Shown here: positions 1 through 64,000 of the stretch, one piece after another
Layout of the letters: each line of letters starts with the position of its first letter
Position numbering within the stretch: the stretch's first letter is position 1
NCBI GenBank assembly: GCA_019358945.1
Contig: JAHHIE010000003.1
Coordinates: 62,001-126,000, forward strand
DNA: 64,000 bases
Direction: 5' to 3'
Source of the DNA: Stenomitos rutilans HA7619-LM2
Lineage (GTDB): Bacteria; Cyanobacteriota; Cyanobacteriia; Leptolyngbyales; Leptolyngbyaceae
Position numbers and translations under genes: made by a program
Notes under the pieces: generated by a model
Database searches by the model: none
Told to the model about the DNA's origin: nothing
Seen by the model: the letters and a program-made list of their open reading frames with translations, nothing else

Positions 1-373
1 GCACAGCACCGATGCTGTTGACGTGAAAATAACGGAGTAGCTGCTCAGCATTGAGTTGACGCAAACTCTTTTCGGGCTGCATAGGGCCGTCGTGCAAGAC
101 TCCAGCACAATTGATGACTGCATGCAGCGCTTTTGTTTCCGCTTGAATGGTTTGGACAACTGCCGCAATTTGCGCTTCGTCCGTAATATCCATTGGCAGG
201 CAAACAAGGCGTGCATCTGCGATCGCCAGCAGTGCTGTCTGCGGCTTGCGATAGGTAGCGTACAGGCGATCGATCTTGCTGCGTTGCAACAATTGCCGCA
301 CGAACTCTAGCCCAATGCCCTGCCCTGCACCAATGATGAGCGCGGCAGGGTTGCAGAGTTGCTTAACGTCCAT
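1..373 (-). CDS. Short-chain dehydrogenase/reductase, C-terminus cut by window edge
   Basis: This is the N-terminal 124 residues of an SDR-family NAD(P)-dependent oxidoreductase; the rest lies to the left of the window. The N-terminus carries the Rossmann dinucleotide motif GAGQGIG near residues 16-22, a PMDITD segment typical of the adenine-binding Asp region, and the NCAGVL (NAG) motif near residue 90. The catalytic Tyr-x-x-x-Lys would be outside the window. The ATG at 371-373 follows the stop of the upstream nitroreductase gene by 6 bases, so the two are probably co-transcribed. The arrangement resembles C-factor-like SDRs, but the substrate cannot be inferred. Confidence 0.8.
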   Translation of the reverse strand, partial: MDVKQLCNPAALIIGAGQGIGLEFVRQLLQRSKIDRLYATYRKPQTALLAIADARLVCLPMDITDEAQIAAVVQTIQAETKALHAVINCAGVLHDGPMQPEKSLRQLNAEQLLRYFHVNSIGAV

Positions 374-379
374 GCAGCA

Positions 380-1039
380 TCAGGAAATATACTGCACGAC
401 TTCCTCTACTGGGTAACGGACTTTCGGTAAGGCAGCGTTTTTGTCATCGTCTGCTCGATAGCCAGTCGCACAGACCACCACAGAAGCATAGCCCAAGTCA
501 CTTAACCCCAGCACTTCGTCGTACTTAGGGGGATTAAAGCCCTCGATCGGACACGTATCAATGCCCAGGAGTGCCGCACTGGTCATAAACTGGCCTAGTG
601 CAATGTAAACTTGCCGTTTTGACCATTCATCAATGTCAAGCGGATAAGGTGGCTTTTCCAAGAAGCCATTGATGACCTTCGCAAACCCTTGCAGGTTCTC
701 AACGGGCACATGGCGCACGGTAGAAATGTTCTGCATGTAGCGATCAACATCAGCCGTACTCAGATCCTTCTTAAAGGCCAGTACCAACAGGTGAGAGGCA
801 TCCACCACCTGAGTTTGACCCCAGGTATGCTCAACTAACTGCTGCCGAACAGCCGGGTCGGTAATCACAAAAAACTTCCACGGCTGTAGCCCAAACGACG
901 ACGGAGCCAGTACCAGGCTTTCTACTAAAGTCTGCCAAAGGTCTTCCCCAATCTTCTTCGTCGCATCGAACTTCTTAGTTGCGTAACGCCACTGTAACTG
1001 TTGAAGTAACTGCTCAGTCGAAACCACAGCGCTGCTCAT
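380..1039 (-). CDS. Nitroreductase family NAD(P)H-dependent oxidoreductase
   Basis: A 219-residue protein of the usual length for FMN-dependent nitroreductases of the NfsB type. The N-terminal RYATKKFD segment, the APSSFGLQPWKFFVI segment (FMN phosphate contact) and the C-terminal PIEGFNPPKYDEVLGL segment are the family hallmarks. These enzymes reduce nitro compounds or quinones with NAD(P)H in the cytoplasm; the physiological substrate is unknown. The SDR gene follows 6 bases downstream on the same strand, which suggests a two-gene redox operon. A MITE-like element begins about 50 bases upstream of the start codon and could carry or disturb the promoter. Confidence 0.9.
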   Translation of the reverse strand: MSSAVVSTEQLLQQLQWRYATKKFDATKKIGEDLWQTLVESLVLAPSSFGLQPWKFFVITDPAVRQQLVEHTWGQTQVVDASHLLVLAFKKDLSTADVDRYMQNISTVRHVPVENLQGFAKVINGFLEKPPYPLDIDEWSKRQVYIALGQFMTSAALLGIDTCPIEGFNPPKYDEVLGLSDLGYASVVVCATGYRADDDKNAALPKVRYPVEEVVQYIS

Positions 1040-1090
1040 ATATGTCGTTCTGTAAAGGCACTCTGATTATAGCGGACGCGAAATAATTTA

Positions 1091-1220
1091 CTAGAGGCTG
1101 TCATCAATGACTCATACACATGACTTGCAGCAGGGGTTCCAGTCCCTAGCCTTGCTTGTTAGAGCGGGCGCAGTAAGATTGGTACGCAAGTTTCTGAGCT
1201 TAATTGAGGACGCGCCCTTG
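1091..1220. mobile_element. MITE family A, copy 1 (degraded)
   Basis: A 130-base non-coding element that aligns over its whole length with the copy at 20053-20177. Its left end reads CTAGAGGCTGTCATCAAT. Its right end, read on the other strand, is CAAGGGCGCGTCCTCAATT, so the ends are imperfect inverted repeats. The outer four bases are CTAG on the left and CTTG on the right, a decayed target duplication. It contains no transposase. The short open frame inside it is not conserved in copy 2 and is not called as a gene. Confidence 0.75.
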
Positions 1221-1312
1221 GGCCAGAATGTCAAAGTAACGATTGACGACAGGCAGTTAGGGGATTCTGGAGAGCACGATCGTCCCTGATCGGTATTTCC
1301 GACGATTTGAGT

Positions 1313-1354
1313 TTCGCTTGGACATTAGAGTCCAGCGAGTCTACCAATTTCGCC
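1313..1354 (-). other. tRNA-Leu-like 5' half (possible tRNA remnant)
   Basis: On the minus strand 1354-1339 reads GGCGAAATTGGTAGAC, one base different from the D-arm of the tRNA-Leu at 4360. A hairpin with stem TGGAC/GTCCA and an unusual six-base loop TCTAAT follows. No T-arm (GTTCRANTC) or matching acceptor strand is found downstream before the MITE at 1091-1220. It also overlaps the 3' end of the M48 gene, whose TAG stop lies inside the D-loop-like segment. It is probably a tRNA fragment or chance similarity, not a functional tRNA. Confidence 0.35.
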
Positions 1355-2216
1355 AACCACCTGAAGGTTTTGCGTCCGCTTGAGCCTGGATAGGACGACG
1401 TTGGAGCAGTGACTGATACTCCTGGCTGCTGGCCCAACGATCAATTTCGCGCGCCCGCAGCACAGGGACGGGATGGGTCAGTTGAGCCGTCATCGCCTGC
1501 TTGAGCAGGTCACCAAGCTGGTCGTTACTGATGTCGTCATAGGCCCGTGCCTGAGCGAGAAACGCATCGAGATTCAGCTTTCCCGCAAGGGTCGGCGAAC
1601 CACCTGCCAGCTTCATGAGAACAGAACTCACGACTTTGGGGTTTTGAATCGCCAAAAGCGCCGCTCGATCGCAGGTAAATTCGGCACAGCGTACCCATTC
1701 TAAAATTTGCGCTTGGAGTGATTGCGCGATCGCGCCGCCCAGCGTCGGTAACTGCCCTGCTGCCAACACCAAGATATTTGCCAATGTTAAATAAACACCA
1801 TGTTCACACTTCAAATGCCCTAGCTCGTGGGCGATGACAGCCTGGATCTCTTCTTGGGTCAACAGCTCAAGCAGCGAGGTATGGACGACAATGAAGGGCT
1901 GCTTACCGCGCATCGCAAACGTGTAGGCATTCGGTACAGGATGCTGCCGCACATAAAGATTGGGCGGCTCTAAATCCAGCACTTTGCAGGCTTCCAGCAG
2001 CAGCGTATGTAGCTCAGGCAATTGCTGTTCGCCGACCAAAACGCTAGACGCAATATTTTCGAGATAGAAAAACTGTTCCGCGATCGGCCCCAGCAAGTTC
2101 CGAATCACGACATCTAACCCTGGCAATTGTTTCAGGTTCGTTGTTGCCTCAAAGTCTAGAGGATGACGAAAGTGGTCGGCTCGTAAGCCAATGAGTGGCG
2201 TTTTGAGGAAAGACAT
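1341..2216 (-). CDS. M48 family zinc metallopeptidase
   Basis: A 291-residue M48-type metalloprotease. The zinc-binding HELGH motif is at residues 130-134 and the third ligand Glu is at 179 in the E-F-T-C-D segment (E179, D183). A hydrophobic stretch directly after the zinc site (about residues 141-160) could be membrane-associated, as in HtpX/Ste24 relatives, but there is no N-terminal signal peptide. Family members degrade misfolded or membrane proteins. The C-terminus ends in a Gln/Ala-rich tail, and the TAG stop lies in a tRNA-Leu-like sequence. The start ATG at 2214-2216 is the first in frame. No partner gene is adjacent. Confidence 0.9.
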   Translation of the reverse strand: MSFLKTPLIGLRADHFRHPLDFEATTNLKQLPGLDVVIRNLLGPIAEQFFYLENIASSVLVGEQQLPELHTLLLEACKVLDLEPPNLYVRQHPVPNAYTFAMRGKQPFIVVHTSLLELLTQEEIQAVIAHELGHLKCEHGVYLTLANILVLAAGQLPTLGGAIAQSLQAQILEWVRCAEFTCDRAALLAIQNPKVVSSVLMKLAGGSPTLAGKLNLDAFLAQARAYDDISNDQLGDLLKQAMTAQLTHPVPVLRAREIDRWASSQEYQSLLQRRPIQAQADAKPSGGWRNW

Positions 2217-2713
2217 GGTGTGAGACCGATAGAAGGCAAACGCTGGAGTCTAGAGGTCAGCAGCGGTTCTGTTGTCCGTACTTTTCTGTTGTCCGTATTT
2301 TGAAGCTGGCAGTCATTGTCTAGCTTCGGCACTTACAGCAGTTATTGCTTGGATAAGCTACAGTTTTGTGCTTTCGGGTGCGGGGTGTAGGGTATCGGGT
2401 GCAGTGAATGCAAATGCAAATAGCTGTAAGCAGTCGTCAGTAGATGGCTGAAAGCAGAGCACCGACGCCAGCAACTTACCGCTAGTATAACGAGAAGCGC
2501 TAACCGCTTGCGAATCACAACGCCTTAAAGCTCAAGACTGCCGAATAACCTGAAGTCTGGCACGCTTTGATACCGCCAAACGCCAGGTCGATCGCGTGCC
2601 CTTTAGTCGTCTCCTAGTAGTCTGTCAAGAATGCAGTGAAGAGTAGATGGGTGGATGCATCGGTGGTGATCATCCACTCACCCATCGACTCCTAGCTCAA
2701 AGGCGGCACTCTA
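2217..2713. other. Intergenic spacer with short repeats, 497 bases
   Basis: No gene is seen. It holds a 17-base tandem duplication around TTCTGTTGTCCGTA (two copies from 2267). It also holds a GT-rich degenerate stretch near 2380-2440 that resembles the one at 8575-8630. A hairpin close to the murA 3' end is listed separately. The M48 promoter should lie at the left end and is not recognisable by eye. Confidence 0.5.
2646..2687 (-). terminator. Hairpin downstream of murA
   Basis: An inverted repeat with arms GATGGGTGGATG and CATCCACTCACCCATC lies just after the murA stop. It has no long T tract, so it may be an mRNA 3'-end stabiliser or a weak terminator. Confidence 0.45.
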
Positions 2714-4117
2714 CTAGCCCAAATCTGCCGCTGGTGCAGCGATCGCGGTATCAGGAGTCACCAAGAGACCGTCAACCGCATCACTAGCCTGTAACCGTTG
2801 TAGATTGGCACCTAGCTTTTGGAGTTTGATGTCTAGCTTTTCGTAGCCACGATCGAGGTGCTGCAAGCCCTGAATGGTCGTTTTGCCCTGTGCCGCCAAC
2901 CCTGCCAGCACCAGAGCCGCAGATGCACGTAAATCGGTTGCTACGACTGGAGCACCCGAAAGCATGGACACGCCTCGAACGATCGCATGCGTGCCCTTGA
3001 CGCGGATATCTGCCCCCATACGGGTTAGCTCAGCAACATGACCAAACCGATTTTCAAACACCGTTTCGGTAATGACGCTATCACCATCACTCAAGGTGAG
3101 CAGCGCCATAAACGGTGCCTGCATATCAGTGGGGAATCCAGGATAGGGCAGTGTCTCAATATCGGTTGCCACGTGACGCTGACCTGGCACGATGCGAAGG
3201 CGATTAGGTGCATCTTCGATAATTTGAGCGCCGATCGCGTGGAGTTTGGCAATCACCGCCGTCAAATGGTCTGGAATCACTGGAGACAGACTAATTTCAG
3301 ACCGAGTAATGGCACCCGCCATCAGGAAGGTGCCTGCCTCGACGCGGTCAGGAACAATGGCGTAGTCAGTTGTGTGTAACCTGGGAACACCCACGATCGT
3401 AATCGTGTTTGTGCCAGCCCCCCGAATTTTGGCACCCATCGCCCGACAAAAGTTTGCCAGGTCAGCCACTTCTGGTTCTTGAGCCGCGTTTTCAATGGTC
3501 GTTTCGCCATCTGCCAGCGTCGCTGCCATCATTAGCGTTTCGGTCGCGCCCACGCTGGGGTAGTCGAGGTAAATTTTGGCACCTTGAAGGCGTTTGTTTC
3601 TGCCGCGCAGATGAGCATTTACAATGCCATGATCGATTTGCACATCGGCACCCATCGCTTGCAACCCGCGCACATGGAGATCTACAGGACGCGCACCGAT
3701 CGCGCAGCCACCGGGTAACGGAATACGAGCAACGCCTAAACGAGCTAGCAACGGACCAATCACAAAAAAGCTGGCGCGAAGTTGACTGACCAACTCATAA
3801 GGCGCTTTCGATTGAGCAATGTGAGACGCATTCACCAATAAGCTGTCTCCCTGCCGTTCTAGTTTCACTCCCAATGCGGAGAGAATTTCGCCCATGCGGG
3901 TGACATCCGCTAAGGCGGGAACATTGCGAATGCGACAATCTTGTGAGCAAAGTAGCGCTCCGGCCATGATGACAAGCGCCGAATTTTTAGCACCGCTAAT
4001 GTCAACATGACCGTGCAAAGAGGAACCACCCAAGATTTGCAGGACGGCTTTATCTTCTTCCGATGAAGAGTGAGTGTTGGAGAGGCTAGGCGAGAGAGTA
4101 ATTGGTCTGTCCTCCAA
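2714..4117 (-). CDS. murA: UDP-N-acetylglucosamine 1-carboxyvinyltransferase
   Basis: MurA performs the first committed step of peptidoglycan synthesis, transferring enolpyruvate from PEP to UDP-GlcNAc in the cytoplasm. The 467-residue product has the KN pair at residues 44-45, the catalytic loop [10 protein letters not shown] with the reactive Cys at 138 (fosfomycin target), and the [16 protein letters not shown] and [11 protein letters not shown] segments of the inside-out alpha/beta barrel. It carries about 25 poorly conserved residues before the core, which begins near residue 26, so translation could start internally. It stands alone on the minus strand, with the tRNA-Leu diverging upstream. 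Confidence 0.97.
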
Positions 4118-4359
4118 TAAATACTGGGTTAATCAAGTGCATCAACTACGTCGTTTTTCAAGCCACAATATCTGAAGGTCGAAAAAACGAACACCGAAAT
4201 TTTACCGGAAAGATGCAGAATGTACAGTTTTTCGTCACAGGCGATCGAAGGCGACAGCGACAGCGCACCTCAGACGTGTCTTCTATTTCTAACCAAAAGT
4301 GGTTGACAGATGACACTAATTACTCGATGATTATGAATCGCGGCTGTAGCTGCACACAT

Positions 4360-4443
4360 GCGGAACTGGCGGAATTGGTAGACGCGCTAGATTCAGGTTC
4401 TAGTGTTCGCAAGGACTTCCGGGTTCAAGTCCCGGGTTCCGCA
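4360..4443 (+). tRNA. tRNA-Leu (anticodon CAG)
   Basis: Acceptor strands GCGGAAC and GTTCCGC pair perfectly, with A as discriminator. The D-arm reads GGCGGAATTGGTAGAC. The anticodon stem CTAGA/TCTAG encloses the loop TTCAGGT with anticodon CAG. The long variable arm of class II tRNAs is present, and the T-arm is CCGGGTTCAAGTCCCGG. CCA is not encoded. No intron is present. Confidence 0.96.
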
Positions 4444-4569
4444 TTCAAGAAGATTCATTGAACGTAAACGATTCGAGGAACCGAGGTATCACATTCGCTT
4501 TGTGCATCCCTCAGATCTACTTATACGTTCCGTGCGATTTGTAACAAAATTTTAATTAATTTTTCTTCT

Positions 4570-5343
4570 GTGCTTACTAGTCTTCAGAACCCTTTGGTCA
4601 AACAGATGCGGAAACTGCACCAGACCAAAGAGCGACGACAACAACAGCTTTTTTTGGTCGAGGGAACTCACCTCTTAGAGGCAGCACTGAAAGCCGATCG
4701 TCCGATCGTCACCCTCTGCTACACCATTGCCTGGCAATCAAAGTATCCCCAGTTGTATGAGCAAGCACAACAGGTAGCACAGCGCATCGAGTTGGTCAGT
4801 GTCGATGTCTTAAGAGCCGTTGCTACTACGGTAGAACCAGACGGGGTCGTAGCAACGATTGAACGCACAGCAACACCAGCACCCTCGTTTATCAGTCTTG
4901 GTTTAGTGCTGGAGACGATACAAGATCCTGGTAATTTAGGAGCAATGATTCGTACAGCAGCAGCAGCAGGAGCCGAAGGTATCCTGCTGAGTGGCGATAG
5001 TGTAGATTTTGATCATCCAAAAGTGTTGCGAGCCTCCGCAGGTCAATGGTTTCAGCTCCCTATGGCAGCAAGCTCTGACCTCAAAGCAGACCTGAGCCGC
5101 TATCAAAGCCAGGGCATGCAGATTATTGCCACACGTCCCGCCGCAACGCTGACCTATTGGCAGGTTGATTTGCGGCAACCAACGTTAGTTCTCATGGGCA
5201 ACGAAGGTGCTGGGTTGTCCTCCGAACTTGCCGCGATCGCCGATCAGCAGGTCACCATTCCCTTAAATCCGGGTGTTGAATCTTTGAACGTGGCGATCGC
5301 AGCAGCGCTGATGCTCTACGAAGCCAAACGGCAGCGGGGATAA
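4570..5343 (+). CDS. TrmH/SpoU-family RNA 2'-O-methyltransferase
   Basis: A 257-residue SPOUT enzyme. The N-terminal part is the RNA-binding substrate domain with the SLQNPLVKQMRKL start typical of RlmB/TrmH-like proteins. The C-terminal knotted SAM domain carries the three SpoU motifs: DPGNLGAMIRTAAAAGA, GNEGAGLS and the IPLNPGVESLNVAIAAALMLYE region. It probably methylates a 23S rRNA ribose, but the exact nucleotide cannot be told. The start codon is GTG at 4570. It follows the tRNA-Leu by about 125 bases and is likely transcribed on its own. Confidence 0.9.
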   Translation: MLTSLQNPLVKQMRKLHQTKERRQQQLFLVEGTHLLEAALKADRPIVTLCYTIAWQSKYPQLYEQAQQVAQRIELVSVDVLRAVATTVEPDGVVATIERTATPAPSFISLGLVLETIQDPGNLGAMIRTAAAAGAEGILLSGDSVDFDHPKVLRASAGQWFQLPMAASSDLKADLSRYQSQGMQIIATRPAATLTYWQVDLRQPTLVLMGNEGAGLSSELAAIADQQVTIPLNPGVESLNVAIAAALMLYEAKRQRG

Positions 5344-5379
5344 GTAAATGTTTTAGGTTAGCGATCAGCGGTCAGCTCA

Positions 5380-5450
5380 TACCTTTTGCCCTTTACCTTT
5401 TCTTTGCCCTCTACCTTCTGCCCCTTGCCTTCTACCTCCTACTTCCCGAC
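5380..5450. repeat. Degenerate pyrimidine-rich short repeat
   Basis: Loosely repeated CCTTTTGCC / CTCTACCTTCTGCC-type units cover this stretch between two convergent genes. The same motif, or its complement GGCAGAAGGTAAAAGG, occurs at 23620-23645, at 54295-54330 and inside priA near 63100. Confidence 0.6.
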
Positions 5451-5690
5451 CTCTCCGCCCTGCTGTCGCTTTTGAATAAATTCCTCAATATCCGCCACTG
5501 CTTGCTCAAAGCTACTTAAGTCAAAGGGGTCGGAGGGAGATATCTTTGCACTTTTGTAGTTGTCTTTCTCAGGAGCGATAGGCGCTAAGGGTTGAGCTTC
5601 AGATGGTTGAAGTGTCTCTTGCAACTGATCGAGCGACTCTATAAAGGCTCTAGCTGCTGCATAACGCAGGTTTTGCTGACGCTGATTCAT
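5439..5690 (-). CDS. Small conserved cyanobacterial protein of unknown function
   Basis: An 83-residue hydrophilic protein beginning MNQRQQNLRYAAARAFIES. This N-terminus is, from memory, conserved among cyanobacterial hypothetical proteins, so the internal ATG at 5688-5690 is preferred over one seven codons upstream. The first third is predicted helical with a leucine-rich face, the middle is Pro/Glu-rich linker, and the C-terminus (SSFEQAVADIEEFIQKRQQ) is another amphipathic helix. There are no cysteines and no membrane segments. The function is unknown. It is convergent with the methyltransferase gene. Confidence 0.65.
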   Translation of the reverse strand: MNQRQQNLRYAAARAFIESLDQLQETLQPSEAQPLAPIAPEKDNYKSAKISPSDPFDLSSFEQAVADIEEFIQKRQQGGEVGK

Positions 5691-5991
5691 AGTGCTGGCT
5701 CCAAAAACCAAGGATCAAAAAACCGGGATGCTGGGCGAGTGACGCAGGCGTGAAGCATTGGAGTGTTGGCACTCCCTGATTATAGAGATGGCGATCGATC
5801 CTGAACAGCGCTCTAAGCCATTTCACACCGTCATGAAACACGATGTTTAGTGTTAGGGTGCCCAAGTTCAGATGAATGTTGCGCACGGCACGAATTGGCA
5901 ACCTAACCATAGCGTCAAGCGTTAGGGTTGGCTACATGTGAGTGGTCAGTTTAGCGAAACCTCACGATCGACCACTGTTAGCTGCTTGCGA

Positions 5992-6480
5992 TCAGTCCTT
6001 CATCGTGCGCAAAATCTGTTCCACGACGGCTGGTTCTGCGGATGAAACCAATGTTGAGGGATAGACAGCTCTGCCCCAGATGGGGTGAAGAATCATCGAA
6101 CAGCCGTGGCTATTGGCGACTTGATAGCCCAGCGCCGCTTGCACAACTGCGACGTCATCTAGCCGCAAGGCTCCAGGACGCGTTAGCAGTGGTAAACCAG
6201 TCCGTGGATCGAACAGCGCAGCAGCATATCCCCTGTGCTTGATTTGAGCGACGATCGCATAGCCAAACTTCAGAAATTGCCGCCGCAGTTTCCGTTTCTG
6301 CCTTTCTGCCAATAGCGATCGCTCGTGCAAATCACACTCGCACGGTTGGAGCACAATGAGCATTGATCGTACCGGAAACAACCAATCAGGCAGTAGTTTA
6401 TTCCGTTGGTTGCAAACAAACTGGCTGGGTGGGTGGATGGAATATTGAGTTCGTGCTTGGTCTTTGATGGCTCCGCTCAC
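5992..6480 (-). CDS. MMADHC-like (methylmalonic aciduria and homocystinuria type D) family protein
   Basis: A 162-residue protein whose core (LPDWLFPVRSMLIVLQ, then ERSLLAERQKRKLRRQFLK and GYAAALFDPRTGLPLLTRPG) matches the cyanobacterial proteins usually annotated as methylmalonic aciduria and homocystinuria type D. The human homolog hands cobalamin to its target enzymes; the bacterial role is not known. No signal peptide or membrane segment is seen. Conserved Cys residues occur in the CNQRNK and PCEC segments. Translation may start later, since the first 15-20 residues look variable. It has no obvious operon partner. Confidence 0.65.
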   Translation of the reverse strand: MSGAIKDQARTQYSIHPPSQFVCNQRNKLLPDWLFPVRSMLIVLQPCECDLHERSLLAERQKRKLRRQFLKFGYAIVAQIKHRGYAAALFDPRTGLPLLTRPGALRLDDVAVVQAALGYQVANSHGCSMILHPIWGRAVYPSTLVSSAEPAVVEQILRTMKD

Positions 6481-7152
6481 ACAGACTCCGGACGATCGCT
6501 TTTCTCATTCTATGCAGCAGACTGTACCCTTCAAGCAGTGACTTTAGTACTACCTGCTACTACTACGTTTGTCCTGATTCAATACAGACATTTATCTCAA
6601 GGCGATCGAAGACAAAACTTTCTACGATAGCTGTAACTTCAGGTTGCTTCCTAACCTCGCTCTTGAGATCTCACTCTTACTACTAGTTCTACAAAATAGC
6701 TCTTTGGCTTTAGTCAACGCTGTAAGCCGGCTTCCGCTTTGAGGTGTGCTACATACAGAGGCTTCAGCGGCTTGCCGTTGGGTTTGTTGCATCTGTAGCC
6801 ACAGTTTTGGGAATGGTAGAAAGCAGAGCCAGAAAAGCCTGTAGCACTGAGCGAACAGGTCATTTGGCACAAGGAGGCGTTACACGATCGCGAAAGCGAA
6901 TTTTGCAATCGATCACGTAAGCAGATTTTGAAATAGTCCGGAAACTAATTTAACCCCGGTGAAACCTGATGCTATCCCCACGGATGCACCTTTAACGTTC
7001 CGAGAGTCGGTGCCTGTCAGTATCTCTAATTTCTAAATTTTGATGTGATTTTTTGACGTAAAGGGCGTATCGCTCTAGTTGTCTTGCAACAGCCAAGGCA
7101 CCGATTCGCGTGCCGAAATGTACTCTCCTTGAGACTTCATCCCCTTCAAGCT
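6481..7152. other. Intergenic spacer, about 670 bases
   Basis: Both strands contain only short, mutually shadowing open frames without recognisable domains. An AT-rich stretch at 7020-7060 probably holds the promoter of the protease gene that follows. No riboswitch or tRNA is recognised. Confidence 0.5.
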
Positions 7153-8283
7153 ATGAAATTTAAGTACCTGCTTCTACTCGCGTTCTCTGTCTGGCTGGTC
7201 GGCATCACCACATCGCTGGCGGCCCCGCTTCGAGCGCTCGATCGCTTGACCACGGCAACCCGCCTCATTGATGCCGATGCATCTCAAACCAACTATCAAG
7301 CTTGTCAAACTCAAAGTGCTGCCGTCGTCACCGTTTATGCGGGTAACGAAACGGGTTCTGGTAGCATCGTTAGCCCAGATGGGCTGGTGATTACAAGCAA
7401 TCACGTCATTCGAGAGCGGGGAAATCAGCCGATCGTAGCTGCAACAGCAAATGGTCAGCAGTACCAGGGACGCGTTATCAAGATTGATACCCGCAATGAT
7501 CTGGCATTGCTGCAACTAGAGACCCAAACGACCTTTCCTGCTGTGCCATTGGCAAGTGCGATTCAAATTGGACAACCCGTCTGCGCGATCGGTAGCCCCT
7601 ATGGTCGCCCTGGTGTGTTGAGCGAAGGCACGCTTAGCATGCTACGGGAGAACGGCGACTTGCAGGCCAATATCCGCCTCTATCCCGGCAACTCAGGCGG
7701 CCCGCTGCTCAATCCTCAGGGTGAGCTGATTGGTGTCAATAAAGCTATTTTGGAGTCGCCATCCGGCAAAAATACGGGCATTAGCTTTGCGACTAGCGTG
7801 CAGGCGGTAAGAAAGCTGCTGGGTTCTTCATTCGTAACCAATACTCCCACGGTGGCGAATGCTCCCAACAGTGTTCCGATAGAAACAGCGCCAATGGAAG
7901 CGTCCCCTGTAGTACCAGACGTTCAACCCTCGATCGCCACTCCGTCTGAGCCGGAATGGACATGGGTAGCTCCCAGCGCTCCAGTTTCGCCCCCCACCCC
8001 CTCACCTGGACGTGTAACCACTACACCGCAAACGCTGCGGACAGAAGCTGGTAGACGGTTGGGCATGACGATCGACATCCGAAATCTAGTGGTGCAACAA
8101 GTGCAAGCGGGTTCTGTGGCAGCTACTGGTGGCTTTCGTGCAGGCGATCGCTTGCTTGCAGTGAATGGCAACCGCATCACGGGCTTCACAGCCTTACAGT
8201 CATTTCTCAATCGCCAACCGGATACTGCGCTGTTTACGATCGCGCGTGGCCGGCAACGCACCAGTGTGCAAGTTCGTTTTTAG
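7153..8283 (+). CDS. Exported trypsin-like serine protease with PDZ domain (paralog 1 of 3)
   Basis: A 376-residue HtrA/Deg-like protease. The ATG at 7153 is chosen because it opens a signal peptide (MKFKYLLLLAFSVWLVG..SLAAP); the frame also extends upstream to a TTG that would spoil it. The protease domain has His84 (TSNHVI), Asp116 (RNDLALL) and Ser181 (GNSGGPLL). A Pro-rich linker follows (about 230-300), then one PDZ domain with GDRLLAVNG near the C-terminus. Cys51 and Cys144 are conserved in all three tandem paralogs and may form a disulfide outside the cytoplasm. Probable role: periplasmic or extracellular protein turnover. Confidence 0.9.
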   Translation: MKFKYLLLLAFSVWLVGITTSLAAPLRALDRLTTATRLIDADASQTNYQACQTQSAAVVTVYAGNETGSGSIVSPDGLVITSNHVIRERGNQPIVAATANGQQYQGRVIKIDTRNDLALLQLETQTTFPAVPLASAIQIGQPVCAIGSPYGRPGVLSEGTLSMLRENGDLQANIRLYPGNSGGPLLNPQGELIGVNKAILESPSGKNTGISFATSVQAVRKLLGSSFVTNTPTVANAPNSVPIETAPMEASPVVPDVQPSIATPSEPEWTWVAPSAPVSPPTPSPGRVTTTPQTLRTEAGRRLGMTIDIRNLVVQQVQAGSVAATGGFRAGDRLLAVNGNRITGFTALQSFLNRQPDTALFTIARGRQRTSVQVRF

Positions 8284-8777
8284 TTGGAACCTCCGTTAGA
8301 AACGGTGCGTCTTGCCTGCTATGACTCAGCATTTAATACCAATTTGAATTGAAAATGCGACACATCCTGTAGGGGCAAGGCAATGCCTTGCCCCTACCCA
8401 CCGATTGATCTGTAGCCATCATTCTTTAAATCGGTATAACTTGAATTTCTGAATCACAAACTGTGTAAATTGTCAGTTCCAGGCGAAATAAACTGACCAT
8501 TGAGATGTCAGGGTGTGGTCAATGTGTCAGCGGTCGGTTAGTGCTTTGCTAAGCCACAGCCTTTTGAGGGCGGGTATGAGGGTTTAGGGTGTCGGGTGTG
8601 GTGAATGCAACTGAAAATGGCTGCAAGCGATCGCCGCTAAAACCGTATCTACCACAGCAGGTTCTTTAGTTAAGTTTTTCCAGTTAAGTAATCTTGCCGT
8701 TTGAGCGATCGACCATTCAGGTTGGAACGCTACGGTAACCGTATAGTCTGCGTCTCTCCATTCGTGACTCACTCATC
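8284..8777. other. Spacer between protease paralogs 1 and 2
   Basis: It contains the MITE-like element at 8336-8437 and a GT-rich degenerate stretch near 8575-8630 related to that at 2380-2440. The remainder is not recognised. There is no gene, and the length suggests paralog 2 has its own promoter. Confidence 0.5.
8336..8437. mobile_element. MITE-like element, family B (ATACC ends)
   Basis: About 102 bases bounded by ATACCAATTT and AAATCGGTAT, an imperfect inverted repeat. In the centre is a long palindrome (8372-8394) with arms GGGGCAAGGC and GCCTTGCCCC around AAT. Similar palindromes are common spacer repeats in cyanobacteria. The outer TA bases are consistent with TA-targeting elements, but this is not proven. 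Confidence 0.6.
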
Positions 8778-9830
8778 ATGAAATTCAAGTCTTTGCTGCT
8801 TTTTTCTGCATCTTGTGTGCTGTTGGGTAATCAGGCAATTGCCATTGTGCCCATCGCTAAAACAGTGGCTCAGGCACCTACGAGCAACTTACCAAAAGCC
8901 TCTGATGCATATCGCAATTGTCAACAAGCAGCCAATGCTGTCGTCACGCTCTATTCAGGAACTGAAATTGGCACTGGCAGTATTCTGAATACTGATGGCA
9001 CAATTTTAACGGCGCAGCATGTTGTCAAAGAAGCTATCCGCAGCCCCAACAAAGTCAAGATTTACGTCAAGCTAGCCAATGGCAATCGCTACATTGGACG
9101 GGCGATCGCCAGCGACGCACGGAACGATCTCGCCCTTGTCCAAATTCCAGTCAACGAAACGTTGCAAACAGTCGCATTAGCCAGTGATGCTAGCCTTCAA
9201 ACTGGGCAGAAAGTCTGCGCGATCGGGAGCCCTGCTGGACGTACAGGCGTTTTGAGCCAGGGCACTTTCCAAAACATGCTGGCAAATGGTGATTTACAGT
9301 CGGCAGTACGTCTTACCTATGGCAATTCAGGCGGACCTTTGCTGAATGCTCAGGGAGTATTAGTGGGCGTGAATAAAGCGATTTGGTTGTCCAGTAGTGG
9401 ACAAAATACAGGTATTAGCTATGCCACAAGCGCTCAGGTCGCCCAAGCGTTTATCAATCAAAATCGCCGCACCACTACCAGCTCGATAGGCGTACAACCC
9501 ATCAAAGCCCCTATGCCAGCATCACTCCAAGCGTCAGTAGTCTTCTCACCTCAAGCTTTATCGCCACAGCAGCCTATACAAGCACAGGTCGCCCTTGCTA
9601 GCAGGCTAGGAGCCAGCTTTGGCGATCAAGGTATGACCGTGCAGCAAGTTGAGCCCAACTCTCCGGCGGCGTTAGGTGGTCTGCAACAGGGCGATCGCCT
9701 GATTGCGATTAATGGTAACCGTGTGAGCGGACAGCAGCAGCTAGAAGCGTTCCTCAGCCAGCAGCCAAGCACAGCTGTTTTGACCCTCGATCGTCACCAG
9801 CAGGTTACCAACATTCAGGTGAATTTTTAG
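8778..9830 (+). CDS. Exported trypsin-like serine protease with PDZ domain (paralog 2 of 3)
   Basis: A 350-residue paralog of the flanking proteases. An N-terminal signal peptide (MKFKSLLLFSASCVLLG..AIA) is followed by the protease domain with His81 (TAQHVV), Asp117 (RNDLALV) and Ser184 (GNSGGPLL). A linker and a single PDZ domain (GDRLIAINGNRVSG) end the protein. Cys48 and Cys147 match the cysteine pair of the other two. A further Cys13 sits in the signal region. The linker is shorter than in paralog 1. About 490 bases separate it from paralog 1 and 190 from paralog 3. Confidence 0.9.
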   Translation: MKFKSLLLFSASCVLLGNQAIAIVPIAKTVAQAPTSNLPKASDAYRNCQQAANAVVTLYSGTEIGTGSILNTDGTILTAQHVVKEAIRSPNKVKIYVKLANGNRYIGRAIASDARNDLALVQIPVNETLQTVALASDASLQTGQKVCAIGSPAGRTGVLSQGTFQNMLANGDLQSAVRLTYGNSGGPLLNAQGVLVGVNKAIWLSSSGQNTGISYATSAQVAQAFINQNRRTTTSSIGVQPIKAPMPASLQASVVFSPQALSPQQPIQAQVALASRLGASFGDQGMTVQQVEPNSPAALGGLQQGDRLIAINGNRVSGQQQLEAFLSQQPSTAVLTLDRHQQVTNIQVNF

Positions 9831-10024
9831 CCACATTGCTGAGTCGTCTGTGGAGATTGTGGCGATCGTTCCGTACATAACGACTATTTGACTGAGCCAT
9901 ACAGTTTTTCGAGGTAGCATACAGATCCGTCTCAGCCAATTAGAATTGGGATAGCTGATGTCTTCTACAGCAAGTAGACAACGCTGCTCAAGCTCTTGAA
10001 TTCGGCTATTGTGACCATCATTCC

Positions 10025-11077
10025 ATGAGACTCAACCGCTGGTTGTGGGCAGGGATTCTACTGTTGTCAGCGCATACCCTTGCATCGTTCATTCCATCGC
10101 TTCAAACCCTTCCCCTATCTCTACCAGGCACGCCCCAAGTAAAACCAGGACATTTTGAACGAACCAGTGCCAGTGCTTGTCAAGCAGCGCGATCGTCCGT
10201 AATCACGCTTTACGCTGGCAGCGAGTTTGGGTCTGGTAGCATCATCAAGTCTAACGGCTTGGTGCTAACCAACCATCACGTCATCGAAGCCTCTAGCAGC
10301 GGACAGGTCAGAGCAAGGGGTTGGAATGGAAGTTTGTACACAGGGCAAGTTGTCGTCAGCGATCCAGTCCACGATTTGGCACTGGTGCAGCTTTACACAA
10401 AGGAGACGCTGCCTGTTATCCACCTGGCAACGTCCAATACCGTTCAGGAAGGGCAAAAAGTCTGCGCGATCGGCAGTCCCTTTGGGCGTACAGGCATCAT
10501 CACCCTGGGCACACTCACAGGCACCCGCGAGAATGGTGATCTGGAGTCTTCAATCCTGCTGCATCCTGGAAATTCAGGCGGCCCGTTGCTCAATACTCAG
10601 GGCGACATGATTGGTGTGAATAAGGCCATCTGGCTATCCGAGTCTGGCGAGAATGTGGGCATCGGGTTTGCTACGACCGCCACGATCGCTCAACGCTTCC
10701 TTGAGCAGAATCAAGCGAAAGCTGACGCCATTGCTGGGCGATCCTTAACATCGCCCCTTGAGGAGGTGCCTCAGCAACCAGCAGACTTAAAAACGCCATC
10801 CGAGCTTCCAGCGGAGGTCCATCAGCCACCTGTACTGCTTGACGGTGCGCGGTTAGGGGCAATCGTAAATAGCGAGTCACTGGTGATTCAACTGGTTGAA
10901 CCACAGTCCCCAGCCGAGAATGCAGGGCTGAGCGCAGGCGATCGACTCCTAGCGGTGAATGGACAGCAGCTCAATCGCTTTGAAGACTTACAGGCATTCT
11001 TGAAGCGCCGTCCCACTAGCGCTGTGTTTACCATTAGCCGCAACCAACAGCAGCAAGACCTTCGGGTTGGGTTCTGA
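10025..11077 (+). CDS. Exported trypsin-like serine protease with PDZ domain (paralog 3 of 3)
   Basis: A 350-residue third tandem copy. The N-terminus (MRLNRWLWAGILLLSAHTLA) is a signal peptide or anchor. Catalytic residues are His85 (TNHHVI), Asp117 (VHDLALV) and Ser184 (GNSGGPLL). The PDZ domain holds GDRLLAVNGQQLNR. Cys52 and Cys147 correspond to the pair in paralogs 1 and 2. Its Asp-loop (DPVHDLALV) is the most diverged of the three, and the linker is Pro/Glu-rich. Separate substrates or conditions are likely for the three enzymes, but nothing in the sequence names them. Confidence 0.9.
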   Translation: MRLNRWLWAGILLLSAHTLASFIPSLQTLPLSLPGTPQVKPGHFERTSASACQAARSSVITLYAGSEFGSGSIIKSNGLVLTNHHVIEASSSGQVRARGWNGSLYTGQVVVSDPVHDLALVQLYTKETLPVIHLATSNTVQEGQKVCAIGSPFGRTGIITLGTLTGTRENGDLESSILLHPGNSGGPLLNTQGDMIGVNKAIWLSESGENVGIGFATTATIAQRFLEQNQAKADAIAGRSLTSPLEEVPQQPADLKTPSELPAEVHQPPVLLDGARLGAIVNSESLVIQLVEPQSPAENAGLSAGDRLLAVNGQQLNRFEDLQAFLKRRPTSAVFTISRNQQQQDLRVGF

Positions 11078-11672
11078 GCGTCCACCCAGATCCGCACAAT
11101 CTTGCCTGTTCTAGCGGACGAGGAGGCTACGTTCCTCACCCTTTGTGATGATTAATGCGCTAAAGATTGCTCGATCGTGCCGCTATAAAGTCGACAGAAT
11201 GCACCTCAAGCAATTGATTCAAAAGCACATAGCTGGCGCATCTGACTGTATATCATCTCGCTTCATGCTGTCAGAAAACAAGGGCGATCAACAAATCTTT
11301 GCTTCGCTCCTAAGCCTGTTCTAATCATCTTTCTTCTTATGCTTTCTAGACTTTACTATCGCCGAGTCCTCTGATATTATCTCAATAGAAACATCTCTAT
11401 GGATATCTTCTGTCCCAGATTAGGTTAATGGAATTGAACCAACCAATGTGTGCGGTTAGCGATCGTGCGTTTTTGGTTGTTTTTATTCAGTTTTGAAAGT
11501 TTCAGCGCTGTAACAAGCACTTGTTTTGAAGCATTGCTTACAGCACTGTGATCGTTTCTAATAGTTACAGAAGCTTCCTTAAAACATGTTTAAGCAATGC
11601 AGAATCTTCTGCCGATCGCTTATATGTGTTTTCATTCATTTAGTCCACTACACACTGTCTCACAGGTGCCAT
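11078..11672. other. Intergenic spacer, 595 bases
   Basis: No gene or known RNA is recognised. The sequence becomes AT-rich from about 11200 onwards. That part probably carries the promoter and leader of the peptidoglycan-binding protein gene. Confidence 0.5.
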
Positions 11673-12503
11673 ATGGAAACATTAGCCTTCATTCATGCCG
11701 CCGTTGCCCACGAAGATCCCACTCCTGACCCTGAGGTTGTTGCATTTGAAAACGTTGACCTTAAAGTGACAGGATCTGTAGCGATGGGTCTCGTTGCAGC
11801 AGGGGTTATAGCGACAACACTATCTCATACGGATAAGGCCGAAGCCGCAATTTACTATGGGCAAAGAGGCTCTGGTGTTGCCGCACTGCAATCTGCGCTT
11901 GGCGTGAGCCGTGATGGTATTTTTGGCCCCCAAACTCTATCAGCTTTGAGGACATTTCAAGCAAACAACAACTTAGCAGTTGACGGTGTTGCAGGACCAG
12001 CAACTCTCCCAGCGCTTGGATTAGTCGCAAATCTTGGTCCTTACGGGCCTGGTACAGGTAACGGTGGATCGGTTCCTGTCTCTGGTGGTGCGTATGTCAC
12101 GGCTTCGAGTGGACTCATTGTTCGCAACGCGCCTGCTGGCTATGCCATTGGTAGTCGTGGGTATGGTACGAGAGTGGGTCTGACAGGTGCTCAACAGTAT
12201 GCTGCTGGCCGCAATTGGTCACAGCTTTCCAGTGGCGGTTGGGTTGCCAGTTCATATCTAAGCTACAGCGGTGGTGGCAGTGGTGGCGGCAACGGTGGCT
12301 CGTTTCCTGTAGCTGGTGGGGTCTATGTCAATGCTGGAAGCGGACTGCTGGTGCGGAATGCTCCGGCTGGCTATGTTGTTGGTAGCCGAGGCTATGGTCA
12401 GCGCGTTAGCCTGACGGGTGCAGAGCAGTACGCTGGTGGACGCACCTGGGTACAACTTGGTAGTGGCGGCTGGGTCGCGCGTGACTACCTCACGTTCAAT
12501 TAA
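11673..12503 (+). CDS. Peptidoglycan-binding domain protein with two SH3-like repeats
   Basis: The ATG at 11673 opens METLAFIHAAVAHEDP, an N-terminus I recall from related cyanobacterial proteins, giving 276 residues; the frame extends 29 codons upstream but those look non-coding. A hydrophobic segment (about residues 35-51) precedes a PG_binding_1 domain (YYGQRGSGVAALQSALG ... DGIFGPQTLSALRTFQ). Two copies of a roughly 65-residue SH3-like module follow (pattern SGLxVRNAPAGYxxGSRGYG ... GGWVAxxYL), joined by Gly-rich linkers. It is likely a cell-wall-anchored exported protein without an obvious catalytic domain. A clear terminator follows. Confidence 0.85.
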   Translation: METLAFIHAAVAHEDPTPDPEVVAFENVDLKVTGSVAMGLVAAGVIATTLSHTDKAEAAIYYGQRGSGVAALQSALGVSRDGIFGPQTLSALRTFQANNNLAVDGVAGPATLPALGLVANLGPYGPGTGNGGSVPVSGGAYVTASSGLIVRNAPAGYAIGSRGYGTRVGLTGAQQYAAGRNWSQLSSGGWVASSYLSYSGGGSGGGNGGSFPVAGGVYVNAGSGLLVRNAPAGYVVGSRGYGQRVSLTGAEQYAGGRTWVQLGSGGWVARDYLTFN

Positions 12504-12566
12504 TCGATCCTTGGCGATCACGCGTTCATGTGGTACGAGCGATCGCTAAATCATCTTGTCTTTTAC

Positions 12567-12618
12567 AAAGCCTGCTCTTCCCTTTCACAAACGAATCGGG
12601 TCGTGTCAGGCTTTTTTT
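12567..12618 (+). terminator. Rho-independent terminator of the peptidoglycan-binding protein gene
   Basis: Arms AAAGCCTG and CAGGCTTT flank a 32-base loop and are followed by a run of T. Confidence 0.8.
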
Positions 12619-12713
12619 AATGAAATGGAACTTGCTGATACGCACTACAAGAGGGAACTTAGGTCTAGCCAAGTTGAGCAAGCTAGCCTTCTGGTGGGTC
12701 TAATGAGCTCAGC

Positions 12714-13937
12714 CTAACTGTTAGCCAACAGTTCTAAAACCCCTTTAGGCATGAGTTGATCTTTAAACCAAACAACCTGAGCAGGAATATCGCTCATCTT
12801 TACACCTGCTTTCTCCAGGTTGAGCCGTTCTGAGATTGCCAGAATGAGATCATCGCGTCCTGATTGGCGCACCTGGGAGAATTTTTTGCGCAAGTATTCA
12901 GGTCGCCAATAGCCAACAATTTCCAGCAAAAAGGTGCGTCCATCGGGATGCACTAGGCGAAAGTCGGGAATCATCACGCTACCCGGAATGGGGATAAGAT
13001 CGACTTCGCGTTCTAGTCTCCATTCGGTTTTAGCCTTTGACCAGCGATCAACAAACCCAGCCTCCAACATGCTGTCATACGTCTTACCGGGTGGGTAGTG
13101 CGTCACCAACCCACAGTCTGAGTTCAGGCTAAAGCGCCCCGATCGCGGCTCACCAGAATAGGCATCTCGTTGTTGCAGCATGGCAGTTAAGTTCCATTTG
13201 GTCACGTGCAGCAACGCCGGAAGCAGCATCGCCAGTTGCAAGCCATAGCGTGTATTGGGTTTGAACAAGCTGGTAGGGCCATCGATCGTCAATGTAAACC
13301 CATGCTCCGCGTCACCTTCGATATACGTCATCAAGCGAAACAGCTTGAGATAGCGGAACAGGAGCTTGTATTCACCCGGATCATTACGATGAGCTGTGAG
13401 CGTGACGTGACTGGCACGGTAAAACACACCCTGAACTTGTGCCAAATTGTAGCGATGCAGTAAGGCTTCTGCCGTAGGCGCTGCAAAATGGGTCAGAATT
13501 TGGTTTTCACTCAGATCGGCATACAGCCCAGCTTGAATGTGTGACGGCAACACCTCACGCGCTAACTCTTGACTCAGGCTTTCTGCCAGTTGATGCAGCG
13601 TGGCCTGCGTTGCCAGGATACTGCCTGCTTTTTGCGCCGACAGGGCAAACACGCGCTGACGTAAGGCCAACGGCTCAAGTGGGCTAATGGTTTCAAAGCG
13701 ACTAAAGGTGTCACTTGTCAGCAAATGAGCTAAACCACGCTGCATGCGATAGTCGATACCTTCGCCCTCTAACGCTTGCAGTTGCTGATTGAGAAGACTG
13801 CGGGGATTATTTTGAGCTGCTTGAAAAAGGTTGATTAAGTCGTTTGCGATCGCCAGTGGCTTACCTGCAATCGCCACTCGTTTAGGCACAATTTCCTCGC
13901 CGCTATAGCGATGCATGAGCAGGTCAGTTGGCAACAT
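12714..13937 (-). CDS. DUF790 family protein (Bax1-like nuclease)
   Basis: A 407-residue protein beginning MLPTDLLMHRYSGEEIVPKR, the typical DUF790 start. DUF790 includes archaeal Bax1, a nuclease that partners the XPB helicase in unwinding-coupled cleavage. The C-terminal part has a PD-(D/E)xK-like layout: IPDFRLVHPDGRTFLLEIVGYW supplies Asp and Glu, and a Lys follows in the YLRKKF segment. In other genomes the gene often sits next to an XPB-like helicase; none is in this window. A DNA repair role is inferred from the family only. Confidence 0.8.
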   Translation of the reverse strand: MLPTDLLMHRYSGEEIVPKRVAIAGKPLAIANDLINLFQAAQNNPRSLLNQQLQALEGEGIDYRMQRGLAHLLTSDTFSRFETISPLEPLALRQRVFALSAQKAGSILATQATLHQLAESLSQELAREVLPSHIQAGLYADLSENQILTHFAAPTAEALLHRYNLAQVQGVFYRASHVTLTAHRNDPGEYKLLFRYLKLFRLMTYIEGDAEHGFTLTIDGPTSLFKPNTRYGLQLAMLLPALLHVTKWNLTAMLQQRDAYSGEPRSGRFSLNSDCGLVTHYPPGKTYDSMLEAGFVDRWSKAKTEWRLEREVDLIPIPGSVMIPDFRLVHPDGRTFLLEIVGYWRPEYLRKKFSQVRQSGRDDLILAISERLNLEKAGVKMSDIPAQVVWFKDQLMPKGVLELLANS

Positions 13938-14295
13938 GACAGGTTTTATACCTTTAGACTGACGAAAAATTGCAAACTACTATCCAAAGTGGGATACCCA
14001 AACGGGGAAACAACGCGTAAATTCTACACAGTAAGATTAATAGGAGTCTACCTATAGCCGTTCGCCATTCTTCATTAATTACGGTATGCCCTCAATAAAG
14101 TTTTTTAACTAGGACTTACGTCAATTCTCGTAAAACTAGCCTCCAGCCCCCAATTCTGGGGGTTCAAAGCCCTTTAGGCATGTAAGAGAAGGGGCCGACC
14201 GCATACGTCCTATTAGCCTTTATTCTAATGATTAGTTGACCATCTGCCTCTGTTCAAAACGCTAATTTCACCCCATTCTTCTTATCAAACCTCCT
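13938..14295. other. Spacer between divergent genes, holds a MITE
   Basis: It contains the MITE family C copy at 14110-14212. The remaining AT-rich DNA should carry the two divergent promoters. No gene is seen. Confidence 0.5.
14110..14212. mobile_element. MITE family C, copy 1 (degraded)
   Basis: About 103 bases starting TAGGACTTACGTCA and ending GCATACGTCCTA, so the ends are imperfect inverted repeats. The interior contains CCCCCAATTCTGGGGG. It matches the better-preserved copy at 56955-57066. No target duplication is evident here, and no transposase is present. Confidence 0.7.
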
Positions 14296-16224
14296 ATGGT
14301 AGAAAGCTCTCCAGCTCAAAGATCTCGTACACAATACGAAACTGATGACCACAAAGCACAAGTCGAAGCATTGGTCACAGAACCCCGGCAAGATAGCGAA
14401 ATTGATTTAGAGTTTCTGTACACAAGAGCGATCGAATTCCGCCAAGAAACGATTTATTTTGCAGTGGTCGATCGGTTCTATGACGGTGATCCTGATAATA
14501 GTGAAGGACCCAATCCAGAACTTTTTGATCCCGATCGAGAAGACTGGGGTAAATATTGGGGTGGTGACCTCCAAGGCGTTATTGATAAACTGAATTACTT
14601 AAAAAATATGGGTATCACCGCTCTCTGGTTAACGCCCTTATTTGAACAAGTGGAAGCGCTATTTGTAGACAATGCCGCGATTCATGGTTATTGGACACGG
14701 GACTTTAAGCGCTTGAATCCTCGTTACATCGGTAAAGGCGAAGATCCGTCTTTAAACAATACCCAGGAGCAGAAAAACACCACATTCGATCGCCTTATTC
14801 ATGAACTGCACAAGCGCAATATGAAGTTTGTCCTCGATATTGTTTGCAATCACAGCAATCCCGATTTCAGCGGCAAAAAGGGCGAACTTTATGACGATGG
14901 TGTCAAAATTGCTGATTTTAATCACGACAAAAATAACTGGTATCACCACTACGGCGAGATTACAGATTGGGAAGACGAATGGCAGGTGCAAAACCGAGAG
15001 TTGGCAGGGTTAGCCACCTTTAACGAAAACAATAGTGATTACCGTAGCTACATTAAAGCGGCGATTAAGCAGTGGCTCGATCGTGGAGTCGATGCTCTAC
15101 GCGTTGATACTGTCAAACACATGCCGATCTGGTTTTGGCAAGAGTTTAACGCCGATATTCAAGGACATCGGCCCGATGTGTTCACCTTTGGCGAGTGGAT
15201 TTATAGCCATCCTTCGGACGATCGCTCCGTCGAATTTGCCAACCACTCTGGGATGACCTTACTCGACTTCGGCCTTTGCACCGCGATTCGAGCTGCCCTA
15301 GCACAGGGAGCCGAAGGTGGCTTTCATCTGATTCAAGAAATTTTTGATCTGGATCACCGCTACTTTGGGGCAAACGAATTGGTGACCTTTATTGATAATC
15401 ATGACATGCCCCGCTTTCAGAGCTTGAACCCTGATCCAGAGATGTTGAAGGCCGCCATTGCACTTGTTATGACCAGTCGCGGCATTCCCTGCATTTACTA
15501 CGGTACGGAACAGTATCTCCACGACGATACCGATGGTGGCAATGATCCTTACAACCGTCCCATGATGACGCAGTGGGATACGGATACTGAAATTTACCGC
15601 TCCATCCGCCTACTCTCTGGCCTACGTCGCCTCAATCCAGCCGTTTCGATGGGTGGACACTGGCAAAAGCACCTGGAAGCCGATGTTTACTGCTACGCCC
15701 GACGCTACCGCGACTCCATTTGTTTTGTGGCATTGAACCGAGGCGAAGCCACCACAGTCAAATCTGTTGATACTGAGCTACCGGATGGAGAACATACCTG
15801 TGTGTTAACCCGTAAGAAGTTTGACGTGAGCGATGGCAAGATTTACGACCTGGAACTGCCGTCTCGTGGGGTAATTGTCATTAGTCATGTGGGCGATCGC
15901 ATCAAAGGTCAAACCATTGTGCGAGCGCAACTCAACGGCGTGCAAACCAAACCAGGAGAGACGATCGTCATCACTGGCGATTGCCCCGAACTGGGTAATT
16001 GGGATATCTCGAAGGCATACCCACTGGAATATATCAACACAAACACCTGGTTCGGCGAAATTCCCTTTGAAGAAAGCGTGGGCAAAATGATTACTTATAA
16101 ATACGTGATGTGGCGTGAAGGACAGGCACCGTTACGAGAAAATTTAGTCGCTCGGCGTTGGGTTATTGCGAGTGAAGGCACCGTAAAATGGCGAGACATC
16201 TGGGCCTCTGGACCTGAATCTTAA
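14296..16224 (+). CDS. GH13 alpha-amylase family enzyme with C-terminal CBM20
   Basis: A 642-residue cytoplasmic-looking amylase without signal peptide. After about 45 variable residues comes the GH13 barrel (ETIYFAVVDRFYDGDP). Catalytic residues are the nucleophile Asp271 (DALRVDTVKHM), the acid Glu300 (FGEWI) and Asp370 (FIDNHDMPR). DIVCNH at about 181-186 is conserved region I. A C-terminal domain (about 535-640, VRAQLNGVQTKPGETIVI ... GDCPELGNWD) is a CBM20 starch-binding domain, as in cyclodextrin glucanotransferases. It probably acts on glycogen or maltodextrins; hydrolase versus transferase activity cannot be decided. Confidence 0.9.
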   Translation: MVESSPAQRSRTQYETDDHKAQVEALVTEPRQDSEIDLEFLYTRAIEFRQETIYFAVVDRFYDGDPDNSEGPNPELFDPDREDWGKYWGGDLQGVIDKLNYLKNMGITALWLTPLFEQVEALFVDNAAIHGYWTRDFKRLNPRYIGKGEDPSLNNTQEQKNTTFDRLIHELHKRNMKFVLDIVCNHSNPDFSGKKGELYDDGVKIADFNHDKNNWYHHYGEITDWEDEWQVQNRELAGLATFNENNSDYRSYIKAAIKQWLDRGVDALRVDTVKHMPIWFWQEFNADIQGHRPDVFTFGEWIYSHPSDDRSVEFANHSGMTLLDFGLCTAIRAALAQGAEGGFHLIQEIFDLDHRYFGANELVTFIDNHDMPRFQSLNPDPEMLKAAIALVMTSRGIPCIYYGTEQYLHDDTDGGNDPYNRPMMTQWDTDTEIYRSIRLLSGLRRLNPAVSMGGHWQKHLEADVYCYARRYRDSICFVALNRGEATTVKSVDTELPDGEHTCVLTRKKFDVSDGKIYDLELPSRGVIVISHVGDRIKGQTIVRAQLNGVQTKPGETIVITGDCPELGNWDISKAYPLEYINTNTWFGEIPFEESVGKMITYKYVMWREGQAPLRENLVARRWVIASEGTVKWRDIWASGPES

Positions 16225-16311
16225 TCACCCAGATGTCAATAAAGCTAAAACCTCAATTGCAAAGACATAAGAGAAATGGTCATAAAATTCCAGCTTGAAG
16301 GGGGTGAATGG

Positions 16312-16662
16312 ATGGATGAACAGTGGGATGTTATTTCCCAGCGAATCCTTAGAGCTGTAAAACGAATGTGCCAGATTGATGGCTGTACCTCGCACAACGT
16401 GTATTTGGCTCAACCGCAGATTGGATGGTGTACAACCTGCAATCACGAACGAGGACGGATTGCAGATAAAAATTTCTTATCAATACTCGTTTCACCCGGT
16501 CAGGTAATGCCACCGGATGAAGTGTTTTCAAGACGTGTTCCTTTAGGCTGGAGACGATTCTGTGCAAATGCTTATTCTTATTTAAGTGGAATAAATGGAA
16601 ACATCCTGCTGTTTAAAGGCGTTGTTGCACAGGAACGTAGTTGTTTGAATTGCCTATTGTAA
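16312..16662 (+). CDS. Hypothetical Cys-rich protein
   Basis: A 116-residue open frame with no recognised family. The ATG at 16312 is preferred because it follows a purine-rich GAAGGGGGTG segment; an upstream in-frame ATG is at 16276. It has seven Cys, including C-x4-C near the start, CTTC in the middle and CLNC near the end, which could form a zinc site. It lies 87 bases after the amylase on the same strand. The coding character is plausible but not certain; without homologs it could be spurious. Confidence 0.4.
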   Translation: MDEQWDVISQRILRAVKRMCQIDGCTSHNVYLAQPQIGWCTTCNHERGRIADKNFLSILVSPGQVMPPDEVFSRRVPLGWRRFCANAYSYLSGINGNILLFKGVVAQERSCLNCLL

Positions 16663-16754
16663 ATTTAGTTAGCGTCCTTAGTATATACTTCTAAAGTGAA
16701 TTGGCTTTGCCAAACACATGAGTAAGCGGCTATTCTGCATAAGGTTGCTCCTCG

Positions 16755-18851
16755 ATGGGTGCCATCAAAAAAGTTTTCTCGACTGCAAGCAAGAAACGTA
16801 TGCAACCTTCTCATCATTTCATTGTTGTCGGTGTAGGAGTTTTAGTTGCCTTCGGTAATATGCCATCTGGCGTATCGGAGACAATTCCCAGTCCACCCTC
16901 ATCCACTGCTAGACCAGATGAATCACATCCCTCATCACTGCAAGAGGCTGTTACATCGCTAGGAGCAGCTCATCTTAAAGCGCTCAGCACGCCAACGCCC
17001 AAAACGGTGCTGTCTAAGATCGTGCCAACTGAGCCGCTTACGCTCACAACGAGTGAAACCAACCGCAGCAAAGTAAAGAGCTGGCTTAAAGAGATGCAGC
17101 CCCTTGCAGAAGCAACCCCACTCGATCGCAGTGCAATCAAAGCGGCTGATCAAAAACCTACTAATGCGCCTAAGATCAACGTTGGACAAGCGACGCCAAC
17201 CACAACGCCAAGTCTAGCGCCCGATCCTACTAGTCCAGCCGCTCCACCTTTATCAACGCCTGACCCAGGGCCTTCACGCCCTTTAGGGCCAGCCAAACCA
17301 GGTGCAGCCCCAGACTACCTCAACCCTGACCCAAATCCACTAAGCTTTCCAACGAAGCCAGACGAAGTGAGGCTTCGTGGTATTCAGCCAATCACCTTAC
17401 AGCAGGCGATCGAGCTTGCCCAGCGGAATAGCCGGAGTCTTCAAGTTTCACGTCTTCAATTAGAACGCAGCAGAGCGTCTCTACGTGAGGCGCAGGCCGC
17501 TAGCTATCCAACCTTGACGGTTCAAAGTAACCTCAGTCGTTCATTGTCTGCAAGCAGCAACCGCAGCCAAAACAACGCACTGTCTTCGCTACTGGGAAAT
17601 AGCAGTAGTAGCGAAAGCGCGATCAGCAATGCCTTCAGCGCCTCTGCAACGTTGAGTTACGACATCTTTACCTCTGGTCAACGTCCGGCAAATATTCGGG
17701 CAGCCGAGCGACAATTGCGCTCCGATGAACTTCAGGTTGAAATCAATCAGGAGCAGCTACGACTCGATGTTGCTGGCGATTATTACAACTTGCAGCAGGC
17801 CGATGAATCGGTTCGGATTCAGCAAGCCACAGTCCGTAATAATGAAGCAAGTTTGCGCGATACTCTCGCTTTAGAGCGTGCAGGGTTAGGAACTCGCTTT
17901 GATGTCTTGCAGTCTCAGGTGCAACTCGCTAATTCACGCCAAAACTTGACCAATGCTATTGCGCAACGACAGATCAATCGTCGGCAACTGGCTCAGCGCC
18001 TCAGTGCTTCGCCTGCGATCGACTTGGCCGCTGCTGATCCAGTCGCGGTTGCAGGGGAATGGAATCTATCGTTGGAAGAAAGCATTGTGCTGGCGCTCAA
18101 AAACCGAGCAGAACTAGAGCAGCAGCTTGTATTGCGTGAGCAAGCTCAGCAGCAACGACGAGCCGCTTTAGCAGGGCTAGGTCCAACGGTCACGGCGCAA
18201 GCACAGTACCAATTGTCTGATATTTTGGACGATAACAATCCCGTTGGAGATGGCTACGCCTTCCAGTTAGGTGCAACATGGAACGTCTTTGATGGCGGTG
18301 CATCCATTTCGCGCGCGCGGCAAGCAGAAGCCAACATTGCGATCGCAGAACAGAATTTTGCCGATCAGAGTAATCAGGTACGGTTTTCGGTTGAGCAAGG
18401 CTACGCCAATCTGCTGTCCAACTTTGAAAACATTGGCACCACAACGCAAGCGCTTGACCAGGCCAGAGAAGCACTTCGCTTGGCGCAGTTGCGCTTTAGA
18501 GCTGGAGTTGGTACATCAACCGATACCATCAACGCAGAAAATGCTTTAACCACCGCAGAAGGAAATCGAGTCAATGCGATTATTGGCTACAATCGATCGC
18601 TGGCGACCTTACAGCGTGCCGTTACCCATCTCCCCATTCCCACGGGGTCAACCCTTCCGAGTCTGGTAGCTCCCGGAGGCAGTGCGCCCGCAACGCCTTC
18701 AGTGCCCAGTACAACCACGCCCAGTACAACCACGCCCAGTACAACCACGCCAACGCCTTCAGAGACACCGTCTACACCACCCGCTTCTACAACTCCTGCC
18801 CCCGCGACCCCAACGTCTCCCGCACAAACGCCCCCTGCACAAACTCCTTAG
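16755..18851 (+). CDS. TolC-family outer membrane efflux protein
   Basis: A 698-residue TolC-like protein. The N-terminus has a hydrophobic segment (HFIVVGVGVLVAFGN), then about 180 Pro/Ser/Thr-rich residues. The two outer-membrane-factor repeats follow (LQQAIELAQRNSRSLQVSRLQLERSRA..., and LEESIVLALKNRAELEQQL...), with coiled-coil helices between. It would form the trimeric outer-membrane channel for a type I secretion or RND/ABC efflux pump, as HgdD does in Anabaena. The C-terminus is a Pro/Thr tail with three exact 15-base repeats. An M23 peptidase follows 74 bases downstream; no pump genes are adjacent. Confidence 0.9.
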   Translation: MGAIKKVFSTASKKRMQPSHHFIVVGVGVLVAFGNMPSGVSETIPSPPSSTARPDESHPSSLQEAVTSLGAAHLKALSTPTPKTVLSKIVPTEPLTLTTSETNRSKVKSWLKEMQPLAEATPLDRSAIKAADQKPTNAPKINVGQATPTTTPSLAPDPTSPAAPPLSTPDPGPSRPLGPAKPGAAPDYLNPDPNPLSFPTKPDEVRLRGIQPITLQQAIELAQRNSRSLQVSRLQLERSRASLREAQAASYPTLTVQSNLSRSLSASSNRSQNNALSSLLGNSSSSESAISNAFSASATLSYDIFTSGQRPANIRAAERQLRSDELQVEINQEQLRLDVAGDYYNLQQADESVRIQQATVRNNEASLRDTLALERAGLGTRFDVLQSQVQLANSRQNLTNAIAQRQINRRQLAQRLSASPAIDLAAADPVAVAGEWNLSLEESIVLALKNRAELEQQLVLREQAQQQRRAALAGLGPTVTAQAQYQLSDILDDNNPVGDGYAFQLGATWNVFDGGASISRARQAEANIAIAEQNFADQSNQVRFSVEQGYANLLSNFENIGTTTQALDQAREALRLAQLRFRAGVGTSTDTINAENALTTAEGNRVNAIIGYNRSLATLQRAVTHLPIPTGSTLPSLVAPGGSAPATPSVPSTTTPSTTTPSTTTPTPSETPSTPPASTTPAPATPTSPAQTPPAQTP
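18705..18749 (+). repeat. Three exact 15-base tandem repeats in the TolC tail
   Basis: CCCAGTACAACCACG is repeated three times head to tail and encodes PSTTT three times. Such a tract is prone to length change by slippage without breaking the frame. Confidence 0.9.
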
Positions 18852-18925
18852 TGCTTCTACCGTGATGATGCTTAAGCGCCACTCTACCCTACCCGTTCGG
18901 TTCGTCAGATATTAAGGATCGCACC

Positions 18926-20056
18926 ATGATTTTGCCCGTTCCTGTTGCCCGTTCTCTCTTTGACGCGTCCCGACGATCGCTCCTTAGCCGAGGCTTCAGC
19001 GTTGTCAGCGCCGTGACAATTCTCAGTGGTGGCACCGTATGGGCACAAGCTGCTGACCAGGCACTAGATGCAATGCCTGAAAGCACCGTACCACCAGGAC
19101 TAGATACTCCCAACCCCGCTCTGAACGCGTCTCCTAGTGTCGCCCCCCCGATCGCGCCAACGGCACCAGAATCTTTTCCAACCGTACAAGCACCGTTGGA
19201 TACTAATCCCAAGTTTGCTCCCTCAGCTTCTAGCAGTAGTGGGGACGATCGCTACATTGACTCAACTAGCTACAGCATTGGGGCAACTGAGCGCAGTAGT
19301 GACGTTGCAAAGCGTCCTGCCTTGCCTTCTGTATCTACCCCCCTTAGCGTTGGCGGAGTGTCTACAGGCGGCGACTATAGCGTCACGATTGGTCGTGCAA
19401 CGCCATCCGTCAAGGATTTCTACTACCGCACCTTACGCCCACCTGCCCTGCTGGGGAATGGCAACATTCGTCTCATTTTCCCCTTATCCATCCCAGCTCC
19501 TATTACCTCTCTCTTTGGCTGGCGTACCCATCCGATCGAAGGTGGGCAACGCTTTCACTCTGGGACTGATTTAGGCGCACCGATGGGAACCCCTGTACTG
19601 GCAGCGTATGCTGGAAAGGTGGCGCTGGCGGACTTTTTGGGTGGCTACGGGCTAGCGGTCGCGATCGACCACAACCAGGGCACCCAGCAAACCCTTTACG
19701 GGCACCTCTCTGAAATCTTTGTGAAGCCTGGTGAGATGGTGAAGCAAGGAATGGTGATTGGTCGTGTCGGTAGCACCGGGCTGTCAACTGGCCCTCACCT
19801 CCACTTTGAGTTTCGGCAGCTTACCTCAGAAGGCTGGATCGCTATGGACCCTGGCGCTCAGTTAGAATACGCGATGGCTCAATTAATTAAATCCTTCGAT
19901 TTTGCTCAAGCAAAACCTGGCGATGAATTTGGCCTGGATAACAAGTTGGGCGCGGTCAATGTGGGTGCTAAAGGCGACATCACGGTACAAATCGAAGAAT
20001 TAAAGCAACTGAACCGTGCGGATGCCATCAAGCCCAAAACGCAGGGTGATAGCTAG
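18926..20056 (+). CDS. M23 family (LytM-type) peptidase
   Basis: A 376-residue exported protein with an N-terminal hydrophobic segment (FSVVSAVTILSGGTVWAQA) and a Pro/Ser-rich linker to about residue 180. The C-terminal zinc peptidase domain has His211 and Asp215 (HSGTDLG), His260 (LYGHLS) and His293 (HLHFEF). M23 enzymes cut peptide cross-bridges of peptidoglycan; some are regulators rather than enzymes, but here all metal ligands are present. The TAG stop lies inside the CTAG that flanks a MITE, so insertion occurred exactly at the end of the gene. It follows tolC on the same strand and may share its transcript. Confidence 0.9.
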   Translation: MILPVPVARSLFDASRRSLLSRGFSVVSAVTILSGGTVWAQAADQALDAMPESTVPPGLDTPNPALNASPSVAPPIAPTAPESFPTVQAPLDTNPKFAPSASSSSGDDRYIDSTSYSIGATERSSDVAKRPALPSVSTPLSVGGVSTGGDYSVTIGRATPSVKDFYYRTLRPPALLGNGNIRLIFPLSIPAPITSLFGWRTHPIEGGQRFHSGTDLGAPMGTPVLAAYAGKVALADFLGGYGLAVAIDHNQGTQQTLYGHLSEIFVKPGEMVKQGMVIGRVGSTGLSTGPHLHFEFRQLTSEGWIAMDPGAQLEYAMAQLIKSFDFAQAKPGDEFGLDNKLGAVNVGAKGDITVQIEELKQLNRADAIKPKTQGDS

Positions 20057-20177
20057 GGGCTGTCATCAATAGCTCATACACATGATTTGCAGTTCAGCCC
20101 CTAGCCTTGTTTGTTAGGACGGGCGGGATAAGGCTGATACGCGAGGTTTATGAGCTTTAATTGATGACGCGCCCTAG
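20053..20177. mobile_element. MITE family A, copy 2
   Basis: A 125-base element bounded on both sides by CTAG, a probable 4-base target duplication. The ends after CTAG read GGGCTGTCATCAAT and, on the other strand, GGCGCGTCATCAAT; the inverted similarity continues through AGCTCATA. It aligns with copy 1 at 1091-1220. The left CTAG supplies the stop codon of the M23 peptidase gene. Confidence 0.85.
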
Positions 20178-20211
20178 AACGCAACCGTAGATAAGCTGTT
20201 TTTGGGTGAGC

Positions 20212-20676
20212 ATGACGACTGTGACAGAACGTAGCGTGGCTGAGCGTGATTACCAGGAACGGGTTGAAACGGCGATCGCAACCCTCCAGCACGATCTGCC
20301 CACACTCTTTGAACGCGATCTTTCTTACGACATTTACAGTCGAGAGATTGCTTTTCGAGATCCCGTCAATCACTTTAAAGGCAAGTTTAACTACCGCATT
20401 ATCTTCTGGACATTGCGGTTTCATGGGCAGCTCTTTTTCACAGAACTGCACTTCGATCTACACAGCGTTCAGCAAGCAAACCTGGAGACGATTCGTGCCG
20501 ATTGGACAGTGCGTGGCACGTTACGAGTGCCCTGGAACGCAAAGCTCCTCTTTCACGGCTACTCCATCTACACCCTCAATCAGGATGGGCTAATCATCAC
20601 CCACGTCGATACCTGGGATCGGTCTCCTAGAGAAATTTTAAAGCAGTTTGTTCAACGAGGTGATCGCTACGTTTAG
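20212..20676 (+). CDS. DUF2358 domain protein
   Basis: A 154-residue protein starting at the ATG at 20212 (a GTG lies two codons upstream). The sequence LFERDLSYDIYSREIAFRDPV...GKFNYR and the C-terminal ITHVDTWDRSP segment match DUF2358, found in cyanobacteria and plastids with an SnoaL/NTF2-like fold. No function is established. It is soluble, without signal peptide. It begins only 35 bases after the MITE, so its promoter may lie in or before the element. Confidence 0.85.
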   Translation: MTTVTERSVAERDYQERVETAIATLQHDLPTLFERDLSYDIYSREIAFRDPVNHFKGKFNYRIIFWTLRFHGQLFFTELHFDLHSVQQANLETIRADWTVRGTLRVPWNAKLLFHGYSIYTLNQDGLIITHVDTWDRSPREILKQFVQRGDRYV

Positions 20677-20721
20677 AGGTTGAGCTGTTAGTTTAAGGCA
20701 GCTTTGTACAACCAACCTCTA

Positions 20722-20776
20722 ATACCAGTTTTGAGTTTTGAGTGACCGCACCAGCTCAATGAAAGGGAAGTGGTAT
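20722..20776. mobile_element. Short ATACC/GGTAT-ended element
   Basis: A 55-base segment bounded by ATACCAGTT and AAGTGGTAT, an imperfect inverted repeat like the ends of the family B element at 8336. The interior includes TTTTGAGTTTTGAG. It may be a short deletion derivative. Confidence 0.4.
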
Positions 20777-20832
20777 AAATCCATTGACATGTTTCAAAGC
20801 TGACCGCTGATAGCCGATTACGACGCTATTTT

Positions 20833-22002
20833 TCAACTAATCGGCAGTTTTAACCACGTCGAAAGCTCATAAGCTAGCCAGTCTAGCTCTGGCACAGTCA
20901 GGGGTGGATTTCCTCGCAGTTCGTACTTTTGCGTGCCTGCCCAGACAGCAAGGTGCGGATCACCATCACCATGTTCACTGCCAGCTTTACGATACTCTAG
21001 CCGATTTATTTGGTTACGGGGTGCCGTTTGAGGGCGGCCAGACTGAAAACCCAAGCGTTTGCTGGTAAAGGAAATCTGCTGCGGATCGATATGGAGATGG
21101 GTTTGACCCAGAAGAGACGGCAGCAAAATTTCCAGGCTAGTTGGCTCTTTCATCAAAGCAATCTTGGTGTCGGCAGGTTTCGCTACTGGTGCGATCGCCT
21201 CTGTTTTTAGAATGCCCTGGTCTAAAGCGGTCAGTGCATCCTGGGCTGATTTTGCCCGACGCTCCAGGTTCGGATCGGTTAACCACTCCAGCCATTCCAC
21301 GTAGGCGAGGCTGAGATTGGCGATCGCGGCAAAATCGATTTTCATGCCTCTGTGCGGCAGGCTAGAAGGGTGAGTACCTGCAAGCATGGCTGTGAGGGTT
21401 GCGCCCAGACTATAGAGGTCAGAAGCCGGAGTAGCCCGTCCGCTAAATTGTTCTGGTGGCATATAGCCATAGGTGCCAACTACCGTGAAAGCGGCGGTAT
21501 CGCCACTATTGGTCAGTGCCTTGACTGATCCAAAATCGACCAGATAGGCCTGTCGGTTTGCCAGCAAGATGTTGCTGGGTTTGATATCTCGATGCACGAT
21601 CGGCGGATGCTGCCCATGCAAGTAGACCAAAATATGCAGCAAGGCTTTGGCAAGCTGTTTAGTTTCTGCCTCCGAAAACAGCCGCTGTTCCTGTAAGCAT
21701 TGCTCCAGAGACTTGCCTTCTACGTAGGTTTGAATAAGGGCCAGGGCTTTGTCGTTGGGCAGTTGGTGTTCAAAAAAGCCTAGATAGCGTGGAATCGCTG
21801 GATGGGAGAGGGACTTGAGGATTTCGACCTCACGCTCAAACAGCTTCAGGTCATCCCATTCCACCGTTTCATCGAGAAAAAGCATCTTGATGACCACGCG
21901 GTCTTGAGTCACCAGGTCACGAGCTAGCAGTGTCCAGCGCCCAGTTTGCTTACCAATCTGACGCTCTACTTCGTAGCGATCGCCCAATATTTGCCCAGCC
22001 AT
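20833..22002 (-). CDS. Serine/threonine protein kinase
   Basis: A 389-residue Hanks-type kinase. The start is placed at MAGQILGDRYEVERQIG because that is the usual beginning of cyanobacterial kinases; a frame extension of 19 codons upstream looks non-coding. Visible are the ATP-anchoring Lys (VVIKML), the catalytic loop HRDIKPSN, DFGSVK and the PPEQFSGRATPASDLYSLG segment. The glycine loop is weak (IGKQTGRWTLLA). The C-terminal 130 residues are an uncharacterised domain without a membrane segment, so the kinase is probably cytoplasmic. Substrates are unknown. Confidence 0.9.
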   Translation of the reverse strand: MAGQILGDRYEVERQIGKQTGRWTLLARDLVTQDRVVIKMLFLDETVEWDDLKLFEREVEILKSLSHPAIPRYLGFFEHQLPNDKALALIQTYVEGKSLEQCLQEQRLFSEAETKQLAKALLHILVYLHGQHPPIVHRDIKPSNILLANRQAYLVDFGSVKALTNSGDTAAFTVVGTYGYMPPEQFSGRATPASDLYSLGATLTAMLAGTHPSSLPHRGMKIDFAAIANLSLAYVEWLEWLTDPNLERRAKSAQDALTALDQGILKTEAIAPVAKPADTKIALMKEPTSLEILLPSLLGQTHLHIDPQQISFTSKRLGFQSGRPQTAPRNQINRLEYRKAGSEHGDGDPHLAVWAGTQKYELRGNPPLTVPELDWLAYELSTWLKLPIS

Positions 22003-22106
22003 CGTTTGCCACCAATGCCTACAGGTTCGGTTATAACTCTGGACAATGCGGAACATCAATAGGGTATCAGTCTTGCATCAAAGTAATCTGTTCAACCAGT
22101 AGCCCG

Positions 22107-22955
22107 TTAAACCAACTGGCGACGGAGAAACGGCAATAACGCATCACTGACTTTCTCGTGCCAGTCTTCTTGAGGGTAGTGTCCCACTTCCTCCAGTTCA
22201 ACCCATTCAGCATTGGGAAGTGACTCTGCCACTTGTTTAGCAACCTCTAGGGACAACCACGGATCACGGCTTCCCCAGGCAATGAGTGTGGGATGTTGCC
22301 ATTGCTGGAACCCAGTTTCCAGTTCTGCCGTGACCTGACTTAGCTGAAGGTTTTGAATGGTTGCCAGCAGCGCACGTCCTGCATCAGAGCTTCTGAGAAA
22401 GGGACGACGGTAAACATCCAGATCATCATCCTCAACACGGTAGCCGCCACCCCCCTCAAGCGTCCGATCTACCAGCAAGGGATCTTGAGTCATCATATCG
22501 CCAATCAACGGTAGCCCCAATTGCCGCATTTTCCAGGGTAGTCTGGCAGCAGTCGTCAGTGGCGTATTTAGAATGGCTAGACGATCGATCTGGTCTGGGT
22601 GGCGAAGTGCATACTGCAAGCCAACAGACCCCAAAAAACCCTGGACGACGAGGGAAAAGCGCTCCAGTGCCATTGCTTTGAGAAACGCTTCTAGCGCTTG
22701 TAGGTAGGCTGCTGGCGTGTAAGCAAAGTCACGTCGATCAGGCTGCGCCGAAAAACCAGAACCAATCCAGTCAGGGGCGATCGCACGAAAGCCTTGCTTC
22801 GCCAGGACGGGCAAAAGTTCCCGCCAACCATAGCTTTGGGACGGAAGGCCATGCAGCAGTAGCACGGGCGATCGCGTCGTCTTGCCCAGCGGCACTGCCT
22901 CACGGTAGAACCACGTTAAGTCGCCAACCTCAATCCAGTTGTCACCTGTAGCCAC
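22107..22955 (-). CDS. Alpha/beta-hydrolase-fold protein lacking the usual nucleophile
   Basis: A 282-residue protein similar to haloalkane dehalogenase/epoxide-hydrolase-type proteins: LLLHGLPSQSYGWRELLPVL (oxyanion region), APDWIGSGFS, and a C-terminal HYPQEDW with the catalytic-type His. The nucleophile elbow, normally VVQDWGG or GHSMGG, reads VVQGFLGSVG, so Gly stands where Asp or Ser is expected. I recall the same elbow in other cyanobacterial homologs, which suggests a conserved non-hydrolytic role. There is no signal peptide. It lies upstream of the kinase on the same strand, 104 bases away. Confidence 0.85.
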   Translation of the reverse strand: MATGDNWIEVGDLTWFYREAVPLGKTTRSPVLLLHGLPSQSYGWRELLPVLAKQGFRAIAPDWIGSGFSAQPDRRDFAYTPAAYLQALEAFLKAMALERFSLVVQGFLGSVGLQYALRHPDQIDRLAILNTPLTTAARLPWKMRQLGLPLIGDMMTQDPLLVDRTLEGGGGYRVEDDDLDVYRRPFLRSSDAGRALLATIQNLQLSQVTAELETGFQQWQHPTLIAWGSRDPWLSLEVAKQVAESLPNAEWVELEEVGHYPQEDWHEKVSDALLPFLRRQLV

Positions 22956-23223
22956 AATGTTTTCTACATCACGTTCGGTTGCCTGAGCTTACCGTTTGAT
23001 GGGATCACAGAGCAAGCAGAAGATGATTGCATGATGATGGTGACAAGCGCTTTGGAACAAGATGTAGAGCTAGTTTGGTTGGTTTTGGAGCGTGCTCATG
23101 TGAAAAGCGATCGCACTCCAAAAAGTAAATTTTGATTAAGAGCAATTTTTGTAACTTTAGATACAGAAATTTCTGTTATATTGGATGTCAAGAACAATAA
23201 ATAATGCATGCAGGAGAAATACC

Positions 23224-23376
23224 ATGTCTACTCAAGATCAAGCACGGGCGATCGTCAATCGCCACCAGCACACCATCAAAAATCGTGAACAGTCCGTCCT
23301 CAGCCGCATAGCCGCTGAAGTTGGCGTATCGGACGATGCTGTTCGCAATCAATCTCGCACGGTTGGCATGAGCTAA
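23224..23376 (+). CDS. Small conserved protein (50 residues), function unknown
   Basis: A 50-residue basic protein starting MSTQDQARAIVNRHQHTIKN. A good ribosome site (AGGAG, eight bases before the ATG) and a strong terminator right after support a real gene. The central segment RIAAEVGVSDDAVRNQSR has helix-turn-helix-like spacing, but it is too short for a confident call. The AT-rich upstream region (23130-23210) would hold the promoter. It is monocistronic. I recall similar short cyanobacterial proteins without assigned function. Confidence 0.7.
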   Translation: MSTQDQARAIVNRHQHTIKNREQSVLSRIAAEVGVSDDAVRNQSRTVGMS

Positions 23377-23424
23377 AGCAGCAATATCAGTCTTTTCAGC
23401 TTTTGCAACCTTATTAGTTCTAAG

Positions 23425-23459
23425 AATGGGCATCACCGCTTTAGATGATGCCCATTTTT
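23425..23459 (+). terminator. Rho-independent terminator
   Basis: Arms AATGGGCATCA and TGATGCCCATT enclose a ten-base loop and are followed by TTT. It ends the transcript of the small protein gene. Confidence 0.85.
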
Positions 23460-23644
23460 GTAGCCGTTCTTCAGTACGAAGCCCTTCAGTTCTGCCCTCT
23501 GCCTTTCTTTGAGCCATTAGTGGTCAACGGTCAGCCAACCGCAAAACGGAAGCAAGCTACAGCTTTTGACGCTCCACTGCCCCGATTGCTTCTAAAAACT
23601 AACAACTAAAAACCAACCACTTCTTTTACCTTCTGCCTTTTGCC

Positions 23645-24808
23645 TTAAACTTTAGCCACCTGCCGTAGCGATCGAATCGTTGCGATCGCACACTCTGCCA
23701 CCTGGTCAATCTCCTGTTTAGTATTAAAGCGCCCCAAACCAAAGCGAATGGAGGCATAAGCCAGTTCGTTCGTATGCCCCAACGCTTTCAGCACGTGAGA
23801 AGGTGCCGTGTGCGTTGATGAGCAGGCAGATCCAGAAGAAACCGCTACCACAGGCTGAAGACCCAGCAAGAGTGCCTGTCCATTGATACCCGCAACGCTA
23901 ATATTCAAGTTCCCAGCTAGTCGTTGGGTGGCATGACCGTTGAGATAAATATCGCTTACCTGACTAAGTTGCTGCCAGAGTTGATCGCGCAGATGAGTGA
24001 GCCGCTCGGTTTCTTGTGGCATTTCGGCGATCGCCAACTCTACCGCTTTCGCCATACCAACAATTTGCGGGACATACAACGTACCCGATCGCAGCCCACG
24101 TTCATGCCCACCACCATGTAGCTGTGGTGCCAGTTGCGCCCTCGGATTTCGCCGCCGCACGTATAGTGCGCCAACCCCTTTAGGCCCATACACTTTGTGA
24201 GCCGTAAGCGACATCAGATCAATCTGCATCGCGGCTACATCCAGGGGAATTTTGCCGATCGCCTGCGCTGCATCCGTGTGAAAGAGAATCTGACGCTCAT
24301 GGCACAAGGCACCGATCGCCGCCAGCGGTTGCAACACACCAATTTCGTTGTTGGCAGCCATGACCGAAACCAAGAGCGTGTCTGGTCGCAGTGCTTGTGT
24401 CAGCGTATCCAATGCCAGCAGTCCATCCGGCTTTACGGGCAAGATGGTCACATCAAAGCCAAGCGTTTGCAAATAGCGGCAAGGGTCAAGCACGGCGCTA
24501 TGTTCAGTGATAACGGCGACGATGTGCCGACCTTTGTGAAGATTTGCCTCTGCAACACCTTTGATCGCCAGATTATTTGCCTCTGTGGCACCACTGGTAA
24601 AGATCATTTCTTCAGGCGCTGCACCGATCGCCTCGGCTAACGTTTCCCTCGCCTGCTGCACGGCGGCGGCTGCTTCCCAACCATACAGGTGACTAGCACT
24701 CGCCGCATTACCAAAGTGCTCCGTAAAGTAAGGGAGCATTGCCGTTAGCACCCGCTCATCAACAGGAGTCGTCGCCTGACAATCCAGATAAATAGGACGT
24801 TGTACCAT
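23645..24808 (-). CDS. Cysteine desulfurase, NifS/IscS family
   Basis: A 387-residue PLP enzyme that takes sulfur from cysteine for Fe-S cluster assembly and thio-modification. It shows His104 (TEHSAVL), the PLP-binding Lys205 (TAHKVYGPKG) and the active-site Cys329 (SSGSACSS). The short loop around this Cys and the SGTLYVPQIVG segment fit the group I (NifS/IscS) class rather than SufS. No IscU/NifU or regulator gene is adjacent. The start ATG at 24806-24808 gives the normal family N-terminus IYLDCQATTPVD. Confidence 0.92.
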   Translation of the reverse strand: MVQRPIYLDCQATTPVDERVLTAMLPYFTEHFGNAASASHLYGWEAAAAVQQARETLAEAIGAAPEEMIFTSGATEANNLAIKGVAEANLHKGRHIVAVITEHSAVLDPCRYLQTLGFDVTILPVKPDGLLALDTLTQALRPDTLLVSVMAANNEIGVLQPLAAIGALCHERQILFHTDAAQAIGKIPLDVAAMQIDLMSLTAHKVYGPKGVGALYVRRRNPRAQLAPQLHGGGHERGLRSGTLYVPQIVGMAKAVELAIAEMPQETERLTHLRDQLWQQLSQVSDIYLNGHATQRLAGNLNISVAGINGQALLLGLQPVVAVSSGSACSSTHTAPSHVLKALGHTNELAYASIRFGLGRFNTKQEIDQVAECAIATIRSLRQVAKV

Positions 24809-25130
24809 AGAAAGCGTTTCGCAAAGACACCGATTCTTCCTAGTTTAGCGGTCAGGCATTGTTGGTCACCTGCTGCTGCATCTGAGAATCGCATAAGTGG
24901 ACGGCTCTCGATCAACCACCGACACCCAGAGGCAATACAGATCACCGTCTGCGTCCTCTACGCCTCTGCGGTGATTTACGCTCTGATTTCTTTCATGCTT
25001 ATGCTTGCCTGCCGCTGATCGCGCGCGCTCCTCAACAGCAGCCTCCGTTTATACACAAAGTGATTGACGGCGATCCCCCCGCTTCTTAAGATTAGAATAA
25101 GATTAAAGAGTGTAAAGAAAGATTACGCCC
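24809..25130. other. Spacer between divergent genes, 322 bases
   Basis: The two genes diverge here. Around 25070-25125 an AT-rich stretch (AAGATTAGAATAAGATTAAAG) probably holds the promoter of the rightward gene. No RNA gene is recognised. Confidence 0.45.
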
Positions 25131-26024
25131 GTGTATCGCTATCGTTTTATGGCTAAGCCAAGATTTCCTATGCTCACTCCTCATGCTTTTGTTACAGGGC
25201 GATCACAACAGCTTCCATTTAAAGCGTTTGTGCGTTACGCAGTCGGATTTCTCTTCGTTCTAACCCTTTGGCTAAGTCCGCCAAATGGCCTGGGGCGATC
25301 GGTCGCCTATGCCTATAACAACCCAGACCTCCTGCCAGACGTGCAAACGCCCATCATCGATTTGGCGAAAGCGCTCACAGAGAAGCAGGAAGTTACCCTC
25401 GCAAAAGATTTAGAAGACTTTGAGCAAGAAACTGGTTGGAAGCTACGCGTGTTAACTCAGTTTGAGCGCACACCAGGTATTGCTGTAAAAGACTATTGGA
25501 GCCTGGATGACCACAGCGTTCTGCTAGTCGCCGATCCACGCGGTGGCAACCTGCTCAACTTCAGCGTCGGCGATGATTTCTACCCGCTGATGCCCCGCAC
25601 CTTTTGGATTGAGCTACAAACCCGTTTTGGCAATCAGTTTTTTGTGCGGGAACACGGCGAAGACCAGTCAATTTTAGAAGCGCTGTCCTCGATTAAAACA
25701 TGCTTGCGTCAAGGTGGCTGTCAGGTTGTGCCTGGTTTGCCGCCAGAGCAATGGGTTCTGACGTTGATTACGTCTGTGGTTGGTGGTGTGGTCTGCGGTT
25801 TTGCGGCCAAACCTCGGAGAGAAGGTCAAGTTGTAGCGTGGCAATGGGCGCTGATCTTTTCGCCACTATGGGGTATTCTCTTCATCGCCTTTGGCATTGG
25901 GCCTGTGATCACCCGCACGACTGACTGGTTGCCGCTTTTCCGCAACTTTGCGGGCTTTGCGGGGGGTGCCGTCGCAGCTTATCTGGTGCCTCTGCTTACC
26001 CGAACCCCGTCCTCTGAAGCGTAA
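25131..26024 (+). CDS. TPM domain protein (Psb32/TLP18.3-like)
   Basis: A 297-residue protein with an N-terminal hydrophobic segment (RYAVGFLFVLTLWLSP) serving as signal or anchor. A TPM domain follows (about 70-195: VIDLAKALTEKQEV-like opening, EQETGWKLRVLTQFERTPG, then VLLVADPRGGNLLNFSVGDDF), and two or three hydrophobic segments end the protein. Plant and cyanobacterial relatives (TLP18.3, Psb32) help photosystem II repair. The GTG at 25131 is used; ATG codons at 25149 and 25170 are alternatives that keep the signal segment. Confidence 0.8.
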   Translation: MYRYRFMAKPRFPMLTPHAFVTGRSQQLPFKAFVRYAVGFLFVLTLWLSPPNGLGRSVAYAYNNPDLLPDVQTPIIDLAKALTEKQEVTLAKDLEDFEQETGWKLRVLTQFERTPGIAVKDYWSLDDHSVLLVADPRGGNLLNFSVGDDFYPLMPRTFWIELQTRFGNQFFVREHGEDQSILEALSSIKTCLRQGGCQVVPGLPPEQWVLTLITSVVGGVVCGFAAKPRREGQVVAWQWALIFSPLWGILFIAFGIGPVITRTTDWLPLFRNFAGFAGGAVAAYLVPLLTRTPSSEA

Positions 26025-26165
26025 TCTAAATGTAGCGTCTAGTCGATGCCTCTTAAACATGGCTTTGAGGCAGCAACCGCCACGATCGCAAGCAAATAAT
26101 CGCCATTTCTGGCTAGCGCGTGTAGGCTGTTTACCACGGGCAACTATTTTTCGGAAAGGGTCGCA

Positions 26166-26795
26166 ATGGAATGGCACGCAACGGATGCTCAAAGTCTGGC
26201 GATTATCGATCGTGAGATCGGTGAACACATCTTCTCACCCGCTGAATATGAGATTGTGCGTCGCGTCGTCTATGCTACGGCAGATTTTGAGTACAAGTCT
26301 TTGATTCGCTTCTCCGATGCCGCACTTCAGTCTGGTGCTGCGGCGCTAGCGGCCCGGAGTACGATCGTGGTGGATGTGCCGATGGTACAAGTTGGCATTA
26401 CCACCAATATTCAGAATACCTTTGCCAATCCTGTGTATTGCAGTATGGAGGCGCTTACCCGTCCTCAGAAGGAGAAAACCCGCGCCGCCTGGGGCATTGA
26501 AACACTCGCTCGACGCTATCCCGAAGGCATTTTTGTGGTGGGTCAGGCGCAAACAGCACTCACTGCCTTGGTGGATTTAATTGAAGCAGAAGAAATCCGT
26601 CCTGCGCTGATTGTGGCAACGCCTTCAGGTTTTGTTGACGTTGAGAGTGCCAAGGAGCGGTTAGCCGATTCGGTCATTCCCCATATTCGCATCGCAGGAC
26701 GGAAAGGGAGTGCGGTGGTTGCTGCCGCGATCGTCAACGGTCTGGTGGATTTGGCATGGCAGGCATATGGACGCGAACAGGGTGGTGTGATGTAA
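26166..26795 (+). CDS. cobH: Precorrin-8X methylmutase (cobalamin synthesis)
   Basis: A 209-residue protein of the CobH/CbiC family, which moves a methyl group from C11 to C12 to form hydrogenobyrinate or cobyrinate during B12 synthesis. Family segments: RFSDAALQSGAAALA, IVVDVPMVQVGI, FVVGQAQTALTALVDLI, VATPSGFVDVESAKERL and RKGSAVVAAAIVNGL. In CobH and Salmonella CbiC the catalytic His lies in MVHACG or VIHTTAD; here the same position reads VVYATAD with Tyr36. It is a stand-alone gene with no other cobalamin gene adjacent. Confidence 0.88.
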   Translation: MEWHATDAQSLAIIDREIGEHIFSPAEYEIVRRVVYATADFEYKSLIRFSDAALQSGAAALAARSTIVVDVPMVQVGITTNIQNTFANPVYCSMEALTRPQKEKTRAAWGIETLARRYPEGIFVVGQAQTALTALVDLIEAEEIRPALIVATPSGFVDVESAKERLADSVIPHIRIAGRKGSAVVAAAIVNGLVDLAWQAYGREQGGVM

Positions 26796-26835
26796 GAGCA
26801 ACCGCTGACAACCATGACAAACTAGCAGCGCGGCA

Positions 26836-27612
26836 TCACCAATCAGCGGAAGGGCGACGGGACGATCGACGAGGGCGACGGCTGAGTTCGATCGCGCCAC
26901 CTCGTTCCGGTGCTTCATAGCGGTCTCTTGAGGGTCTACCCCGCTCTGGCTCAACGCGATCGTTGTGATGGCGTGCATTGAGCCTCCGGCTCACATCCAC
27001 AAACGCCTCATGCAACAGCAAAGGATAGTCGCTTACCCAAAGATTGTGGTTGGGAATGTATACATCTGACGTTTTGCTAATGCGACCCAGATCGCCTCGA
27101 TTGGACATGACAACCATTTCGGCCACATCTCCAATCGCGATCGCCTGGTAATTGCGCTTCAGGGGCACTTGCAGCCGACTGGTGAAACCCGATTCATCGC
27201 CCACAACCAGGTTCAACCGTCGCTCACGGTTTTCTACAATCACCAGTTCCCCGTGTTCGTTCACGGTTTCCTCTTTGCCGATGAGTTCTTCTGTCACGTA
27301 CACATCGACAACCTCACCTTGCCAAAACCCACTATAGGGAAACTTGCGGCATTCAATATTTTTGAGGCTTGCCCAGAACACAGGCCCCCAGAGCCAATAC
27401 AGCCCGGTGATGATACCCAACAAGAAGCGAATAAACCCAAACCCATCACCTAAAAAACCACCCAGTAGCCAAATGACCGTCACGCCTACAATGGAAACCA
27501 GGAGCCGCAGCAGTAGCGCCGGAAATTTTCCCCAGCAGTAAACATACTGCGGCCCCGTAGCCACCGCAGGCACCAAATTTTCAAAGGTCTTGCGGGTAAG
27601 TGGAATGAGCAT
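26836..27612 (-). CDS. Conserved cyanobacterial membrane protein
   Basis: A 258-residue protein often labelled phosphate ABC transporter permease in cyanobacterial genomes, but no permease signature (EAA loop) is visible. Two membrane segments lie at about residues 32-50 and 60-80 (LLLRLLVSIVGVTVIWLLGG and FIRFLLGIITGLYWLWG). A soluble C-terminal part follows with GEVVDVYVTEELIG and a regular beta pattern. The last 45 residues are Arg-rich and disordered-looking. It is convergent with cobH, 40 bases away. The function is unknown. Confidence 0.75.
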   Translation of the reverse strand: MLIPLTRKTFENLVPAVATGPQYVYCWGKFPALLLRLLVSIVGVTVIWLLGGFLGDGFGFIRFLLGIITGLYWLWGPVFWASLKNIECRKFPYSGFWQGEVVDVYVTEELIGKEETVNEHGELVIVENRERRLNLVVGDESGFTSRLQVPLKRNYQAIAIGDVAEMVVMSNRGDLGRISKTSDVYIPNHNLWVSDYPLLLHEAFVDVSRRLNARHHNDRVEPERGRPSRDRYEAPERGGAIELSRRPRRSSRRPSADW

Positions 27613-28117
27613 AGTTTGACCAAGAGCCGCGATCGCAAACGAACTGCTACGAGCCTAGCATTAGACGCATAAATTCCACCCACTGTTGGGTAGTCGTTCA
27701 GTATGGCAGGTGATGTTCACCAATGCCCGTCATGCAGTATGACTGTAACCCCGCAACTACGGCTGGCGGCAAGATTTTTATCCACCAAAAGCGTGGATCT
27801 ACGGATACGAAGTGGGAGAGGACAGGTGAATGTTCATCTTAACTTGAGTACTCTATCGGATGGTTTTAGCAAGGGAAGGAAGCAGAATCGATATAGATCT
27901 GAGGAACGCAGTCGGAAAAGCTAAAGAGCTATAGGGGGCAACTATGCTCATTTGGCTTTTGCGTTTAGGAACGCGTCCTTACAGGCAGACTGCCTGACCC
28001 TGGGGGCTTATTAGGGTCAGGCAATTTTTTGATCATTTTTCGTTGTCCATCGTTCATTAAAGCAAGTTGTCCAATTTAAAGTGATTCTGTTCCAGATTAA
28101 AGTGGTTGACAGTAGCT
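27613..28117. other. Spacer of 505 bases with an orphan terminator
   Basis: The frame at 27703-27924 (plus) is not convincing as a gene. A strong terminator at 27991-28030 on the plus strand has no clear gene before it, so a small RNA from the 27900-28030 region is possible. Confidence 0.45.
27991..28030 (+). terminator. Strong Rho-independent terminator without a clear upstream gene
   Basis: Perfect 11-base arms TGCCTGACCCT and AGGGTCAGGCA around an 11-base loop are followed by a run of six T. Confidence 0.85.
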
Positions 28118-31081
28118 TTACTGCCCAGACGTTGGTGCTTCAACTGGGCGAATAATGGTGGCATCAGGAGTAACTTGGGGTTTAAAGATGGCTTGAAGGG
28201 CTTCTTCTAAAGTAGGTGCCATCACGATGCGATTCTCATAGGCGACAATCACTCGCACCAGGGTTGGTAAGCTGTTTTGAGTCGCTTCTAAATAAAGGGG
28301 TTCCACGTAGAGCAGCGATTGTTCGATCGGAATAATGAGCAAGTTACCCTGAACAGCGCGCGAACCTTGACGATTCCAGAGCGAAATTTGCTGAGAAATT
28401 ACAGGATCTTGGTTGATGCGCGCTTCGATTTGTTCTGGGCCGTAAATCAACCGCTCTTTGGGAAAGGTATAAAGCAACAATTTGCCGTAGTGCTCACCGT
28501 CCGATCGAGCCGCTAACCAGGCAATAAGATTTGTGCGTTGCCGAGGGGTGTAGGGCAACAGCAGAATAAACTCTTCAAACGGTACGGCAGGCAAGTTAGT
28601 GATCAAATAATACGGTTCAACTGGACGCGCCTCATCGCCATACACTTCATTCGGAATCTGCCACTGGTCTTCCCGGTTGTAAAACACCTGAGGATCGGTC
28701 ATGTGATAAACGAGCAACCGCTCCGATTGCAGTTTGAAGAAATCTACCGGATAGCGAAGGTGACTTCGTAAACCAGCAGGCATTGCCGTGAGCGGTTGAA
28801 AGAGGTTGGGAAAGACCTTTGACCAGGTAGCAATCATGGGATCACTGAGATCAGCGACGTAAAACGCCACCGAACCGTGATAGGCATCAATCACCACTTT
28901 GACTGAATTACGAATGTAATTGATGCCTTCAATGCCCGAATCTGAGTAGGGATAGCGATCGCTCGTGGTGTAGGCATCCACCATCCAATAAAGATAGTTT
29001 TGATCTTTCTCTACAGGGTTCTGTACCTTGGCTGCTATCAGATATGGATCGCTGTCGTAATGAAGGAACGGTGCAATGGCTCGAATGCGATCGTTAATAT
29101 TGCGGCGAAACAATACCTTTGTTTCTGGCAAAAAGTCCCGTGCGAACAAGATTCGCCAATCTCGCAAGTAGATGGCAAACAAATCCCGCCGCCACCAGGA
29201 GCCAATATTGATGCCACCCTGCCCCTCGTAAACGTGGTAAGCATTATCACTTCCATTGGGGTAGTCCAACTCCCGCGTTAAGGTGCGTGTCATGACATAG
29301 GTGTTAGCAATCTCGCCATAGTAGAGACGGGGTTGCCCAATGGGTATGCTGGCACGAATAGCAGGGCTGGCAGTCGTGAGTGCGCCTGTCTCTCCTTCCG
29401 TAATATCTTTGATAAAGTATTCTGGTAAGCCGCCTGCTGCAACGGTGTTGACGGGACTGAGCGTGAACCCATAGCCGTGGGTGTAAATCAAATGGCGGTT
29501 TACCCAGGTTTGAGCTTCTTGAGGTACGGCACTGTAATCCAACTCCCGTGCTGCAATAAGCACTTGTCGTTGCTCTGTAGGCACAGCAGGGGTGGCAGGC
29601 GATCGCGGTAGCACATTGGTTTGGAGGGTGTAGCGATCGAGGTCAGCGTTTGGAAAGCGGTAGTAGGGGCGAATCTGCTGCAATTGGCGATTGGTTTCTA
29701 GCAACGGTCGCTGATCCCACAAACGAATGTTGCGGATGGTTAGCGCGTTTGCCGCCATATCTTTTTCTGTGAGTTGCCCCTGGGGATTAAAGTTGCTGGC
29801 CTCAACCACATCTAGATCAAACGCCTGTCGGGTGTACGCAATCGTGCGTGCAATGAAGGGTCGTTCCCGCGCCAATTCGTTGGGTTGCACAACCAAATGC
29901 TGTACGACTTCGGGCATGATTAGACTGGCAACGATCAGCACACCAAACAGCCCTAAGCTTAGTTGGCTCCACTGCTGATGTGGTGCTTTCGGCTGCCAAA
30001 ACACGGTTTGCCACAAAAGGTAGCCTGCGATAGCTAAAGCCGAGAGGCTCAACCCAACGTAGAAAGGTAGTTGTACCGCCACATCGGTATAGCTAGCCCC
30101 AAAGGAGACGCCACGCGGAGAGTAGAGTAGTTCATAGCGCCCTAGCCAATAGCTCAACGCAATCGCTGCCATGAGTCCGCTACCCGTGCCACAGAGATGC
30201 CGTTGCTGAGCAGATGAAAAACCCGGAAAACTTCCCTGGCTGAGGCTATTACCCGATAGCAAATAGGTCAGCGCGATCGCAATAAACCCAAAAAGGAACA
30301 GTCCAAACAACCATTGCTCCAGCAATTCCCAGAAGGGTAAGGCAAAGAGGTAAAAGGCAATATCCCGCCCAAATAACGGATCGACCTTGTTGAACGTGGT
30401 GGGATGTAACCACTGCAAAACGACGGCCCATTGCTTAGAGAACAACCAACCCAGCAAAAGGCTCAGCGTCAGAGCGATCGCCCTTAACCAAACGCGAGGA
30501 TTAAGAAGCAGGGCGATCGTCACACCCAATACCCCACCAAGCCACCAAACATGACCGCTCAACTGCGTGCCAATCGAGGCCAATAATCTTAGGTTGACGT
30601 GAGAGGCAACAGTGGTGGAGAGTGTCGGCCCTGACTGCCAGTAGCTTAAGGCAAGCTGTCCGTAGTGCAGCAATAGTATGCCCACAACCAGACCCAGCGC
30701 AATGACTAAGGAAAGCAGCAACGGCAGACTTAAAGCAACGGTAGTTTGAAGGGGCAAGGCAAATGAACGCTGTAACCTCACGCTGTAAGGCGGCAAAAAA
30801 GCTGGCGAATTATGATTAAGGGGTTGCTCCTGGGTCGCCGCATCAGAAACATGAGTATATTTCAACCGTTGAGCGAGAGCCAGATTTCCCAGCCAATACA
30901 CTGCTGTACAAACCGACACAACGACCAGCACGATCGCTCGCACCTGGCACTTAAGCAGGAACACTGAAAGATAATTAACTTCCTGGAACCAGAGTATTTC
31001 CGCCCCAAAACGGGAGAGCAAATCGAAGCACAGCCCTACTCCCAGGAGTCCCGTAATCAGTTGAAACCGTTTCTGGATCAC
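28118..31081 (-). CDS. UPF0182 family large membrane protein
   Basis: A 987-residue member of UPF0182 (COG1615). The first 370 residues contain about seven to eight membrane segments, beginning [15 protein letters not shown]. The long C-terminal part is soluble and probably outside the cytoplasm, with family segments such as [48 protein letters not shown] and [22 protein letters not shown]. Length is typical for the family. The function is unknown. TMEM175 lies 97 bases upstream on the same strand. Confidence 0.95.
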
Positions 31082-31178
31082 AGACGTTCACTAGTCAATG
31101 AGGTAGGTGCTTTTTTAACAAAACCTTTAAACAATTCCGTCTAGTCCTTATCGAAACTAGATTGCGCCCTTGCTACCA

Positions 31179-31796
31179 CTAGGTCAATGCGTTCTCAAGG
31201 CGACGGTCAGGAATTAACCACATCACTGCAACCAAAACATACAACAAGCAAGCAGCCCACGGATTCAAAAACGAAAGCAGAATGGCTAGGGCATAAATAA
31301 CCACAGACACCTTACCCTTAAAATCTTGCCCAATGGCAGTTGCTAACGTGGAATCTTTACCATGAGTGGCAATGAGCATACGGCTAAGAATAAAGTATGC
31401 GATCGCTGAGAAGAGCAGCACTATGCCATAAAGAGCTACTGGCAAAGCAGCAAAGTGGTTCTCGCCAGTCCACCCAGTCACAAAGGGAATCAGTGATAAC
31501 CAAAAGAGCAAATGCAAGTTGGCCCACAAAACCTTGCCCTTCACTTGCTGTACCGCCTGAAACAGGTGATGGTGATTATTCCAATAGATACCTAAATAAA
31601 TAAAACTCAGAACATAGCTCAGAAAGATCGGCACTAGCGGCTTTAGCGCAGCCAAATTAGTTTCATGGGGCACTTTTAGCTCCAGCACCATGATGGTGAT
31701 GAGAATGGCAATGACACCATCGCTAAACGCTTCTAACCGACCTTTATCCATTTTGTCCAGGCTCCTTTTCTGCTGAATCAACGCAGGTTCGGACAT
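31179..31796 (-). CDS. TMEM175 family potassium channel (DUF1211)
   Basis: A 205-residue membrane protein with six predicted helices. The family signature R-x-x-x-FSDG is present as RLEAFSDGVIAI in the first helix, followed by the short extracellular loop and the conserved LSYVLSFIYLGIYWNNHHHL segment. Bacterial TMEM175 proteins form tetrameric K+-selective leak channels. It may be co-transcribed with the UPF0182 gene 97 bases downstream. The 223-base gap to the next upstream gene contains a pseudogene fragment. Confidence 0.92.
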   Translation of the reverse strand: MSEPALIQQKRSLDKMDKGRLEAFSDGVIAILITIMVLELKVPHETNLAALKPLVPIFLSYVLSFIYLGIYWNNHHHLFQAVQQVKGKVLWANLHLLFWLSLIPFVTGWTGENHFAALPVALYGIVLLFSAIAYFILSRMLIATHGKDSTLATAIGQDFKGKVSVVIYALAILLSFLNPWAACLLYVLVAVMWLIPDRRLENALT

Positions 31797-31861
31797 TTCT
31801 TAGATTACCGCATCCCCTACGATCGATAGCAAAGACGCTCCACCAATCCAACCACTTACGA

Positions 31862-32064
31862 GAACGGTTTAGACAGAATACTGGCCTAGCATTAGCAATC
31901 GCCCGCTAAATCATCGTAGACAAACACCAGGGCGCGATCGACATCAGCTCCATCCTCAACCAGGGCACAGAGTTTGTCACCACAGTACCGATTCAGCAAG
32001 AGGGTTCACGCAAGCCTATTCAAACGCTCCAGGCAAGCAGAAACGACCCGGCTATATAGGCAAA
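31862..32064 (+). pseudogene. Histidine kinase C-terminal fragment with in-frame stop
   Basis: The plus frame through 31883-31993 reads GLALAIAR, a TAA stop at 31907-31909, then IIVDKHQGAIDISSILNQG and TEFVTTVPI. This is the G2 box and end of a HATPase domain of a cyanobacterial hybrid kinase (compare TGLGLAI...IVVDKHQG...QGTEFVI.LP). Nothing upstream preserves the rest of the protein. The frame ends at a TAG at 32062-32064, inside the 3' end of the opposite DUF350 gene. It is a decayed remnant, not expressed protein. Confidence 0.75.
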
Positions 32065-32886
32065 TGCCTCGACCAGACCGGCTCCGAGATTAGGGGTCGC
32101 TTGATTAACAATTTCGTCTGAGATTTTTACCCCTGGCACCAGCACGACATCTGCAAGCCAGCGGATCAACGCCAGGGCAAGCAGGCAAAAGCCCAACACC
32201 ACAAGATATTGGGTAAAACTCTCAGCCCAGTTTTGAAAGTCTGGCGTAAACGCAACCCGCACAATATTGCCTGTGGCAATTAGCAATCCAGCCAGCGCCA
32301 CACCGGCTGCCGGATTGTTGCGTTTGCAGATCTCCCGAAACACGCTGTATTGGGTCACGCGAGGATAAAGGGCACTCACCAGCACCAACACACCCAGGCC
32401 CATGCACCAGCACACCAACCCGACAATCCAGGTGCCACTTTGACCACCGAGGGCCGCACTCAAAATTAAGCCATTGGCGATATGTACACCAGCCTCAGCA
32501 GAGGCCGCCCCTACATTCTGTTCCTCAACCACTTCACGGGCACAGTCACAGCGTCGGAGAATCAACCGATCGCCCACCCAGGCACCGACTAGCATCAGCA
32601 GAATTACGCTCGCACCATAGCTTGCCAGGTAGATTAAATGATCAAGCCACATAACGCGCTCTTTATCTAGCACACCCGCCAACGCCAGGATGATGCCAAA
32701 GTTGTAGCCCACCAACGCGATCGCGACTGCTGAATTGTCCCGCACAAACAGCTCAAGGTTCAGATCCAGACGTCGGAATATTTTTTGGTAGGCTAACTGC
32801 CCTAGCCAAAAGACACCAAACCCAATCACTAGCTCAGTGATTACTAATCCAATGCTAGGGATGCTGTTAAGCAGTACAGAGGTCAT
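32020..32886 (-). CDS. DUF350 family membrane protein (two DUF350 units)
   Basis: A 288-residue protein with about eight hydrophobic segments arranged as two repeats (ELVIGFGVFWLGQLAYQKI ... NSAVAIALVGYNFGIILALAG, and later KRNNPAAGVALAGLLIATGNIV). This N-x-A-x-x-I/V-x-x-x-G pattern is the DUF350 (YjfL) signature. DUF350 proteins co-occur with DUF4178, PspA-like proteins and aminopropyltransferase-like or glutathionylspermidine-synthase-like enzymes in many bacteria. Here it is the last gene of a four-gene minus-strand set. The exact role is unknown; membrane partner of the modifying enzymes is an inference. Confidence 0.85.
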   Translation of the reverse strand: MTSVLLNSIPSIGLVITELVIGFGVFWLGQLAYQKIFRRLDLNLELFVRDNSAVAIALVGYNFGIILALAGVLDKERVMWLDHLIYLASYGASVILLMLVGAWVGDRLILRRCDCAREVVEEQNVGAASAEAGVHIANGLILSAALGGQSGTWIVGLVCWCMGLGVLVLVSALYPRVTQYSVFREICKRNNPAAGVALAGLLIATGNIVRVAFTPDFQNWAESFTQYLVVLGFCLLALALIRWLADVVLVPGVKISDEIVNQATPNLGAGLVEAFAYIAGSFLLAWSV

Positions 32887-32960
32887 AGAATTTTTAGTTG
32901 TTGGTTGTTGGTTGTCAGCAGTCGGTGTCAGGGTTAGTGCAAACCTTAAAGCGTCATGCT

Positions 32961-33986
32961 TTAACTTTCTTTTCCCAATCGCTTGTATAGCCCAATCAGG
33001 GTATCTGCTAGCTGGTTATAAAAGAAGTAATCATAAGCGCCGATCGTGGTGACGGGTGCGCCTCCAAACTGTCGTTTGAACTGTGAGAATTTGGCGTAGT
33101 TATGCTTTGGGTTACGGGTGTAGCCGTAGAAATCGTAAAGGCTACAGCCTTTTGTTTTAGCGCGTTGCATCGCTGCCCAGTGAAGACCATAGCTTGCCAT
33201 GACGTGAGCATGACGATCAGTACGTCCACCGTACAGGTATGTGGCACGCTTTCCCCAATACACAATCAGGACGGTTACCAGTACTTCGTTTTGCCAAGTG
33301 GCCCAACCAATTTCTGCCATATTTGCGGCAAAAAGCGTCTGACAAAGATTAATAAAGAAGCTATAAGGCTCACCAAAAAACTGTTGTCGCTGTGCCGTTT
33401 CCCAGAACAGATTATAGAACACAGGAATGGCTTGGGCATCAGTTGTAAAGTGTGTGGTAACTCCATGCCGTTGGCTCAGCCGAATGTTGTATCGACCTTT
33501 AGGCTTCATGGCTGCCAGAATTTTAGCTATCGCGGGACATAGATCAATTAAGAGTGTTTCTGATGGTAAGAGTTCAACTGGGGCGCGTACAAAGCCATCA
33601 AGATCCATCAATTTTTCTAACCACAACGGCTCAAAACGGAGCGCGATCGCGCCTACTTTTTTTGCCAACACTCTTGCCTGTTCTACAAGCAGTTGCATTC
33701 CTGCTTGCTCAAACCCTGGTAAAAAGCAAGGAGCACCTGGAGCGACTAACATATTGGCATTATGTTCACAGGGATAGTAATAAAAACAGCAGCCTCCAAC
33801 TAAGTTATTTTCAGCAAAAAGACCATAGCGAAAGCTTTGATAGCCTTCTAATTGCTTAAAGTCTGCCCATGCCCATGCTTGCATAAAACATCCCACTGGT
33901 GACGCTTGCATAAAGGCATCCCACTGAGCGCGATCGTTCAACGTCAGTAGGCGGATCTCTAGTGTGGTTGAACGTTCAAAAAGCAC
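32961..33986 (-). CDS. FemAB-family aminoacyl transferase-like protein
   Basis: A 341-residue protein with the double GNAT-like fold of FemX/FemAB enzymes: N-terminal SPVGCFMQAWAWADFK, the central MKPKGRYNIRLSQRHGV segment (the KGRxxxR-type motif of the family), and C-terminal YLYGGRTDRHAHVMASYGLHWAAM with YDFYGYTRNPKHNYAKFSQFKRQFGG. FemAB proteins transfer an amino acid from aminoacyl-tRNA to the peptidoglycan stem peptide. Cyanobacterial peptidoglycan is not known for such bridges, so the acceptor may differ. It lies 40 bases after the aminopropyltransferase-like gene and 74 before DUF350, consistent with an operon. Confidence 0.88.
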   Translation of the reverse strand: MLFERSTTLEIRLLTLNDRAQWDAFMQASPVGCFMQAWAWADFKQLEGYQSFRYGLFAENNLVGGCCFYYYPCEHNANMLVAPGAPCFLPGFEQAGMQLLVEQARVLAKKVGAIALRFEPLWLEKLMDLDGFVRAPVELLPSETLLIDLCPAIAKILAAMKPKGRYNIRLSQRHGVTTHFTTDAQAIPVFYNLFWETAQRQQFFGEPYSFFINLCQTLFAANMAEIGWATWQNEVLVTVLIVYWGKRATYLYGGRTDRHAHVMASYGLHWAAMQRAKTKGCSLYDFYGYTRNPKHNYAKFSQFKRQFGGAPVTTIGAYDYFFYNQLADTLIGLYKRLGKES

Positions 33987-34026
33987 GGTTCATTGGGCTG
34001 GCGCTAAAGATTCAGTTAACATCGCT

Positions 34027-35508
34027 TTAATCATCGGAACGCTTGTAGAGATTCCAGAGCCAAATGCCCCCAATCATCATTGTCCAAAAGCCAAGCCAGC
34101 CAAAGTTCTCCTCGCCCGAATCGCCATCATAGCTAGAATAGCTTCCTGAAGAGCCAGAATACCCTTTAGCAAAGACAATATCCGGTGTTGCAATATTTGC
34201 CATCAAAATTGTGACAGAAAGGAGGGTGATCAGTTCGGCTGTGTGTTCTGAAATGTAAGTCACGGGTTGTCCTGTGCGCATTTTCTCTGCAAGTTGTTTG
34301 AGTTCACGCACAAGTTGAGGGGGTAATTCTTGCGCGCGTTCCAGCAAACTGGCTAAAAGCTGATTGAGGTTTACTTCTTCTAACAACGCTCTGAGATAAC
34401 TGAGCCATTCTGTCGTCATCTGCGGACTGTGATAACGATGCTGAACTGGCATGAGTTCAACGTTTTGGGCAGGCTGAAGGAGATTCTTTGCTTGATGATT
34501 CTTTGCTTGATGCAAGTGGCCTAGCCACATGGTTGCAATGGCATCTAATTGCAGTAAATCATCAGTGCCGATCGCACCAGTGCCAGGTTCTTCTAGATCT
34601 AAAAAATCGATAGGTTGCGGCTTTGGATCATCGATCGTCGTTGCCGCTAATTGCGATCGAGGATTCAACAAGTAGTAAAAAAGTTGCGGACAATCGAGCG
34701 TATGTATCTTTGGAACGTGGCGAAGCTGGGCGATCGCAGCAGGAATTTGCAAGGCGTGTTGCCAGTTATGGGAATGCAGGGCCTTTAGCTTTTCGGGTAG
34801 GTCAATGGTTTCGACTTCCGATCGCGTGATGGATCGTGCCGAGGCCAGAAAGAATCCCCAATCACCATAGCCGTGTTCTCGAAACGATGGAATGGCAACT
34901 TGTAGAGGTTTTGCCCATAGTCCAGCCGCTAATAAGGTTTGGTAGAGACACCAAAAACCCAACGTGCGCTGTTCGGGCGATACAGCGTTCGTACTCATGA
35001 TGCCACCAGGGTGGAGGGTACGCTGCACTTGCTGAAACCACTCGTAGCTGTAGATTTTGGTATCCTCTGATCGGCTCGGAAAGGTGAAATCGCAAATGAC
35101 CACGTGATAGCAAGCATCGGGCACGTTTGCCACAAACTCAAACGCTTCTTGGGTCAAAACGGTGAGACGATTCCCGCCTGAAGCTGTTTCCGATGGGCTG
35201 AGCAAACTGCCTTGATTGTAGGGTTGAAAGACGGTTCGACCGAGTTCTAGTACGTCCGCGTCGTAGTCCACCAGAGTTACATCGCTCACTTCATGAAACC
35301 GAAGGATATCACGGGCAGCCAAACCATCGCCACCACCACACAGGAGGACACGCAAAAGCGTATTTGGGAAACGCTGGACAGCAAGGGCGATCGCAGGCAC
35401 CACTAAGTATTCGTGATAAATCGCTTCATCTGCCGTGTCAAACTGCAAATCACCATTGATATAAAAGGCAAGACCGTTGGAGTGATGTTCGATGAAGAGA
35501 GAGGTCAT
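34027..35508 (-). CDS. Spermidine-synthase-like aminopropyltransferase with membrane tail
   Basis: A 493-residue protein. Residues 1-240 are a spermidine-synthase-like Rossmann domain: DEAIYHEYL at 28-36, GGGDG at 58-62 and VDYDADVLEL at 80-89 for decarboxylated SAM. The catalytic Asp140 begins the motif DFTFP, but known spermidine synthases have D-x-T-D-P; the second Asp that helps hold the amine is Phe here. A linker (with an exact 15-base tandem duplication giving HQAKN twice) leads to a C-terminal region with two hydrophobic segments and a Gly/Ser stretch between. The tail is not part of ordinary SpeE. A different amine acceptor is likely. Confidence 0.85.
   Translation of the reverse strand: MTSLFIEHHSNGLAFYINGDLQFDTADEAIYHEYLVVPAIALAVQRFPNTLLRVLLCGGGDGLAARDILRFHEVSDVTLVDYDADVLELGRTVFQPYNQGSLLSPSETASGGNRLTVLTQEAFEFVANVPDACYHVVICDFTFPSRSEDTKIYSYEWFQQVQRTLHPGGIMSTNAVSPEQRTLGFWCLYQTLLAAGLWAKPLQVAIPSFREHGYGDWGFFLASARSITRSEVETIDLPEKLKALHSHNWQHALQIPAAIAQLRHVPKIHTLDCPQLFYYLLNPRSQLAATTIDDPKPQPIDFLDLEEPGTGAIGTDDLLQLDAIATMWLGHLHQAKNHQAKNLLQPAQNVELMPVQHRYHSPQMTTEWLSYLRALLEEVNLNQLLASLLERAQELPPQLVRELKQLAEKMRTGQPVTYISEHTAELITLLSVTILMANIATPDIVFAKGYSGSSGSYSSYDGDSGEENFGWLGFWTMMIGGIWLWNLYKRSDD
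34483..34512 (-). repeat. Exact 15-base tandem duplication in the aminopropyltransferase-like gene
   Basis: ATTCTTTGCTTGATG occurs twice head to tail (plus-strand reading) and encodes HQAKN twice in the linker. It is a recent in-frame duplication. Confidence 0.9.
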
Positions 35509-35697
35509 TGAGGGAGAAGTTTTGAGTTTTAAGTTTTGAGTTAGAACATCAGTTTTTACAGTGAGTTCAGTGGGTGAAAGCGGGTTTTTGGTGAGTAGGC
35601 GTTATTCACCAAAAGCTGACTGTTGATAGCTGAGAAGGGCCATGGTTGTTTTATTTGAACCTTGCCGTCACGCCTCGCTCCTGACTGCTCACTCCAT

Positions 35698-36405
35698 TTA
35701 GATGCCGGAAAGCATTAAAAAGAAGCCGACGATCGTCACAATCCAGGCAATCAAGATTTCGCGACTTCGAGCGTCACGCTTTTTGAAGGCTGCATAGGCA
35801 GCCAGATCAACACTTCTTTCGGCGTTTTGTCCACTGAGAAAGGCCTGACGATCGCCAGACTGAATCTCGGTAAAGTCAGTGGGTTGCACCACACGGGTGG
35901 AGTAAACGGCTAGAGTACCGTCGCTCCAGGCTTCTAGGGCCAGGTTCCAGAGATGGGCACTATCCCAGTAGTCCCAGGTAATGCGGTGGCCGAGCGTGCC
36001 GTCTGATTCGTAGTCGCCCTCGGTTTGAGATTCAAACGCATAAACGCGATTGAAGAGTTGCAGTTCTGGGTACGGAGTCGCGTGCGATCGCATATCATTC
36101 CCCACAGTCGTCAGGCGATCGCGGGACGTTTTGGGATCAAGGAGTGTAGGATACCGCAGTTCTTCGGCGAGATACCAATGAACGAGAGTTTCTGGATTTT
36201 GCGGATCGACTTCACGCAGTAGATAGTATGCTTTGCTGGTACTGGATTTCAACAGCCACTCTTCGGTTTCATAGCTGTTGGCATCGGTATAGGTGCTGTA
36301 GTCCTGCACTACCCACTGGACACCGTGGTATTTTAGTTGGCTGCCTTCTCGCAAATCGCGTAGTTGGGTTTCAGATAGCCCTGCTGTCATGGAATGCTGT
36401 CTCAA
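35698..36405 (-). CDS. DUF4178 domain protein with C-terminal membrane anchor
   Basis: A 235-residue protein. The body matches DUF4178: LREGSQLKYHGVQWVVQDY near the start, a WYLAEEL segment, and ITWDYWDSAHLWNLALEAW with the Trp-rich end typical of the domain. The last 20 residues (LIAWIVTIVGFFLMLSGI) form a membrane anchor, placing the domain on the cytoplasmic face. DUF4178 genes commonly accompany DUF350 and aminopropyltransferase-like genes. It is the first gene of the set, 189 bases before the enzyme. A start at the Met six residues in (MTAGLSE) is equally possible. Confidence 0.85.
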   Translation of the reverse strand: MRQHSMTAGLSETQLRDLREGSQLKYHGVQWVVQDYSTYTDANSYETEEWLLKSSTSKAYYLLREVDPQNPETLVHWYLAEELRYPTLLDPKTSRDRLTTVGNDMRSHATPYPELQLFNRVYAFESQTEGDYESDGTLGHRITWDYWDSAHLWNLALEAWSDGTLAVYSTRVVQPTDFTEIQSGDRQAFLSGQNAERSVDLAAYAAFKKRDARSREILIAWIVTIVGFFLMLSGI

Positions 36406-37076
36406 GGAGAATCTAGAGTCTGAGTTCTAACTTAAGTTGCTCTGCTCAAAACGCAGCCCGCATCACTCAAAACTTTACTTAATCTGATATCTTTCACCAG
36501 TACAGCCGAATTACTTCCCTTCAGAGCCAATCGATAGGAGAAAAGGGCATGAAGTAGCAAAAACTCCAAGGACAGTAGAAACTATTCTGGTGCACGTCTA
36601 GGCCCCAGTCTACAGCCTGCTTGCTTTGCTGTCGACAGTCTACTAGCGCAATCACTCTACTAGCGCGATAGTCTGCCAGCATTGTTGGGATTGTTTCTCA
36701 AAGCTCAGGCATCCCTTGTCTCAACACAGCCCACTCAAACCCCCCGGTGCTCTCAGCCGTTTGCTTAATCACGATGATTCACAACGTTTTGATCTGTGGC
36801 AAGCTGGGCAGTTTATTGCGGCATCTCAACGCAGCCTTTGGTTTATCTTTTAGCAGACTAGTGCCGATCTCCGTAAAGACTGCAATCTGAAGTCCTTGCG
36901 TAGACGCTAGTAGGAACCTCCGTTCTGTTTAACCCGCACGCAAGCTGTATTAAGAAAACCAGTGTTTTTATACGTTTCAGTTATAGATCCCATCATCCTG
37001 TGAACTCTAGAAATAGAACCTAACCGCTTTGTAACCCAACAGGTTAAGGGTTGAGATAGTTTTAGGATGCAAGACA
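36406..37076. other. Spacer between divergent genes, about 670 bases
   Basis: No gene, tRNA or known regulatory RNA is recognised. It should carry the promoters for the DUF4178 set and for the histidine kinase. A repeated CTCTACTAGCGC-like phrase occurs near 36640-36665. Confidence 0.45.
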
Positions 37077-39329
37077 ATGAAAGCAAAGTTTGTATGTCCC
37101 TGTTGCTCCTACTCACTACTCTGCCAAGTGCAAGCTGGGAAGTTGGGCTGGTTCTGCATGCACTGCCACCAAGCGTTTCCTTACGGCATTGATGAACCTG
37201 CTCATACAACCCGAATGCAAACACCTCCTACGTCTCAAGAGCGTCCAACACCTCAAGAATCTCAAACAAACGAGGCAAGTTGGCAACGCTTGAAGCTAAT
37301 TACTGATCAGATTCGCGATCGCTTAGACGATGATCAAATCCTGCAAGTGATTGTCAGGGAGTTAAGCACAATGCCAACCATCATGAATTGTGGGGTCATC
37401 TTATATGATTCTAACCAAAAACGATGGAACGCCCGCTATACTTACGCAGCGCCATCAGCTTCAGAACAACGCTTTACTCAATCCATCCATGAGTATTTGG
37501 AAGCAAAGAGCCTTATTCACTTACAGCGTCTCTTCCTTTTGTGCCCACTCGGCCATAGTACGCATTCATCTAATCCATCTTCCTATCAACCGCTAGAAAT
37601 CCTTGTTTCATCGATCGTGATGGATAGCGCTCTGAATACTACTGGTCAGGCAATCGTCGGTATCCTTTGGTTAAGCAAATTAGCGAATTGTGAGACAGGC
37701 TTTAGTAGCACCGAAATGCACTTAGTAGAGCAAGTAACAACGCAATATACGATCGCTCTGCAACAACAGCACCTATTGCAAGCAGTTCAAACCCAAGTTG
37801 ACCAAGTTGAAAAACTCAACCAACTGAGAGATAGCTTTCTCAATACGGTCTCTCACGAACTGCGAACCCCCTTAGCTAACATGAAATTAGGGCTAGCCAT
37901 GTTGGAGATTGCACTCAACGGCGATGATCAGCAGCTGCATGGGCAACCCGCAAGTGCAGCTTATTATCTCAAACTTGTGCAAGATGCTTGTGAACAAGAA
38001 ATTCATCTCGTTAATGATCTCCTTTTGCTCCAGCAGCTTGAAGCTGGCATTTATCCACTTTTACCGAATGCCATCCTGGTACAAGATTGGTTGAGCGAAA
38101 TCGTCCAAAGCTTTGAGTCCAAAGCTCTAGAGCAGCGTCAGCACTTAGAGCTTCATTTTAGTGATGATCTGCCACGGCTCGTTTGTGATCTGATTCTCCT
38201 CGATCGTGTGCTGCGAGGGCTATTAACAAATGCGTGCAAATTTACTCCAGCCGATGGCAAAATTACAGTATCGGCGCAAGTGGTCTTGGGTACCATCCAA
38301 ATTAGCGTCGTTAACTCAGGTCTTGAAATTCCTGCAACCGAGCTTGAGCATGTGTTTGACAAGTTTTATCGGGTGCCCATAAACGACTCCTGGCAGCATC
38401 AAGGCACAGGATTGGGACTAGCCCTCATTAAAGGGTTGATGACTCATTTAGGTGGTTCCATTCGGGTCAGCAGCACCAATCATCAGGTTTGCTTTGTTGT
38501 GGAGTTATCCCAGACCCAATGCGTACGTGAGGTGGCTGAGCACGATCGCTTGATGGGTTACGTGGCTTACTACCTCAGCCGTGGCAAAACCATCATCAGC
38601 CCTACCTATGGAGCGTTAACCTTTACTGGCCTTGTGTACAACTACTGGGGTTACCATCAAGACTTTTTAAGCTTTTGGCAACAACTTCAGCAACGCAGAG
38701 ATTTTGGTTATCTTTATCTTGAAAAAGATGCCTTTTCCTTTCATCAGTTTCTAGACGGTAACTATACCGTCAGTAAGTGTGCTCGCTGCTGCTTACCCAT
38801 CCCAAATCCAGCCGGAAAAGCCTACACAACACCCAGTTGTACCCGTTGCGACGACCCGTTGCTCAATGAGCTGATTGCCCCGCTAGGCGCGATCGCGATC
38901 GAGGCCAGCGTTCAGCCCCCATTGACGTATATCATCGTGGTCGGACAATTACCCCCTCACGTAGAAGAGCTTCAGCAATGGTTTAAGCTCAATGGGTTTG
39001 AAGTCTCGTTTGTAGCCCATCCTGATGAAATGACGTTAGATTTTCTACCAGAGGCAGTAGAGTTAATCCTACTGCTTGAAGACCTCTCAGAATCGCAGGC
39101 TCAAAGTTGGGTGCAAACCCTGCGTCGCTACACTCAGCTTCGACATACACCCATCATTGCACTCAGTGCTAAAGCGGGCTGTGGACAAACCTGGATGGAT
39201 GGATTCTTGAGCCTTGAGGATTACCTGATTACCCCGATGAATGGTAATCATCTAGCTCACCATCTACAGCAGTTGACTGAGCGAGGCCAAGTCACTAACG
39301 CACCCTGTTGGTTTCCCATTTATGGCTGA
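37077..39329 (+). CDS. Zinc-ribbon histidine kinase with degenerate receiver
   Basis: A 750-residue cytoplasmic sensor kinase. It opens with a zinc-ribbon-like motif (Cys7, Cys10, Cys27, Cys30). A GAF-like domain (about 75-235) follows, then HisKA with His260 in VSHELRTPLANMK and HATPase_c with Asn386 (LLTNACKF) and the GTGLGLALI box. After the kinase come about 90 uncharacterised residues (490-560), a second Cys pair set (Cys568, Cys571, Cys588, Cys591), and a receiver-like domain (615-735) in which the acidic pocket and the phospho-acceptor Asp are not preserved. The signal may be redox or metal; this is inferred from the cysteines. Confidence 0.85.
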   Translation: MKAKFVCPCCSYSLLCQVQAGKLGWFCMHCHQAFPYGIDEPAHTTRMQTPPTSQERPTPQESQTNEASWQRLKLITDQIRDRLDDDQILQVIVRELSTMPTIMNCGVILYDSNQKRWNARYTYAAPSASEQRFTQSIHEYLEAKSLIHLQRLFLLCPLGHSTHSSNPSSYQPLEILVSSIVMDSALNTTGQAIVGILWLSKLANCETGFSSTEMHLVEQVTTQYTIALQQQHLLQAVQTQVDQVEKLNQLRDSFLNTVSHELRTPLANMKLGLAMLEIALNGDDQQLHGQPASAAYYLKLVQDACEQEIHLVNDLLLLQQLEAGIYPLLPNAILVQDWLSEIVQSFESKALEQRQHLELHFSDDLPRLVCDLILLDRVLRGLLTNACKFTPADGKITVSAQVVLGTIQISVVNSGLEIPATELEHVFDKFYRVPINDSWQHQGTGLGLALIKGLMTHLGGSIRVSSTNHQVCFVVELSQTQCVREVAEHDRLMGYVAYYLSRGKTIISPTYGALTFTGLVYNYWGYHQDFLSFWQQLQQRRDFGYLYLEKDAFSFHQFLDGNYTVSKCARCCLPIPNPAGKAYTTPSCTRCDDPLLNELIAPLGAIAIEASVQPPLTYIIVVGQLPPHVEELQQWFKLNGFEVSFVAHPDEMTLDFLPEAVELILLLEDLSESQAQSWVQTLRRYTQLRHTPIIALSAKAGCGQTWMDGFLSLEDYLITPMNGNHLAHHLQQLTERGQVTNAPCWFPIYG

Positions 39330-39436
39330 CGTCCAGCATGAGCTAAAACGGTACTCAGTGCTTTAGAGTTGCAAGCTAAGAGGTAACGGCTTCACACAGT
39401 TTGGCTAAGCGTCACTAGAGAGAACACATCTACAGA

Positions 39437-40060
39437 CTACGAGACTCTAGCCCGTGAAGACGGTTTCATCCGCGAAGCTTGTCCCCGCAAAACTTGCTCG
39501 CGCAGAAAGCGATCGGCAATTTTAGAGCGCTGTTGCCAATCTGATTTAAGTGGATTATCAAACCGTCCTGGGCTAAGTAGACTGGTGATTTCTTCCCACA
39601 GCGAGCGATCGGCTGTATGCAAGTCAACTAGCATCAAGCCTACTCCCAGCAAGAGCAGCGTAACCCCTAGCACAAATAATCCCAGCGAGAGGGGCACGAG
39701 CCATTCCAAGTTGACTAACGCCCTCACGGCAAGCGCCAAGGTACTGGCGATCGCACACAGTAGCGCATAAGCATTCGCTAGCACACCATAGCGAATGACT
39801 TGATAGCGATACTGAAGCTGGCGCAGAAACTTCTTCGCTTGCAAAAGCCGACTCGTTGAGCGATCGCCTCTCGAAGTATCGCTCCGACCCTCGTTGCTAA
39901 TGCTCAGCAGCTCAACACACTGTCGATTGGCCGCATGCAACTGTTCCTCAAGAGCCGTTTGGCGCAGATTGATGCGATTTAGCAGCAGCGTACAAGCGAA
40001 CGCCATTAACACCGAGTTTAGAATTAGCTGTATCAACTGGGTTGTTTGCTCAACGCTCAT
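39437..40060 (-). CDS. DUF2721 family membrane protein
   Basis: A 207-residue protein starting at MSVEQTTQLIQLILNSVLM; the frame extends 23 codons upstream but this N-terminus fits DUF2721 better. Three membrane segments: LIQLILNSVLMAFACTLLL at the N-terminus, YALLCAIASTLALAVRALV in the middle, and a long hydrophobic stretch (VPLSLGLFVLGVTLLLLGVG). The loop between the first two is charged and predicted helical. The function is unknown. Confidence 0.75.
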   Translation of the reverse strand: MSVEQTTQLIQLILNSVLMAFACTLLLNRINLRQTALEEQLHAANRQCVELLSISNEGRSDTSRGDRSTSRLLQAKKFLRQLQYRYQVIRYGVLANAYALLCAIASTLALAVRALVNLEWLVPLSLGLFVLGVTLLLLGVGLMLVDLHTADRSLWEEITSLLSPGRFDNPLKSDWQQRSKIADRFLREQVLRGQASRMKPSSRARVS

Positions 40061-40437
40061 TGGGTTCTCCCTCAGACGTGCAGGCAGTGTAGGCAAATGA
40101 TACGGGTTGTTGACCCAGACCGCAATCAATAGTCATCAATATACCAGATTATTTAGTACATTTGAACCATAAATTGTCGTTTGTGAAGCCAAACAGCACA
40201 TTGTGTCGCTGCACTAGGTAAGCGCCAGAGTCGCAAGAGCTATGCCAAGTCATGGTCCTGCGATCGCCTGTCTCTAATATCAACCTGTTGAGGGTGATTG
40301 CGCTTGCGGAGTTGAACGATACCATAACCCAAAAACACTACCAACCAAGACAACCTTGAGCAAAATGGCACGTCTAGTCAACTGGTCATTCTGCTTTACG
40401 GGTATATATACCTATACCTCTCAGAGAACACATTTCC
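40061..40437. other. Spacer of 377 bases
   Basis: It lies upstream of the DUF2721 gene and downstream of treY. No gene is seen. The stretch CGGGTATATATACCTATACC at 40398-40417 is a short self-complementary AT-rich sequence just after the treY stop and could act in 3'-end formation. Confidence 0.4.
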
Positions 40438-43230
40438 CTAGTGATTCACAAGCAAGGCTACTGGAAAATGTTGCAGCGCTTCACCAACCGCGATCGCGCC
40501 TTTGCCCTCCATGACCTGGGTTGTAATGATATTTGTCCATGTAGACGGAAAATCGCTTGGCAGCGAAATGTGAGTATCTTGCCAGAGCGCATTACCAAAC
40601 GGACGCTCTCCCGGCTGCACCAGACGGGTGAAAAAACGAGGTGCGATCGCGATCGCAACCTGCCCTTCAAAGACTCTTGCAAACGCAATAATGTGGTCTT
40701 GCAATGCGCCAGTGATGTCCAACGGCTTATAGTCCCCGCTGTAGAACAAGTTTGCAAACGTTTTTCTGGTTTGTAGCAACTGATAGGTCAAAAAGAGCTT
40801 GATATCACCGTTTGCTTTCGTGGTCAAAAGCTCATCAATTAGAGCTAACGGATCACCTGCTAGCTGATCTTTAATCTGATCCAGTGCTTTGATTCGTTGC
40901 TCATAGATCACAGGACGACGATTATCTGGATCCACAAAACTCAGGTTCCAAAACTCATCCCCCTGGTACAAGTCAGGAACACCAGGAGCCGTATTTTTGA
41001 TTAACACTTGAGACAACGAGTTCAAAATGCCGTATTCGGCAATCTGTTGCTGAAAGGGTTTGAACTGACCGAGAAAATCAGCGCTTTCGGAGGATGTAAG
41101 CAGCGCTTCAACAAATGCACTAAAACCATTTTCGTAATCACTATCAGGCCGTAACCAGGCTGTATGCACTTTGGCTTCTCGCACTGCTTTAATGACGTAA
41201 TCTTTTGTGCGATCGACAAACTCAGTAAACTCTGCCTCGTCGAATGGAAATGATCCTACTAACGTTTGATAAAGAAAGTATTCATCATTGCGATCGGGAA
41301 TCGTTCTACCACCCGATCGCACCTTTTTGCTAAAGTTTAACTCTGCCCATTGTTTCACTTGATTGGCCCATTCATCTGGTATCTCTGACAGCACATTCAA
41401 GCGTGCTCTCACATCCTCTCCTCGCTTTGTATCGTGCGTAGAAGTTGTGTTCATTGAATGTAGCCAGTGCGCTACTTTATGTTGGTTAAACTGATGAAAT
41501 TCTACTGGGCTAAGGCCAAATTTACTAGGGTTGCCGCCCACTTCATTTAGTGATAGCAGGCGATTGTATACGTAAAGTAGCGTATCTTCAATCCCTTTCG
41601 CCATCAACGGCCCAGTCAACTGCTGCATTCGCATCACGAAGTGTAATCGTTCAACTTTCTGCTCGTCCGTTAAGTAATCCTCATCCTTACGCAACAGAAT
41701 AGACTCAATATATTCAAGTTCTCTTAAGAGTAGGGGAAGTTGTGGTTTTGCAGCCGCGATCGCCTCTTGAATGACATGCTGATCCGTCTCACTTACACTA
41801 TCAGAGGCAATATACGTTCGGTATACCGGAAAGAGCGCTAAAATTTCGCTCAAGGCTCGTTTCAAACCGTAGGCCGTAAAGTCTCCACCATAGCGCGTTT
41901 GCCCTGCAATTCGCTTCAAACGCTGGGCAAGGTTCTCTACGTCACCAGCTAAATTTTTCTCAACAATGAGTCCTTTTTTTTCAACAGCTAAGCGATCGTA
42001 AGTCGCTGTTACACCTGTAAAAGTCGTGTAGAACTGATCAAACGCGCCTTCATTAGCGGTATCACAAAACAGCCCATTCACATAGTTTAGAAACTCGTAA
42101 CCACTAGTTCCTTCTATCGGCCAATCATCAGGTAATGCTTCTGTTGCCTCTAAAATCTTTTCAACTGTGATGTAAACGTCACCGACTTTCTCACGGAGCC
42201 GCTCCAGGTATTCGGCTGGATGATACAGCCCATCGATATGATCAATGCGTAACCCTGTAAACGTCTCCTGCTCAACCAGTTGAGCAATTAAGGAGTGCGT
42301 TTTGTGAAAGACCTTAACTTCTTCAACCTTGACTGAAATCAATTCATTGACCGTAAAGAAACGGCGATAATTAATTTCTTCAGCTCCCACTTTCCAAAAG
42401 GAGAGACGGTAAAACTGTTCACCAAGCAAGTTGTCTAAAAGGTTAAAGCTTTCTGGTTTACCAGGTTCACCGTTAAACGACTCTACATTGGCAGCAAAAA
42501 ATTCTTTTACAGCCTCATTTTGCTCATACAACTCCCAAAGCAACCCTTTCACAAAGATAATCTGATCGTAGCGCTCTCGTCCCCTGGCTTCAGCTGGAAG
42601 ATTTTTAATTAGATAGAGAATGCCTAAAAGTTTGACAAAATCTGGATGCCGCCGACCCAGTGACTTTGTTAAATGCCCCAAATTATGGGTAATAAACCGT
42701 GCATAGGATTCAATCCGAACAGGTAACCGTAACCTGTAATAGTTGACGCTTAAACCAGCTTCGTCATAAGCAAGCTGAATTTCGCCTCGCTCTAAACAGT
42801 TTCCATAAAAATCACCTAACAGTGGTGCTAAAACCCGCTCTCGAATGTCTTCATATAGATGATTCCAATCAATATCAAAATAATCAAAGCTATCGGAATC
42901 TGCTCCATTTTCCAGCACATCCATGAGCCACAAATTTTGGCTGTCATAAGCCATATGGTTGGGCACAATGTCTTGTAACCAGCCCATTTTTTGCTGTTTG
43001 AGAGCACTCACCAACGCGTCAAAATCTGCTTGCGTCCCTAATTCTGGATTCAACTGTGTGGGATCAACGACATCATAGCCATGACTGCTATCTGCCCTTG
43101 CTTTGAAAATGGGAGAAGCATAGAGATCAGAAATCCCTAACGCCGCCAAGTAAGGCACGATCGCCGCCGCCGCTGCAAAGTCATACTCTTTACGAAACTG
43201 AATACGGTACGTTGACACTGGAATTCTCAT
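40438..43230 (-). CDS. treY: Malto-oligosyltrehalose synthase
   Basis: A 930-residue GH13 enzyme that converts the reducing-end alpha-1,4 bond of a maltodextrin to alpha,alpha-1,1, giving maltooligosyltrehalose. Diagnostic segments: IPVSTYRIQFRKEYDFAAA at the start, GISDLYASPIFKARADSSHGYDVVDP, WLQDIVPNHMAY, nucleophile Asp in FTGLRIDHIDGLY, Glu in VEKILEATEALP, and NTTSTHDTKRGEDVRARL. Length is in the usual range. It follows treZ on the same strand, with 185 bases between. TreY and TreZ together make trehalose from glycogen, commonly for desiccation or salt tolerance. Confidence 0.96.
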   Translation of the reverse strand: MRIPVSTYRIQFRKEYDFAAAAAIVPYLAALGISDLYASPIFKARADSSHGYDVVDPTQLNPELGTQADFDALVSALKQQKMGWLQDIVPNHMAYDSQNLWLMDVLENGADSDSFDYFDIDWNHLYEDIRERVLAPLLGDFYGNCLERGEIQLAYDEAGLSVNYYRLRLPVRIESYARFITHNLGHLTKSLGRRHPDFVKLLGILYLIKNLPAEARGRERYDQIIFVKGLLWELYEQNEAVKEFFAANVESFNGEPGKPESFNLLDNLLGEQFYRLSFWKVGAEEINYRRFFTVNELISVKVEEVKVFHKTHSLIAQLVEQETFTGLRIDHIDGLYHPAEYLERLREKVGDVYITVEKILEATEALPDDWPIEGTSGYEFLNYVNGLFCDTANEGAFDQFYTTFTGVTATYDRLAVEKKGLIVEKNLAGDVENLAQRLKRIAGQTRYGGDFTAYGLKRALSEILALFPVYRTYIASDSVSETDQHVIQEAIAAAKPQLPLLLRELEYIESILLRKDEDYLTDEQKVERLHFVMRMQQLTGPLMAKGIEDTLLYVYNRLLSLNEVGGNPSKFGLSPVEFHQFNQHKVAHWLHSMNTTSTHDTKRGEDVRARLNVLSEIPDEWANQVKQWAELNFSKKVRSGGRTIPDRNDEYFLYQTLVGSFPFDEAEFTEFVDRTKDYVIKAVREAKVHTAWLRPDSDYENGFSAFVEALLTSSESADFLGQFKPFQQQIAEYGILNSLSQVLIKNTAPGVPDLYQGDEFWNLSFVDPDNRRPVIYEQRIKALDQIKDQLAGDPLALIDELLTTKANGDIKLFLTYQLLQTRKTFANLFYSGDYKPLDITGALQDHIIAFARVFEGQVAIAIAPRFFTRLVQPGERPFGNALWQDTHISLPSDFPSTWTNIITTQVMEGKGAIAVGEALQHFPVALLVNH

Positions 43231-43415
43231 ACATTTTGCTCTTTAGTAAACACCTTTAATCAATAACTTGTCCAACATTAATTGATCGTACCTGAAAGGA
43301 TGTCTGAGACGTTGCGATCGCCTTCGTGGGAGTGTGGCCTACGGCAAACCAGCCCCTTAGTCCTCGAAACATTGTTGCCCGCATCCTGACAGCTCTTGGC
43401 TATGAGCTATACCTT

Positions 43416-45245
43416 CTAAGACATTCTCTCAGCCTGGTAAAGAGCAAAGCTGACGGCCGGAATGGTTATTGCCTGACCAAAGACTAATTCATTTGGTAGA
43501 TGAGCGCCTGAACCTAGCCACGCTTCATCAGCAGAATCGAGCCTTTTTTGCCAATCACCCTTGGGAATTTTGGGCGTGAAGCTAACATCATTTTGGCTGA
43601 AGTTGAGCAAGCAAAAGATTTGACTTTCAGCAGACCACCGATGCAGTAGAAGCAGTTTCTCATCCTCTAGAGCAATCGCTTCTAAGTTGTGCTTATCCAG
43701 TTTTTTGAGCGCAGGAAGGGTGCGACGCAGCTCGATTAACTGCTGATAGAGATCGCGCAGAACTTTGTGCTTACCTTCATGACGAGTTTCCCAGCGCAAC
43801 TGCGATCGGTGAAACGTTTCCTCACTTTGAGGATCAACGTATTCTCCTTCCAAATGAAAGTGGGCAAATTCTCGTTTTCTGCCCGCCCTTACCGCTTCTA
43901 CCAGATTGGGATCAGTATGGCTAACAAAATAAAGAAAGGGCGCATCTTCACCGTATTCTTCACCCATAAACAAGAGCGGGACGTTGGGCGACAACAGCAG
44001 AACGGCGGCTCCAAGTTTGAGCGCGTCGAAAGACACTAAATGAGTGAGTCGATCGCCCAACATGCGGTTGCCAATTTGGTCGTGGTTTTGAATACACACC
44101 ACAAGCTGTTGACCCGGTAACGCGCTGGAATCACTGCCGTGCCAGCGTTCGCGGAACGGTGAATAGTCCCAGGAGAAAACAAACCCTTCCTTTATGGCCT
44201 TTGCCATCTGAGCGCAGGTGCCGTAATCCTGGTAGTAGCCAATCTGCTCACCCGTCAGCAGCGTATGAGCACAGTGATGAAAGCCATCATTCCACTGAGC
44301 GTCCAGACCATAGCCACCGGCTTCAATGGGGCGAAGCAGACGGACATCATTGACATCATTTTCGGCAACCAGATAGAATTTGCGCTGCTTTTGAGAAAGC
44401 TCGGCAACATGTTCGGCTAATTCCTGGAGGAAATGCTTGGCGGTCAAATCAATGATGTGATCAGTGGCGTCTAGCCGCAGCATGTCGATGTGGTACGTCT
44501 CAAACCAATACAGCGCGTTTTGTAGAAAGTACTGGCGTATTGGGTAGCTTTGTGCGCCATCAAAGTTCAGCGCACTGCCCCAGATACCGTTATATTTGTT
44601 GGTGAAGTAGGGGCCATAATCGCTGAAATAGCTGCCCTCTGGCCCAAAGTGGTTGTAAACCACATCCAGGACGATCGCCACTCCCTGCTGATGGCATGCA
44701 TCGACCAACTGCTTTAAGCCCTCAGGGCCACCGTAAGAATTCTGCACGGCGTAGGGATACACCCCGTCATAGCCCCAGTTGCGATTACCCGGAAATTGAG
44801 CAACCGGCATCAGCTCGATCGCGTTCACACCCAGCGACTTTAACTCAGGCAAGCGGGGAATAATGGCCTCAAAGGTGCCCTCTGGTGTAAAAGTGCCTGT
44901 GTGCAGTTCATAAATAATGAACTCTTCTAGCGGAATGTTTGACCACTGAGCATCTGACCATTGAAAGGTCGAGTGATCAATGACTTGCGAAGGGCCATGC
45001 ACGCCATCCGGTTGAAACTGGGAAGCCGGATCGGGCCGCTCAAGGTCTTCATCCAACTGGTAAAAATATTGCGTTCCAGAGGTAACCCCGTCTGCTATCA
45101 CTTGCCAGTAGCCGGAACCCACAGATTGCATGGGAAGCGAACGACCATTTGGAGAGATGATATTAACGGCAACCTGCTGATGCAACGGTGCCCACACGGT
45201 AAAGCGGCAGCGATCGTGACCCAAAAAGAATGCCCCAACATCCAT
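43416..45245 (-). CDS. treZ: Malto-oligosyltrehalose trehalohydrolase
   Basis: A 609-residue GH13 enzyme that releases trehalose from maltooligosyltrehalose. The start is set at MDVGAFFLGHDRCRFTVWAP, because family members begin with this N-terminal CBM48-like domain; an ATG eight codons upstream is possible. Catalytic region: DMLRLDATDHIID (nucleophile Asp), YLVAENDVND (acid Glu), and QNHDQIGNRMLGDRL. A C-terminal beta domain ends the protein. It is paired with treY; the debranching enzyme gene treX, often third in such clusters, is not in the window. Confidence 0.96.
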   Translation of the reverse strand: MDVGAFFLGHDRCRFTVWAPLHQQVAVNIISPNGRSLPMQSVGSGYWQVIADGVTSGTQYFYQLDEDLERPDPASQFQPDGVHGPSQVIDHSTFQWSDAQWSNIPLEEFIIYELHTGTFTPEGTFEAIIPRLPELKSLGVNAIELMPVAQFPGNRNWGYDGVYPYAVQNSYGGPEGLKQLVDACHQQGVAIVLDVVYNHFGPEGSYFSDYGPYFTNKYNGIWGSALNFDGAQSYPIRQYFLQNALYWFETYHIDMLRLDATDHIIDLTAKHFLQELAEHVAELSQKQRKFYLVAENDVNDVRLLRPIEAGGYGLDAQWNDGFHHCAHTLLTGEQIGYYQDYGTCAQMAKAIKEGFVFSWDYSPFRERWHGSDSSALPGQQLVVCIQNHDQIGNRMLGDRLTHLVSFDALKLGAAVLLLSPNVPLLFMGEEYGEDAPFLYFVSHTDPNLVEAVRAGRKREFAHFHLEGEYVDPQSEETFHRSQLRWETRHEGKHKVLRDLYQQLIELRRTLPALKKLDKHNLEAIALEDEKLLLLHRWSAESQIFCLLNFSQNDVSFTPKIPKGDWQKRLDSADEAWLGSGAHLPNELVFGQAITIPAVSFALYQAERMS

Positions 45246-45373
45246 AGAATCCCTGCCCCATCGTTCCATACGTTTGCAGGGAGTATATGCTTCTCAAGGC
45301 GCTGGTGAAACCTTCCTTAAAGCTGATTTTGCGCACTGGCTCAAAGGTCTGATGTTGCAGATTTCAGCGTCAG

Positions 45374-45419
45374 GCGGCTGGCCTGCAAAAGAAAGAGCGG
45401 CTGGTCTGCAAAAGAAAGA
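45374..45419. repeat. Two 23-base tandem repeats
   Basis: GCGGCTGGCCTGCAAAAGAA (plus AGA) is followed directly by GCGGCTGGTCTGCAAAAGAA (plus AGA). The two units differ at one base. Confidence 0.85.
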
Positions 45420-45472
45420 CGGGCGGATTGCTAACAGGCTTTTAAGGTCAGCCAGTTGCTTCAATCCGCCCG
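45420..45472 (-). terminator. Long hairpin, possible minus-strand terminator
   Basis: Arms CGGGCGGATTG and CAATCCGCCCG enclose about 31 bases. On the minus strand the hairpin is followed by TCTTTCTTTT. No minus-strand gene directly precedes it, so it may end an antisense or small transcript, or insulate treZ. Confidence 0.5.
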
Positions 45473-45949
45473 ATGAGGCTTAGTCTAGTGCGTTGTTTTC
45501 ACGTGGCACTAAGAGCTATACGCACCAACAGCGCGATCGGATTCATTGACGTACAGAATTGTTGGTGTTGAAGGTATGAAGCCGTGACAGCAAACAGGAA
45601 TTGGGTTCCTGCAATGGTCGGCGATTGAAAGTGTGAATCTGCACAGGTAAAAAGCGGCTCTGCTTGGAGAAGCGGTTTCAGTGAAAAAGACGCCTATCTC
45701 GTAGCGAGTGAGCGGCCAGTAGATTTGAGCTATTGCTTGAGAATCAGCACACGACGCTTCTGGGCGATCAAGCGCAAAAAATAAGCTAATGCAGCAGCAG
45801 AAAGCGACTGAATTTTTCCAGCTATCTAGAAGCGAGGAGCTAATGGAGATGACTACCATCCAATGCGGCAAAGGACGAACGAAGCATTTTGCCGAGCTTT
45901 TAGCACCAATCGGTACAATGGAGGCGAAGTGCCGCTTTAGGTTCGCTGC

Positions 45950-47299
45950 ATGACCGCCAGCCCGGATTTTTGGAAAAAGCTTTACACTGCCTTTGATCCG
46001 TTTCGACCATTGCCCGCGAATGATCCGGCCTGGGTGGATTGTGCATCGGTGCGAGGCGAGGAGGATATTCTGCAAGGGCTGGGGCTAGAGATTGCCCGAT
46101 CGGAGAAAGTGACCTGCCAACTCTATGCGGGTCATCGGGGCGCGGGCAAATCTACCGAATTGCTGCGGCTTCAGGATGACTTACAACGCCAGGGCTTTCG
46201 GGTGGTCTATTTTGCTGCCGATGATGGTGATTTAGAACCCGAAAATACCGAATACAGCGATATTTTGCTGGCCTGTGCGCGGCAACTGATTAGCAAACTG
46301 CGATCGCAGCCTGGACAGGATGACAAATTTCGAGAGTGGGTGAATCGCCTGCTGCGAGATCTGCGAGATTTGGGGGTGACGGAGCTATCGCTGGATGAGT
46401 TGAGTTATGAGACACCCGAAACACCGCTGGGGAAAGTCTCTACCACGATTAAAACCAATGTCAGCAAGCAACAGGTGATTCGCCGTCAGGTGGAACAACA
46501 GGCAGAATCACTGATTGATATTTTGAATGACTTTATTGGCAAAGCGTTAGGTGATCGCAAGCCTCAAGAGCTAGTGCTGATGGTGGATAATCTCGATCGC
46601 ATTATCGAACGGCGCGACAGTGACAATCAGCCAAGCAATTACGAGCAAATTTTTGTCAACCATAGCGATCAATTGCGGGCGCTCAACTGCCATGTGATTT
46701 ATACCGTGCCGATTTCCCTTGCCTATTCGGTGCATTTGACGGCAATGGAGGAGCGCTATAAGCCAGTAGAAGTGCTGCCGATGATTATGCTCAAAACACC
46801 AGAGGGGGAGATCAGTGAAACTGGAATGCTAAAGCTGAAGGAATTGATTCGCCAGCGGTTTCGGTTTGCCCAATCGGGGGTGGAACTGGAAGCGGCATTT
46901 GAGTCGGCGGAGGCATTAGATAAGCTGTGTGAAATGAGTGGTGGGCACGTTCGCAACTTGATGAATTTGATGAAGGCGGCGTTGCAGAACACGCGGGAGT
47001 TACCGATTTCAACCCGATCGGTGCAGCGGGCAATTTCGGAACTGCGAGATACCTACCGGAAAGTGATTGACGGACACGAATGGGAAGCGTTGGTGCGGGT
47101 GTCTCAAGAGAAGCTCATCACCGAGAATGACGATCAATTTCGCAGTTTGCTGTTTCGCCGCTGCATCTTAGAATATCGCTACATTGATGGCGAGGGCGAG
47201 GTGCAGGTTTGGCATGATGTGCATCCGCTGGTACGTGGGTTGGATGGGTTTAAGCGGGCGTTAGAGCGGCATGAGCACGGGAGCCAAAGGAGCGAGTGA
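45950..47299 (+). CDS. AAA/STAND-like P-loop ATPase
   Basis: A 449-residue ATPase. The P-loop GHRGAGKST is at 61-69 and Walker B at about 206-215 (LVLMVDNLD). The region between is rich in charged helices. The C-terminal third (KVIDGHEWEALVRV ... FRRCILEYRYIDGEGEVQVWHDVHPLV) resembles the winged-helix end of such ATPases. No membrane segment or signal peptide is present. The stop codon TGA is followed after one base by the ATG of a TPR gene with its own ribosome site inside this gene's end, so translation is probably coupled. The role could be signalling or defense; this is inferred from architecture. Confidence 0.85.
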   Translation: MTASPDFWKKLYTAFDPFRPLPANDPAWVDCASVRGEEDILQGLGLEIARSEKVTCQLYAGHRGAGKSTELLRLQDDLQRQGFRVVYFAADDGDLEPENTEYSDILLACARQLISKLRSQPGQDDKFREWVNRLLRDLRDLGVTELSLDELSYETPETPLGKVSTTIKTNVSKQQVIRRQVEQQAESLIDILNDFIGKALGDRKPQELVLMVDNLDRIIERRDSDNQPSNYEQIFVNHSDQLRALNCHVIYTVPISLAYSVHLTAMEERYKPVEVLPMIMLKTPEGEISETGMLKLKELIRQRFRFAQSGVELEAAFESAEALDKLCEMSGGHVRNLMNLMKAALQNTRELPISTRSVQRAISELRDTYRKVIDGHEWEALVRVSQEKLITENDDQFRSLLFRRCILEYRYIDGEGEVQVWHDVHPLVRGLDGFKRALERHEHGSQRSE

Positions 47300-47300
47300 A

Positions 47301-49577
47301 ATGGTAGCGACTGGGGAAATCAACTGGGATGAGGATGTGGTTGCTGACCCGGCAGAGTCCTATGAATCGCTGGAGCGATCGCTCCAGCGCACGGAAGGGT
47401 TCGGCTTATTCTTTGTCCGCTGTGTACCGGGCGATCAGGCGGATTTGGTGCAGCGCCTCCAAGCAGATTTGCCCACGTTACACATGCAGCGGTTAGTGCT
47501 GAACGAAGAACTGGTCGATGGCAACCTGTACCAGCGGGTAGCGACGCTGCCCGATATGGCTGAAATCAACGTGCTATTTATTTCTGGGTTAGAAAAGTCC
47601 TTAGACCCTTACGTTAAGTCGGGCTATGGCGGTCAGGGTGACTACTACAAACTTGACACGGTGCCCCGCGTGTTGGGGCATTTGAATTTGCAGCGAGAGC
47701 GCTTTCGGGATGATTTTCCGTTCTGTTTGGTGTTCTTTCTGTCTGCCTTTGGCATTAAATACATTGCGCGTCGGGCACCCGATTTCTTTGACTGGCGATC
47801 GGGCATCTTTGAGTTTGTCCCCGATTCCGAAACCGTTGGCAAATTGACGCAGGAACTCCAGGGAGACTATCAGGAGTATCTAACCTGGAGCCATTCGCAA
47901 CGCATGGATCGCATCCGCGAGATTCAAGGCATCCTGGAAGAAGATCAACAGACTCCAGCGCAGCAAGCCAGTTTGTGGTTTGAAAAAGGTAATATTCTCT
48001 TTGCTGATGAAAACTATGAAGTGGCGATCGCCAGCTATGACAAAGCGATTGAGGTCAAACCAGACGATGATAAAGCCTGGCTCTACCGAGGTCATGTGCT
48101 GTCTGACTTAAAGCGCTATGAGGAGGCAATTGCTAGCTACGATAAAGCGATTGAGATCGAACCGGACTACTACGAAGCCTGGAACGCACGTGGAATTACG
48201 CTACATGATTTAGGACGTTATGAGGAAGCCGTTATTAACTATGATCGAGCACTTAAGCTAAAGTCAAATTTGGGCTATGTTTGGCGTAATCGGGGACAAG
48301 CGCTCAGCGCACTAAAAAATTATGAAGAAGCAGTCTCTAACTTTAACAAAGCTCTGAGAATTAAACCTGATGACAATTATGCTTGGCTTCTCCGGGGTGA
48401 TGTATTACACACCATAAAACAATATGATGATGCACTCGCTAGCTACAACAATGCTTTGAAGATTGAGCCTGACAAGTATGCTTGGCGGCGGCGAGGTCGG
48501 TTGCTGGCAGATCTAAATCAATATCAAGAGGCAATTTACAGTTTTGAAAAAGCATTGGAGATTGATTCAAGTTATATATATGCTTGGAATGATCGCGGCA
48601 GTGTTCTGAGACGTTTGAAACAAACAGAAGAAGCAGTTAAAAACTTTAATCAAGCCCTAGAGAGTGATTCTAATAACTACTATCTTTGGAGGTCACGAGG
48701 TATTGAACTTTGTAGGCTAAAAGCTTATGAAGATGCACTCACCAGCCTTGACAAGGCTTTAGAAATCAAACCGCTCAGCAATGATTATGCTGATCTTTAT
48801 TATACTTGGAAGTTCAGAGGTTATGTACTCAACGGTTTAAAGCGGTATCAAGAAGCAATTATTAGTTTTGATAAAGCTCTAGCTTTTCAACTAGATAGCA
48901 ATTTCTTTGACCGCTACTATGCTTTAAAGGGTCTTGGATTTGCCTTCTGGAAGTTAGGTAGATATAGTCAGGCAATTGAAAGTTTTTATCAAACTATTGT
49001 TGTAATTTATAAAACTCTTCGGAAAGCTAGGCTTAATTCGTACAAGATTTGGCTCAGAATAGGAGCCAATGTTTTATTGAAAAATCTACGATTGATACGA
49101 TTTGCTTCAAGCTTAACAGCATTACTCAAGCGATGGTTCAAGCGTCAGACAATCTGTGATTTCGATGCAGCACTCAAATATAGGCCGGATGACTATGAAG
49201 CTTGGTATAACTTAGGTAATGCTCTTAGAAGGCTAGAATGCTACAGTGAGGCAGTCGCCAGCTATGATAAATCCCTAGCAATTAAGCCGCACCAGCCTGA
49301 TACTTGGAGCAAGCGAGGAACTGCGCTAGTTTATTTGAGTCGCTATGAAGAAGCACTTGTCAGCTATGATGAAGCCCTTCAGACTCAGCCTGACTTTGCA
49401 CCTGCATATTACAACAAAGCCTGCTGTTATGGATTGCAGAAAAACGTTGATTTAGCCATTGAAAACTTACAGCAGTCCATTATCCTGGATTCCGAGTATT
49501 GGGAGATGGCAAAAACAGACTCGGATTTTGATGGCATTCGAGACGATGAGCGGTTTCGGGCGGTGATTGGGGTATAG
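47301..49577 (+). CDS. TPR protein with N-terminal degenerate NTPase-like domain
   Basis: A 758-residue partner of the ATPase. The start is the ATG at 47301, eight bases after AAAGGAG; the frame also reads back 10 codons into the previous gene. Residues 1-215 look like a nucleotide-binding fold without a P-loop (EGFGLFFVRCVPGDQADLVQRL, INVLFISGLEKSL, and RRAPDFFDWRSGIFEF). From about residue 230 a long TPR array begins (repeats such as YEEAIASYDKAIEIEPDYYEAW). It is interrupted near residues 575-615 by a basic non-TPR insert (LLKNLRLIRFASSLTALL). The central array DNA is more AT-rich than the ends. It probably acts as a scaffold or sensor for the ATPase. Confidence 0.85.
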   Translation: MVATGEINWDEDVVADPAESYESLERSLQRTEGFGLFFVRCVPGDQADLVQRLQADLPTLHMQRLVLNEELVDGNLYQRVATLPDMAEINVLFISGLEKSLDPYVKSGYGGQGDYYKLDTVPRVLGHLNLQRERFRDDFPFCLVFFLSAFGIKYIARRAPDFFDWRSGIFEFVPDSETVGKLTQELQGDYQEYLTWSHSQRMDRIREIQGILEEDQQTPAQQASLWFEKGNILFADENYEVAIASYDKAIEVKPDDDKAWLYRGHVLSDLKRYEEAIASYDKAIEIEPDYYEAWNARGITLHDLGRYEEAVINYDRALKLKSNLGYVWRNRGQALSALKNYEEAVSNFNKALRIKPDDNYAWLLRGDVLHTIKQYDDALASYNNALKIEPDKYAWRRRGRLLADLNQYQEAIYSFEKALEIDSSYIYAWNDRGSVLRRLKQTEEAVKNFNQALESDSNNYYLWRSRGIELCRLKAYEDALTSLDKALEIKPLSNDYADLYYTWKFRGYVLNGLKRYQEAIISFDKALAFQLDSNFFDRYYALKGLGFAFWKLGRYSQAIESFYQTIVVIYKTLRKARLNSYKIWLRIGANVLLKNLRLIRFASSLTALLKRWFKRQTICDFDAALKYRPDDYEAWYNLGNALRRLECYSEAVASYDKSLAIKPHQPDTWSKRGTALVYLSRYEEALVSYDEALQTQPDFAPAYYNKACCYGLQKNVDLAIENLQQSIILDSEYWEMAKTDSDFDGIRDDERFRAVIGV

Positions 49578-49611
49578 GGTGTGGGGTGCTGCAATCGCTA
49601 TTGTCGCGTTA

Positions 49612-49842
49612 CATCCTGCGATCGGTGTGTTGGTTCATCACATTGCAACCTTGCTAACAAACGTCGTCACGTGTCTACCAATCGCACCAACCGTTGCTAG
49701 AACCATCGGTGTGTGTCTAACAAACGTCGCTACGTGACTAAGCGCGATCGGCGTGTTTCTAACAAACATCGTCATGATTGTTAGAAATGTCATCGTGTGA
49801 CTAACCACGATCGTCCTATTGCTAGGCGCGATCGCGTCGCGG
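49612..49842. repeat. Degenerate array with 21-base period
   Basis: About eleven units of 20-22 bases. Most begin CTA and contain ATCG or GTCG and a TGTG-like end; two examples are CTAACAAACGTCGTCACGTG (49654) and CTAACAAACGTCGCTACGTG (49717). CTA/TTA starts occur at 49654, 49675, 49697, 49717, 49738, 49759, 49781, 49801 and 49822. The array fills the spacer between the TPR gene and the convergent Uma2 gene. It is not a CRISPR: there are no constant repeats separated by unique spacers. Confidence 0.75.
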
Positions 49843-49852
49843 CTTCGATCGC

Positions 49853-50662
49853 TTACGGCTCCGATGACAAAAGCAAGGGTGCGATCGCCTCTGCACTTAG
49901 CCCTGTGAGTCTGGCAACCTGTTCTACCGTCATCCCCTCTGCCAGCAAGTTGCGTGCGGTTTGTAAGAGCTGCCCCTCTGCACTGTCCGCTCGTTGGCGT
50001 TCTTGTTCTGCGCGTTGACGTTCTTGCTCTGCGCGTTGCCATTCCTGTTCTGCGCGTTGATGTTCCTGTTCTTCAGGCGTTGGCAACAGGTCTCCTTCTA
50101 TCGTTGCCCAGCGCAGCCAGGTTGCATCAATTCCTTTGTAAGTGCCCTGCCAACGCTGCAAGGCTAACCCTAACGATTCACTCAGCAATTGCTCACGATC
50201 GTTGGGAACAAGGGGTTGATACCTATTTTGCTGCATTGCAAAACCAGCCCAGTCACTCGGATTAAAGGGGTCATACCAGAAGTATTCTGGCACTCGCATT
50301 TGATCTTGATAGATTAGCTTTTTCTTCGTTTTGTCAACGGCAGCAGTACTGTCTGACAGCAACTCAATCACGACATCGGGTGCTCTTTCTTCTTCCCACA
50401 CAACCCAACTTTTGCGTTCCCCTTTGGGCACTCCCAACACGGCAAAAAAGTCTGGTCCTTTAAAGTCCTGGTTTCGTACCTGCGCCAGACTGTAGTAGAC
50501 AAACATATTGCCCCCGACAAAGCCATCTTCTCGCTGAGCTAACCAGGGGGTGAGCACGTCGATCAGCAAGTCCATCTGGGTTTTGTGTCGCGCACTTTCC
50601 ATCGGGACACCATCATCGTAGGGAAGTTCCGCTTGGGTGGGTGGAAGTTCAAGTAGGGACAT
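49853..50662 (-). CDS. Uma2 family (DUF820) putative endonuclease
   Basis: A 269-residue member of Uma2, a family with a PD-(D/E)xK nuclease fold that is highly expanded in cyanobacteria. The core shows GPDFFAVLGVP, the APDVVIELLSDST segment (catalytic-type Asp and Glu), KKKLIYQDQMRVPEYFWYDP and ending W..GFAMQQNRYQPL. After the core comes a heptad-repeat coiled coil encoded by a 21-base tandem repeat (EQERQRA and variants, about residues 195-225). A short helix ends the protein. The biological role of the family is not established. Confidence 0.88.
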   Translation of the reverse strand: MSLLELPPTQAELPYDDGVPMESARHKTQMDLLIDVLTPWLAQREDGFVGGNMFVYYSLAQVRNQDFKGPDFFAVLGVPKGERKSWVVWEEERAPDVVIELLSDSTAAVDKTKKKLIYQDQMRVPEYFWYDPFNPSDWAGFAMQQNRYQPLVPNDREQLLSESLGLALQRWQGTYKGIDATWLRWATIEGDLLPTPEEQEHQRAEQEWQRAEQERQRAEQERQRADSAEGQLLQTARNLLAEGMTVEQVARLTGLSAEAIAPLLLSSEP

Positions 50663-50735
50663 CGCGTTTCACCAATAGAGGTTTCACCAGCAGGGTGGCT
50701 TGCAGCAGGTATTTCTATGGTACTGAACGGAATGC

Positions 50736-50782
50736 AAAAACGTTGTATTGCTGGGCGCGATCGCACCCAGCAACACAACGGT
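50736..50782 (-). terminator. Rho-independent terminator with HIP1 loop
   Basis: Arms CGTTGTATTGCTGGG and CCCAGCAACACAACG surround a loop containing the octamer GCGATCGC with a neighbouring base. On the minus strand TTTTT follows. Because the hairpin is downstream of the gene at 50818-51990, it most likely terminates that transcript. Confidence 0.75.
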
Positions 50783-50817
50783 GTGACTAGCTTCGTGAGG
50801 TGGTTTTTAAGGCTTAC

Positions 50818-51990
50818 TTAATGGTGATGGTGCCCGTGTCCATGCGAGTGCCCATGATCGTGGGAATGACCATGCCCGTGATCGTGATGCTCGCGGCTGT
50901 GGGCAAGGCTGGGATTTACTGCTAACGCTTGCTCTGCTAAGAGAGCCTCAATTTGTGGATGCGCCCACTCAGCGACCATCTTGAGAAAGTCAGAACGATC
51001 GTTGACGCATTCCATCTGCACATAGGTTACTTCAGGATGCTTGCGGCGCAGGGTATGAATGATGTGGTCTACATCCAACAGCGTTTCGTGGTTCTCAGTC
51101 GCAAAGCCGATCGGCATGAAAACGAGTGCTGTGGCACCCAGATCGATCAAGTTACTGGCAGCGAGTTCAGCGTTGGGTTGCGTCCATTCAATCAGCGGAG
51201 TCTGGTGATTCAGCCAGCCAACCGAGGTCAGAGGATAGCGGTAGATCAGCTTTTCACGCACGCGATCGTACAACGCCTGACTTTCATCAATCCCAGACGT
51301 AAAGCCTTTGGCCTTATGAGGGCAGCCGTGATTCATCAGCACAATGCCCGTTTGTGAAGGAAGGTGAGCCACTGCCAGATCGGTTTTGATCCTGTCTTCT
51401 ACCAGGTTGGCAAGCAGATCGATATACTCTGGCTCGTTGTAGAACGATGGAATGTAGCGCGTGCCTTTGACCCAATGCTCAGTGCCATCTGCAAGCTTCG
51501 CCAGCGCTTTGTTAACCTGCTCGACTGCAATGCCGCTGGTAAAGATGGAATCGACCACCAGCAGCGGATAAATGAGGATTTTGTCAAATCCTTCCGCTTT
51601 GACCTCTGCCAACACCTGCTCTGGTAGAAAAGGTGCACAGAAGTTGAATGCTTTGAAGACCTTGACGCGATCGCCCCAGCGGTCTTGCAGGTATTGTTCT
51701 ACACCCGCACGTTGGCGCTCAAAAATGGCGTTATGGGGCGAAATGAAATGATCGTGCTGATGACTCCACTCATGCAGGTCAAACGCGGCTAGCAGCTTTG
51801 CTAGCGGCGGATAGATCCAGGTTGGCACTGGGGCAAACTTTGCGGTCAATAGATTTAGCGCTTGCTCGTTATAGTTGGCAAAGTCTTCGTAGCTTTCCAC
51901 TTCGCCATAACCCATCAAGAGAACGGCAACCCGATCGTGAGCGCTGGATTCATTGACTAGGGGCTGGAGTTTTTCAGGAGTAGCGACCAC
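50818..51990 (-). CDS. Ferrochelatase-like protein with His-rich C-terminal tail
   Basis: A 390-residue member of the ferrochelatase superfamily. The metal-site His lies in VLMNHGCPHKAKG (compare SxHGxP in HemH) and the acidic partner in GFATENHETLLDVD. True cyanobacterial HemH ends in a chlorophyll-binding-like helix, which is absent. Instead the last 24 residues are almost all His, Gly and Ser in an HxH pattern, a likely Ni/Co/Zn storage or delivery segment. The N-terminal LLMGYGEVESYEDF is also unlike HemH. It could insert another metal or make a different tetrapyrrole; this is inference. A terminator follows. Confidence 0.8.
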   Translation of the reverse strand: MVATPEKLQPLVNESSAHDRVAVLLMGYGEVESYEDFANYNEQALNLLTAKFAPVPTWIYPPLAKLLAAFDLHEWSHQHDHFISPHNAIFERQRAGVEQYLQDRWGDRVKVFKAFNFCAPFLPEQVLAEVKAEGFDKILIYPLLVVDSIFTSGIAVEQVNKALAKLADGTEHWVKGTRYIPSFYNEPEYIDLLANLVEDRIKTDLAVAHLPSQTGIVLMNHGCPHKAKGFTSGIDESQALYDRVREKLIYRYPLTSVGWLNHQTPLIEWTQPNAELAASNLIDLGATALVFMPIGFATENHETLLDVDHIIHTLRRKHPEVTYVQMECVNDRSDFLKMVAEWAHPQIEALLAEQALAVNPSLAHSREHHDHGHGHSHDHGHSHGHGHHHH

Positions 51991-52293
51991 TGATACTGCC
52001 TCAACATGAATGGACTAAGCTGGGGAACGATCGCCTGAAGCTGCTATCCCAGTCATCTTTGAGACAAGAGGATAGGGCTTAGAAACGTTACCCATCATCG
52101 TCTAGCGTAACATCCCATCCGGGGGGACAGGACAAGCAATGTGTTTGAAAATGTTTAAGATGCACGAGGGGGTAGAAAGCTAAAGGCTGTAGCTTGCTTC
52201 CCAAAGGGTAGGCTGAGGGCTAGAGGCTAAAAGTAGGATGAGGGCTGAAGGCTAAAGGCTGATCGCTGGAAGCTGACCGCTGGGGGCTAAAGA
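51991..52293. other. Spacer with heptamer repeats, 303 bases
   Basis: Apart from the repeat at 52211-52292 no feature is recognised. It separates two divergent genes, whose promoters should lie between about 52000 and 52200. Confidence 0.45.
52211..52292. repeat. Degenerate heptamer repeat (GCTNAAG-type)
   Basis: Phrases such as GGCTGAGGGCTAGAGGCTAA and GGCTGAAGGCTAAAGGCTGA recur with a basic period of seven bases. The array runs up to the start codon of the next gene. Confidence 0.7.
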
Positions 52294-52869
52294 ATGACAG
52301 TTGTGCTTTGTCCTGGGGTGCACGATCGAGGGTTGACTCAGCAGTTTATTCAGGGTGTGCGGGAAGCCTCCAACGGCCTGGCCTTGCCGTCTAAATCACT
52401 GCTGGTGTTTCCCACAGAGCGATATCCTGCCTATTCAGGATGGCACGTGCTGCGGTTTCTCCATGAGCGAAACAGTCACAATCATCCGGATCTGAGGGTG
52501 AGTCCTCCGTTAGTGTTAATTGGGTTTAGTGCGGGCGTTGTGGGTGCCATGAGTGCGGCTCTGGTCTGGCAGGGGTGGAGGGGAACCGTTAAAGCGGTGC
52601 TGGCGATCGATGGTTGGGGTGTGCCGCTTGTCGGTGGCTTTCCGGTGCACCGCTTCAGCCATGATTGCTTTACCCATTGGAGTTCGGCTCCGCTGGGTGC
52701 TGGTGAGGACAGTTTCTATGCTGACCCTGGTGTGGCGCACCTTGAGCTTTGGCGATCGCCCCAAACGGCAGATGGCTGGTGGCTGACACCTGATGCAGCC
52801 AGACCCCCGATAGCTCTGTCAGCGGCCAATTTTCTAACTGCCCTGTTACGCCGTTACGATGAATTGTGA
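52294..52869 (+). CDS. Conserved hypothetical protein, alpha/beta-hydrolase-like
   Basis: A 191-residue protein beginning MTVVLCPGVHDRGLTQQFIQG. It contains a nucleophile-elbow-like GFSAGVVG near residue 77 (G-x-S-x-G), but the remaining hydrolase landmarks are weak, and HLELWRSPQTADGWW is not a typical catalytic His region. I recall similar proteins in cyanobacteria with no assigned role. It has no signal peptide. The heptamer repeat reaches the start codon, so the ribosome site must lie in repeat DNA. Confidence 0.65.
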   Translation: MTVVLCPGVHDRGLTQQFIQGVREASNGLALPSKSLLVFPTERYPAYSGWHVLRFLHERNSHNHPDLRVSPPLVLIGFSAGVVGAMSAALVWQGWRGTVKAVLAIDGWGVPLVGGFPVHRFSHDCFTHWSSAPLGAGEDSFYADPGVAHLELWRSPQTADGWWLTPDAARPPIALSAANFLTALLRRYDEL

Positions 52870-53050
52870 GGAGTAACGTGAAAGATAAGGTTGTTTATTT
52901 TCTGCTCTGCTTTGATGTGGGAACACTAAAATAGCTCAGCTTGCTGCTTTGGAGATTGGTCGCGATCGCATTCCAATCGCCACACCATCCCATTGCACAT
53001 CAAGGGAGGACATCCACCTGGTTCCCAAACGCTTTTCTAGACAAAACGCT

Positions 53051-54295
53051 ATGCTTCCAACCAATCCTTCTGATGGCGGGTTTGGTACACTCCTCAAGAA
53101 TCGACCTTTTTTGGCGCTGTGGACGGCGCAAGTCTTATCGCAGGTGGCCGATAAGATCTTTTTTGTTTTTTTGATTGCGTTACTGGTCAACTATCAGCCA
53201 GCACCGGGTCTGGCAAATTCGGCCCGTTCAGCGCTGATGTTTGCCATCACCCTGCCAGCCATTATGTTTGGTTCGGCGGCGGGCATTTTTGTCGATCGCT
53301 TCGACAAACGACAAATTCTCGTCGGCTGTAATCTTCTGCGCGGCGTGTTGATTCTCGCTATGCCGCTGTTGCCCAAAGCGTTTGTTGTGCTCTTAGTCAT
53401 TGGCTTTATCGAATCTACGCTAACCCAGTTTTTTGCACCAGCAGAACAGGCCGCCATTCCGCTGTTGGTGCCTCGTCAGGGATTGATGAGTGCCAATGCG
53501 CTTTTTACCACCACGTTGATGGGGTCGCTAATTGTGGGCTTTGCGATCGGCGACCCGTTGCTGACCCTGGCAAAAGCAGGGGGGCCGTTTGGGCAGGCGT
53601 TCTTAATTGGTGGGCTTTATCTCATCGGTGCGGCCATCCTGTCTTGCCTGCCCATTCACAAAAGTGGCGCTGACCCTCAGATTGTGCAAGCCCATCCCTG
53701 GAGCGACTTTAAAGCAGGGTTGTCTTACCTGAGGCAAGATCGTCTGGTGAGCAGTGCGATGGTGCAGTTGACTATTCTGTACTCTGTCTTTGCGGCTCTG
53801 ACGGTGCTAACCATTAACCTGGTGGAAGAAATTGGGTTAGCGTCTACTCAGTTTGGCTTTTTGCTGGCAGCGGCGGGCATTGGCATGGTGTTTGGTGCGG
53901 CAGTGCTAGGCCACTGGGGCGATCGCCTACACCACAAGCCGCTTCCCCTGATTGGCTTTCTCATCATGGCCGCAGGGCTAACGGTGTTTACGTTCACTAG
54001 CCATCTGTGGGTAGGCTTGGGCTTGAGTGCCATGCTGGGGGTGGGCGCTTCGATGGTCGGGGTTCCCATGCAGACCCTCATTCAACGCCAAACGCCAGAG
54101 TCTATGCGCGGTAAAGTGTTTGGCTTTCAGAATAATGTGGTGAATATTGCCCTAAGCGTACCGCTGGCGATCGCGGGGCCACTCACGGATGCGGTGGGAC
54201 TACGCGTTGTGCTGCTGGGCATGGGCGCGATCGTGAGTCTCGTTGGCATTTGGGCATGGCGGAGTACCCGTCATGTTCTGCAGAATGTGATCTAG
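53051..54295 (+). CDS. Major facilitator superfamily transporter
   Basis: A 414-residue MFS protein with about twelve membrane segments. The ATG at 53051 (MLPTNPSDGGFGTLLKNRPF) is chosen because it starts just before the first helix; the frame goes on upstream for 34 codons that look non-coding. The motif A-like segment FVDRFDKRQILVGCNLLRG sits between helices 2 and 3. It resembles EntS/multidrug exporters of the DHA3 type (ALWTAQVLSQVADKIFFV). The substrate is unknown. It is separated from the TetR gene by about 210 bases. Confidence 0.88.
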   Translation: MLPTNPSDGGFGTLLKNRPFLALWTAQVLSQVADKIFFVFLIALLVNYQPAPGLANSARSALMFAITLPAIMFGSAAGIFVDRFDKRQILVGCNLLRGVLILAMPLLPKAFVVLLVIGFIESTLTQFFAPAEQAAIPLLVPRQGLMSANALFTTTLMGSLIVGFAIGDPLLTLAKAGGPFGQAFLIGGLYLIGAAILSCLPIHKSGADPQIVQAHPWSDFKAGLSYLRQDRLVSSAMVQLTILYSVFAALTVLTINLVEEIGLASTQFGFLLAAAGIGMVFGAAVLGHWGDRLHHKPLPLIGFLIMAAGLTVFTFTSHLWVGLGLSAMLGVGASMVGVPMQTLIQRQTPESMRGKVFGFQNNVVNIALSVPLAIAGPLTDAVGLRVVLLGMGAIVSLVGIWAWRSTRHVLQNVI

Positions 54296-54449
54296 AAGGC
54301 AGAAGGTAAAAGGTAGAGGGTAGAGGACTAGCAGACCACTGTCCACTACTCCTCACTGTTGAGATTAGATTTAGAAGCAACAGCGACAAAACTCTGCGTT
54401 CTCCGCGCCTATGCGGTCATTTCACCATCTTCTTCACGTCCTCGATCGT

Positions 54450-54479
54450 TTGTCATCAACGTCGCGATCGCCTTATAAT
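54450..54479 (+). promoter_or_regulatory. Sigma70-type promoter of the tetR gene
   Basis: TTGTCA at 54450-54455 and TATAAT at 54474-54479 are 18 bases apart. The operator palindrome lies immediately downstream. Confidence 0.6.
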
Positions 54480-54483
54480 GCAA

Positions 54484-54495
54484 GTAAGCGCTTAC
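54484..54495. promoter_or_regulatory. Palindromic operator upstream of tetR
   Basis: GTAAGCGCTTAC is a perfect 12-base palindrome. AATG to its left and CATTATAG to its right extend the symmetry (AATG...CATT). It sits just after the -10 box and before the ATG at 54507, the standard place for a self-repressing TetR regulator. Confidence 0.7.
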
Positions 54496-54506
54496 ATTAT
54501 AGAAAG

Positions 54507-55139
54507 ATGGCTTTGCATCGAAGTCCAGCCAAAACCAGGGAACGTCTGATTAATGCCGCGATCGAGGTGTTCTCAGCCAAAGGGTTTATAGGTGCCAGTA
54601 CGCGTGAAATTGCTCGCGTGGCAGATGTGAATGAAGTCACGCTCTTTCGTCATTTTCAGAATAAGGAGCAGCTTCTGGGTGCGGTGGCGCAGCATATCAC
54701 AGCGCTGAAGCTAGAAGCCCTTTCGCATCAAGACGAGTGGACGCAAGATTTGGCGATCGATCTGTTGCACTACGCCCAACTGCATGACCAGATGCTGGAA
54801 GAAAACGAAGCCTTGATTCGAATGTTTATTGGCGAAGCCCAACGTCATCCTGATGAAGCGCTGCAAGTTTTTCAAGAAGCATTTCTACCCTTACGCGAAA
54901 AGCTGATTGCCTATTTGCGTGGCGGTGTGGAACGGGGTCGTGTTCGCTCAGAGGTTGATTTGCCTCTGGTGGTAGATCAATTTACGGGCATGCTGCTGGC
55001 TGGCATGTTGCGCCGTCACGTGACGCTGGCCTCACGCGGTTACAGCCGCGATCGCTACGTAGCTGGGTGTGTTGACCTGTTTGTTAGAGGCATTGGTACG
55101 CCGATCGCCATCCCACACCATTCCCCTTCTGATACATGA
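54507..55139 (+). CDS. TetR family transcriptional regulator
   Basis: A 210-residue regulator beginning MALHRSPAKTRERLINAAI. The DNA-binding domain is typical (FSAKGFIGASTREIARVADV and EVTLFRHFQNKEQLL). The C-terminal ligand domain is variable. The frame extends 32 codons upstream, but those cover the promoter and the palindrome, so the ATG at 54507 is preferred. It lies directly before an EmrB-type exporter, which it probably represses together with itself. Confidence 0.9.
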   Translation: MALHRSPAKTRERLINAAIEVFSAKGFIGASTREIARVADVNEVTLFRHFQNKEQLLGAVAQHITALKLEALSHQDEWTQDLAIDLLHYAQLHDQMLEENEALIRMFIGEAQRHPDEALQVFQEAFLPLREKLIAYLRGGVERGRVRSEVDLPLVVDQFTGMLLAGMLRRHVTLASRGYSRDRYVAGCVDLFVRGIGTPIAIPHHSPSDT

Positions 55140-55258
55140 GCAAAACGATCGCGCTCATCAGCCAGGTCATTTAGTGCACTCAGCGGCTGGGTGCGTTTTA
55201 AGCGTTAAACCGTCAGCGTTGGCTTTTAGGCACAGGCTCCGTTTTTATTCAATTTACT

Positions 55259-56896
55259 ATGGCAACCACTCATCGACGATCACACCGTTTACCCAGCTCA
55301 GGGGCGGCGCGTCCCAACTTTCAGCATACTGATGCCACCCAAACAGGCTATGTACAGGGGCCGCTTAAGTGGGCGATCGCGCTCACGGCTTCTCTAGGGG
55401 CCATCCTTGAGGTGATTGATACCAGCATTGTCAACGTGGCGCTGACCGATATTCAGGCGACTCTAGGCGCAACGGTGAGTGAAGTGGGCTGGGTCGTTAC
55501 CGGGTACGCGATCGCCAACGTCGTGCTGATTCCGCTCTCAGCGTGGCTGGGAGATGTCTTCGGTAAAAAAACATACTTCGTCTTCTCGATGGCAGGGTTC
55601 ACGCTGGCCTCTGTGTTGTGTGGGTTTGCCGTCAACTTGCCCATGCTGGTCATGGCCCGCATTCTCCAGGGGCTTTTTGGGGGTGGGCTGCTGGCGAAAG
55701 CTCAAGCCATTTTGTTTGAAACCTTTCCACCCGCTGAACAAGGGTTGGCCCAGGCGGTCTTTGGCGTGGGGGTGATTGCTGGCCCCGCGATCGGCCCAAC
55801 TCTGGGGGGCTGCCTGACCGATACGCTGGGCTGGCGCTGGATTTTCTTCATCAATTTGCCGATCGGCGTCATCGCTGTGGCAATGGCCTTATTTTTTCTG
55901 CCAAAGGACACTGCGACGGGATCAAAGCGCCAACAAACGGTAGATTGGCTCGGCATTGGGCTGCTGGTCATCGCAGTAAGCAGTCTGCAAGCTTTTTTGG
56001 AAGAAGGCGAACAAGACGATTGGTTTAACTCTAAATTGATCACAATGCTGGCGATCGCGGGTGCGATCGGACTCATCCTCTTTATCTGGCGAGAACTCAG
56101 CACCAGAGCACCCGCTGTCGATTTACGGGTGCTGCGTCATCGTTCGTTAGCGGCAGGAAGCCTATACTCCGGTATTTTGGGCATGGGGCTATACGGAGCA
56201 TTATTTGCCGTACCTCTGTTTGCTCAAGGCGTGCTGCGCTTTACAGCGACGCAAACAGGCTGGTTGCTGGCTCCAGGTGCATTGGCATCGGCGATCGTGA
56301 TGGTTTTGCTGGGTAAACTCTCGACGAAAATCGACGCTCGTATTCTGATCGGGATGGGCGCGATCGGAACGAGCTTTGTGATGTTTCAACTGGCGCAGAT
56401 CACACCGCAAACTGGCACCAACGATCTCTTTCTGCCGCTCATTTGGCGAGGCGCAACGACCGTGCTGATGTTTTTGCCGCTGAGCTTAGCGACTCTGGGG
56501 TCACTACCCAAGCAAGATATTTCTGCTGGCTCAGGGTTTTACAACCTGACTCGTCAGCTTGGCGGCAGCATTGGTATTGCCATTCTGACAACGCTGTTGG
56601 CGCAACGAGAAGCATTCCATAAAGCAAACTTGCTGACCAGGTTAACTCCATACGATGCCATCACTAATGAACGACTCGACGCGCTGACGGGTGCGTTTCA
56701 GCAGGGCGGCGCTGATCCTACGACAGCCCACCAACAGGCTCTCATGTCGCTGGAGCAATTGGTGAATACTCAAGCGGCGGTTCTATCGTATGCGGATTGC
56801 TTCCGGTTTGTGGGTGTCGTCTTTCTTTGCTCCCTGCCGTTGCTGCTGTTCCTGGGCAAAGGGGGTGCTGGCGCAAAAGCACCTGTGGCTCATTGA
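55259..56896 (+). CDS. EmrB/QacA-type (DHA2) multidrug MFS exporter
   Basis: A 545-residue proton-driven exporter with about fourteen membrane segments. After about 35 hydrophilic residues the first helix carries LEVIDTSIVNVAL, the DHA2 signature with the membrane Asp. Motif A is GDVFGKKTYF. GVGVIAGPAIGPTLGGCLTD is motif C of drug antiporters. No EmrA (HlyD-type) partner is adjacent. It is downstream of tetR with 119 bases between and probably shares its control. Confidence 0.92.
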   Translation: MATTHRRSHRLPSSGAARPNFQHTDATQTGYVQGPLKWAIALTASLGAILEVIDTSIVNVALTDIQATLGATVSEVGWVVTGYAIANVVLIPLSAWLGDVFGKKTYFVFSMAGFTLASVLCGFAVNLPMLVMARILQGLFGGGLLAKAQAILFETFPPAEQGLAQAVFGVGVIAGPAIGPTLGGCLTDTLGWRWIFFINLPIGVIAVAMALFFLPKDTATGSKRQQTVDWLGIGLLVIAVSSLQAFLEEGEQDDWFNSKLITMLAIAGAIGLILFIWRELSTRAPAVDLRVLRHRSLAAGSLYSGILGMGLYGALFAVPLFAQGVLRFTATQTGWLLAPGALASAIVMVLLGKLSTKIDARILIGMGAIGTSFVMFQLAQITPQTGTNDLFLPLIWRGATTVLMFLPLSLATLGSLPKQDISAGSGFYNLTRQLGGSIGIAILTTLLAQREAFHKANLLTRLTPYDAITNERLDALTGAFQQGGADPTTAHQQALMSLEQLVNTQAAVLSYADCFRFVGVVFLCSLPLLLFLGKGGAGAKAPVAH

Positions 56897-56954
56897 GGGT
56901 CTTAAGGAGTATCTAGAAGGTGGAATAGGGTGTGGGGTGTAGGATTATTCTGAA

Positions 56955-57066
56955 TAGGACTTACGCACTTGCCCCCAAACCCCCAATGCTGGGGGCTTTA
57001 ATTGGCTCTGTTCCCCCAAAATTGGGGGCTAGGGGGCGAAAGATGACCGCATTTGCGTAAGTCCTA
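56955..57066. mobile_element. MITE family C, copy 2 (well preserved)
   Basis: A 112-base element with inverted terminal repeats TAGGACTTACGCA and TGCGTAAGTCCTA. It is flanked on both sides by CTGAA, a probable 5-base target duplication. The interior carries CCCCCAA/TTGGGGG hairpins. It matches the copy at 14110-14212. No transposase is present. Confidence 0.85.
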
Positions 57067-57160
57067 CTGAAGTGAAAACCGTTTATCCTCTTCGTTCTAG
57101 GCTGGCCAGCACTATCTTGTTGAAAAACTAAACGCGTTCGAGTCTTAATTTGAGTTACCT

Positions 57161-57721
57161 ATGGCTAAAGTTTTTGATTCCATTACAGATGAGCTTCAGC
57201 GCTTTATTGAGGCACAGCAGATCTTTTTCGTTGCAACAGCACCGTTGGCAGCAGGCGGGCATGTAAACCTGTCGCCGAAAGGGTTAAACAGCTTTCGGAT
57301 TCTCTCCCCAAACCAGGTTGCTTATTTAGATGTGACGGGAAGTGGTAACGAGACATCGGCTCATCTGCACGAAAATGGGCGGATCACTTTGATGTTTTGT
57401 GCCTTTCAAGAGCCACCGCTGATTTTGCGGCTGTACGGTAAGGGTCAAACCGTTTTACCTGCTGGACCAGAATGGCAAGACCTGTATCCCCTGTTTCCGC
57501 CTCTGCTTGGAGCACGCCAGATGATTGTCGCAACGATCGATCGCGTACAAACTTCCTGCGGCATGGGAGTCCCTTTGTATGAACCTGCGGGCCAGCGCGG
57601 CTCGCTGATTAAGTGGGCTGATAAGAAGGGCATAGAGGGGCTGCACGCGTATCAGCAGCAGAAAAACAGCGTCAGCATTGATGGCCTGCCAGCGCCTTTA
57701 GCGAGTCAGCCATTGCCGTGA
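57161..57721 (+). CDS. Pyridoxamine 5'-phosphate oxidase-like (split-barrel flavin) protein
   Basis: A 186-residue protein of the PNPOx-like split-barrel family: FIEAQQIFFVATAPLAAGGHVNLSPKG near the start (flavin-binding strand region) and NGRITLMFCAFQEPPLILRLYGKG. The last 60 residues include SCGMGVPLYE. It probably binds FMN or F420-like flavin and acts as a reductase or oxidase; this subfamily is not true PdxH. No operon partner is present. A MITE ends about 95 bases upstream. Confidence 0.85.
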   Translation: MAKVFDSITDELQRFIEAQQIFFVATAPLAAGGHVNLSPKGLNSFRILSPNQVAYLDVTGSGNETSAHLHENGRITLMFCAFQEPPLILRLYGKGQTVLPAGPEWQDLYPLFPPLLGARQMIVATIDRVQTSCGMGVPLYEPAGQRGSLIKWADKKGIEGLHAYQQQKNSVSIDGLPAPLASQPLP

Positions 57722-57729
57722 TGGGTTGT

Positions 57730-59307
57730 TTAAGGCTGGCAATACTTGCGATCGCGATCTGATCCCGGTTCTTGCCACGAGTACGCAAAATGACTGATCG
57801 AGCGAATTTGGGGTGCCATCTGTTGAACGGCTCGCATCTGCACTTCTAATGGCGGACGGTTACTGACCGATTGCTGCCAAATGCCAGCTAATACAGGTTT
57901 GACCTGCGTGCCACGAGGAGCGGCTTGCAATACTCGTCGGACTTGCGCTGTAATGCAGTTTGCGTTGCCACAGGTGGCGTATGCCATCGGATGCCACTCT
58001 ACTGAACTAGGGAAGCGATCCCAGGGTTGCAAGCGGGAGTCAAACCCGCGACCTACGCTCAGATTGCCATCCGAGAAAAAGACGACCCCAGCCGGAATGC
58101 CCCAGCGTTTGACAGGTGCAACGGCCGCATTGACAAAATCTAGCACCCCCTGAGTTGCATGGGCTACAGAGAGCTGCCAGAGGTCAGATTGCAAGAGAGA
58201 CACTCGATGAGCCAGGGGCAGCGAAGCCGTTAGACGTGCGGGGTTTAGTCCTTGCCAGAGGGGTTCTCGCTCATTGGGGTAAAGTACGTTGAGATCTTTA
58301 AGGTCATTGCCAGAGATAAAGCCCTGCCCTAAAAACCGCCGAATAAGTTCCATGCCTCGGTAGTTCAGCGCCCGTTGTAGCAGCGTTTGCTGTGAGGCTT
58401 CGCCATAGACCCAAAGATCCTGAATTTTGCTGGCGACAGAGGCCGGACCATAGCCGCGAGGATAGCGAACGTAATCGAACAGCACCCCGTCGGGTTGACG
58501 TTTGGCGATCGCCTGCACCATTTGCAAATAGTCTTGCCGTGCCTGGAGGCTATAGGGATCAATGAACGCCTCGTCTGGATTCCCAACGCCCAACTCAACG
58601 CTCAGCCCAGGGATGGTATTGGCCGTCAAACTGGTCTGACCCAATCCATTGCGCGCAAGCGTCTCCTGTTTATCCGCACGACGCACATAGCTGGCACCAA
58701 AGTTCAGGCCAAACAGCCAGGCATAGACCTTCAAGCCCCGATAGTGCCCTTTGCGAATGATGTCTGCTAGCAAATCGGTCTTTTCGGCTCTCGTTCCAGC
58801 CAGTACCGAAGCCCAGGGGGTCGGGTTGTCACTGGCAGGCAGCAGCACTTTGCCGTTGTAAAAGACTTCAACATTCACCTGGTTGTAGCCGCGGTCGACA
58901 ATGCGATCGAGCACCGCTTCGAGCGCTCCTGATTTGATGTCACACGGGTAGAGCCTGATCCAAATCGCCTGAGTTTGAGTCCAGGCTTGGCGGCGACAGG
59001 TACGCAAACTCGCCGCATGTTGCTTGATCAGGGTGGCGTAGCGCCGTTGGGCATCCTGACTCCCTTTAGCAGAGGCCTGCCTCAGCAGCTCTTTTTGGTT
59101 AATTGCGACTTCTGACTGCTGACAGTAGGGAACGGTCTGAGCCTGAAGGCCGATCGACACTAAAGAAGACCCTAAAACACCACCCATTAGCGCTGCTGTA
59201 ACCTTGCGGCCGAGTAAGCGCCAATGGGGGTTAAACCGGGTAGACCAAGCGGTGAAATGCGATAAATGTAAGCGATCGCGCGCTCCGAAAAACTGCACAA
59301 GCCTCAT
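57730..59307 (-). CDS. Exported glycoside-hydrolase-like protein (GHL10/DUF4015-type)
   Basis: A 525-residue protein with an N-terminal hydrophobic segment after about 35 residues (VTAALMGGVLGSSLVSIGLQA). A TIM-barrel-like region follows with IVDRGYNQVNVEVFYNGKVLLP, HYRGLKVYAWLFGLNFG, ARQDYLQMVQAIAKRQPDGV, LFDYVRYP and VVFFSDGN. It resembles GHL10/DUF4015 proteins, thought to act on wall or extracellular polysaccharide, but the activity is not established. The catalytic Asp/Glu cannot be assigned with confidence. It is convergent with the PNPOx-like gene. Confidence 0.75.
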   Translation of the reverse strand: MRLVQFFGARDRLHLSHFTAWSTRFNPHWRLLGRKVTAALMGGVLGSSLVSIGLQAQTVPYCQQSEVAINQKELLRQASAKGSQDAQRRYATLIKQHAASLRTCRRQAWTQTQAIWIRLYPCDIKSGALEAVLDRIVDRGYNQVNVEVFYNGKVLLPASDNPTPWASVLAGTRAEKTDLLADIIRKGHYRGLKVYAWLFGLNFGASYVRRADKQETLARNGLGQTSLTANTIPGLSVELGVGNPDEAFIDPYSLQARQDYLQMVQAIAKRQPDGVLFDYVRYPRGYGPASVASKIQDLWVYGEASQQTLLQRALNYRGMELIRRFLGQGFISGNDLKDLNVLYPNEREPLWQGLNPARLTASLPLAHRVSLLQSDLWQLSVAHATQGVLDFVNAAVAPVKRWGIPAGVVFFSDGNLSVGRGFDSRLQPWDRFPSSVEWHPMAYATCGNANCITAQVRRVLQAAPRGTQVKPVLAGIWQQSVSNRPPLEVQMRAVQQMAPQIRSISHFAYSWQEPGSDRDRKYCQP

Positions 59308-59432
59308 AGAATACTAGTACCTTTGGACAGATTGTTCTGACAATTAATCTGCCCTACAAGACTAGTGCAAGAGACGCACTTTGAAGCTTTTTTTAACTCA
59401 GCTTCAACTCAACCAGTTTAACCTAGCCAGTA

Positions 59433-60710
59433 TTAACCCAGCCAACTCTTGAGCCGTTCAGCAATTTGGGGACGGCGCAGCTTCCGCATGGCCTTACTTT
59501 GAATTTGGCGCACCCGCTCCCGCGAGAGATTAAACAGACCACCCACTTCCTCCAATGTACAGGGCTTGCTAGACGTTAGGCCGTAACGTAAAGAAATAAT
59601 GTCTTTCTCGCGCTGAGTGAGGACATCGCCTAAAACATCCCAAATTTCTTGCCGCAGCATGGTCTCGCTCATTTGAGCTTCGGGAGACTGGGTATCGCCA
59701 TCTTCCAGCAAATCCATCAGTTCGGTGTCTTCCCCTTTGCCAACGCGATGGTTGAGCGAAAGCGATTTCCGGCGTACCTGCTGTAGATTGCGCAGTTGCT
59801 CAGGTGTAACCTCCAGGACCGTTGCCAACTCAACTTCGGTGGGATTGCGATGTAGCTCTTTGCGCAAGTCACGGTGAGCCTTCTTCAGCTTGTTCAGCTT
59901 TTCCACGATGTGAATGGGCAGCCGAATCGTCCGCGCATCATTGGCGATCGTGCGGGTAATGCCCTGACGAATCCACCAGTACGCATAGGTAGAAAACTTA
60001 TAGCCCTTATCGGGATCAAACTTTTCGGTCGCACGGTTTAAGCCCAACGCGCCTTCTTGAATGAGATCTAGAAAAGGAACGCCCCGGTTTAAGTAGCGTT
60101 TGGCGATCGACACCACAAGTCGCAGGTTCGATCGAATCATCTTGCGCTTAGCGACACGACTACGGTAGAGACGATGTTCTAACTGCCGCTCGGTCAATCC
60201 TACAGCAACGGCCAGGTCTTCTCGGCTGGGCACCCGTCCAAGTTCTTCAATAAGCCGAGATTGCACCATATCAATATCAACCAAATACCTGATGCGTCGT
60301 GCCAGTTCCACTTCTTCATTCGGCCTCAGCAATGGATAACGCGCCATTTCTTTAAAGAAGGCACCTACAGCATCATCCGTACTGGTTTTACTGTATCCAG
60401 ATGGGCGAGCACTGGCGATTTGATCCACATCTTCATCCGCACTAATCGCCTCATTTTCAGCGTTAATAGCATCACCTGCATTGATAACATCATCAACAGC
60501 TACATCACCCTGGTAGAGTTCTGCTTCAACCGCATCCATCTCATCAAAATTTGGTTCTGCTGTTAAATCTTCATCTATTAAATCGGCTGGCAAATCACCG
60601 TCTACGACTAACTGAAGAGATTCAAGCGAATCAAGATGTTCCGCACTTGGAGGTGCGGCATCAGGCGGCAAAGTTTCTATGGATTGGGTTGGCGTTAACT
60701 TTTGAGACAT
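59433..60710 (-). CDS. sigC: RNA polymerase sigma factor, group 2 (SigC-like)
   Basis: A 425-residue sigma-70 family factor. The start MSQKLTPTQSIETLPPD at 60710 is preferred; upstream ATG codons lengthen it by 3 or 28 residues. An acidic N-terminal extension (about 1-105) precedes region 1.2 (GAFFKEMARYPLLRPNEEVELARRI). Region 2 (NLRLVVSIAKRYLNRGVPF, LDLIQEGALGLNRATEKFD) and region 4 (LRYGLTSSKPCTLEEVGGLF with NLSRERVRQIQSKAMRKLRR) are intact. VEKLNKLKKAHRDLRKELHRNPTE and NHRVGKGEDTELMDLLED fit SigC of cyanobacteria, which has stationary-phase and carbon/nitrogen roles. Assignment within group 2 is from memory. Confidence 0.85.
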   Translation of the reverse strand: MSQKLTPTQSIETLPPDAAPPSAEHLDSLESLQLVVDGDLPADLIDEDLTAEPNFDEMDAVEAELYQGDVAVDDVINAGDAINAENEAISADEDVDQIASARPSGYSKTSTDDAVGAFFKEMARYPLLRPNEEVELARRIRYLVDIDMVQSRLIEELGRVPSREDLAVAVGLTERQLEHRLYRSRVAKRKMIRSNLRLVVSIAKRYLNRGVPFLDLIQEGALGLNRATEKFDPDKGYKFSTYAYWWIRQGITRTIANDARTIRLPIHIVEKLNKLKKAHRDLRKELHRNPTEVELATVLEVTPEQLRNLQQVRRKSLSLNHRVGKGEDTELMDLLEDGDTQSPEAQMSETMLRQEIWDVLGDVLTQREKDIISLRYGLTSSKPCTLEEVGGLFNLSRERVRQIQSKAMRKLRRPQIAERLKSWLG

Positions 60711-61685
60711 ATGAATCATTTGAGTGTGAAGGGGCTGAAAGCTCAAACGTGATGTGTAAATACAGTTGTCTAACTGCTGCTTAAACGCGAACACGCGTCA
60801 ATACAGTAATGGGAAGACAAGACTCACTCAAGCTGAGAAAATTTGCTTATGTCAGCTATCTTTAGATTTGCTGATCTTAGCGGCTTGACTGTGGAATTGG
60901 GGAGGGTGCTTAACGCACTCAAGCTACAACGTACTCAGCTGCGATGTTACAAGCCGATCGCATTCTGTTAAGCTACTTGAAGTAATTTTTGGGGTTGTTC
61001 GATCAGCTACAAAAAGCATTGATGGCATGACAACTTGCGAAGATGTATCTGCACCAAAACCAGGAGCCGCGCTGCCTAAAACGCGTTTTTGACTACTAAA
61101 AAATTGCATGAGTGCGATCGTCACAGTGCTCCCAAAAATGCGGCTATGCTTGCTGAATTACTACCCTTCCACCCACCTTTGCTTCGTCCACCGTTTGCTT
61201 CTCTACCACTAACAAGCTTGCTTATAAGGTTGCACATGGCAATTGAAATTACCAGGTAGGAAGATGGTTCTCTTGCTGCTAATGACTCGATTGAAATGAT
61301 TAAACCGCTGGGTATGGCGAAAGTGCATGCAGAATGGTAGAAACCACTGTGCAGACTGGCTTATGCCATTTGGCTTCTCACTCTTAGCTGCTGACTCCTG
61401 ACATCTAATTTGTGCAACTGCACATGCGGTTATGATGGCTACCTCTTAAAAGCCTCCCATAAACACCAGATGATCCTCTCTATCGGTAGGGTGAAAACCC
61501 CTCTATCACAAGCTAGAGTGTGGAGAATTAGCAGCGATAAGCCAATGGCTTGCAGCCTCAGCGGCTAGCGAGCAACCGTCATGGAGGTCCCAAAGCTGAA
61601 TGCTGATGCCTGCAAGCTAACCCAGCACAACGTTCACCAATCTAGTAGGATTGGCATCGACTCACCTGAAGCATTGTGTTCTCGT
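60711..61685. other. Spacer of about 975 bases between sigma factor and priA
   Basis: Only short frames without recognisable domains are found on either strand. The left part should hold the sigma-factor promoter. The segment 61480-61545 contains several short inverted phrases (for example CCCCTCTATCACAAGCTAGA). No known RNA (6S, SRP RNA, tmRNA, RNase P RNA) is recognised. Confidence 0.45.
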
Positions 61686-64000
61686 ATGTCTGTCTTGGCT
61701 GAGCCTGGAACCCACTATCAAACAGAGACCCCAGCCATGTGGGTCGAAGTTCTCGTTGATTGTCCGGGAGCACAAGGGATTTTTACCTACCGCTTGCCGC
61801 CACGCCTGGTGGTTCAGCCTGGGGATATCTTGAGCGTACCGTTTGGGATGCAGCAAGTTGGCGCGATCGCCATTCGCTGCCTGGAGCATCTCCCCGCAGG
61901 GCTAGAACCATCTCAGATACGAGATATAGACGATCTGGTGCAATCGGGCTTCTTCTCTGAAACCTACTGGCAGTTGTTGAATCGGGTGGCTAGCTACTAC
62001 TGCACGTCTCTCATGCAGATCGTTCGGGTTGCCCTGCCACCGGGACTGTTGGCACGATCGCAACGACGTGTGCGGCTCTTAGACAGAACTGAGCACGACA
62101 AAGAGGCCAAGAAGCTAGACGACCTCCGGCTCCTCACTCCCGACTCCCCACTCCCAATTCCTCACTCTTCCGCCGCCCACCAGATCCTCACGCTCCTTCG
62201 CGCTAGCAAAACAGGAGCTTATAGCTGGCAATTCCTACAACGCCAGGTTCAAGGAGCGCGTCAAGGTTTACAAGCATTGCTGCAACAGGGCCTGGTTGAA
62301 CAATACCTGGAACCACCTACTCCCGTCCGCCCTAAACAAAAGTTAGCTGTCACCTTCGTAGCCTCACCCACGGCATCTGACCTGACCCCTCGACAGCAAG
62401 AAATTTTGTCGGTGCTGCGGCGGCAAGGAGGCGAACTCTGGCTCACAGAACTGCTGCAACTGTGCCAGACCAGTTCTACCACCTTAAAAAGCTTGGCGCA
62501 GAAAGGGCAGGTTGTGATTCAACCGAGAGAGGTGCTCCGACGCGAAGGTGGCTCAGCCATATCAGCCGATGACGCAAAAACGCTGACGCCAGATCAAACA
62601 GCTGCTCTAGAAACGATTCAAGCGCTTTCTGGTTTTGCTCAAGTTTTGCTACATGGCGTCACTGGCTCTGGTAAAACCGAAGTTTACTTGCAGGCGATCG
62701 CACCCATTCTTCAGCAAGGGCGATCGGCGTTGGTGCTGGTACCCGAAATTGGCTTGACTCCACAGTTAACCGATCGCTTCCGTGCCCGCTTCGGTAGTCG
62801 CGTCTGTGTATATCACAGCGCCTTATCTGATGGCGAGCGGTATGATACTTGGCGGCAAATGCTTAACGGCGACGCTCAGGTGGTGATTGGTACTCGTTCT
62901 GCCGTCTTTGCACCACTACCGCGACTGGGACTGATCGTACTGGATGAAGAACACGATGGTAGCTTTAAGCAAGACCAACCAGCCCCCTGCTACCATTCCC
63001 GCACGGTTGCAAGTTGGCGGGCAGAGTTGGAGTGCTGCCCGTTGCTACTGGGGTCGGCAACGCCCTCATTGGAAAGTTGGGTAGCGTGTATGGGCGGGGA
63101 GGTAGAAGGCAGGAAGCAGGAAGCAGAAGGGGGGAGTCGCGAGTCGGGAGTCGCGAGTCGGGAGTCAGCGGTTAACAGTCAAAACTCAAAACTGTCTAGC
63201 GTTCGCGTAGCGTGTTCAACGGACTCAGCGGCGCAAAGCGCTACTCAAAACGCAGAAGGGAGTGGGGAGTCAACAGCCAGAACTCAAAACTCAAAACTCA
63301 AAATTCAAAACTCAAAACTCACTTCCTCCCTCACCCTTACCCTTCCCACCCGCGTCTACGATCGCCCGTTGCCTCCGATCGAGGTGGTTGATATGCGGCA
63401 GGAACTGCATCATGGAAATCATTCCATCTTTAGTCAATCGCTGCGATTGGCCTTGCTGGACTTGAAAGAACGGCAGCAGCAGGGCATTCTGTTTATTCAT
63501 CGTCGGGGCCACAGTACCTTTGTCTCTTGCCGAAGCTGTGGCTATGTGGTCACCTGTCCTAATTGCGATGTGTCGCTGGCGTATCACCATGTCCATAGCG
63601 AGGCAACGCCGCTGTTGCGGTGTCACTACTGCAACCATACCTGCTTGTTGCCCAACGATTGCCCAACCTGCCGTTCTACCTACTTCAAGTATTTTGGCAG
63701 TGGCACTCAGCGGATTGCTCAGGCGATCGCGCAAGAGTTTCCAGACTTGCGGCTGATTCGCTTTGACAGTGACACGACGCGTACAAAGGGTGCCCATCGG
63801 GCACTCCTCACTCAATTTGCGGACGGCGACGCAGATTTGCTAGTGGGCACTCAAATGCTGACAAAAGGCATTGATCTGCCCCAGGTGACGCTTGTGGGCA
63901 TTGTCTCGGCGGACGGCCTGCTGCACATGGCAGACTACCGCGCCAATGAACGGGCCTTTCAAACCCTGACGCAAGTAGCGGGCCGCTGTGGTCGTGGGGA
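61686..64000 (+). CDS. priA: Primosomal protein N' (replication restart helicase), C-terminus outside window
   Basis: A PriA protein read for 771 residues without stop to the window edge. An N-terminal 3'-DNA-binding domain (VEVLVDCPGAQGIFTYRLP) precedes the helicase. Walker A is GVTGSGKTEVYLQAI, the DEAH-type box is DEEH, and motif III is GSATPSLESW. The zinc domain has paired cysteines (CRSCGYVVTCPNCD, CHYCNH, CPTC). Between motif III and IEVVDMRQELHHGN an in-frame low-complexity insert of about 85 residues is present, and a shorter one follows DRTEHDKEAKKL. The start ATG at 61686 is used; 61737 is an alternative. It restarts stalled replication forks. Confidence 0.93.
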   Translation, partial: MSVLAEPGTHYQTETPAMWVEVLVDCPGAQGIFTYRLPPRLVVQPGDILSVPFGMQQVGAIAIRCLEHLPAGLEPSQIRDIDDLVQSGFFSETYWQLLNRVASYYCTSLMQIVRVALPPGLLARSQRRVRLLDRTEHDKEAKKLDDLRLLTPDSPLPIPHSSAAHQILTLLRASKTGAYSWQFLQRQVQGARQGLQALLQQGLVEQYLEPPTPVRPKQKLAVTFVASPTASDLTPRQQEILSVLRRQGGELWLTELLQLCQTSSTTLKSLAQKGQVVIQPREVLRREGGSAISADDAKTLTPDQTAALETIQALSGFAQVLLHGVTGSGKTEVYLQAIAPILQQGRSALVLVPEIGLTPQLTDRFRARFGSRVCVYHSALSDGERYDTWRQMLNGDAQVVIGTRSAVFAPLPRLGLIVLDEEHDGSFKQDQPAPCYHSRTVASWRAELECCPLLLGSATPSLESWVACMGGEVEGRKQEAEGGSRESGVASRESAVNSQNSKLSSVRVACSTDSAAQSATQNAEGSGESTARTQNSKLKIQNSKLTSSLTLTLPTRVYDRPLPPIEVVDMRQELHHGNHSIFSQSLRLALLDLKERQQQGILFIHRRGHSTFVSCRSCGYVVTCPNCDVSLAYHHVHSEATPLLRCHYCNHTCLLPNDCPTCRSTYFKYFGSGTQRIAQAIAQEFPDLRLIRFDSDTTRTKGAHRALLTQFADGDADLLVGTQMLTKGIDLPQVTLVGIVSADGLLHMADYRANERAFQTLTQVAGRCGRG
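62128..62172 (+). repeat. Low-complexity insert 1 inside priA
   Basis: CTCACTCCCGACTCCCCACT-type spacer repeats run in frame and encode TPDSPLPIPHSS. Confidence 0.75.
63099..63350 (+). repeat. Low-complexity insert 2 inside priA
   Basis: About 250 bases of spacer-type repeats: GGCAGGAAGCAGGAAGCAGA, then GAGTCGGGAGTCGCGAGTCG, then AACTCAAAACTCAAAA runs. The reading frame stays open throughout and rejoins conserved PriA sequence at CGCGTCTACGATCGC. The same phrases occur in intergenic DNA at 5380, 20725, 35521 and 54295. Confidence 0.85.

Follow-up and report, generated by a model that had tools for sequence, protein, structure and literature searches.

A conserved gene unit joins a SpeE-like and a FemAB-like enzyme to DUF350 and DUF4178 membrane proteins

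Why does a cyanobacterium place a polyamine-synthase relative and a FemAB-family transferase between two membrane proteins, DUF350 and DUF4178, for which we know of no function? We explored this question for a locus of Stenomitos rutilans HA7619-LM2 within a window of 64,000 nucleotides, the whole stretch of DNA analysed, in whose coordinates all features are given. Four minus-strand genes encode, in gene order, a 235-residue DUF4178 protein, divergent in subtype and with a single membrane helix at its C-terminus (35698..36405; PF13785, 44.9 bits), a 493-residue SpeE-like protein of aminopropyltransferase type (34027..35508; PF01564 Spermine_synth, 69.9 bits), a 341-residue FemAB-family transferase (32961..33986; PF02388, 112.5 bits) and a 288-residue double-DUF350 membrane protein (32020..32886; PF03994, 140.7 bits over two stretches). 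Each score exceeds the cut-off of its own Pfam family, and the open reading frame coordinates give gaps of 189, 40 and 74 bases, in agreement with the arrangement and product families of the original prediction. An own-genome search found three FemAB stretches, all inside this one reading frame, which is the sole FemAB ORF found in the genome.

The four genes form a conserved functional unit, as judged by gene order and co-occurrence. At its core stand the SpeE-like and the FemAB-like protein, joined by DUF4178 and DUF350 as membrane partners and, frequently, by a SpeD-family decarboxylase. Among 291 sampled genomes of the host class, the FemAB family and the SpeE subfamily occur in an identical set of 28, in 26 of which FemAB lies directly behind SpeE while the outer neighbours vary. 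Retention of this order amid changing neighbours indicates a linkage beyond chance. FemAB lies elsewhere in the other two genomes, which still keep both genes. Of the strong loci that a FemAB-seeded scan of named genomes revealed, 55 include 2 kb or more of upstream sequence, and 54 of these have SpeE upstream on the same strand, at a distance of at most 201 bases in 53 and of 745 bases in one (L125); none of the 10 loci of weaker FemAB relatives has it there. The scanned loci and the class genomes overlap (L081 corresponds to G084 and L106 to G256), so the two counts are not independent. The comparison of neighbourhoods establishes FemAB as a recurring partner and refutes an adjacency peculiar to a single strain. 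The SpeE and FemAB reading frames overlap by 4 bases in five of nine picked loci, with gaps taken from the longest ORF. Strong FemAB loci extend from Cyanobacteriota to Armatimonadota, Geomonas, Methylomirabilota, Rokubacteria and Elusimicrobia, and all four genes stand together in Geomonas (L118), Methylomirabilota (L125), Rokubacteria (L126) and Elusimicrobia (L128). Two observations count against the explanation that we favour below: the 1.4 Mb between FemAB and SpeE in genome G088, and the 189-base gap before the window's SpeE-like gene, which is space enough for a promoter. A search for promoters and terminators gave 7 and 8 candidate sites, respectively, where shuffled sequence averages 5.8 and 5.5, and so weighs on neither side.

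The membrane partners are more loosely attached. DUF350 adjoins the SpeE-FemAB pair in 16 of the 28 class loci; 10 of the 12 genomes without an adjacent copy were searched, and all 10 carry DUF350 elsewhere. In the loci of Melainabacteria and Armatimonadota, neither DUF350 nor DUF4178 turned up next to the pair, and the two are therefore not obligatory neighbours. A 19-residue scan separates seven hydrophobic segments in the DUF350 protein, whose family is named 8TM in PMC11237479. Hydropathy gives the DUF4178 protein a single C-terminal hydrophobic segment, and its predicted model (mean pLDDT of 85) comprises a beta-rich body and a helix at residues 200-232. This model had no Foldseek match at E ≤0.001, nor did the sequence have a convincing relative in the PDB (best E of 0.23). 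Similarity to EF-P domain I (VIA Z of 5.8, 62 residues, RMSD of 2.6) was rejected, the Z-score lying in the range that the tool rates as common.

We propose, tentatively and at somewhat less than even likelihood, that the locus encodes a membrane-associated unit: an aminopropyltransferase whose acceptor has changed and a transferase of the aminoacyl-tRNA type would both modify an unusual amine. The SpeD-family pyruvoyl decarboxylase would provide decarboxylated AdoMet, the membrane-anchored SpeE-like enzyme would transfer an aminopropyl group onto an acceptor other than putrescine, and the FemAB-like enzyme would then acylate an amine, probably the newly added one, using aminoacyl-tRNA as the source of the amino acid. 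The acceptor would be membrane-associated and is probably not the lysine of the usual lipid II or UDP-MurNAc-pentapeptide. We propose from sequence both activities, the order in which they act, the sharing of one acceptor and what DUF4178 and DUF350 contribute. If correct, the unit would put aminoacyl-tRNA to a new use beyond protein synthesis. Because FemAB belongs to a family whose reaction can be recognised, the acylation of an amine at the expense of aminoacyl-tRNA, its partnership with SpeE narrows the chemistry around DUF350 and DUF4178 to something that mass spectrometry can seek, and we offer SpeE D140 and FemAB E206 as residues for mutation.

The FemAB-like enzyme bears on the identity of the acceptor. 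Its profile matched 6snr, a lipid II:glycine glycyltransferase, with an E of 2e-35 and FemX with an E of 2e-21. An alignment of the window sequence with those of 39 loci, out of 61 strong FemAB loci, shows Glu206 to be invariant (40/40) at a position that is Arg in both FemX and 6snr; we take this column to be that of MurM R215. PMC12632259 is our basis for regarding the Arg site as one that binds the peptidoglycan precursor in FemX and MurM. A second FemAB alignment covers 25 of the 28 class sequences.

Peptidoglycan could itself be the target, with lipid II or stem peptides receiving both amino acids and amines of the polyamine type, although we consider this rather unlikely. The solved FemAB relatives found act, judged by their names, on peptidoglycan precursors. 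There are also precedents for such amines: Negativicutes walls contain cadaverine or putrescine, PMC10628300 reports that their polyamines are attached to D-Glu, and a title cited in PMC2600650 reports cyanelle precursors with N-acetylputrescine. An LD-carboxypeptidase-family gene follows FemAB in three Pseudanabaena-group loci (one copy scanned). However, the Glu found in place of Arg and the restriction of the family to 28 of 291 class genomes speak against an ordinary peptidoglycan target. Moreover, the Negativicutes amine is on a carboxyl group, and we know of no amine-to-carboxyl chemistry among FemAB enzymes. The predicted membrane pathway, in which amines or amino acids are attached, is still the reading that we prefer, but an ordinary peptidoglycan target for it is so far unsupported.

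The SpeE-like enzyme combines a conserved nucleotide site with an altered putative acceptor site. Its enzyme domain is N-terminal (Spermine_synth matches residues 30-214 of the 493) and there is no N-terminal hydrophobic segment; a helical linker, a C-terminal membrane helix, the motif PDIVFAKG and a Ser/Gly-rich tail follow. Two C-terminal membrane segments had been predicted; hydropathy supports one clearly, and the second (predicted helix 469-489) is plausible only. The closest NCBIfam model is PRK03612, a polyamine aminopropyltransferase (197 bits, below its cut-off of 472 bits), and Foldseek aligned the protein with a solved aminopropyltransferase at an E of 7e-19. A PADLOC mad2 match (46 bits, E of 6e-13) suggested an anti-phage role, as did a match of the FemAB-like protein to a homing endonuclease model (E of 0.037). 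We set both aside; SpeE models score far higher, and the mad2 match probably reflects a shared methyltransferase fold. The active-site comparison comprises the window and 53 further loci (L099, with a partial SpeE of 121 bits, fell below the score limit). All 54 FemAB-linked sequences keep the GGGDG nucleotide site and the catalytic Asp; D61 and D140, which in spermidine synthases touch the amine of the aminopropyl group, are invariant. In the DxxDP motif the second acid is retained in 0/54, compared with 13/13 long-type and 14/14 biosynthetic SpeEs (26 Asp and one Glu), and Asn174 occupies, in 54/54, a position that is Gln in 27/27 of these picked comparison sequences. A quick tree without bootstrap unites the FemAB-linked SpeEs in a single clade (SH-aLRT of 99) and places one sequence chosen as biosynthetic (L157) among the long type; the program flags long branches in it, the biosynthetic outgroup among them. 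The SpeE alignment holds 24 of the 28 class sequences.

These residues also bear on the idea that FemAB aminoacylates a free polyamine produced by the SpeE-like enzyme, yielding soluble, membrane-stabilising aminoacyl-polyamines. The acidic residue in the acceptor region of FemAB would suit a cation, there is a SpeD-like partner gene, and a search of the window genome found no PF01564 protein besides the SpeE-like one. Every FemAB-linked SpeE, however, has lost the two conserved residues; this, the membrane helix of the enzyme and its two membrane partners argue against soluble conjugates, which we regard as unlikely.

The donor depends on the SpeD-like protein. A short SpeD-like gene adjoins the operon or lies one gene away in 10 of the 28 class loci, including close relatives of the window genome; in the window genome itself it lies on another contig (G000:C70). 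The Glu-Ser cleavage site, giving the pyruvoyl Ser, and the catalytic Cys are kept in 24/24 aligned sequences, including that of the window genome (L076:6938-7297). SpeD-type pyruvoyl decarboxylases include forms acting on ornithine or arginine, according to PMC10407285, and this divergent protein may be something other than an AdoMet decarboxylase. A point against the model that we favour is that SpeD went undetected in 15/15 operon-bearing Pseudanabaena-group genomes, in which a search with a purpose-built profile at E ≤10 returned one 12-bit match that is not credible; the proposed supply of decarboxylated AdoMet does not account for the donor in this group. The SpeE-like enzyme might instead use AdoMet itself, by 3-amino-3-carboxypropyl transfer, or another nucleotide. 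The same Pseudanabaena-group genomes favour this reading, and their other PF01564 matches, besides the operon SpeE, reach at most 24 bits. The SpeD-like genes by the operon and the invariant D61 and D140 oppose it and make it improbable.

A further candidate acceptor is a protein-bound lysine, on the membrane tail of the unit itself or on a linked small peptide, that would be aminopropylated, then aminoacylated and displayed at the membrane. This reading derives from two observations. A PDxxFAKG-like motif follows the hydrophobic stretch in 48 of the 54 FemAB-linked SpeEs, mostly with Ser/Gly/His-rich sequence next, and 13 picked cyanobacterial operons with an N-terminally extended SpeE (L063-L075) yielded 11 copies of a tiny membrane peptide, every one ending in Gly-Lys. 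A conserved small peptide gene in the FemAB operons was sought and rejected: among the 15 best-conserved short ORFs listed, those that were placed are antisense to or inside known genes. We consider this acceptor very doubtful; if real, it would be a bacterial analogue of hypusine or of the polyamine-lysines of silaffins. That FemAB is a mere passenger, a separate enzyme kept near SpeE by shared regulation or joint transfer, is highly unlikely: its separate position in two genomes and the scatter over phyla of the operon, which may move as a block, are outweighed by the matching genome sets, the upstream SpeE across deep divergence and the retention of both genes where they are unlinked.

The wider DUF350/DUF4178/SpeE operon is already known: Ravi et al. 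2024 (PMC11237479) describe a PspA/CesT_Tir operon group uniting SpeE-7TM, DUF350 and DUF4178, in agreement with the predicted recurrence of these genes, with PspA in other bacteria, and its group 2 operon also has a lipoprotein. 'FemAB' does not occur in the main text of PMC11237479. Within the window, the nine proteins scanned at 26836-40129 gave no match to PspA or CesT_Tir. The SpeE-FemAB linkage was not found in the open-licence literature searched for FemAB and spermidine by title and abstract start, and DUF4178 appears there in a single paper. Work on amidoligases by Iyer and co-workers in 2009 may touch on such operons. The unit shares with the Ravi group the three genes in one operon and a polyamine-membrane theme, but its SpeE lacks the N-terminal 7TM domain and carries a C-terminal membrane tail instead, and FemAB is added. 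The extended-SpeE operons have DUF4178 in 10/13 and a short SpeD in 5/13 by gene calls, whereas FemAB was not found beside them and their SpeE acids are canonical in 13/13; class-wide, their kind of DUF4178 scores 107-155 bits, compared with 45-62 for that of the FemAB operons. The SpeD-like protein of the host class resembles SpeD-type decarboxylases in its pyruvoyl Ser and Cys but is a divergent, short type. The SpeE-like enzyme has the fold and nucleotide-binding residues of spermidine synthases, with the second DxxDP acid and the conserved Gln replaced and a C-terminal extension bearing a membrane helix. Finally, the FemAB-like enzyme shares the Pfam domain, the FemX-like length and the Phe-Lys motif of the FemABX transferases (FemX, FemA and MurM), and differs from them in its invariant Glu and in its operon with a SpeE-like enzyme.

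ORF calls and Pfam matches bear out the original prediction of four consecutive minus-strand genes, including the gaps between them: DUF4178 (35698-36405), SpeE-like (34027-35508), FemAB-family (32961-33986) and a double-DUF350 membrane protein (32020-32886). The genome has one detected protein each for PF01564, FemAB and DUF4178, and each lies inside this operon. A TMEM175-type gene follows on the 3' side (31179-31796, minus strand), as it also does in one other locus, that of the near relative L036; BLAST gave no match to it in the remaining 26 FemAB-type loci fetched.

Comparison of neighbourhoods across 291 genomes of the class shows that SpeE and FemAB are linked, and the recurring FemAB partner for which the original prediction had proposed to look is present. 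The SpeE subfamily occurs in 28 of the 291 genomes (best match E ≤ 7e-94; the next-ranked match has 3e-35) and the FemAB family in 28 (393–803 bits), and the two sets of genomes are identical. FemAB lies directly 3' of SpeE in 26 of them. In G088 it is on the contig of SpeE without adjoining it, and in G256, a 76% complete assembly, SpeE is fragmented and FemAB is on a different contig. Three further FemAB matches reach 21–24 bits. Two have 22–23% identity, and the third, 27 residues at 67% identity in a 76% complete Pseudanabaena-group genome (G284:C481:3093-3173), is possibly a remnant or a piece cut off by the end of a contig. DUF4178 is 5' of SpeE in all 28 loci (one truncated by a contig end) and DUF350 is 3' of FemAB in 16. 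The genes flanking the operon vary among lineages, thus its gene order has been kept by selection or joint transfer rather than by general synteny. SpeE and FemAB reading frames share 4 bases in 5 of 9 hand-picked loci. In three Pseudanabaena-group loci (L049, L050 and L056) an LD-carboxypeptidase-family gene, domain-scanned in one copy, takes the place of DUF350.

We then scanned named genomes using the FemAB alignment as seed, which returned 72 loci, 61 of them strong (at least 255 bits). At least 2 kb of upstream sequence was available for 55 of the 61, and SpeE was upstream on the same strand in 54, at a distance from the FemAB match of at most 201 bases in 53 and 745 bases in L125. The sole exception, L106, is the fragmented G256 genome. 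The complete set of four genes was found in one genome each of Geomonas, Methylomirabilota, Rokubacteria and Elusimicrobia. Six loci from Melainabacteria/Obscuribacterales and relatives (L121, L123, L130, L131, L135 and L141) carry a SpeD-like gene 3' of FemAB; upstream SpeE is seen in three, and the other three have less than 1.4 kb upstream. Neither DUF4178 nor DUF350 was found in these six loci or in the two SpeE-bearing Armatimonadota loci, and thus the core of the operon is SpeE plus FemAB. Among the weaker FemAB relatives, mostly from Amesbacteria, none of the 10 usable loci contained any partner gene. The candidate-phylum loci L142-L152, mostly of Amesbacteria, hold FemAB genes of a different kind, in most cases as a tandem pair.

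The 54 FemAB-linked SpeEs form a single clade (SH-aLRT 99, quick tree of the SpeE domain), in which the closest named relatives of the Stenomitos protein point to a Leptolyngbya-like cyanobacterium, and the predicted model of the SpeE-like protein matches solved aminopropyltransferases. All 54 retain GGGDG, D61 and the catalytic-type D140, and all have lost the second acid of DxxDP. They have Asn at position 174, versus Gln in all 27 other SpeEs compared. In spermidine synthase structures both altered positions lie in the amine acceptor pocket. Of the 54 proteins, 48 have a PDxxFAKG-like motif just behind the hydrophobic stretch of the C-terminus (window 34162-34185, residues 442-449); since it seems to resemble a signal peptidase cleavage site, the SpeE tail might be released.

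We propose that the operon specifies a membrane-associated unit: an amine would be acted on by an aminopropyltransferase whose acceptor is new, together with a transferase of the aminoacyl-tRNA type. The two transferases probably work in sequence, although we infer both the activities and their order. The retained nucleotide site and a SpeD gene neighbouring the operon in 10 of the 28 class loci speak for decarboxylated AdoMet as the donor of the SpeE-like enzyme. Both the pyruvoyl serine and the cysteine are conserved among the SpeD-like proteins (24/24), but SpeD relatives acting on ornithine or arginine are described (PMC10407285), so AdoMet is a putative substrate here. Against this donor stands a clear anomaly: none of the 15 operon-bearing Pseudanabaena-group genomes has SpeD by Pfam or a credible match by custom profile, and their PF01564 matches besides the operon SpeE are all at most 24 bits. 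In this group either another decarboxylase serves or the donor differs. The single SpeD-family match of the Stenomitos genome is on a separate contig, 3' of a DUF1611 gene with a 4-base overlap (L076:5898-7297). The same pairing occurs in four relatives, L036, L037, L038 and L040 (two DUF1611 copies were domain-scanned, the remainder assigned by similarity), while the SpeD-like gene neighbours a CHAD-domain protein in L041 and a similar protein in L042.

The first alternative is an ordinary role for the SpeE-FemAB unit in peptidoglycan, as the targets of known FemAB relatives would favour. Amine-modified cell walls are described for Negativicutes (PMC10628300) and, judging from a reference title, for cyanelles. 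The operon FemABs retain the fold and the Phe-Lys motif; however, position 206 is Glu in 40/40 operon-family sequences, whereas it is Arg in FemX and in 6snr, a lipid II:glycine glycyltransferase. This difference speaks against an ordinary role, and so does the family's rarity. The weaker FemABs have 10 His, 6 Pro, 2 Met, 1 Phe and 1 gap at this position (20 rows).

DUF4178 operons of the class fall into two kinds. Of the 291 genomes, 59 have a DUF4178 match, a single one in each, and the scores split into 107–155 bits (32 genomes) and 45–62 bits (27 genomes). The low-scoring 27 are the FemAB-operon genomes minus G272, where a contig end truncates the gene. We fetched 13 loci whose SpeE is related to the high-scoring kind; by gene calls, DUF4178 adjoins in 10 and a short SpeD in 5, and FemAB was not found in any of the 13. 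Upstream of this SpeE lies a conserved ~76-residue peptide whose N-terminus includes a hydrophobic stretch (for example L065:8601-8837, minus strand). Gly-Lys forms the C-terminal end of each of the 11 copies from the 13 loci (L064-L068 and L070-L075), and the two copies scanned have no Pfam match. A ~330-residue protein, k1, is upstream of the peptide in 11 of 13 loci (for example L065:8873-9862, minus strand); none of three scanned copies reached the Pfam cut-off.

The SpeE/DUF350/DUF4178 operon type is already published (PMC11237479), whereas the open-licence papers searched on DUF4178, DUF350, FemAB with spermidine and related terms gave no instance of SpeE paired with FemAB. PMC11237479 describes a PspA-linked operon in which a 7TM-fused spermidine synthase accompanies DUF350 and DUF4178. 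The one SpeE scanned from the 13 fetched loci resembles this synthase in having a long N-terminal extension, as its SpeE domain is at residues 314–491 of 552.
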